Virus record (IMG/VR): IMGVR_UViG_3300035157_000557
Location: 1 to 26,478 of that record
DNA length: 26,478 nucleotides
Strand: one strand, 5' to 3'
Source: a virus
Shown piece after piece: positions 1 to 26,478 of this stretch. Every line of letters begins with the position of its first letter. Positions within the stretch are counted from its first letter, which is position 1. The notes under the pieces are model-generated. The model did no database searches. It saw nothing but the letters and a program-made list of their open reading frames with translations, and was not told where the DNA came from. Made by a program: the position numbers and the translations under genes.

Positions 1-199
1 ATCTCTGTACTTGTTTCTTATCAAGTCCAGCAAGTGCTTGACAGTTCTCCAAACAACGAAAGATACACTCTCTATCAGAGATAGGTGGAGCAATTTCCCA
101 CCCTTGCTCATCATAATACTTCTTACCTTTAGTGACTTGTGCCTCAACTTTATAAGCAGTATCTAATCTTTCATCTGGATTAGTGTAACTATGAGTCAT
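1..199 (-). CDS. Unknown small protein, C-terminus cut by window edge
   Basis: An open frame begins at an ATG whose first bases overlap the stop of the gene before it (ATGA at 199-196) and runs to the window edge without a stop, so 66 residues are visible and the C-terminus is missing. It starts MTHSYTNPDERL and is mixed in charge, with a GWEIAPP stretch in the middle and three Cys in the last third (CIFRCLENC). No signal peptide or membrane segment is seen. I do not recognise a family. Its place at the end of a chain of translationally coupled small genes suggests an accessory phage protein made with pyrE and the helicase. Confidence 0.65.
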   Translation of the reverse strand, partial: MTHSYTNPDERLDTAYKVEAQVTKGKKYYDEQGWEIAPPISDRECIFRCLENCQALAGLDKKQVQR

Positions 200-357
200 T
201 CTTGTAATTCATCCAATCTGTATGGTGTAACCTCAGTAGGTTCCCACTTCTTATTCTCAGCATCCCATTTGTATCCTGTTCTACCAAGATACTCTACCTC
301 TTGTTCCCATTCGGCAAGTGCCTCTTTGACTATGCCTTTGATCCATTCTCTAATCAT
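196..357 (-). CDS. Unknown 53-aa acidic protein
   Basis: Reading the minus strand from the ATG at 357 gives 53 residues, MIREWIKGIVKEALAEWEQE at the start and RLDELQE at the end, closed by TGA at 196-198. Both ends overlap neighbours by 4 bases (ATGA), which supports it as a real coupled gene despite its size. The N-terminal half looks like an amphipathic helix and the rest is rich in Glu, Trp and Tyr. There is no membrane segment and no recognised domain. It may be a small host-takeover or DNA-metabolism accessory protein, but nothing in the sequence fixes a function. Confidence 0.7.
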   Translation of the reverse strand: MIREWIKGIVKEALAEWEQEVEYLGRTGYKWDAENKKWEPTEVTPYRLDELQE

Positions 358-605
358 TCCCATCTCTCATAAGGTGGTTCAGGTTCATTAATTCTATGCT
401 TAAACTTCTCACTATCAAAGTATGATTTACCTCTCTTACCATCTCTCTCATCCAATACTTCATTGATAAGTATCTTCAACTCCTTAACTTCCTCTGGAGT
501 ATGTAACCTACGAGGATAGATCATCATAGGTTTATGTTCCTGTGGTTTTCCCTTGTAATTAGGATCAACAGGAAGACTCATTCCTTGTGTATCAATCTTA
601 CTCAT
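354..605 (-). CDS. Unknown 83-aa charged protein
   Basis: This 83-residue frame starts at an ATG overlapping the preceding stop (ATGA, 605-602) and ends in TGA that overlaps the next start. The N-terminal third is Pro/Lys rich (LPVDPNYKGKPQEHKP). The middle is probably helical, with the segment TPEEVKELKILINEVLDERD, and the tail is Pro/Glu rich (NEPEPPYERWE). It is soluble by composition. I do not recognise the family. Perfect coupling to neighbours on both sides indicates it is translated as part of the pyrE operon. Confidence 0.7.
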   Translation of the reverse strand: MSKIDTQGMSLPVDPNYKGKPQEHKPMMIYPRRLHTPEEVKELKILINEVLDERDGKRGKSYFDSEKFKHRINEPEPPYERWE

Positions 606-844
606 AATGGTTTACCGTTCTTATCAACTAATCCAAGTTTCTTTACCTCACCTAAATTAGATTTCTTTGCTTTTTTAATTCTTTTATACTCTTTAATAAT
701 CTTATTTACTTCACGCTGATCTATCTTAGCATTAAGTTTTTGACCTTTCTCACCAGCACCTTCCTTTTCTATGTAATCATTAATACCAATTTGAATGTCT
801 GCCTCTATAATGTCATTAATCTGTTTTCTAAGATTATCACTCAT
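602..844 (-). CDS. Unknown 80-aa lysine-rich protein
   Basis: I place the start at the ATG at 844-842 (MSDNLRKQIND), which gives 80 residues. The longer in-frame ORF from 901 would overlap the preceding gene by 65 bases, while the 844 start overlaps it by only 8 and has a purine-rich GGGGTAAGAGAG ribosome-binding stretch directly upstream. The protein is strongly basic in its second half (IIKEYKRIKKAKKSN) and probably mostly helical. That would fit nucleic-acid or membrane-surface binding, but this is only suggestive. No family is recognised. Confidence 0.68.
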   Translation of the reverse strand: MSDNLRKQINDIIEADIQIGINDYIEKEGAGEKGQKLNAKIDQREVNKIIKEYKRIKKAKKSNLGEVKKLGLVDKNGKPL

Positions 845-1148
845 CTCTCTTACCCCAGTTCTTATAGAAATCTTGTAGTGTTCCACCAAACAATGTCTCA
901 CTTATTTCACCTGCTGGTGTTGTAACTGTAGGAATTACAGCACTATTCTTCTTACCAAATGCTAATGGTGGATTATGAGGATTAGGCATTGATTGAACCA
1001 ACCTAATCACCTCATCTCTTATCTCCATTAACTCATGGAAACATTGCTGATTATGTGCACATCCCCTTAACTCATGGTCAGGTTTGTGTACGGATTCAAG
1101 GAATAAAGTTTTACCACGTTCCCACTTCTCTTGTTTAGTTTCATTCAT
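837..1148 (-). CDS. Unknown 103-aa protein
   Basis: A 103-residue soluble protein beginning MNETKQEKWERGKTLF. It has the pair GCAHNQQC in a His/Cys-rich stretch (about residues 23-38, with further His at 27 and 38). That could bind a metal, although only two Cys are present. A long probable helix follows (ELMEIRDEVIRLVQSM), then a Pro-rich turn. The start overlaps the preceding stop by 4 bases (ATGA). Function is unknown; the context is the small-gene tail of the pyrE operon. Confidence 0.7.
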   Translation of the reverse strand: MNETKQEKWERGKTLFLESVHKPDHELRGCAHNQQCFHELMEIRDEVIRLVQSMPNPHNPPLAFGKKNSAVIPTVTTPAGEISETLFGGTLQDFYKNWGKRDE

Positions 1149-1420
1149 AAAAACGGCTCCAATGATCCTTTCTTCTTGAGTTTCTTCTCAATAGAAATTT
1201 GTTTCTTTATGTAGGACATTGCATCCTTATAGTTTCTTGCGTGATGTACCTGTTCTCCATTGTGAATAATACACAACTGAGTGTCACTTCCCATAACTGG
1301 AACTGCTGCCCAAGTTCCATCTTTATTAACATATCCTTCAGGTTGTCCACCTTTAGGTGATAGTTTCTTTGGATTAGGGCAATGATAAAATCTGCGATAA
1401 TCTGAGGGTGTTCTACTCAT
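1145..1420 (-). CDS. Unknown 91-aa protein with EQVHHARNY motif
   Basis: This 91-residue basic protein starts MSRTPSDYRRFYHCPNPKKL and ends in a Lys-rich tail. Residues about 48-66 read LCIIHNGEQVHHARNYKDA. This resembles the core of the 46-aa protein at 2261-2401 (EQVHARDYQEA), so the two may share a short beta-strand/helix motif. Start and stop both overlap neighbours by 4 bases. No catalytic signature or membrane segment is seen and I do not recognise a named family. It is coupled in the same operon as pyrE. Confidence 0.7.
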   Translation of the reverse strand: MSRTPSDYRRFYHCPNPKKLSPKGGQPEGYVNKDGTWAAVPVMGSDTQLCIIHNGEQVHHARNYKDAMSYIKKQISIEKKLKKKGSLEPFL

Positions 1421-1680
1421 AGATGATACCCTGCTGATCTTCCTAGAGAATTAGATCCACCCTTCCATTCTTCTTTCTCATAATCAAAATCAGGATGAGG
1501 TGGTGAATTATACTTAGGTTCCTTAGATCTATTGTGAATTGCTATGAATTTATCATTTGCAAATGTACCACCTAGACATACCTCAATTTCATCACCATCC
1601 TTCCAATTAACCTCACCATTCATTTTGGTGTGTTGCATTAGTACTGCAATCTTGTTAATTACATCTTCAGTTAGTCTCAT
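1417..1680 (-). CDS. Unknown 87-aa protein
   Basis: An 87-residue frame starting MRLTEDVINKIAVLMQHTK. It follows pyrE directly, with a 4-base ATGA overlap at 1680-1677, and overlaps the next gene by 4 bases. The N-terminus is a probable helix. The middle has a Gly-rich CLGGTFANDKFIAIHNRSK segment that looks like beta strands, and the C-terminus is rich in Pro, Asp, Glu and Gly. It is soluble, with no recognised domain. Tight coupling to pyrE means equal expression but does not prove a role in pyrimidine synthesis. Confidence 0.7.
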   Translation of the reverse strand: MRLTEDVINKIAVLMQHTKMNGEVNWKDGDEIEVCLGGTFANDKFIAIHNRSKEPKYNSPPHPDFDYEKEEWKGGSNSLGRSAGYHL

Positions 1681-2258
1681 GTGTATAACTCCTCTAAAGA
1701 AAATAAACTAATAAGTTCACACTTAGCAGCAAGTACATTAGTATCTGCCTCACCATCTACTTGACGGTCAACTATGGTAATGATACGATTTACCTCATAA
1801 CCAGCATCACGCAACTTCTCTACTGCTATAATAGAAGATTTACCTGTAGTAGTTACATCCTCAACTACAACTACCTTAGATCCTTTTGGGGGCAATTTAC
1901 CCTCTATCCAAGCATTGACACCATAACCCTTTGGTTTCTTACGAACAATCAACCCAACTAAAGGTTCCTTTGGTACTTTATGAGCCCATGATATACAAGG
2001 TAAAGTAGATACTAAAGGATCAGCACCCAATGTAAGACCACCAACCGCTACAATATCATCTTCAATATATTCAAGCATCATAGCACAAACATAAGTTAAA
2101 CCCTTTCCAGTTAAGGTCATAGGTTTACAGTTTACATAATGCTCACTCTTACGCCCTGAAGATAATGTAAATTCACCTTTCCGATAACAATCTGTTTTTA
2201 GGATTTCTAAGACATGTTTCCTAAAATTGAATGTATCAGGTATATGTTCTAATATCAT
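1677..2258 (-). CDS. pyrE: Orotate phosphoribosyltransferase
   Basis: Makes orotidine 5'-monophosphate from orotate and PRPP, the fifth step of de novo pyrimidine synthesis, in the cytosol. The 193 residues match the usual length. Family signatures are in order: FTLSSGRKSEHYVNC (30-44), GGLTLGADPL (73-82), the catalytic loop RKKPKGYG (106-113) with Lys110 in the place of the essential lysine, and the PRPP-binding loop VVEDVTTTGKS (131-141). The enzyme normally works as a dimer with loops exchanged between subunits. It starts 2 bases after the preceding small gene and overlaps the next by 4, so it lies inside the helicase/methyltransferase operon. Inference: it raises UMP supply for phage DNA and RNA synthesis. 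A Tyr replaces the usual His in the catalytic loop, a conservative change. Confidence 0.93.
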   Translation of the reverse strand: MILEHIPDTFNFRKHVLEILKTDCYRKGEFTLSSGRKSEHYVNCKPMTLTGKGLTYVCAMMLEYIEDDIVAVGGLTLGADPLVSTLPCISWAHKVPKEPLVGLIVRKKPKGYGVNAWIEGKLPPKGSKVVVVEDVTTTGKSSIIAVEKLRDAGYEVNRIITIVDRQVDGEADTNVLAAKCELISLFSLEELYT

Positions 2259-2260
2259 TG

Positions 2261-2401
2261 TTAAAATACCGCATTAACTGAAATTACCCTAGCATTAGGG
2301 TTCCGAGCAAGAGCAACTTGTCTTGCTTCTTGATAGTCACGAGCATGTACCTGTTCATTAAAGACAGTACCAGCAACATAGAGTTTGACTTCGCAACGCA
2401 T
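2261..2401 (-). CDS. Conserved 46-aa phage protein
   Basis: Reading back from the ATG at 2401 gives 46 residues, beginning MRCEVKLYVAGTVFNEQVHA and ending RVISVNAVF, with TAA at 2261-2263. A strong AGGAG ribosome-binding site lies at 2412-2408, 6 bases before the ATG, which fixes the start. The predicted pattern is strand-helix-strand (VKLYVAG, then DYQEARQVALARNP, then ARVISVNAVF). I recall very similar small proteins in cyanomyoviruses, without known function. It sits between the methyltransferase and pyrE. Its EQVHARDY segment resembles one in the 91-aa protein at 1145-1420. Confidence 0.8.
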   Translation of the reverse strand: MRCEVKLYVAGTVFNEQVHARDYQEARQVALARNPNARVISVNAVF

Positions 2402-2424
2402 GGGGAGCTCCTGTAATTGTTCTT

Positions 2425-2453
2425 ATTATACTTTATTTAAAGCATCAAGTAAA
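2425..2453 (-). promoter_or_regulatory. Possible sigma70 promoter before the pyrE cluster
   Basis: On the minus strand TTTACT (2453-2448) and TATAAT (2430-2425) are separated by 17 bases, inside the end of the methyltransferase gene and overlapping its stop codon. The -10 is perfect and the -35 matches 4 of 6 consensus bases. The predicted start near 2418 would give a short leader carrying the AGGAG site of the 46-aa gene. In AT-rich sequence such matches arise by chance, so this is a moderate call. Confidence 0.4.
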
Positions 2454-3385
2454 GGTGAATGTGTCACTTCCGTAACTGGAGCATATTCCTTGACTCTCTT
2501 CTCAATCAAGTTACCATAATCCTCATGTAACTCACATCCAATGTAGTCTCTACCTAGCGATTTTGCCACAGCAGCAGTGGTTCCTGATCCCATGAATGGA
2601 TCTAATACAATATCACCTACCTCGCTCCCTGCTTTGATACAGGGTTCAATCAGGTCGGGTGGATAGGTAGCAAAATGTGCACCCTTATATGGTTTCTTTG
2701 TTACTGACCATACAGATCTCTTATTCTTAGTTGGATAACTTTTAGTTAAACCTGAGTGTGGAGTCTGTCCATAATCATTATTACTTGTGTACTTACCTTT
2801 ACTTCTATCTCTTGTACCCCAATCAGTAGCAGGTTCCTTGATTGCTTCATTATCATAGAAGTAATTCTTCTGTTTACTGAACAGGAAGATATATTCATGT
2901 GCCTTGGTACATCTATCTCTCACACTCTCAGGCATTGGATTAGGTTTATGCCATATAATATCCTGTCTCAAATGCCATCCATCTGCCCTCATAGCAAACG
3001 CAAACATCCAAGGGATACCAATAAGATCCTTCTCTTTCAATCCTTTTAACTTATTAGATCTTCTGGGTGTTGTTTCAGGTAGATCTTGCCTATTACTAGC
3101 AAATGTTTGCTTAGGAATACATCCATCCTTCCTGTAATTGTAATAACTATCACCTAAGTTTACCCAACAAGTTCCATCATCAGTAAGCACATTCCTTACT
3201 TCTCTGAATACTTTGACCAACTCATCAATAAACTCTTCGGGACTTTGCTCTTGTCCTATCTGTGATTCTTCACCACCATAATCTCTCAATCCATAGTAAG
3301 GTGGGGATGTAACACACATCCTTGCCTTCTCATCAAACTGTTTGAGTGTATCTCTACAATCTCCAAATAGAATTGTGTCTCTCAT
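2426..3385 (-). CDS. Beta-class DNA methyltransferase (N4-cytosine or N6-adenine)
   Basis: Transfers a methyl group from S-adenosylmethionine to an exocyclic amino group in DNA. At 319 residues it has the beta-class order: catalytic motif IV TSPPYYGLRDYG near the N-terminus (26-37) and SAM-binding motif I LDPFMGSGTT near the C-terminus (261-270), followed by GRDYIGCEL. A Ser/Thr-Pro-Pro-Tyr motif IV is commoner in N4-cytosine enzymes, but this does not prove the base. The target-recognition part is the stretch between the motifs. No restriction enzyme lies beside it, so protection of phage DNA from host nucleases or epigenetic marking is likely (inference). The start overlaps the preceding stop by 4 bases. 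Confidence 0.88.
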   Translation of the reverse strand: MRDTILFGDCRDTLKQFDEKARMCVTSPPYYGLRDYGGEESQIGQEQSPEEFIDELVKVFREVRNVLTDDGTCWVNLGDSYYNYRKDGCIPKQTFASNRQDLPETTPRRSNKLKGLKEKDLIGIPWMFAFAMRADGWHLRQDIIWHKPNPMPESVRDRCTKAHEYIFLFSKQKNYFYDNEAIKEPATDWGTRDRSKGKYTSNNDYGQTPHSGLTKSYPTKNKRSVWSVTKKPYKGAHFATYPPDLIEPCIKAGSEVGDIVLDPFMGSGTTAAVAKSLGRDYIGCELHEDYGNLIEKRVKEYAPVTEVTHSPLLDALNKV

Positions 3386-3918
3386 TGAATCCAGTTAGGT
3401 TTGCGTTCAGGTTTGCGTAGGTAATTATCCTTTACCCAAGGTTTAGAATTGATATACTTTTGATAAGCAGTAAAGGTATCAATAGTTCGATCCTTCTTAA
3501 ACTCATCAGGCATTGCCCTTGTAAAGTATTCTACCATACAATAACAAGTAATGACCTCACCTGCCATCTTATGAAATGTTTTCTTTGCTTCAAATAATGC
3601 TTTATGGCATCCATGTAATTTACCATAACGATAATTGTATTCATCAGATAAAGCACATCCATGTTGAATCAACCATGCTGTATTGTATATACTATTTGCT
3701 GCCCATTGAGTACAAGGATGATTCCTAAATGCTCCCTTGGCAACTGAGTAAGGTGTACCATCTTTCTTCTTAACTAAATCATCACCCCAATCATAATACC
3801 AATGAGAGAATACAATGGAAAGCATTTGACATGTTTCTAATGGCATCTTAACTACATGTTTATCAGGTAGTTCAGTAGCAGATTTATGAGGATCAGGATT
3901 AGTTACAAAGATATTCAT
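3382..3918 (-). CDS. Conserved phage protein with DKHVVKM signature
   Basis: A 178-residue soluble protein that I recognise as a recurrent phage family of unproven function. It opens MNIFVTNPDPHKSATELPDK, followed by HVVKMPLETCQMLS, then FRNHPCTQWAANSIYN (about 63-78), EYNYRYGKLHGCHKAL and a C-terminus rich in Trp, Pro and basic residues. The conserved Lys, His, Arg-Asn-His-Pro and Tyr-Arg-Tyr-Gly-Lys positions suggest an enzyme or nucleic-acid-binding protein. A distant link to the pyrimidine-dimer glycosylase (T4 DenV-like) fold is possible from the NHP layout, but I cannot support it by eye. It overlaps both the helicase and methyltransferase genes by 4 bases, so a role in DNA metabolism is reasonable. 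Confidence 0.78.
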   Translation of the reverse strand: MNIFVTNPDPHKSATELPDKHVVKMPLETCQMLSIVFSHWYYDWGDDLVKKKDGTPYSVAKGAFRNHPCTQWAANSIYNTAWLIQHGCALSDEYNYRYGKLHGCHKALFEAKKTFHKMAGEVITCYCMVEYFTRAMPDEFKKDRTIDTFTAYQKYINSKPWVKDNYLRKPERKPNWIQ

Positions 3919-5087
3919 CGTGTAATAACAGAAATAGCAGGTTCACCCCTGTTGAATACAGTATCTACAACTGCCTCAACCTTTCGGGCAGTAGAGATAC
4001 CAACATTATTATACACAGGAACACATACTTTGCCATGAGTTTTATCTACATTACCCAAACGAATTACTCTACCAATAGTTTGAGAGATAGTGATATAATC
4101 CATATTACGCATAAACAATGCTGCCTCTAATCCCTTTACGTTGATACCCTCTGCCAATATACTATGATGTAATACTACAAACTTCTTATCATCATCTTTA
4201 CCCCAAGCATTGAGAGTCTCAAAGAACTGATCTCTACCTACCTTCTTACCATCAATAATAGCACCTGTCTTAGCAGTAATATACATCCAACTATATCCAC
4301 GAACATTTAATTCATAACAAAAATCAGACTGAGATGTAAGACTAATGATTTGTTTGGTAGACTTAGCACAAATAAGAACCTTATCTACATCTAATCTATC
4401 AATAGCACTCAGCATTTGTTCTGATTCTACATCAGCAAAGATCTCATCTTTTCTAAGTAAACGACTCTTATACACCTCAACTTTAGGTGGTAGTATGTAT
4501 CCTTGATCTACTAACTTAGGTGCTGGTACATTAGCAATTACCTGACCATATACCTTGGTATCATTCATTCCAGCTTTGAAAGGAGTAGTACTATGCTTAG
4601 GAGTAGCAGTAAAGAAAAAGCACCTGTTAGAACCCACAGTTGCAAAATGTTCCACAGAAGGGAAAAAGTTTCGTTGAACACTATTATGTGCCTCATCAAA
4701 GTAAATTGTATCTACATCAATAGTAGAAGTTTTAACCTTCTCAAGTGAATGATAGGTAGTAAATATAATCTTATTACCTTCTGTCTTTTTATGCCATGAA
4801 TAAATGTCCCATATCTTAGTTGAAGAATAATGGGGTGTCTCACCACTGTGTACATGCATCACAGATACATTATCAATCTGTTCTAAGAACTCAGATGATA
4901 GTTGCTCTGCCAATAGTATGCGTGGTGCGACTACAACAATAGTGTCGGCAATAGTTGATCTAAAACGCTGTTCAGCATCATTAATCATACACATGGTCTT
5001 ACCACCACCTGTAGGGATGATGATCTGACCCTTAGAATGTTGAAACATTGCCTTAGTAGCATCAATCTGGTGTGGACGTAAAGGCAT
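3915..5087 (-). CDS. SF2 DEAH-box helicase (UvsW/type III restriction-like)
   Basis: An ATP-driven DNA or RNA translocase of superfamily 2. The 390 residues carry RPHQ (4-7), Walker A PTGGGKT (25-31), motif Ia VVVAPR (51-56), DEAH (131-134), motif III TATP (160-163), motif V LAEGINVKGLEAAL (311-324) and motif VI QTIGRVIR (336-343), so both RecA-like lobes are complete. It lacks the N-terminal extension of T4 UvsW, and little follows motif VI, making it a minimal helicase. Such phage helicases act in recombination, fork regression or R-loop removal; which applies here is inference. It is the first gene after the terminator at 5119-5137 and an extended -10 promoter, and heads the operon that includes the methyltransferase and pyrE. 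An alternative is a phage-borne restriction-type helicase. Confidence 0.88.
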   Translation of the reverse strand: MPLRPHQIDATKAMFQHSKGQIIIPTGGGKTMCMINDAEQRFRSTIADTIVVVAPRILLAEQLSSEFLEQIDNVSVMHVHSGETPHYSSTKIWDIYSWHKKTEGNKIIFTTYHSLEKVKTSTIDVDTIYFDEAHNSVQRNFFPSVEHFATVGSNRCFFFTATPKHSTTPFKAGMNDTKVYGQVIANVPAPKLVDQGYILPPKVEVYKSRLLRKDEIFADVESEQMLSAIDRLDVDKVLICAKSTKQIISLTSQSDFCYELNVRGYSWMYITAKTGAIIDGKKVGRDQFFETLNAWGKDDDKKFVVLHHSILAEGINVKGLEAALFMRNMDYITISQTIGRVIRLGNVDKTHGKVCVPVYNNVGISTARKVEAVVDTVFNRGEPAISVITR

Positions 5088-5108
5088 TAATGTTTCTCAG
5101 TTGAATAC

Positions 5109-5117
5109 ATTATAGCA
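5109..5117 (-). promoter_or_regulatory. Extended -10 promoter for the helicase operon
   Basis: The minus strand reads TGCTATAAT from 5117 to 5109, a perfect extended -10 element (TGnTATAAT). The first gene of the downstream operon starts at 5087. No good -35 is present, because that position falls in the terminator hairpin just upstream, but extended -10 promoters do not need one. The predicted start near 5102 gives a leader of about 15 bases. Confidence 0.6.
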
Positions 5118-5118
5118 T

Positions 5119-5137
5119 AAAAAACCCCCTTTAGGGG
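5119..5137 (-). terminator. Intrinsic terminator after the split methyltransferase
   Basis: On the minus strand CCCC-TAAA-GGGG folds into a short GC-rich hairpin (5137-5126) followed after one more G by six T (5124-5119), the form of a rho-independent terminator. It lies 12 bases after the stop of the motif I methyltransferase half and ends 2 bases before the extended -10 promoter of the helicase gene. It therefore separates two transcription units. Confidence 0.8.
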
Positions 5138-5148
5138 TGAGTGTGACA

Positions 5149-5550
5149 CTAAAAGAACTGTTCTACTCCTATAGGTTCCCCAAAACTATAGTCATACTCC
5201 AAAGCATCAGCACAGACATAGTGTGGATGATGTGTCGTTACACCCAACCTTCCACATAACTCCTTATGATTATCCTCCATGAGTTCGACAGCATATAACA
5301 TGTGATTCAATACATGCTTCTCACTATGATACAAACAGAGTCGTTCCTTTAGTCCAATTAAGAAATTGCCACAACCTGCTGAATTATCAATGAATTTACT
5401 GCTAGGATCTTTCAATAAAGAAACAGCAATCTCATCTATCATCAATTCTACCAACTCAGGGGGAGTGAATACCTCTTGAGTTTCTTTTATTCTCTCATCA
5501 GATCTTTCAACAGATGATCCTGATTTTATATTATGCTTATTCTTTTTCAT
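5149..5550 (-). CDS. DNA methyltransferase, SAM-binding (motif I) half
   Basis: 133 residues with the N-terminal part of a gamma-type N6-adenine methyltransferase: TQEVFTPPELVELMIDEI (about 24-41, motif X-like), FIDNSAGCGNFLIG (motif I, SAM-binding), YAVELMEDN (motif II acidic loop) and CADALEYDYSF (motif III). It ends at GVEQFF, just where the catalytic NPPY motif would follow, and has no motif IV. The gene transcribed just before it begins with exactly that missing part. Start and stop overlap by 14 bases (5537-5550). Inference: the two chains assemble into one enzyme. Alternatively this is a free-standing SAM-binding remnant. It shares a sigma70 promoter and a terminator with its partner. 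Confidence 0.8.
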   Translation of the reverse strand: MKKNKHNIKSGSSVERSDERIKETQEVFTPPELVELMIDEIAVSLLKDPSSKFIDNSAGCGNFLIGLKERLCLYHSEKHVLNHMLYAVELMEDNHKELCGRLGVTTHHPHYVCADALEYDYSFGEPIGVEQFF

Positions 5551-6112
5551 CTAAACATTGAATGTAAGTTGTTATTAAATCATTCTTACCAAAATGATAC
5601 CTACCATTAGTCTGTGTTGCTACCTCCCTAAATTTAGGAGCAAACTCTAGTAGATTCTTAATTACTTCAGGTGATTTAACATTTAGAAAGTGATGTCCTT
5701 TAGCGTAGTGTGTAAAGTTCTCAGTCTTTACTACTCCACTAGGTCCACATCCATACTCACCAACAAAAACATCTGCCTCGAACCTATCTTTATAATCGAG
5801 AAACTCAAAATCTGGATGCTCGGTGTGCATAGGAATCTCGTTCACTCCTACTTCAAATCTCGAAGAGTTCTTTACCTTCCAATACTGTTTGACAGCACTA
5901 ATACCACCAGGAAATGTAGCATGATCGAGATCATCATCAACTTCACAGTGAAGATATGACTTGATTTTATTCTGAGAGGAAGGTTTTCTTACAGAAGTAG
6001 GCAATACAAACCTAATATCATCTGTAATCTCGGACGTTTTATTTAAAAACTTTATAGCAAGATTCCCTCCTACACCATAAGGAGGATTTCCTATAGCAAG
6101 AGTAAATTTCAT
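5537..6112 (-). CDS. DNA adenine methyltransferase, catalytic (NPPY) half
   Basis: 191 residues opening MKFTLAIGNPPYGVGGNLA, so the catalytic motif IV NPPYG (residues 9-13), which holds the flipped adenine, comes at once. FVLPTSVRKPSSQNKI (35-50) follows, a segment I associate with N6-adenine methyltransferases, then a likely target-recognition part. There is no motif I anywhere; it is supplied by the next gene. The start must be this first Met, since no other Met precedes NPPY. A consensus sigma70 promoter ends 6 bases upstream, placing the predicted transcript start at or beside the ATG, and no Shine-Dalgarno is seen. The pair could mark or protect phage DNA. The low-risk statement is a class I methyltransferase fragment. 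Confidence 0.82.
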   Translation of the reverse strand: MKFTLAIGNPPYGVGGNLAIKFLNKTSEITDDIRFVLPTSVRKPSSQNKIKSYLHCEVDDDLDHATFPGGISAVKQYWKVKNSSRFEVGVNEIPMHTEHPDFEFLDYKDRFEADVFVGEYGCGPSGVVKTENFTHYAKGHHFLNVKSPEVIKNLLEFAPKFREVATQTNGRYHFGKNDLITTYIQCLDEKE

Positions 6113-6118
6113 AATAAA

Positions 6119-6147
6119 ATTATAACAACAATCTCGAACAGTGTCAA
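6119..6147 (-). promoter_or_regulatory. Consensus sigma70 promoter for the split methyltransferase
   Basis: The minus strand carries TTGACA (6147-6142), 17 bases, then TATAAT (6124-6119): a perfect match to the bacterial housekeeping consensus at the optimal spacing. It fills the 38-base gap between the 1059-aa structural gene and the NPPY gene, whose ATG starts only 6 bases after the -10. This points to transcription by unmodified host RNA polymerase, probably early in infection. Confidence 0.85.
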
Positions 6148-6150
6148 GTT

Positions 6151-9100
6151 CTAATTAATAGTCATTTTCTTTGTGGCACTTCCAGCAGGATTACTTGCGA
6201 TAAACTCATACTCCATAGGACCATTATTATTAGGAGAAGGTTTAATAGTAAATGAAGCAGAAGCCGTATTAAGAGTACCTTGAGAAACACTATCATCAGA
6301 TCTAAATGCTATGGGAGTTCCTTTTTCAGGATTATTGGGAGTAGTCTGAGTAGTGTTATTAGCCCAGATACCAGTATCACTGCCATTACCACTCTGATCA
6401 TAAGCAACATAAGAATAATGTAATAATTGTTGTTCTTTAGATAATGATTGGCATTGAACTTGATGTAGTGGATTACTACTATTAGGTAATATATTTGAAG
6501 CACTACAAGTTATGGTAGGTGAACCATAAACATAAGGTTGATTACTAACCAAATCAGTTGAACGTGCTATAACATTACCACTAGGATCATATACCGCAAA
6601 AGCAACACCAGAAGGGTTATGTCCATAATTCCAGTTCTTATAGCGATCACTAGGTTGTGCACCAGCAGCTATTGCTGCCTCTTCTGCCTCCATCTCTGCA
6701 GTAGTAGGTTGACTAAAATTATCAATCCAATTATAAACAACAGCAGGATTAGCACCAGGAGTTACTGTATATGGTGGATCTTTTAATTGATGTGAGTTTG
6801 TTAAAGTAAACTCTAATGTCTTTTGTCCAACTTGAGCAGCAGTAAGAGTTATCTGGAAATAAGTTGGTCCCATATTATATGCACCATTAGCAGCAGGTCC
6901 TTCAGGAGCCCACGTATTGTTACTAGAATTTAAATCCGCATTTGCCCCACCCTCTGAAGTAAATGGCCAAATACGACCCTTCTCAGTAAATCCAGCAGGT
7001 GCTGCACCAAATCCCCAACTAGAACCAGAACTAAAGAATTTTGGAGTAACAAAAGTTTCAGATGGGAAATTACCACCTGTCCATTTAAATACACATCCAT
7101 TATCTGACGCTGCTTTAACAGTATAGGTTCCTGCAACACTAGCATTGAAAGTCACAGAACCTGTTTGTTCAAGTAGATTTTGTGTTTTTGTATTAGATGT
7201 GGTAATAGCACCACTCTTCAAGAATTGTGACCAATTTGATTCCATACCAATAGATCTAACCTCTTTATTATCATAGGATTTAACCCAAGGTTGATCAGTA
7301 TATGTTATACCTGGTTCATAGTGAGTGGATTGTTTGGGTGGTATTATAGAAATAATTTGGTTTATATCAACACCACCATCATCAACTAATTGAATTGTTT
7401 GGTCATTATGTAAAAATGTTTGCCATCCTTGACCAGTAGACCTTTGCTGTGGAGCATTATATTTTGATAGTCCATTTAAATCATTAGGATCTAGAGCTTC
7501 TTTATTACGCTCAGATAAACCATACCACTCTATAGGGTATATACCAGTACCTAATCCAATATCAGGACCAGTGTCATCTGGATATTGACCGCCATTATTT
7601 GGAGGACCTTCATATTCCCCACTAGTACCATATCTTCCAGAGTCATATACTATTGATTTAGGATTATTATGAGGGAGATTTGGATCTCTTATTCTAAATC
7701 TCCATAATGCTACATCATCTATATTCCTTCTATCAGACCATCTATGCCATATTCTGAACCAAACCTTATCAGTATTATTAGCTTGTTTAAACTTAGTAGC
7801 ATCAGTAGGATCTAAACGAGTTACCATTAAATGAGTTGCTGGTTTATTAAACCTAACATGACATGCATTATGTCCAGCAGATTGATTTACAGTTAATGCC
7901 AATCCTGGTGGTGAACCTGGATCTATAGGATCTGCTTCCTCACCAGCACAATTTGTATTTTTTGGTCCTTTAATATTAGCAGCCCCTGTAGATCCAGTAG
8001 CAGGGAAATAATTCTTTCCACAAATAGAAGGTCCAGATTTACCACCACCTTCTCCTTGATCTAATCCAGTTGAACTAGGACTTAATCCAGTAGTAGATCC
8101 TCCTGTAGCACCCCAATCACCACCATCACCACCCTTTCCACCTGGTCCAGAACACTCACCACCAGGATTCGCAGCAGTTCCAGCAGGACATGTTGGACAA
8201 GCAGCAGCACCTGGATCAGTTCCTGCCTGACCATTTGTTTTAGATTGTGTATATCCTTTTCCATTACCACCTCGCCCACCTCTACCTTGAACAGGGGCAT
8301 CACCTTGCTGACTATAAATATCCTCATGATAACAATAAGCAGAACCTAATTCTCCATCTAAAGTACCATCACATTCAGGATCACAACAATCTATTCCAAA
8401 GAACCATGTTTGTTGTATTACTCTATCAGACCCACATGAATTCTGAATAGTTTGTCCATTACAAGTATTAAAAAATCCACCAAAATAATAATAACTATTA
8501 TCTGCATAACAATTTGCTCTCATCGCATCTAATCCAGCTGGATTAACATATCCATGCTTACCTTGTTCTCCACCTCCTCCACCACCAAATATATATCCCG
8601 TATTATTAATAATTGTCTTAGATTCAGAACCCTCATGCCAAATCTTTAATGCTATTCCACCATCTTTACCTGGATCACTCTTATCTAATGGTGTAGTTCC
8701 ATCAGGGAAAAATCCACCCAAACCACCTGCACCATGAATATTTCCACTATTTTTAATAGTGACATTTATTGCTTTAAGTGGGTTGGGAAGTTCTAATTTA
8801 GCAGCAGGTTTTTTCTGTGCACCGACACCACCACTACCAGCCGTTCCATCAACACCAGTATCAGTTGAACCACAAGTTCCAGTTATTCTTATTTCTTTGT
8901 AGATATTTCTTGTTATATTTCCAGTTACAGATCCTACAGCATCAGCAACCCCTTGACCATCCCAATCAATACCTTTACTACCACTAGCAGTAAATAATCC
9001 CATCTCAAAATTAACATCAGTTCCTGACTGAGTAGCAAAATATCTCTTGATAGAATTCCTCATCAAAGATGCTTTCCAATTGGTTCCTGTACCTTTAAAT

Positions 9101-9330
9101 ACAAATGGAGCCTTTGTTGCGTCTGTTCCACCAGTAAAAGGATCTGCTGCCTGTTTATTCTCAGTAGAATCAGGTACTATTGGATTTCTATCGTAAATAT
9201 TTGTATTTCTAAAGAGTTCTGAAGCTTTAACTGGTCCACTCTGAGTCTCTTTAAAATTATATCTCAAACTACTAAATCTTATTGGTCCAGATGCGAACCA
9301 AGGTCCAGTTTTAGTTACAGTAACAGACAT
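6151..9330 (-). CDS. Large Gly- and Cys-rich virion structural protein, adhesin-like
   Basis: 1059 residues. The N-terminus (SVTVTKTGPWFASGPIRFSS) resembles a recurrent cyanomyovirus structural protein. Residues 195-440 are glycine-rich (GGLGGFF, IFGGGGGGEQGKHG, GRGGRGGNGKG, GPGGKGGDGGDWG), like the polyglycine modules of T-even gp38-type adhesins. This region also holds about ten Cys (274, 290, 299, 315, 316, 320, 333, 378, 381, 393), unusual for a virion protein made in the cytosol. The middle and C-terminus are beta-rich, and the last ~120 residues (VAYDQSGN, FTIKPSPNN, EFIASNPAGSATK) look Ig-like. It probably forms a receptor-binding or baseplate-linked fibre part; the exact place is inference. 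It follows the 627-aa fibre gene by 13 bases, with GGAG upstream of the ATG. No signal peptide. Confidence 0.8.
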   Translation of the reverse strand: MSVTVTKTGPWFASGPIRFSSLRYNFKETQSGPVKASELFRNTNIYDRNPIVPDSTENKQAADPFTGGTDATKAPFVFKGTGTNWKASLMRNSIKRYFATQSGTDVNFEMGLFTASGSKGIDWDGQGVADAVGSVTGNITRNIYKEIRITGTCGSTDTGVDGTAGSGGVGAQKKPAAKLELPNPLKAINVTIKNSGNIHGAGGLGGFFPDGTTPLDKSDPGKDGGIALKIWHEGSESKTIINNTGYIFGGGGGGEQGKHGYVNPAGLDAMRANCYADNSYYYFGGFFNTCNGQTIQNSCGSDRVIQQTWFFGIDCCDPECDGTLDGELGSAYCYHEDIYSQQGDAPVQGRGGRGGNGKGYTQSKTNGQAGTDPGAAACPTCPAGTAANPGGECSGPGGKGGDGGDWGATGGSTTGLSPSSTGLDQGEGGGKSGPSICGKNYFPATGSTGAANIKGPKNTNCAGEEADPIDPGSPPGLALTVNQSAGHNACHVRFNKPATHLMVTRLDPTDATKFKQANNTDKVWFRIWHRWSDRRNIDDVALWRFRIRDPNLPHNNPKSIVYDSGRYGTSGEYEGPPNNGGQYPDDTGPDIGLGTGIYPIEWYGLSERNKEALDPNDLNGLSKYNAPQQRSTGQGWQTFLHNDQTIQLVDDGGVDINQIISIIPPKQSTHYEPGITYTDQPWVKSYDNKEVRSIGMESNWSQFLKSGAITTSNTKTQNLLEQTGSVTFNASVAGTYTVKAASDNGCVFKWTGGNFPSETFVTPKFFSSGSSWGFGAAPAGFTEKGRIWPFTSEGGANADLNSSNNTWAPEGPAANGAYNMGPTYFQITLTAAQVGQKTLEFTLTNSHQLKDPPYTVTPGANPAVVYNWIDNFSQPTTAEMEAEEAAIAAGAQPSDRYKNWNYGHNPSGVAFAVYDPSGNVIARSTDLVSNQPYVYGSPTITCSASNILPNSSNPLHQVQCQSLSKEQQLLHYSYVAYDQSGNGSDTGIWANNTTQTTPNNPEKGTPIAFRSDDSVSQGTLNTASASFTIKPSPNNNGPMEYEFIASNPAGSATKKMTIN

Positions 9331-9343
9331 TAATTACTCTCCA

Positions 9344-11227
9344 TTAATGTAAGTTTACCCATGCACTACTATTCCAAACTTGGGTCTTATTAGTAGTCGT
9401 ATTGTAAATCATAGATCCAGCAGTTACCCCAACTAAGTTTCCTCTCTCTGTAGTTGTAACTTTTGGTAGAACCATAAACGATCTATTAGCCTGTACTCCA
9501 GGTAAATTTTTACCAGCATTAGAGAAGTCAATAGCAGCACCACCCTGATCACCAACTTGTAAGAAGTCTGATCGTAAAGTAGTTGCTTTTACAGCACCTA
9601 TTACATCCAAAGCTTGTGTTGGTGTTGTTGATCCAATACCCACCGTCAGGAATAATGCCTGACTACGTTGAGCATCAATATCAACATTAGAAGCAACATT
9701 TGCTCTATCAGTTTTAATTGCTATGTTACCAGTTTCAAGTGTCTGAAGAACATCTAGCTCATAGAATGTAGAGAATCCAACATTATTGTATATTTGAGAT
9801 CCTGATATAAGATCAGGAATAGCAGCAGCACCCGTAAGAGTACCAGTAATTTCTAGATCACCAACAATTTTTGTATTACCAGTAAGCGTTGTTAAACCAA
9901 CTACATCTAAAGCAGTTTCAGGAACAGCTTTATTAACACCCAGATTACCCTTATAGTCTAGAGTCATCAAAGTGGTATTTGATTTTCCATGTACCCACTT
10001 AAATCCTCCAGTATTAATTCCACTGAAGACTCCACCATGAATTGTAGTTATTACATCACCAACATCACCATTAATAATTTCAAATGTTTTTAATGAACTA
10101 CCAAATCTAATACCAGAAACACTCTCACCAATTCCAGTATTTACTCTTTGACCTAAGTATAATGCTGCAGAATCACCACCAACAATAGTTTGTTTTGTAT
10201 CTCCTGTAGTGAAAACATCAACATTATTAACAGGAATTGCTACTCCAACACCCAATTTTTCAGTTACATTGAATGTACTTGCCGTTGAAATTCCTAATGT
10301 AGAGTTAGTAGTAGTTAATTTAGCAGTTACAACAGTAGAAACTCCTGTAATTCCACCATTTACTTCCAAATCAGCAGCGAATGTACCAGCAAGACCAACT
10401 ATATTACCACTAACATTACCTGTAACATCACCAGTCAGATCACCACTAAGATTACCAACAAATCCCTGTGTCGCTGTTACAACACCAGTAGCATCAACAT
10501 GAGTTGACCTAACCTGATAAATTGTAGATACTCCACTAACAATATTACCTCTTACATCTCCAGTAAATCCTATTCCAGCAGTTACAATACCAGTAACATT
10601 AGCATTGGTAGATAAAACCTGAGTTATAGTTCCTATACCACCTTGAATATTACCTAATGAATTACCATCAAAAGTATGAGCAGTAACTATTCCACTAGCA
10701 ACAATTGCTCCATCAGAAGAAATACCAACACCTGGTTTATCAAAATTATTTACATCATTGTTTCCACCAACTTGTAATGAGTATCTTGGATCATCAGTAT
10801 TAACACCAACGTAACCTGTATTGTAGATACTAATAAATCCTAAACCAGCGTCCTTATCTACCCACTGTGATGTAGGAATATTATTTAATTTACCACCATC
10901 ACCATAATATGTAACTATACCTAAAGGATCTAAATCCAAGTCAGCAGTAACTATACCTGCCCGAATACTAACTCCAGCACCAATTATCTTATCAACACCC
11001 AATGTTAGATTATTAGATCCTGTAGTAAGATTAGTTACCTCAAGATTTGTAAATTTAGCATTAGTAGAACTAACAAGTCCAGATACAACAGCATCACCTC
11101 TCACATCCAATGCTTCAGTAGGAATTGTAGTTCCAATACCCACCAGACCAGAAGGATTTACAAGTAAATTGTCATCATCTACCTGTACACCATTTCTAAA
11201 ATTAAATGATTTGGTAATATTAGCCAT
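9344..11227 (-). CDS. Tail fibre-like structural protein with ALDV repeats
   Basis: 627 residues, opening MANITKSFNFRNGVQVDDDN, a start I associate with cyanomyovirus fibre proteins. A short beta motif recurs: VGIGTTIPTEALDVRG (about 29-44), GVNTDDPRYSLQVGG, LGVNKAVPETALDVVG and VGIGSTTPTQALDVIG. Between copies lie repeated units of the type TGIVTAxxGFxGxxxGN. The C-terminus ends in GSMIYNTTTNKTQVWNSSAW, a common fibre-tip ending. The composition (many Gly, Thr, Val and Asn, few Cys) fits a trimeric beta fibre. A late-promoter-like box lies just upstream at 11245-11252. It is probably a side or tail fibre; host range cannot be read from this. No enzymatic motif is seen. Confidence 0.82.
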   Translation of the reverse strand: MANITKSFNFRNGVQVDDDNLLVNPSGLVGIGTTIPTEALDVRGDAVVSGLVSSTNAKFTNLEVTNLTTGSNNLTLGVDKIIGAGVSIRAGIVTADLDLDPLGIVTYYGDGGKLNNIPTSQWVDKDAGLGFISIYNTGYVGVNTDDPRYSLQVGGNNDVNNFDKPGVGISSDGAIVASGIVTAHTFDGNSLGNIQGGIGTITQVLSTNANVTGIVTAGIGFTGDVRGNIVSGVSTIYQVRSTHVDATGVVTATQGFVGNLSGDLTGDVTGNVSGNIVGLAGTFAADLEVNGGITGVSTVVTAKLTTTNSTLGISTASTFNVTEKLGVGVAIPVNNVDVFTTGDTKQTIVGGDSAALYLGQRVNTGIGESVSGIRFGSSLKTFEIINGDVGDVITTIHGGVFSGINTGGFKWVHGKSNTTLMTLDYKGNLGVNKAVPETALDVVGLTTLTGNTKIVGDLEITGTLTGAAAIPDLISGSQIYNNVGFSTFYELDVLQTLETGNIAIKTDRANVASNVDIDAQRSQALFLTVGIGSTTPTQALDVIGAVKATTLRSDFLQVGDQGGAAIDFSNAGKNLPGVQANRSFMVLPKVTTTERGNLVGVTAGSMIYNTTTNKTQVWNSSAWVNLH

Positions 11228-11244
11228 TTATAATAATTTTTAGT

Positions 11245-11252
11245 TATTTATT
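11245..11252 (-). promoter_or_regulatory. Late-promoter-like AATAAATA box
   Basis: The minus strand reads AATAAATA, close to the T4 late promoter TATAAATA and fitting the relaxed NATAAATA that I recall for T4-like cyanophages. It overlaps the stop of the 2020-aa gene and lies 17 bases before the ATG of the 627-aa fibre gene, one of the few gaps between structural genes. AT-rich sequence makes chance matches likely. Confidence 0.4.
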
Positions 11253-14200
11253 AGGACAGAGCATCAACCTTGGCTGATAGTTCTTTAATTGCTCCAATTA
11301 GAATAGGAACAAGTTTATCATAATTAACTGCCATAGTTCCATCATCTCTAGTAGTAGTTATACCTGGAAGTCCAAGTGCTTCAACGTGTTGTGCGATAAC
11401 ACCAGTATCTCTTTCACCCTCTTTAGTAGATTTTTCATTCCAAGTATAAGTAACACCTTCAAGATTAAGAACTTTAGCAAGAGGATTTTCAATAACTTCA
11501 ATATCTTTCTTCAGAGTTCCATCAGAAGTAGCAAAAGCAGTAATGTCACCACCAACATTTAGATCTCCAAGAATACCAACACCACCACCTACAGTTAAAG
11601 CACCAGTAGTCTTACTTGTAGATGCTTCATTTCCAGTTATAGCAATTTTTCTTGTCTGAATAGTATCAGTATGTAATACATTCCATGTGTTAGCAGTACT
11701 ACCAAGATCCTTCTCAGCATCGCCAGTTGGAAGTAAATCAGTATCAATCTTACCAAGGAATGATATGGTATCAGTAGCAGCATCACCTAGATCTACATTA
11801 CCCTTAAAATTAGCATTACCAGTTACATCTATAAGTCCACCAATGTAAGCGTTCTTACCAATACCAAGACCACCAGCAGCAGTTAAAGCACCAATAGTTG
11901 TAGATGTGGATTGTGTTTCATCAAAGGTCTTAATCTCTTTACATACATGTAAGTTCTTAAGAATACCAACACCACCACTAACATTGAAACCAGCATCTAC
12001 TGTCTCATTTGTACAATTAACAGTTGCTTCTTTTTCATTTAAGAAACTAACAACACCCTTAACACTCAACTTCTTAGTGAGGTTTAGATCAGCATTGAAT
12101 CGTACAGGAGCATTAAATGTAACAGGACCATCAAACTGAGATAAAATCTGTTTAGATGCTCCACCCTCAACGAGTAATCTCTCTTTAACAATTACCTCAT
12201 CAAATACAACACTCAACTTACTTGGATCTTCACCTGTTACAGTTGGGATTGGAATGTCAAATGTAACTTGCTCACCAGAGTCAGCAGAGATCTTAGTGTT
12301 TCCAATATAGAAATCACCCTTATCATTCATACCTGTGTAAACAACAGTACCACAAGATGTTTCTTGTGACTGTGATAAGAATTCTTCTCTTTCAGTTAGA
12401 GTTCTCTTAGAAATCTGAGGAAGACCTGTTGAATAGTTACCTGGACCATAACCAAGGTATTCAAAAGTATGACCAGATGCCCTCAAGATAGATGGTCTTC
12501 TTACTTCAAGTGGTAATGGTCTAATCTTTCTAATTAGAGATCCATTACTATGATTAGCAATATTAGTACCTAAAGCACCACGAATTACTGATATTTTATT
12601 TTCACTAGTTCCTGTTAATGCGGTCTGAGTGACCCTCATTATCTCACCACCAACCTGTATGTAAGATCCCATTGGGAATCTCGATTTAACAGAGTCTCTC
12701 TTGGCATTCTTTACGTTAGTAGTACCAACAGATAAATCAATACCATCACTAACAAAAGTAACTGTAGGAGCAGAAGTATATCCAGCACCTTGATTAGTTA
12801 CTGTTACTCCAGTAATAACACCATCAGTCACAACAGCAGTAGCTACAGCAGCAGTTGTTGGAGTACCACCACCAGTAAACTTAACAGTTGGTGGTTCAGA
12901 TGAATGATATCCATTACCACCAGTTGTCACAGTAACAGCAGTAACCTTATCAGAAGTTAAAGTAGCAGATCCTGTAGCACCATTACCATCAGCAAGTTTT
13001 ACTATAAACGACTGATTAGTAGTAATACCTTCACCTAATTGTAAAGTATCGCCATCATATATTGATATTGCTCTTACACCTAGATTTTCTCCTGCTTTCC
13101 CAGATACAGCATCATTAGCAGATAATCCATGTTTAAGAATATATTGTGGATCGGTTAAAGTAACACCAGTTGTTATAATAGTAAACTGATTAACAGTCTT
13201 AACTTCTTCAACTATGAAATCACCAATATTTTTATCAGTCTTATCAAGGATTCTAATCTGATTTCCCCTGAATAATCCATGAGGAGCAGTTGTATTGACA
13301 GTTGTAGTAACTACATCATCAACTGTTTCAGAAGTAAGAGCACCATCAATAGTAGAATAAGTACCTAAATTAATTACTTTCTGTCCAAGTAAAATCTTAT
13401 CATTATCAGCATGATTATAAATTGTTACTTGTTTTGTTGATGGAGTTGATTTAATACGATAATAACCATCAGTACCTGTTGTTATTCCAGTTACTTGAAC
13501 ATAGTTGTTATCATCTGCTATTGAAAGATGCTCAGATAATATAGCAACTGAAGTATTAGTAGGAGCTCCACCAATACCACCAGCAGAAATAGCAGAAGAA
13601 TCTGGATATAGAACATCACCAGACTCATACCCACAACCTGGTTGTGTAATAGTAATTCCTATTGCTACTTGACTATCAATAGTTATTGAAGCAGTAGCAC
13701 CTTGCCAAGGAGCAGAAGCAGGAGAAACAGAACTAGAGAATAATTTTATGTTATGATAAGTACCATCAGCACCATGTGGAGCAGCATTATTTTGAGTACT
13801 ACTAAAGGATTGTGTTCCATCTACTTTAGTAATATGCTTCAATCCATTTAATCTATGCTCAGAATCTAAAGTTAATATAGGACTCGTAGCACTAGCAGAA
13901 ATATTAGTAATAGTATTAGAAGCACCAAAAGTATCTAAGAATGTGTTTACAGTTTCCCTAGTAATACTCTTCTTAAGATCATTAGTTACAACTTGTCCTA
14001 TAGGAGCTAGTTGAGCATATGATTGTGCCTGTTGAGGGTTCTCTTCTGGATTATCCCTATCCAACTGTGGATAAAGATCAACAATATTCTGATTATATTT
14101 TGATGTGGTAAATTCTTGCTCAATAGCATTATTACCATTTAAAACATATAAGTGATAGATACCATCTTGAACTCTATACTTGTAAGATTTTAATGTTTCT

Positions 14201-17200
14201 ACACGATAGATGAATAAGTTTTCTTTGTTATCATTCCTTTCAAAAGTAGGTACACTTCTATTTCTAGTATGACTTACATTGACATATGTACCAACTGTAA
14301 TTGTATCACCAACTGGTTCACCATCAACTAGTTTTGCTACTTTATAGTTAAAAGTCTTATCATCAATAACACTGTTTACCTTAAATGTTCCATTATATTC
14401 TTTATCAAATAATCCTGTTGGGTTAGTAGAACTCTGTACACCCCTGACAACTATTTGTTCACCTGCTTTTAAATCGTGTGTTCTATCAGATCTAATGGTA
14501 GCAATCTTAGCATTATTGTCATATGTAAGGAAAGAAATAAATCTAGGGTTACGATTATATTCATATCCTGGATCAAAGTTGTTTGGATCTAAATTACCCA
14601 ATCCAATAGTTTTACCATCAATTTCTCTAGTAAAGTCATCATCTTTAACATAATTTACAGAACTAGATTCTTGTAGAATAAATCCATCAGTAGGATCTTT
14701 AGCATCTATTAATTCTTTAGGTACTACGTATCTAACTTTATAAAGTTTTTCATCTAAACTTCTATTATCAGATCTTCTGGTAATGAATGGAATTTCATCC
14801 CCAGTAAACATTGTTGATGGAGTAGCATCTATTAATTTATCAGTAATACCATTACCAAAGTTAACAGTTACGAACCAACCACCAACTACAGTATCTGCTG
14901 TTCCATTAGTATCATCAACTATCCAATTAGTTTCACCAGATCCTTTTGAAGTATAAGTTGCATAATCAAATTGAATTGGATGACCTAATTCACCTGGTCT
15001 CTTATCAGATACTCTACTAATAATCTTTAAATTACCAGCAGCTCTATCTGAAATAGTTTTAATATATTCAGGAGTTGCTAATTCAGAGTTTGCTCTTGAT
15101 GAAGCTATTCTTATTTGATTGGTTAAAAGACTAGAATCAGCAGTATTTGTAATCGCATAATATACTTCATGTGGATCTAATCCTTCAGGCAATCTACCAG
15201 ATTCTGATATAATTCTTATAGATTCACCATTTTGTAATTGATGACCACCAACATCTTCAATAGTATAGATGGCAGGGTTTACATTATTAATAGGATCAGA
15301 ATGGAAAGCAGAAATATAAGTCTTTTCTGAAGTAATTCCATCAAGTAAAGCAGAGGTTTCAGTACTAGTAGTACCACCATTAGACATATAAATGGTAGCG
15401 TTCTGATTACCAATAGTAAGTTTCTCGTTAACCTTAGCACCAATCCTAAAACCCTGAGCGATATCAGATGGTGGAATAGAAGGGTTAGTTTGTCCTAAAA
15501 GATATAATCTCTTCTTTGGACTAGTAGCAAAATCATTCTTATTAATGATTGTTCCGAAACTATTAGTTCCTTTCGCACAACCATCATAAATCTTCTGTGT
15601 TCTAACTTTATCTAACTGTAACCATTCAACGTTAGATTCTCCAGCAGTAATTGCTTTTGGAGCAATTATATTAGTAACAAATCCTTTATTATCTTTCTCG
15701 AAGGCATTCTTTTTAAATCCATCAGCACCTAAAGCAAACTGTCCAAAGTTTGAGTTAGAGTTTGTAACGGAAGCATCGCCACCAGACTTCATTAAGAAGT
15801 GAACATGATAACCAATAGCGAAAACAGATACTATCTGAATAACAGCATCATTAGATAGTTTTACGTGAGTTGTTTTCCATCCATCTCTATAAACTGCTGA
15901 AGACTTTAAGTGATAAACAGTTTCATTAATTTGTGAAGAAGATTCAGATGCTAACTTTTCACCAGTTTGTTTCTGATAAGCAATCTTATCATATGATCTA
16001 CTTGTTGGATTATATTCAGCAAAAGCACGATCATCCTTCTGTAGTGAGACACCAGTAAACTGTGCCACAACCATTGATTTGAAACCTGTTGCTTTATCAC
16101 CATCGGCATGCATACCATTCATACCATAAACTGATCTCAATGAACAGTTAAAGATATATGGAGAAGCACCAGTAACAGTATCAGTCTCAACAGAAATAAA
16201 AGCACCAGCACCACTTAAACCAGCAGAAGGTCCAGCAGGTAAGTTAGGTCTTACATATGGTAACTGATAGGTAAATGTATTATCATCTATTACATTCTGT
16301 ACCTTTCCAGAAATATTATAATCAGTTACATTAACCCCATTAACTTTAATTGGAGTTCCAGAACTTAATTCATGAGGTAATGAAGTTGTAACAGTAACAA
16401 CACTACCAGCAGTAGCACCATCACCAGCAATAATTCTAGATATAGACTTATCATCAGTAGCAAAAGCACCAACAATTTCAAATTCAGGTCTTTGTGGAGC
16501 AAATGCTTCTGGATTTAATGGATACTTTTGAGTAATCTCTCTAGTAGATGCCCTATTAAATGCGTTTGATAACTTACTATAATATACTTGAAGATCTGTT
16601 AATTGATAAGCATCAATAGTATTAACACCATCAGCATATTCAAATACTGTTAATTTATGGTGAGAGAATGATGGTTTAGACTGATTAGTAGAACCAAAAT
16701 CTGTGGGATCAGTATATACTAAAGTACTTTCATCACCATCAAAGATAGTAAACTGCCAGAAATAACAAGAACCAGTGATTCTGAATATAGCAGATCTATC
16801 TACATTATCATCTGTTGGGTTTGGAACATACTTAGGTCTTATTTTTGTCTTTCTTAAATCTAATCCAACAACGGAAGTACCACGAGGTACAACAACACCA
16901 CCATGAACACTATTGAACTTATAAAGTATATTATCTTCCTGTGTTAAATCAAAATTAGAATTTAAAGTTAAAGTAAATGTCTCTGTTGCACCTGCAGTAC
17001 TAACATTACCTGTAGGAGAAACTGCCCTAGCATCACCATTTACACTTTTAATTCCAAATCCTGGTCTATTGTCAATTAAATGCTCACCAGGAAATAATAA
17101 TATAGTTGTTTTTTCAGTTATATCGTTGTCGTTACCTTCCAAATATGAAAATCTAGCAGATTCTATTAACGCCCTTTGTAAAGTCTTAAAAGGTTTAGTT

Positions 17201-17313
17201 AATGAATTACCTTGATTCTCGATACCATCAGTAGCGTCAAGATCATTTGGGTTTACATAAAGAATCCGTCCTTCAGTATTCTTTATAAAATTCTCTAATT
17301 TATTTAAAGGCAT
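11251..17313 (-). CDS. Giant virion structural protein with C-terminal S74 chaperone domain
   Basis: 2020 residues. The N-terminus (MPLNKLENFIKNTEGRILYV) belongs to a large cyanomyovirus structural protein, and the first ~400 residues resemble a beta-helix stalk region. Around residues 1500-1560 lie repeats of the type GYTSAPTVTF. Before the end, the unit TxGALTVGGGVGIxxxxxVGGxI recurs three times. The last 91 residues are an S74 intramolecular chaperone: SDGTLKKDI with Ser1930 and Lys1935 as the likely catalytic dyad, then TGVIAQHVEALG and AIKELSAKVDALS. Such domains trimerise a beta fibre and are then cut off just before the Ser, here leaving about 1929 residues. The start is backed by GGAG 4 bases upstream. 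It is probably a long fibre; its position in the virion is inference. Confidence 0.88.
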   Translation of the reverse strand: MPLNKLENFIKNTEGRILYVNPNDLDATDGIENQGNSLTKPFKTLQRALIESARFSYLEGNDNDITEKTTILLFPGEHLIDNRPGFGIKSVNGDARAVSPTGNVSTAGATETFTLTLNSNFDLTQEDNILYKFNSVHGGVVVPRGTSVVGLDLRKTKIRPKYVPNPTDDNVDRSAIFRITGSCYFWQFTIFDGDESTLVYTDPTDFGSTNQSKPSFSHHKLTVFEYADGVNTIDAYQLTDLQVYYSKLSNAFNRASTREITQKYPLNPEAFAPQRPEFEIVGAFATDDKSISRIIAGDGATAGSVVTVTTSLPHELSSGTPIKVNGVNVTDYNISGKVQNVIDDNTFTYQLPYVRPNLPAGPSAGLSGAGAFISVETDTVTGASPYIFNCSLRSVYGMNGMHADGDKATGFKSMVVAQFTGVSLQKDDRAFAEYNPTSRSYDKIAYQKQTGEKLASESSSQINETVYHLKSSAVYRDGWKTTHVKLSNDAVIQIVSVFAIGYHVHFLMKSGGDASVTNSNSNFGQFALGADGFKKNAFEKDNKGFVTNIIAPKAITAGESNVEWLQLDKVRTQKIYDGCAKGTNSFGTIINKNDFATSPKKRLYLLGQTNPSIPPSDIAQGFRIGAKVNEKLTIGNQNATIYMSNGGTTSTETSALLDGITSEKTYISAFHSDPINNVNPAIYTIEDVGGHQLQNGESIRIISESGRLPEGLDPHEVYYAITNTADSSLLTNQIRIASSRANSELATPEYIKTISDRAAGNLKIISRVSDKRPGELGHPIQFDYATYTSKGSGETNWIVDDTNGTADTVVGGWFVTVNFGNGITDKLIDATPSTMFTGDEIPFITRRSDNRSLDEKLYKVRYVVPKELIDAKDPTDGFILQESSSVNYVKDDDFTREIDGKTIGLGNLDPNNFDPGYEYNRNPRFISFLTYDNNAKIATIRSDRTHDLKAGEQIVVRGVQSSTNPTGLFDKEYNGTFKVNSVIDDKTFNYKVAKLVDGEPVGDTITVGTYVNVSHTRNRSVPTFERNDNKENLFIYRVETLKSYKYRVQDGIYHLYVLNGNNAIEQEFTTSKYNQNIVDLYPQLDRDNPEENPQQAQSYAQLAPIGQVVTNDLKKSITRETVNTFLDTFGASNTITNISASATSPILTLDSEHRLNGLKHITKVDGTQSFSSTQNNAAPHGADGTYHNIKLFSSSVSPASAPWQGATASITIDSQVAIGITITQPGCGYESGDVLYPDSSAISAGGIGGAPTNTSVAILSEHLSIADDNNYVQVTGITTGTDGYYRIKSTPSTKQVTIYNHADNDKILLGQKVINLGTYSTIDGALTSETVDDVVTTTVNTTAPHGLFRGNQIRILDKTDKNIGDFIVEEVKTVNQFTIITTGVTLTDPQYILKHGLSANDAVSGKAGENLGVRAISIYDGDTLQLGEGITTNQSFIVKLADGNGATGSATLTSDKVTAVTVTTGGNGYHSSEPPTVKFTGGGTPTTAAVATAVVTDGVITGVTVTNQGAGYTSAPTVTFVSDGIDLSVGTTNVKNAKRDSVKSRFPMGSYIQVGGEIMRVTQTALTGTSENKISVIRGALGTNIANHSNGSLIRKIRPLPLEVRRPSILRASGHTFEYLGYGPGNYSTGLPQISKRTLTEREEFLSQSQETSCGTVVYTGMNDKGDFYIGNTKISADSGEQVTFDIPIPTVTGEDPSKLSVVFDEVIVKERLLVEGGASKQILSQFDGPVTFNAPVRFNADLNLTKKLSVKGVVSFLNEKEATVNCTNETVDAGFNVSGGVGILKNLHVCKEIKTFDETQSTSTTIGALTAAGGLGIGKNAYIGGLIDVTGNANFKGNVDLGDAATDTISFLGKIDTDLLPTGDAEKDLGSTANTWNVLHTDTIQTRKIAITGNEASTSKTTGALTVGGGVGILGDLNVGGDITAFATSDGTLKKDIEVIENPLAKVLNLEGVTYTWNEKSTKEGERDTGVIAQHVEALGLPGITTTRDDGTMAVNYDKLVPILIGAIKELSAKVDALS

Positions 17314-17321
17314 CTTACTCC

Positions 17322-17337
17322 ACTTTTGGCCAAAAGT
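17322..17337. other. Perfect 16-base palindrome upstream of the giant structural gene
   Basis: ACTTTTGGCCAAAAGT is its own reverse complement. It lies 9-24 bases before the ATG of the 2020-aa gene, with the GGAG ribosome-binding site between. It is not followed by a T tract, so it is not a typical terminator. It could be an operator, an mRNA hairpin limiting translation or an RNA-processing site. Confidence 0.5.
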
Positions 17338-17350
17338 TTCTTTGGACTAT

Positions 17351-17566
17351 TTAGCTAGTCACATCCCCATCAATAGTCGCCAAATCTTTATACTCAATTA
17401 ACTCAGGATCTGCTTGAGCTGTAACTACCTCTAATACATCCATAAATTGTTTTGTTGTGTCACAATCAACCTTTCTAGTTGTACCTAAATCACTATACAA
17501 AAGAAATTTTCTAGCACAAACATCTATAACAATTTTTTCAACACACTCATTTTCACTAATGTCCAT
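17351..17566 (-). CDS. Unknown 71-aa acidic protein
   Basis: 71 residues starting MDISENECVEKIVIDVCARK and ending TIDGDVTS. A clear TAAGGAG ribosome-binding site, overlapping the stop of the hydroxylase gene, lies 5 bases before the ATG, so the two genes are probably co-translated. The protein is acidic, with Cys at 8, 17 and 35, a likely beta hairpin (KFLLYSDLGTTRKVDCD) and a C-terminal helix. No family is recognised. Being the only partner downstream of the prolyl hydroxylase promoter, it might assist the hydroxylase or fibre assembly, but nothing in the sequence shows this. Confidence 0.72.
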   Translation of the reverse strand: MDISENECVEKIVIDVCARKFLLYSDLGTTRKVDCDTTKQFMDVLEVVTAQADPELIEYKDLATIDGDVTS

Positions 17567-17575
17567 AATAACTCC

Positions 17576-18181
17576 TTATTTTTTTGTAGCATGTATGTTT
17601 TGTACATAATACCAAGTAACAGCAACTCTTTTCTTTCCACCAAAAACTGGTTGACCTGAATGTGGATAACACCAATTTGATGGGAACATTACAGCATACC
17701 CAGCTTGTGGTTTATAAACCTTATGTGGAAATTCTGTTCCACCACCATCAAAACCATCATTTAAATATGTGATAATAGATATTTTTCTTTCATATTCTGG
17801 AAGACCTGGATCTGTCGCAGCATCATGATGGAATTTATATTCTTGACCGTTCTCATATTCCAGTACTTGAATAGCTTCTCTATGACAAGTAGTATCTATT
17901 CCACATGGAACTGGATAATAATTAAAATTACTATGATACGAAGATACTTTTTTATGATATGCTTCCAATCCCTGATTAGTACGTTTATGTAATAATTGTG
18001 TTATTGGATGATTATCATCAAAAGTAGAACCCAAACTAGATCTTATATCTGTTCTTGGTACAGAATCTCTATTATTACCAAAGACTCTTGATTCACCAAA
18101 GGACAAAGTATCAACATACTCATTTACCTTTTTTAAATCTTCTTTATCTAAAATCTTGATTATTTGTATTAAATCATTCAT
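17576..18181 (-). CDS. Prolyl 4-hydroxylase-type 2-oxoglutarate/Fe(II) dioxygenase
   Basis: Uses Fe(II), O2 and 2-oxoglutarate to hydroxylate its substrate, which in this family is often proline. From the ATG at 18181 it has 201 residues. The double-stranded beta-helix core holds the iron ligands His118 and Asp120 (FHHDA) and His174 (CYPHSGQPV), plus Lys184 exactly ten residues after His174 as the likely 2-oxoglutarate anchor, the spacing used by collagen prolyl 4-hydroxylases. ISIITYLND and GGGTEF are also typical. The longer TTG-started frame to 18232 would overlap a sigma70 promoter, so I prefer the ATG. It follows a collagen-like fibre gene full of X-Pro-Gly triplets, the textbook substrate. 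Fibre hydroxylation is therefore likely but unproven; host translation factors or other proteins are alternatives. Confidence 0.88.
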   Translation of the reverse strand: MNDLIQIIKILDKEDLKKVNEYVDTLSFGESRVFGNNRDSVPRTDIRSSLGSTFDDNHPITQLLHKRTNQGLEAYHKKVSSYHSNFNYYPVPCGIDTTCHREAIQVLEYENGQEYKFHHDAATDPGLPEYERKISIITYLNDGFDGGGTEFPHKVYKPQAGYAVMFPSNWCYPHSGQPVFGGKKRVAVTWYYVQNIHATKK

Positions 18182-18203
18182 ATCATATTGAGTATAGAAT
18201 ATT

Positions 18204-18232
18204 ATTATAAAGCATAATTGAACAAAAGTCAA
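18204..18232 (-). promoter_or_regulatory. Sigma70-type promoter for the prolyl hydroxylase
   Basis: On the minus strand TTGACT (18232-18227) and TATAAT (18209-18204) are spaced by exactly 17 bases: 5/6 and 6/6 matches to consensus. It begins right after the stop of the collagen-like fibre gene, and the predicted start near 18197 leaves a leader of about 16 bases before the ATG at 18181. It suggests host-polymerase expression of the hydroxylase, independent of the late fibre genes. Confidence 0.75.
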
Positions 18233-20761
18233 TCAAGTCTTCATTATGTAGCAAAGAGCATAGTATGGTGGCATATTAGCACCAGAAGCAGAAGATCCAT
18301 CATATCCTGTATTACCAGATATTGATATACTTACATTCTCAGGAGAAGTTTGACCAGAAACACTTAACCCAGGTGATGCATTGCCAGTAGTTCCAGATAC
18401 ACTACCACTTGTACCACCACTGGGATTACCAGTAGTTCCAGATACACTAATACTTTCATTCTCAATCCAGAGACTTATTGTTTCTGGATATCCTGAAGTA
18501 CTAGCACTAATTCCAGTTGTATTACCAGCAACACTAGGAGTTCCTGAAGATCCAGAGTTTCCAGTATCTTGGAAACCATACTGTCCACCCCAAGATCCAC
18601 GAGGAACATCATAAGAGTGTTGGTGTGCCGATTCACTTACAGTTACAGTATGTGAGTGAGCACTCTGAGTATATGAGTGGTTATGAGTATTGGATCCAGA
18701 GAATGAGTGAGTGTGATTTCCTAAACTAAAACTATCAGAGAATGAGTGAGTATGATTGGCAATATTCTCTTGGAAAGTATGTTCATGACCATCAGATCCT
18801 GAACCAGAGAAACTATGTCTATGAGATGGAAGAGTAGCAGTAGAACTACCTCCAGTAGCACCAACACTATAACTACTACCAGCACCAAGAACAAATTTAT
18901 CTGTTAGATTTGGAGTACTATTATTTCCATCACATAATACCCATCCACTAGGAATAGCATTTGACGCACCAGACCATAATATAATACCACCTGTAGGAAC
19001 AGAATATAAAACAGAACCAGGAGATCCAGGAGGACCAGCAGAACCTGGAGGACCTGCTACAGTTGAAGGAGCACCAGGAGGACCACCAGCACCTGGAGGA
19101 CCAGCATTACCAGGAGGACCTGCTACAGTTGACGCAGGACCTGGAGGTCCAGCATTACCTTCATCACCCTGATCACCTTTATCTCCTTGATCACCCTTAG
19201 GACCAGGAGGTCCAGCATTACCAGCGTTACCTTGTTGACCAGGAGGACCAGCATTACCTTGAGTACCTGGAGGACCAGAAGGACCAGGAGGTCCACCATC
19301 ACCTTGATCTCCTTTGTCTCCTGGAGGTCCAGCATTACCTTGAGTACCTTGTTGTCCTGGAGGTCCAGCATTACCCTGAACACCCTGATCACCTTGTGGA
19401 CCTGGAGGACCAGCATTACCTGGAGGACCAGAAGGACCAGGAGGTCCAGCATTACCTAAATTACCTTGTTGACCAGGAGGTCCAGCATCACCTTGATCAC
19501 CTTTATCACCTTTATCTCCCTCAGGACCTGGAGGTCCTGCTATACCTTGAATACCTTGAGTACCTTGTTGTCCTGGAGGTCCAGCAGGACCAGGAGGACC
19601 AGCTATACCTTGAATACCTTGTGCTCCAGTTGGTCCAGCAATATCACGAATAACAGACTCTTCATTAGGAACAGCTTCTATTGAACAATTTCCCTGACCT
19701 GCAGACCATCCACCAAGATTAAAATAATGATCCCCAGAAAGAGATCCCATATCATCAGAAGGTCTTAAGTAGAAAGATGCTGTACTATCTGGACGAACAG
19801 GATCACCTTCCATCCATTGAGTACTGAAATAATCCTTAACCCACCATTCTTCTTCTGCTCTACCAAATCCACTACCTGTACCATCTCTCATCCACACCTT
19901 ACGTTGTAGCATGTCGATGACAAAATGAATCTTATTTCCCCAAGTATATCCACTAGTTTTAGCCATTTGGCTAGTACCATGAGATCCAAGAGTACCTCCA
20001 TTAGGTTTAGTATCAAACTGACCATTAAATTGTATGGTAGATCCACCCACTGATATCCAGTTACCAGTAGGACTAGAAGCATCTAGAACTTGTGATACAT
20101 TATTGTTATTATTAAAACTACTCTGACCATGAGTTCCTATACTTTGATCATCTGTAATAAACCAACCAATATAATCAGATGAACTAAAGTTAAGATAAAA
20201 TTCATATAGAATATTAGTATCTAATTTCTTAGTCTTTGCGTCTTGGTGTCCTCCACTCCAATGAGGTTGACCATTCGTAAATGTAACACCACTACTAGAA
20301 TTTGCAGTATCCCATTCAGGAACACCAACAGCACCAACAACAGATCCAGCAGGTCCAATAGGTCCTGTATTACCAGGAGGACCAGCAGGACCAGGAGGAC
20401 CACCGTCACCAGGAGGACCTGCTACAGTTGACGCAGGACCAGGAGGTCCAGCAGGACCAGCAACAGTCGAAGCAGGACCAGGAGGACCTGCTATACCCTG
20501 ATTACCCTGATTACCTTGTTGACCTGGAGGACCAGCATTACCCTGAACACCTTGATTACCTTGATTACCTTGATCTCCTTTAACACCAGGAGGACCAGCA
20601 GGACCAGGAGGTCCTTGAATACCTTGATTACCTTGTTGACCTGGAGGACCAGCATTACCCAAATTACCTTGATCACCCTTAGGACCAGGAGGTCCAGCAG
20701 GTCCCAATCCACCTTCACTTACAGGAACCCATGTATTATTTTGTCTAATTCTAACTGCCAT
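18233..20761 (-). CDS. Collagen-like tail fibre with collar domain and HxH tip
   Basis: 842 residues. The N-terminal ~19 ([18 protein letters not shown]) are probably the virion anchor. Collagen-like Gly-X-Y blocks span 20-142 and 376-583, dense in GPPG and [10 protein letters not shown]. Between them (about 149-370) is a beta-rich, possibly SPRY- or lectin-like domain ([31 protein letters not shown]). After the second block comes a phage collar domain ([20 protein letters not shown], 591-610; [12 protein letters not shown]). Seven HxH motifs follow at 647-715, then Ser/Gly-rich return strands and the usual collar-family ending [10 protein letters not shown]. By analogy with T4 gp37, the HxH sites may bind iron in a needle-like trimeric tip. 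It is probably a receptor-binding fibre, and it is followed directly by the prolyl hydroxylase. Confidence 0.88.
19013..19636 (-). repeat. Collagen-like repeat block 2 of the 842-aa fibre
   Basis: About 208 codons of Gly-X-Y triplets (residues 376-583), mainly GPP, GPA, GNA, GQQ, GDQ and GDK. There are two ASTVAGPPG-type interruptions near the end. Pro is frequent in the Y position, the site used by collagen prolyl 4-hydroxylases. Confidence 0.9.
20336..20704 (-). repeat. Collagen-like repeat block 1 of the 842-aa fibre
   Basis: About 123 codons of Gly-X-Y triplets (residues 20-142). [13 protein letters not shown] units recur, and two ASTVAGP interruptions break the triplet phase. Near-identical units occur in block 2, giving long direct repeats in the DNA. 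Confidence 0.9.
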
Positions 20762-20795
20762 TAATTAATCAAATTGTGGATTATAATCTTTGAGA

Positions 20796-20803
20796 TATTT
20801 ATC
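20796..20803 (-). promoter_or_regulatory. Late-promoter-like GATAAATA box
   Basis: The minus strand reads GATAAATA, seven of eight matches to the T4 late promoter and fitting NATAAATA. It lies in the 40-base gap before the 842-aa collagen-like fibre, 34 bases from the ATG. The flanking ATAAATATCT also occurs before the 112-aa gene near 26100, which supports a shared element. Confidence 0.5.
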
Positions 20804-22781
20804 ATGATGGAACTGGATTTGTAACTCTAGTTCTACTTCTAGGGTATTTAACACCAGAATCTGTTGGTTTACGATTTTTATGATTGGCATGAGGATAAAT
20901 CTGTCCAATCTCTGGTCTTTTCTTTACATATTTAAGAAATCTATTATTTGAATCGGAATGATTATCAGATGGAAAACCTAGATTTCTATATGGAAGAGTC
21001 CAAGGACTAACTGCTGATCCAGTACCAACATTTGGAGTGGAAGTTTCAATTAAATGTTGTAATGCATCTGCCTGATTCATATCAGGTTCTTGTTCTGCCA
21101 AACAAGCAAGTACACCAGCTACTTGTGGAGATGCCATACTAGTACCACTAACTGCTCCATCATAATATGCGGCTCCAAATTTATCAACTCTTGGGTGAGT
21201 ATTTGTATCCCATTGTGAATAATCAGGCTCGTGTATAGCAGACATAATTTCAGATCCAGGAGCATATACATCTATTCTTTCAGTAAAACAACTAGTTTGA
21301 GCTTTTGTTTCTACATCAGTAGCTGTATTATTACCAACTTGTCTATCTATGTTACCCACACATATTGTTGTACCATCAGAAGCTGGGCTTGATCCACGCC
21401 AAGGATAAAGAGCACCAGCATAAGAACCATTTCTAGTCAATGTTATATAATTATTATAATCCTCACCACCAGGAACATCTATTGCAAATCCCTCATTACC
21501 TGCTGCTGCTACAAAAATAACACCATCATCAATCATATCTTCTACCTCATTTAATATAGAACTATCAATATAAGGAACCTTATAACCAGATAATCCATAT
21601 AAAGAATAAAAGATATCAGCAAATCCATTCTGTTCTAAAGTAGCATGAACCTGTGGGTCATTACCAGCGTATTGATCTAAATCTACTAAACTATTATTAC
21701 GATACTTTATTCCTCTCAAACGCCAATATCCATCACTTGAAGTTGAAGGATATTTAATAGATACACCATAACCCCAACTAGCATTTACAACTGTTGGATT
21801 TCTTCTACCAGTCTCAGGATTAATTTCTTTATTCTTATGCCAATATCTAATATAATCAAACATATAATCAGTCCAGTTTGGTACATTAGCACCAGCATCC
21901 TGAAAATGCATATAATAGATATTAGAATCTCTTGCCCAACCTTGTGTATTACCAGCAACAGTCCCTGCTACATGAGTTCCATGATTTTTACCAGAAGTTG
22001 AATCAGCAAAATGTAAAGTAGAACCAGTCATACCATTATTCCAATACTTATACTCTGATGGATGAGTAGTATATCCTAAAATATCTTTATATACATGCCA
22101 ATTAAATTGAATAACTCTATTACCAGCTACTCTTGGATGTCCATTATTATTAGTAACCAATGCTTGTGATCCATCTAATAGATCAGGTTTAGTTGTTGGA
22201 TTAACTTCTGCCCAAAACTCTGGATGATTTGGATTAATATGTTCATCAGTTATAATAACATCTACATTTTTACCAGAACTAGTAGTAGAAATTGTCTCAT
22301 CCAATAGATAATGACTTCCAGCACCACTAGTACCATTAACTCCCCAAGGAGTATCATTAGCATTACCTGGAACACCAGGAGAATATTCATCCACAAAATT
22401 TTTACATGTATAATTACTTCCCTTTATTACTCTAGGCAATCCCCATTGTTTATGTCCAGCAGAGAAGTTTGCTCCACCATTACGATACCAAGCAATATCC
22501 TTAGCAAAGGTATCAGTTTGATTCCAAAATTTTTCATACGTACCTAAACGTTCACTTACAGGAAGACCAATATCAGCAACTCTAGGATCATTACGTAGTT
22601 TTTCTACTTCATCTTCTGTCAGATAGTAATTAGTAGATCTACTAATAGGTCTTCTTAAGGCAACTTCAACCTTTCTATCAGGTACATTATCAAGGGAACT
22701 AGATTCCTCAATATCAGTATAAAAGTCATCAATATTCTGACCCTTTTTTATAGTAACCTTATATTCTCTAGTATCTTCCAT
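20802..22781 (-). CDS. Subtilisin-like serine protease (S8), virion-region
   Basis: 659 residues with an intact S8 triad: Asp179 (VIITDEHI), His267 (NHGTHVAGTVAG) and Ser548 (SGTSMASPQVAG), with the oxyanion Asn429 in AAAGNEG. Residues ~7-75 resemble an I9 propeptide (YKVTIKKGQNIDD and NYYLTEDEVEKLRNDPRVAD), the self-inhibiting chaperone of subtilases, so an auto-activated zymogen is likely. There is no signal peptide, arguing against secretion. The C-terminal ~55 residues are basic and Pro-rich. The gene lies between two collagen-like fibre genes, its start immediately after the stop of the upstream one. Inference: a virion protease for fibre maturation or host-surface degradation. The inserts around 200-260 and 340-420 are longer than in simple subtilisins. 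Confidence 0.9.
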   Translation of the reverse strand: MEDTREYKVTIKKGQNIDDFYTDIEESSSLDNVPDRKVEVALRRPISRSTNYYLTEDEVEKLRNDPRVADIGLPVSERLGTYEKFWNQTDTFAKDIAWYRNGGANFSAGHKQWGLPRVIKGSNYTCKNFVDEYSPGVPGNANDTPWGVNGTSGAGSHYLLDETISTTSSGKNVDVIITDEHINPNHPEFWAEVNPTTKPDLLDGSQALVTNNNGHPRVAGNRVIQFNWHVYKDILGYTTHPSEYKYWNNGMTGSTLHFADSTSGKNHGTHVAGTVAGNTQGWARDSNIYYMHFQDAGANVPNWTDYMFDYIRYWHKNKEINPETGRRNPTVVNASWGYGVSIKYPSTSSDGYWRLRGIKYRNNSLVDLDQYAGNDPQVHATLEQNGFADIFYSLYGLSGYKVPYIDSSILNEVEDMIDDGVIFVAAAGNEGFAIDVPGGEDYNNYITLTRNGSYAGALYPWRGSSPASDGTTICVGNIDRQVGNNTATDVETKAQTSCFTERIDVYAPGSEIMSAIHEPDYSQWDTNTHPRVDKFGAAYYDGAVSGTSMASPQVAGVLACLAEQEPDMNQADALQHLIETSTPNVGTGSAVSPWTLPYRNLGFPSDNHSDSNNRFLKYVKKRPEIGQIYPHANHKNRKPTDSGVKYPRSRTRVTNPVPS

Positions 22782-25751
22782 TTAAGCCTCTGCCTGAATA
22801 AGGTCTAAACTTACTAAAATACTACGTGAAGTACTATCTTTATTAACAACCCTAGCATATATGGTAGTATTTGGAGTACTTTCATCATTCCACCCAAATA
22901 CTCCTGGTGACATCACATATGTACCACCATTAGCTGCCGTAGAAATAACTTCAGCAATAACACCACTACCAGGTAGAGGATCATTTCCTTCTGCCCTACC
23001 ACCATTACCAATATTATCTGAGGTTCTAGAAGCTTGGTTTGTATATAAAACAATCCAACAGGGAAAACTAACTGTAACTTTTAAAAGATGATATGCTTTA
23101 AATCCAGTAATACTTAAATCACCATATCCATTAGCAGCAATTGATGATGTTGTAGCTGAAGCAGTACTTCTTGTGGCAAGACTACCTCCTCCTCCACCAC
23201 CACTAACAGATTCCCATGCAGGTGGTGTACTAGAACCTTTACTTACTAAAACATAACCAGAAGTTCCATAATCCACTGATCCTACATGCCCTATTCCAAA
23301 AGCACCAGATCTATTAACACAGAATCTTTGAGTACCAGTATTACCAGTTTGAGTTAACTGATCAATAACTCTTATTACAGAATCAGTATCACTACTTCCA
23401 TACACATCAATTCCATATGATTCATTACCATCAGAATTATCAAATTGTAGATGTCCACCCTCTAAAGTTGAATTGACTCTCTTAAGAAGAGTTTCACCAT
23501 TCGATTTAATACGAAGTGTTTCCCAATCTAAAGATCCTTGTGCGAAAAATCTTACATCTCTTTGAGTAGTCGCATCACTAGAAGCAAATATTCCAAAATA
23601 TTGACCCTGATAATTACCATTAAAAAGGAATGGTACATTAGGATCTGTTTCACTACCAGGAATATAAACACCACCACCAGCTGTAATGTTAAATCTATCA
23701 GTTCCGTCTAGATTTACATTAAAGTTTGATGTGACTGAACCAGTATCAATTATTTCAGCATTACTATTACCTTCAGATATCTTATCTGTAGCACCTCCTC
23801 CACCACCAGATGAAGCCATCCATCTGATACCAGTTGATGTAGAGGTTAATACATAACCACTTGTTCCAGCTGAATTTTGATCATCCTTAATAGTAGCAGT
23901 TGATAAATCTAATGTATTCTTAATACTGACACCATCATCAGGATGAATAGTCATATGAGTAGTATAAGGACTATTCTGTTTTTTGAATACCATCAAACCT
24001 CTGGTTTGAAAGTCCCAATCAAATGTTTGTGGATGATTCATTATCCACTTATTAACACTACTAGCGTAACCTATACTGGATTTGAAATTTAAAGTACCAG
24101 AGCTAGGTGCTCCAAACATTATTGAAGTATCTTGTGTCAAATTTAAACTATTGACCATTGGTTCCCAAACACAATCTCCCCAATTATTATTTGGATCTCC
24201 AAATATAGTTAAACTCGGACCACTACCTGTATATGCCGTATCGTTAGTTACTTTAAGTAGAGAACTTCCAGCAAATGATCCACTATTATTATATTGAAAT
24301 TCGGTATCATTTCCACCAGCATTAGAAGAACCTGGAGGACCAGCAGGACCTGGAGGACCACCAGCACCTGGAGGACCAGCAGTTGTTGAAGCAGGACCAG
24401 GAGGACCAGCATTACCAGGAGGACCAGAAGGACCTGGAGGACCTGCTACAGTTGAAGGACTACCTGGAGGACCACCAGCACCTGGAGGACCAGCATTACC
24501 AGGAGGACCACCAGCACCTGGAGGACCAGCAGGTCCAGTACTAGTATCCCATGATAATTGACCAGCAGTATTTGTTTTTAAATAAGAATCAACTGTTGGA
24601 TTCGATTGAGGAAGACTATAAACTTGATTTGTAGTTGATTGACTATTATTTTGTAGTTCAATATACTTAGTGTTAAGACCATTATAAAGTTTAAGTCTCA
24701 CACCCTGACCAGCTACAGATGAATTACCAAACAACTCTACAAGGTTTGTAGGTGTAGTTGTGTCATATTGACCTATCTTTACTCTCTGAAGATTATCAGT
24801 TCTAACTACAGCATATCCTGGATCAGATTGGTTATCAATAACCTCAACATTGGTATTACCTTCTTCTATCTTATCAGTAACACCACCAGCACCTGGAGGA
24901 CCAGCAGTTCCTGGAGGACCAGCATTACCAGGAGTTCCTGGAGGACCGCTAGGACCAGGAGGACCACCAGCAGGTCCAGGAGGACCTGGAGGACCAGCAA
25001 TACCACCAGAACCTGGAGGACCAGCAGGTCCAGCACCTGTTGTTGTACTTGTAGTATCGTACCAAAGATCACCATCACAAACTGTCCAACCACCACCTGG
25101 TGTAGTTGTTGGATCTACATTTTGATAGAATTTATTTCCATAAGCATTACTTGTTGATCCGATTCCAATTGTATCATTGTTGACTACAAAGATTGGACTT
25201 TCACAACTTCTTTCTACACCAGTTTGTTTATATTGTTTTACACCATCAATACTTCCACCACCACCAGATCCAGGAGGTCCAGCAGGACCAGGAGGACCAG
25301 CAACTGTTGATGCAGGACCAGGAGGACCAGCAGGTCCAGGAGGACCACCAGAACCTGGAGGACCAGCAACTGTTGACGCAGGACCAGGAGGACCAGGAGG
25401 ACCACCAGTACCAGCACCACCAGGAGTACCTGACTGTCCTGGAGGACCAGGAGGACCAGGAATACCAGGAGGACCACCAGCAGGTCCAGGAGGACCAGGA
25501 ATACCAGGAGGACCACTAGCAGGACCAGGAGCACCTGGAGGACCAGGAGGTCCAGCAACAGTCGAAGGAGCACCTGGAGGTCCAGCAGGACCAATTAAAC
25601 CAGGAGGACCACCAACACCAGTTCCACCAACAGGACCAGGAGCACCTGGATCAGGTACTCTTCTCCAAACATATCCATCCCATCGCCAAGTAGCGGTTCC
25701 AAAAACATATGTGGCACCTGGTTGAGGATTTTGTGGAAAATTTATAGGCAT
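22782..25751 (-). CDS. Collagen-like fibre protein with interspersed globular modules
   Basis: 989 residues. The N-terminus ([20 protein letters not shown], then [11 protein letters not shown]) resembles fibre-anchor starts of cyanomyoviruses. Collagen-like blocks lie at 36-163, 240-290 and 406-474, separated by globular parts. A module starting TDKI-EGN-N-E-ID occurs at 292 and 655. Linkers of the type SGYVLxSxxxG...W, followed by poly-Gly hinges or collagen, recur near 388, 631 and 831. The C-terminal ~135 residues form a beta-rich tip ([20 protein letters not shown]). Block composition is almost pure GPP, GPA, GSG and GAG, with very little charge, unlike the 842-aa fibre. It is likely a flexible trimeric virion fibre. 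The stop abuts the subtilase start, so the two are translated together. Proline-rich triplets make it a plausible hydroxylase substrate. Confidence 0.85.
24330..24536 (-). repeat. Collagen-like block 3 of the 989-aa fibre
   Basis: About 69 codons (residues 406-474) of GPP, GAG, GNA and GSP triplets, with two STVAGPPG-type interruptions. It links the module ending QLSWDTST to the following globular part. Confidence 0.88.
24882..25034 (-). repeat. Collagen-like block 2 of the 989-aa fibre
   Basis: About 51 codons (residues 240-290) of GPP, GPA, GTP and GNA triplets. There are short Gly-Gly slips but no STVA interruption. Confidence 0.85.
25263..25646 (-). repeat. Collagen-like block 1 of the 989-aa fibre
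   Basis: About 128 codons (residues 36-163), the longest block, dominated by GPP, GPA, GIP and GSG. Three copies of the STVAGPPG interruption are present. The strong GGN/CCN pattern also leaves a long spurious open frame on the plus strand. Confidence 0.9.
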
Positions 25752-25752
25752 A

Positions 25753-26091
25753 TTATGACCAAGGTAGTGCTTTATTTACTTCTGCTGGTGTTGGAGGAGA
25801 CTTAACAGAATTTATCCATTCCTCCGCATTTGTTTTTGTATCACTTGTAGCAAGTTCATCTGCGATCCAACCCTTAACAATATTCTCTGTTAGACTATTA
25901 TATGCTACGAATCCAGCAGCAGATGTTCCACCAGAACTATCTATAACAAAACAATCATAATTTGTTTGTGTAAGATTTGAAGGATCTGAGTCATCAACAG
26001 AGACAGTTTTGACTGCTACTTGCGAAACAACATTTGTTCCATCGTTTAATACTATTAAGTCAGTAACAGTTTCAGTATGAGTAATTGCCAT
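25753..26091 (-). CDS. Small phage protein, LPW-ending family
   Basis: 112 residues starting MAITHTETVTDLIVLNDGTN. Two beta strands come first (DLIVLND, SQVAVKTVSVDD). The segment FVAYNSLTENIVKGWIADEL (about residues 61-80) then resembles the Y-x-x-LTE...GW signature of a recurrent phage family whose members end in a Pro-rich stretch closing LPW plus one or two residues, as here (SPPTPAEVNKALPWS). That family sits among fibre genes, and I do not know its proven function. It ends one base before the 989-aa fibre start, suggesting co-translation and a possible chaperone or virion role. No membrane segment. Confidence 0.75.
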   Translation of the reverse strand: MAITHTETVTDLIVLNDGTNVVSQVAVKTVSVDDSDPSNLTQTNYDCFVIDSSGGTSAAGFVAYNSLTENIVKGWIADELATSDTKTNAEEWINSVKSPPTPAEVNKALPWS

Positions 26092-26097
26092 GTTAGA

Positions 26098-26105
26098 TAT
26101 TTATT
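26098..26105 (-). promoter_or_regulatory. Possible late-promoter-like AATAAATA box
   Basis: The minus strand reads AATAAATA followed by TCT, sharing ATAAATATCT with the element near 20796-20803. It lies only 6 bases before the ATG of the 112-aa gene, so transcripts starting here would have almost no leader. That lowers confidence despite the match. Confidence 0.3.
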
Positions 26106-26478
26106 TTAGAACTCCATAGCGGTAATAGAGGAACCTTTACAAATATAAAAAGGATTGCTCATACTACTCCAATCATTACCTGTTCCTACCCATCTAGCAT
26201 CAATTTTATATTGAATTGCACTATAAGCACTATTAGTAAGACCAACATCAGGATATTCAAGAGCACCAAAAGAATTAAATCTTTTAGTTTGAGCACTATT
26301 CCCAGACTCACCATAAAGATTAGTACAATCTAATCCAACTCCAAGTTGACCCCAACCACCAGATGTTCCTATTCTTCTCATAATTCTGAAATAAGCATTC
26401 ATACCAGCATCTTCATCAGTATCATTTAGAATTCCATATAAGAAATTAAAATGTCCCCGAACTAAAATATCAGTGCCT
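26106..26478 (-). CDS. Virion structural protein, C-terminal part cut by window edge
   Basis: The frame is open from the window edge to TAA at 26106-26108, giving 124 visible residues. The Met at 26402 is internal: reading upstream continues without a stop through HFNFLYGILNDTDEDAG, so the true start lies outside. The visible part is beta-rich, with aromatic and Gly residues (FRIMRRIGTSGGWGQLGVGL, AIQYKIDARW, NPFYICKGSSITAMEF). It looks like the C-terminus of a fibre or structural protein. Its place upstream of the fibre cluster supports a virion role, but I cannot name the family from the fragment. Confidence 0.7.
   Translation of the reverse strand, partial: GTDILVRGHFNFLYGILNDTDEDAGMNAYFRIMRRIGTSGGWGQLGVGLDCTNLYGESGNSAQTKRFNSFGALEYPDVGLTNSAYSAIQYKIDARWVGTGNDWSSMSNPFYICKGSSITAMEF

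Follow-up and report, generated by a model that had tools for sequence, protein, structure and literature searches.

A cyanophage gene pair that probably encodes a two-chain gamma-type DNA adenine methyltransferase

Introduction

Two overlapping genes of a marine cyanophage raise the question of whether a DNA methyltransferase can be divided between its cofactor site and its catalytic site and still be an enzyme. They lie in a 26 kb piece of a T4-like marine cyanophage near the Prochlorococcus phages P-SSM2 and P-SSM5 (26,478 nucleotides; IMG/VR record IMGVR_UViG_3300035157_000557), and this whole stretch is referred to below as the window. A sequence-only reading had noticed that the first gene opens at the catalytic motif IV and has no motif I, that the second carries motifs X, I, II and III and stops before NPPY would come, and that the catalytic half precedes the S-adenosylmethionine (SAM) half with a 14-base overlap; it took the arrangement for a circular permutation coupled to a gene split that could function only as a two-chain enzyme. 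The papers searched gave no biochemical or methylome data. Our bioinformatic analysis suggests that the pair is very probably a two-chain gamma-type DNA N6-adenine methyltransferase, and that across related viruses its SAM chain probably acts in trans with different catalytic chains.

Organization of the gene pair

The anatomy given by the sequence-only reading, namely the motif content of each gene, the order of the halves and the overlap, was confirmed (Table 1). The SAM half ends in GEPIGVEQFF, its stop falling where NPPY would come, and motifs X, I and II are near-invariant across the SAM-half alignment. The overlap probably serves translational coupling.

Table 1. Coordinates of the putative methyltransferase subunits and their motifs in the window.
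Feature	Position	Strand	Description
Catalytic subunit gene	5537..6112	-	191 aa; ORF; opens at motif IV, MKFTLAIGNPPYG; motifs X, I, II and III absent
Catalytic subunit, layout	5537..6112	-	NPPY, then second half of the methyltransferase fold, then C-terminal target-recognition-like region
Motif IV, NPPY	6077..6088	-	Catalytic subunit residues 9-12; N9, P11 and G13 near-invariant in catalytic-half alignments
SAM-binding subunit gene	5149..5550	-	133 aa; ORF; motifs X, I, II and III; ends ahead of motif IV
Motif X, EVFTP (within QEVFTP)	5461..5475	-	SAM subunit residues 26-30; near-invariant in SAM-half alignment
Motif I, FIDNSAGCGNF	5362..5394	-	SAM subunit residues 53-63; F53, D55, A58, G59, G61, N62 and F63 invariant in SAM-half alignment
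Motif II, YAVE	5284..5295	-	SAM subunit residues 86-89; Y86, V88 and E89 invariant in SAM-half alignment
Motif III, DAL (within ADAL)	5200..5208	-	SAM subunit residues 115-117; A116 invariant, followed by near-invariant YDYSFG
Overlap of both genes	5537..5550	-	14 nt; ATG of the SAM gene lies within the end of the catalytic gene

Two simpler accounts of the gene structure were considered. A missed upstream start might have supplied the catalytic half with a SAM part of its own; this was rejected, as the preceding gene stops at 6151, 38 nt away, no in-frame upstream part of the catalytic half was found in the 5' region up to that stop, and the relatives of the window type mostly open at residue NPPY minus 8. 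A programmed frameshift might have produced a fused protein, and the SAM frame does lie at +1 to the catalytic frame over the whole length; a slippery site, on the other hand, was not recognised, which makes this account less likely.

Downstream of the pair, the minus strand (2426-5087) encodes an SF2 helicase (3915-5087), a pyrimidine-dimer-glycosylase-like protein (3382-3918) and an SPPY methyltransferase, possibly an N4-cytosine enzyme (2426-3385).

Relationship to single-chain methyltransferases

The two halves match complementary parts of single-chain enzymes. The catalytic half matches positions 92-283 of 377 in phrog_5172 (6e-69), and the SAM half matches positions 1-133 of 134 in phrog_4376 (4e-72). 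In Pfam, the SAM half falls on positions 21-88 of 311 of N6_Mtase with 19.1 bits, just under the cut-off of 20.4, and the catalytic half gave no match. When the profiles were aligned by hhalign with a family of single-chain phage gamma methyltransferases (Escherichia FV3 and ukendt, Pseudomonas KIL1, Xanthomonas XbC2 and contig L178), the catalytic profile covered columns 83-267 of 277 (P 99.6, E 3e-24) and the SAM profile, more weakly, columns 11-56 (P 63); the match of the SAM profile to the front of another gamma family is stronger (P 95.9). The front of the PADLOC Type II methyltransferase models is matched by the SAM half and the back, from about 80-107, by the catalytic half, and among solved structures the SAM profile matches residues 28-84 of CamA (E 0.0012). 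Because the halves map to complementary parts of the same single-chain families, the case in which each half belongs to a different complete family did not hold. By motif content and homology neither half is a complete enzyme, and the claim that the pair could work only as two chains agrees well with what appears to be a gamma-class enzyme divided between motifs III and IV.

As for the class, the SAM chain has motif X (FTP) ahead of a GxG-containing motif I, and the catalytic chain has the NPP(Y/F/W) of gamma-class enzymes as NPPY at residues 9-12. The gamma order of I - IV - target region on one chain is absent, since motif IV and the target region come first and on a separate chain. The beta-class order of IV - target region - I holds only across the two genes, and the structural and profile relatives found are gamma-class.

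The AF2 model of the catalytic half (pLDDT 91) predicts four central strands (residues 6-8, 32-38, 54-61 and 73-80) with helices, followed by a C-terminal region. Residues 1-191 were placed by VIA-align on residues 97-408 of M.TaqI (Z 7.5, 177 aligned) and the same half on CamA 157-535 (Z 7.4), a Z of about 7.5 being middling by the tool's own warning; BrxX, MmeI and M.BseCI are also among the matches listed. Since the aromatic residue of motif IV in TaqI is given as residue 108 (PMC3874165), the start of the alignment puts the NPPY of the window (9-12) on TaqI 105-108. Foldseek alone gave a best E of about 0.01-0.015 for the catalytic half. Because the Z is middling and the Foldseek match weak, the fold supports the case and does not carry it; the structural argument rests on the matching register of the predicted model together with the profile matches.

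Conservation and selection

P-SSM2 and P-SSM5 carry the pair at 92-93% identity, and the same order recurs in about 80 IMG/VR contigs, with overlaps of 11-56 nt (79 relatives). Between the window and P-SSM2, dN is 0.04-0.05 and dS 0.5-1.1, giving a dN/dS of about 0.05-0.1 for both genes; the dN and dS of the pair resemble those of the adjacent SPPY methyltransferase gene. Judged from these substitutions, both genes are under purifying selection. The copies in P-SSM2 and P-SSM5, the roughly 80 contigs, the low dN relative to dS and the near-invariant motifs indicate that the pair is neither chance nor decay.

These data bear on the possibility that the enzyme is dead, the halves being remnants of a broken methyltransferase that persist as passengers or as DNA-binding proteins that do not methylate. 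Such a view would fit the missing Pfam match of the catalytic half and the annotation of both P-SSM2 genes (PSSM2_036 and PSSM2_037) as hypothetical, but it is highly improbable in the face of the low dN/dS on both genes, the conservation of both the catalytic and the SAM motifs and the recurrence of the pair across many virus groups; moreover, a frame-broken gene would give the ordinary order and not swapped halves. Frameshift fission of an ordinary gamma enzyme was rejected as a source of the pair, as its halves would keep their original order.

A scan of bacterial genomes with two strict patterns returned one contig only, PAHT02000089.1 (L091), filed as Rhodobacteraceae. This contig resembles a viral fragment of the cyanophage type, with a SAM half and T4-like-phage-type helicase and pyrimidine-dimer genes matching those of the window; its SAM half has a different catalytic partner and is followed directly by a helicase of the window's kind.

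Catalytic partners of the SAM half

Scans of viral contigs yielded 349 standalone SAM-half ORFs, and an NPPY protein lies within 700 nt on the same strand for 286 of the 349. Nearly all of the unique partners (207 of 211) are upstream of the SAM half. Among SAM halves without an NPPY partner, 31 are at contig ends and most others adjoin a looser motif IV variant missed by the pattern. In the reverse test, with the catalytic half as seed, the SAM gene is adjacent in 79 of 80 window-type contigs, the 80th lying at a contig edge.

The partners are diverse in size, comprising NPPY-first proteins of about 190 aa (the window type) and proteins of 240-260 aa, 370-480 aa and 1,040-1,180 aa, the largest having a helicase-like part followed by a methyltransferase part. 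They also differ in the front half, that is, the SAM-binding part that would precede NPPY. It is absent from 77 of the 211 unique partners, which start at NPPY; in about 110 the front half is present but its motif I departs from the canonical form (GDPxGxHS, VPxDAxGxF, FDAGCVIAIT and the like); and about 19 have an intact motif I of their own, a status that was called by regular expression, with about 6 of 25 'intact' calls being false (L124, L109, L113, L336, L006 and L322). These roughly 19 partners imply that an adjoining SAM half is not always needed by its partner. At least four divergent catalytic families include NPPY-first members, and among catalytic proteins 70-77% identical to that of the window some have a 65-aa front half (L058, L081 and L250) and others none; the front half, present in some close relatives and missing in others, thus appears dispensable.

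Several features of individual partners deserve mention. In L058, L081, L250, L219 and their relatives, a conserved GDPxGxHS ... VWE stands before NPPY in place of the SAM GxG motif, and this front half may owe its form to repurposing as a ligand site and not to decay. The enzyme is also split in Klebsiella phage KpV477 and Vibrio phage phi-ST2, where the catalytic chain bears a GIY-YIG domain. In L311 (IMG/VR, 818-6492) and L271/L289, a single standalone SAM half comes after a tandem array of three or four gamma methyltransferases, each about 360-390 aa long, the last of which retains an intact motif I. A protein of 187-204 aa recurs beside the SAM/catalytic pair (L005 3439-4002, which is Bellamy 87; L093 2781-3383; L104 1282-1893); the Bellamy copy has no Pfam match, and the protein is possibly a further component, perhaps a nuclease.

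Distant catalytic proteins in cyanophage ACG-2014f

In Synechococcus phage ACG-2014f the SAM gene lies near 36 kb, and the six genomes searched in full each have a single copy. In 14 records it stands beside a cassette of a 200-aa protein, a 393-aa methyltransferase-like protein and a helicase (cassette A), and in two records beside a helicase and a window-type catalytic protein (cassette B); neither cassette adjoins it in US4, C7, US44 and US36. A 301-aa NPPY-first protein, encoded near 134-140 kb and so about 100 kb from the SAM gene, is present in exactly the 26 SAM-positive ACG-2014f records and absent from every other phage record, and seven of the 26 have a 248-aa NPPY-first protein in addition. 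In US44, US36 and C24, positions 20-90 of Pfam N6_Mtase are matched by the SAM gene and positions 121-238 by an NPPY-first protein of the 248-aa type near 136 kb. From this gene content, the SAM gene is apparently common to other, non-adjacent catalytic proteins. At least 14 further records named ACG-2014f lack both the SAM and the 301-aa genes; since these may be one separate lineage, the co-occurrence is to be read as an association and possibly as a single lineage effect.

Two related arrangements were observed in cyanophages. The C-terminal target-region-like segment of the catalytic subunit (HPDFEFV ...) is present twice in tandem in one ACG-2014f protein (Syn7803C24_53; L003 4821-5834), and Synechococcus phage S-CAM7 (KU686213.1) has two SAM-half genes, at 45121 and 52037, each by a different catalytic or helicase cassette.

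The SAM half could also be a separate SAM-binding or regulatory protein, such as a SAM sensor or an anti-restriction factor, whose only tie to NPPY proteins would be co-transcription, with no part in completing their active site. This explanation would fit the partners that still have a complete motif I (L271, L345, L311 and others) and the ACG-2014f genomes with no NPPY gene beside the SAM gene. We consider it quite improbable, because the window-type catalytic halves have no SAM site and yet are accompanied by the SAM gene in all but one of their contigs, because both pieces are fused in Aeromonas phages (see below), and because the ACG-2014f genomes that lack a neighbouring NPPY gene still hold an NPPY-first protein elsewhere.

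Origin of the gene order

The search for single-chain homologues spanning both halves, which the sequence-only reading had called for, recovered permuted proteins from Aeromonas phages as well as the phage gamma enzymes of ordinary order. In Aeromonas phages CC2, 65, Aeh1, Ah1 and others, one protein of 383-415 aa starts at NPPY and has the SAM half at its end: the catalytic profile aligns with columns 1-49 at the N-terminus (P 95) and the SAM profile with columns 280-367 at the C-terminus (P 98.8). Going by these alignments, the Aeromonas proteins are a true one-chain circular permutation with the same order as the window pair, so the window's order is found in nature as one protein. The pair itself is not of this one-chain type (phrog_11371), being two genes, although both of its halves are homologous to phrog_11371 and stand in the same order. 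The AF2 model of the Aeromonas protein (7 sequences) was unusable (pLDDT 49, pTM 0.39). In the protein of Aeromonas phage 65 (L282 2986-4146), residues from about 247 to 285 read, relative to CC2, as another frame, a pattern that two frameshifts compensating each other would give. Iyer et al. 2021 (PMC7824862) devote one phrase to a permuted M.EcoKI-like clade in jumbo phages; APU01582.1, the example cited for this clade, has the ordinary order, and the clade is likely to be the Aeromonas-type proteins.

The existence of permuted one-chain enzymes in related T4-like phages, together with that mention of a jumbo-phage clade, suggests a history in which a one-chain NPPY-TRD-X-I-II-III enzyme arose first and was later split, in which case the pair would simply be a permuted enzyme broken in two, its partner fixed. 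This scenario concerns origin and is compatible with two-chain function. It is unlikely in our view, as many partners keep a front half before NPPY, usually with a variant motif I, which fits loss of the front in cis after a SAM chain in trans had taken over rather than fission of a permuted chain, and as widely varying catalytic families stand beside a conserved SAM chain. Since some lineages of catalytic partners retain a variant front and several others have lost it, the order need not stem from a permuted one-chain ancestor. The earlier interpretation therefore survives in part: a permuted one-chain form does exist in Aeromonas phages, but a standalone SAM subunit that acts in trans appears, from the comparison of relatives, to account for the window pair better than permutation plus splitting does, and 'circular permutation' is here only a description of the gene order.

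Proposed mechanism and comparison with known systems

It is proposed that the 133-aa chain, with motifs X, I, II and III, forms the front half of a Rossmann methyltransferase domain and would hold S-adenosylmethionine, whereas the back half, which carries the NPPY pocket for catalysis, would come from the 191-aa chain, whose C-terminal region would touch the target DNA. The chains would meet where the fold is broken, between motif III and the NPPY strand, with the SAM chain docking on the NPPY edge strand and completing the Rossmann sheet, a junction that gamma enzymes make between motifs III and IV across a single loop. The complex would methylate adenine in phage DNA, most likely as a guard against restriction enzymes; adenine rather than cytosine is expected because of the NPPY motif and the gamma relatives, NPPY in a gamma-class enzyme favouring adenine (PMC3874165). 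The SAM chain would be the constant part across the wider virus group, usually encoded as the downstream neighbour of the catalytic chain, and at least one catalytic chain of ACG-2014f would be encoded about 100 kb from it. A phage could then alter specificity by swapping the catalytic gene alone.

Permuted and split methyltransferases are already known; a division of labour between a SAM subunit and a catalytic subunit was not found described. Gamma-class enzymes (M.TaqI, CamA, HsdM of M.EcoKI and the Eco57I type) share with the pair motif X/FTP, motif I, NPPY, the register of the catalytic fold and the SAM-half profile matches, but the window has two chains, the catalytic half first, with the SAM and catalytic sites on separate proteins. 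The permuted M.EcoKI-like Dam of jumbo phages and the Aeromonas one-chain proteins have the order IV - target region - X - I - II - III in common with the pair, yet they are single chains and provide no separate, shareable SAM subunit. M.AquI and M.EcoHK31I are naturally two-chain cytosine-5 methyltransferases (PMC3404938) and thus also use two polypeptides for one methyltransferase; in contrast to the pair, they belong to the C5 class, are broken near the variable region or at motif IX, keep motifs I and IV in one chain and in the ordinary order, and are not shared. M.BssHII and M.Esp3I, which are naturally permuted C5 methyltransferases (PMC5944983), resemble the pair in a changed motif order with function kept and differ in being one-chain C5 enzymes with a break in the variable region.

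For the sharing itself, we lean towards the view that one small SAM subunit without a catalytic site is common to several catalytic/target-recognition subunits whose own SAM site is lost or degenerate, so that a half-enzyme cassette would suffice for a new specificity. In type I restriction-modification (M2S) enzymes, HsdM is common to exchangeable HsdS subunits, and the pair would be analogous in having a constant subunit with exchangeable specificity subunits. The difference is that HsdM has both the SAM and the NPPY sites, whereas here the constant chain would have the SAM site only and the exchangeable chain would bear NPPY in addition to specificity.

The two-chain reading is well supported, and the shared-subunit reading is its novel part. 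If true, they would serve as a warning for annotation that NPPY proteins without motif I are not necessarily dead, and would assign a function to genes now called 'hypothetical', of which cyanophages and large environmental phages have hundreds. They would also make available, for targeted DNA modification, a methyltransferase that occurs naturally as two genetically separable parts. A Rossmann methyltransferase would be divisible in nature exactly between its cofactor and catalytic sites, the cofactor half being able to turn into a common subunit, and phages would have a cheap route to change their methylation specificity and evade restriction.

What the first reader, a model, noticed from the sequence alone, without database searches (positions are those of the whole stretch)
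17576..25751. Collagen-like phage fibres encoded beside a prolyl 4-hydroxylase: possible self-hydroxylating fibre system
Two long fibre proteins contain hundreds of Gly-X-Y triplets, many with Pro in the Y position. The gene directly after one of them is a 2-oxoglutarate/Fe(II) dioxygenase with HxD...H and a Lys ten residues after the distal His, as in collagen prolyl 4-hydroxylases. Phage collagen-like proteins are usually thought to fold without hydroxyproline. A dedicated hydroxylase in the fibre cluster suggests that the phage post-translationally stabilises or decorates its fibres. Seen: motifs and neighbourhood. Known: family chemistry. Inferred: the enzyme-substrate link.
Basis: partly seen in the sequence, partly recalled or inferred. 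Interest (0 to 1): 0.88.

Follow-up and report, generated by a model that had tools for sequence, protein, structure and literature searches.

The report
Phage prolyl hydroxylase with collagen fibres
This marine cyanophage relative carries, directly after a collagen-like tail-fibre gene, an enzyme of the type that makes animal collagen stable by hydroxylating proline, and across related phages the fibres are rich in proline at exactly the position this enzyme type modifies only where the enzyme gene is present, which suggests that the phage hydroxylates its own fibres.

Summary
Two fibre proteins (842 and 989 aa) contain 103 and 73 Gly-X-Y triplets, 39% with Pro in Y. The next gene (ATG at 18181, 201 aa) is a 2OG-Fe(II) oxygenase whose H118xD120...H174 and K184 (H+10) are invariant in 43 relatives. 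Its profile and AlphaFold model match prolyl 4-hydroxylases best (Bacillus anthracis P4H, peptide-bound algal P4H 3gze, chlorovirus P4H).

The enzyme-substrate link is now comparative, not only positional. Of 66 non-redundant P4H loci, 53 carry at least 20 collagen triplets. Of 12 complete isolate genomes, the three with P4H are the only three with above-threshold collagen. In X-Pro-rich phage collagens, Y-Pro is 44% (median of 14 P4H clusters) with P4H and 1% (84 loci) without it.

Limits: hydroxylation is not shown. The phylogenetically controlled signal is moderate (PGLS p=0.002 at fitted lambda, not significant under pure Brownian motion). 14 of 53 P4H loci have few Y-Pro, and a few Y-Pro-rich phage collagens lack the enzyme.

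Two other 2OG-oxygenase families sit beside Lys-rich (Gly-X-Lys) fibres. Viral collagen P4H (PBCV-1) and mimivirus lysyl hydroxylase are precedents; no bacteriophage case was found in the library searched.

The parts
17576..18181 (-). Prolyl 4-hydroxylase-like 2OG-Fe(II) oxygenase, 201 aa (P0001); Fe ligands H118, D120, H174; 2OG-binding K184
   Evidence: PF13640 E 9e-16; catalytic residues invariant in 43 relatives; PDB profile match to Bacillus anthracis P4H E 6e-16 and algal P4H 1.6e-9; AlphaFold pLDDT 91.6, best Foldseek hit 3gze TM 0.70
18233..20761 (-). Collagen-like fibre A, 842 aa, 103 Gly-X-Y triplets, 30 with Pro in Y; PHROG tail-fibre and collar matches
20802..22781 (-). Subtilase (S8) between the fibre genes, Asp/His/Ser motifs present; relation to fibres unknown
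   Evidence: PF00082 E 1.8e-27, phrog_9158, motifs
22782..25751 (-). Collagen-like fibre B, 989 aa, 73 Gly-X-Y triplets, 38 with Pro in Y
17351..17566 (-). DUF7294 protein between P4H and the giant fibre gene
   Evidence: PF23966 E 1.6e-18; neighbourhoods
11251..17313 (-). 2020-aa fibre protein; its N-terminus was used as an anchor independent of P4H and collagen
   Evidence: 460 phage records match; anchored loci

Best explanation
The phage makes its own collagen prolyl 4-hydroxylase together with two collagen-like fibre proteins. In the host cytoplasm the enzyme, with Fe(II), O2 and 2-oxoglutarate, hydroxylates proline in the Y position of Gly-X-Pro-Gly runs of the fibre chains before they trimerise. 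Hydroxyproline then stiffens the triple-helical shafts or serves as an attachment site. Shown: the genes, motifs, predicted fold, conserved neighbourhood, and the correlation between the enzyme and Y-Pro. Inferred: activity, residue specificity, timing and the effect on the virion.
For: Fold and catalytic residues of P4H. Of 66 non-redundant loci with the enzyme, 53 have at least 20 Gly-X-Y triplets. With an anchor chosen independently of both genes, 13 of 15 P4H+ loci have collagen against 14 of 39 P4H- loci of the same clade and 0 of 138 in two P4H-free clades; Pro-rich collagen occurs in 8 of 13 P4H+ and 0 of 14 P4H- loci. Complete isolates: P4H and above-threshold collagen are both present in P-SSM2, ACG-2014f and S-CAM7 and both absent in nine others. 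Among collagens with a GPxGPxGPxGP run, a criterion that leaves Y free, Y-Pro median is 0.435 in 14 P4H clusters against 0.008 in 84 P4H- loci, and 0.004 in the 41 AT-rich ones. PGLS on the fibre tree: Y-Pro +0.147, p 0.002 at lambda 0.70. GC of the anchor gene is alike (about 0.34) in P4H+ Pro-rich and P4H- Lys-rich loci. B. anthracis P4H, the closest solved relative by sequence, hydroxylates (PPG)n with Y-Pro favoured (PMC8968730 citing Schnicker and Dey 2016).
Against: 14 of 53 P4H+ collagen loci have under 8% Y-Pro, some rich in Y-Lys or Y-Gln. A few Y-Pro-rich phage collagens have no P4H of this family seen (L325, L440, L462, L529, L541), so the enzyme is not strictly required. X-Pro rises with P4H too, so the signal is not confined to Y. 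Under pure Brownian motion the PGLS is not significant, and independent pairs are too few. The structural match to human PHD2 and to an EF-Tu hydroxylase is nearly as good.
Confidence: 0.7

Rival explanations
1. The enzyme is a real protein hydroxylase but its target is something else: the neighbouring ~2000-aa fibre protein, another tail protein, or a host protein such as EF-Tu or a ribosomal protein.
For: The giant fibre gene follows P4H in most relatives; P4H persists in loci with few Y-Pro; Foldseek also hits PHD2 and the Pseudomonas P4H bound to EF-Tu.
Against: The giant fibre gene is kept in 177 surveyed loci without the enzyme. Does not explain why Y-Pro tracks the enzyme.
Confidence: 0.15
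2. Hitch-hiking: fibre genes and oxygenases travel together as exchangeable modules, so the Pro-rich fibre lineages happen to carry this oxygenase without a chemical link.
For: The slot is exchangeable: carbamoyltransferase plus another oxygenase in L088 (similar-sized ORF pairs in L084 and L087), glycosyltransferases in ACG-2014f and S-CAM7. Only a few independent switches on the tree.
Against: The pairings are non-random in the direction that the enzyme chemistry predicts, and 14 P4H clusters differ from 84 other loci at Y.
Confidence: 0.12
3. A P4H-fold enzyme that acts on a small molecule or surface sugar/lipid (as the deposited name PiuC, an iron-uptake oxygenase, would imply), or regulates 2-oxoglutarate levels as an auxiliary metabolic gene.
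For: The P-SSM2 gene is annotated piuC; cyanophage 2OG oxygenases are discussed as auxiliary metabolic genes that may affect 2-oxoglutarate and nitrogen metabolism (PMC9602691).
Against: The PiuC structure 9qn0 matches worse (TM 0.55) than P4Hs (0.60-0.70); where located, the family lies in fibre clusters.
Confidence: 0.05

Closest known systems
Bacillus anthracis prolyl 4-hydroxylase (3itq, 5hv0), in a species with collagen-like BclA
   Same: Stand-alone bacterial P4H, closest solved relative by sequence; reported to hydroxylate (PPG)n (PMC8968730)
   Different: Cellular; here the enzyme is encoded by a phage next to the fibre genes
PBCV-1 viral collagen prolyl hydroxylase (vCPH, 5c5t)
   Same: Virus-encoded P4H of similar size and fold (TM 0.64)
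   Different: Eukaryotic algal virus; low identity (21%)
Mimivirus L230 lysyl hydroxylase/glycosyltransferase with viral collagens
   Same: Virus that modifies its own collagen-like proteins with a 2OG oxygenase (PMC8968730 citing Luther 2011)
   Different: Acts on Lys and is bifunctional with a glycosyltransferase; no such domain here
Cyanophage 2OG-Fe(II) oxygenases of PHROG 61
   Same: Same PHROG
   Different: A broad family of uninvestigated function (PMC9602691); this subfamily scores 253-347 bits with its own HMM against 59 or less for the others and lies in fibre clusters

Membership tests
2OG-Fe(II) oxygenase (PF13640) | Profile match over curated cut-off | tested here: met
   59 bits against 27
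Collagen-type prolyl 4-hydroxylase | HxD...H iron triad and Lys at H+10 | tested here: met
   H118, D120, H174, K184 invariant in 43 sequences
Collagen-type prolyl 4-hydroxylase | P4H fold, closest to P4H structures | tested here: met
   Model pLDDT 91.6; top hits 3gze, PHD2, 2jig, 5c5t; profile hits incl. human C-P4H alpha-2 E 5e-6. Does not separate collagen P4H from other prolyl hydroxylases
Collagen-type prolyl 4-hydroxylase | Conserved Arg and R-x-S region used for peptide substrates in P4Hs (role from own knowledge) | tested here: inconclusive
   R47 and R132 invariant, S49 over 90%, aligned with P4H Arg/Ser positions; contacts not modelled
Collagen-type prolyl 4-hydroxylase | Converts X-Pro-Gly to X-Hyp-Gly | not testable with these tools
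   Needs assay or mass spectrometry
Collagen-like fibre proteins (PF01391) | Long Gly-X-Y tracts over cut-off | tested here: met
Collagen-like fibre proteins (PF01391) | Forms a triple helix | not testable with these tools
   Needs circular dichroism or structure
Mimivirus L230-type lysyl hydroxylase | Glycosyltransferase domain in the same protein | tested here: not met
   201-aa protein with a single PF13640 domain

The most novel reading that the evidence does not exclude
Marine T4-like phages carry a general self-modifying fibre system: exchangeable cassettes that pair a collagen-like fibre with an oxygenase suited to its Y residue (P4H with Gly-X-Pro; families B1 and B2, possibly lysyl hydroxylases, with Gly-X-Lys), sometimes with glycosyl- or carbamoyltransferases that build on the hydroxyls. 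Support: B1-anchored loci carry collagen tracts in 38 of 45 cases, 28 of them Lys-rich, and six of the seven Y-Pro-rich ones also carry P4H.
Probability: 0.3. Interest if true: 0.87.

Novelty: new variant of a known kind. Interest (0 to 1): 0.72.

Why it matters
A published view is that bacteria and viruses lack prolyl hydroxylases and show no preference for Pro in Y of their collagens (PMC3368898). A survey that found viral P4HA genes abundant in Baltic Sea water called their use by viruses cryptic (PMC9301287), and a cyanophage study noted that the functions of phage 2OG oxygenases had not been specifically investigated (PMC9602691). Here the enzyme has a concrete candidate substrate next door, with a residue-level signature, in relatives of sequenced isolates (P-SSM2, ACG-2014f, S-CAM7), so the question can be tested by virion mass spectrometry. 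If true, part of a gene group filed as metabolic would be virion-assembly enzymes.

Tried and rejected
PiuC and metabolic-gene readings: weaker structural match and a structural, not metabolic, neighbourhood. Base composition as cause: GC of the anchor gene is alike in Pro-rich and Lys-rich loci. 'P4H is needed for all Pro-rich phage collagens': rejected, many GPPGPP-bearing loci of other phages lack it. 'Exceptions hide a related oxygenase': PF13640 genes occur in 4 of the 12 contigs with the highest Y-Pro lacking P4H and in 8 of 24 low ones, so no enrichment, and those read do not belong to this subfamily. A cellular origin: the genome scan found only three relatives, each beside collagen genes, on one SAR11 single-cell contig and two archaeal MAG contigs, probably phage DNA. 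A scan with the S-CAM7 enzyme gave only three close relatives. Literature: the 2016 B. anthracis and 2011 mimivirus papers are not held. A scan for the T4-type late promoter TATAAATA gave only one-mismatch hits throughout, uninformative.

Full report
Observation. The window is a 26.5-kb virus record of IMG/VR, a fragment of a T4-like marine phage; its nearest isolates are Kyanoviridae such as P-SSM2. On the minus strand run fibre B (22782-25751), a subtilase (20802-22781), fibre A (18233-20761), the oxygenase (17576-18181), a DUF7294 protein and a 2020-aa fibre. Fibres A and B have 103 and 73 Gly-X-Y triplets in tracts of five or more, far beyond shuffles, with Pro at Y in 30 and 38.

What the enzyme is. 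It belongs to PF13640. In 43 relatives H118, D120, H174 and K184 are invariant, as are R47 and R132. A profile finds mostly prolyl hydroxylases in the PDB: B. anthracis P4H (6e-16), algal P4H (1.6e-9), the chlorovirus P4H 5c5t (3.4e-9), human collagen P4H alpha-2 (5e-6). The AlphaFold model (pLDDT 91.6) is closest to the algal P4H with bound (Ser-Pro)5 (TM 0.70), with HIF prolyl hydroxylase and the PBCV-1 enzyme close behind. So prolyl hydroxylase is well supported as fold and probable chemistry; the substrate class cannot be read from the fold alone.

Neighbourhood. A scan of viral contigs gave 63 relatives. Collagen ORFs lie upstream of the enzyme in most. Counting all non-redundant loci with the enzyme, 53 of 66 have at least 20 triplets and 60 at least 8. 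Because most of those loci were picked by the enzyme, a second survey used the N-terminus of the giant fibre as anchor. Among 192 loci with 2.5 kb or more upstream, 15 have the enzyme, 13 of them with collagen; in the same clade 14 of 39 loci without it have collagen; two other clades (138 loci) have neither. The window itself is one of the 15. In 12 complete isolate genomes the enzyme and above-threshold collagen are both in P-SSM2, ACG-2014f and S-CAM7 and both missing from nine others, apart from one marginal collagen match (E 9.9e-4) in S-SSM7.

Residue signature. Among anchored loci with collagen, Pro-rich tracts occur in 8 of 13 with the enzyme and 0 of 14 without; eight of the latter are rich in Gly-X-Lys. 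To test Y on its own, phage collagens were selected across IMG/VR by a DNA pattern for four GP triplets in a row that leaves Y free. Without the enzyme, Y-Pro is nearly absent (median 0.8% in 84 loci; 0.4% in 41 AT-rich loci); with it, the median of 14 clusters (75% enzyme identity) is 43.5%, p 3e-7 (ungrouped version). The P4H- loci were not clustered by kinship. An earlier survey reported a lack of preference for Pro at Y in bacterial and viral collagens and tied it to missing prolyl hydroxylases (PMC3368898). Side-by-side cases on the fibre tree fit: L107 (no enzyme, Y-Lys 45%, Y-Pro 4%) branches next to a P4H+ group with Y-Pro 14-45%, and L088 has a carbamoyltransferase and another oxygenase in the same slot, with Y-Lys 49%.

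How strong this is. The loci are related. On the fibre tree, independent pairs never went against the prediction for Pro-rich collagen but were too few for significance; a second version with Y-Pro thresholds was alike. PGLS gives Y-Pro +0.147 (p 0.002) at fitted lambda 0.70, and no significance at lambda 1; X-Pro shows the same. The implication runs mainly one way within this phage group: Y-Pro-rich fibres have the enzyme, but 14 of 53 enzyme loci have under 8% Y-Pro. Outside it, some Y-Pro-rich phage collagens have no such enzyme.

A wider pattern. Two other oxygenase families, B1 and B2, lie beside Lys-rich collagens in 6/6 and 5/5 first-seen loci. A B1-anchored scan gave 45 loci, 38 with collagen tracts nearby and 28 Lys-rich. 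Within its non-redundant loci, Y-Pro of 15% or more is found in 3 of 6 with P4H and 1 of 23 without (Fisher p 0.02). B1 and B2 match P4H structures weakly. They may be lysyl hydroxylases, but that rests on neighbourhood only; a few B1 loci have Y-Gln-rich collagens instead.

Explanation. The most likely reading is that the enzyme hydroxylates Y-position prolines of the fibre chains before they fold. That fits B. anthracis P4H acting on (PPG)n with Y favoured (PMC8968730) and the rule for animal collagen that these modifications precede trimerisation (same source). Cyanobacterial cytoplasm offers O2, iron and 2-oxoglutarate (own knowledge). Activity, site and effect on the virion are inferred.

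Novelty. Virus-encoded collagen hydroxylases are known from PBCV-1 and mimivirus, and phage oxygenases of this superfamily are known as genes, including their structural likeness to prolyl hydroxylases (PMC9602691, PMC12774648). Viral P4HA has been noted as of unclear use, with tail-fibre collagen mentioned (PMC9301287). No held paper was found that ties a bacteriophage prolyl hydroxylase to its own collagen fibres, though most subscription journals are not held. I rate it a new variant of a known kind.

Noticed in passing
L110:5512-6102, L110:7680-8285; L562-L606: 2OG-oxygenase families B1 and B2 sit beside Lys-rich (Gly-X-Lys) collagen fibre genes; possible lysyl hydroxylases.
   Followed up: partly
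L088:7471-9734 (similar-sized ORF pairs in L084, L087): A NodU-like carbamoyltransferase plus a PF13759 oxygenase occupies the slot where relatives carry P4H, downstream of Lys-rich collagens.
   Followed up: partly
L005:6875-7954, L006:5952-7933: Glycosyltransferase genes lie between the collagen gene and P4H in ACG-2014f and S-CAM7, with Thr-rich Y positions in the collagen; possible fibre glycosylation.
   Followed up: no
window 20802-22781: A subtilase with Asp/His/Ser motifs lies between the two collagen fibre genes; homologues lie in structural gene clusters of other cyanophages.
   Followed up: partly
window 5149-6112: Two adjacent overlapping ORFs look like parts of one DNA-methyltransferase gene, perhaps split (read by eye, no search made).
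   Followed up: no
L613, L614, L615: The only relatives of the enzyme found in one scan of 84,980 prokaryote genomes lie beside collagen genes on a SAR11 single-cell contig and an archaeal MAG; probably phage DNA binned with hosts.
   Followed up: partly
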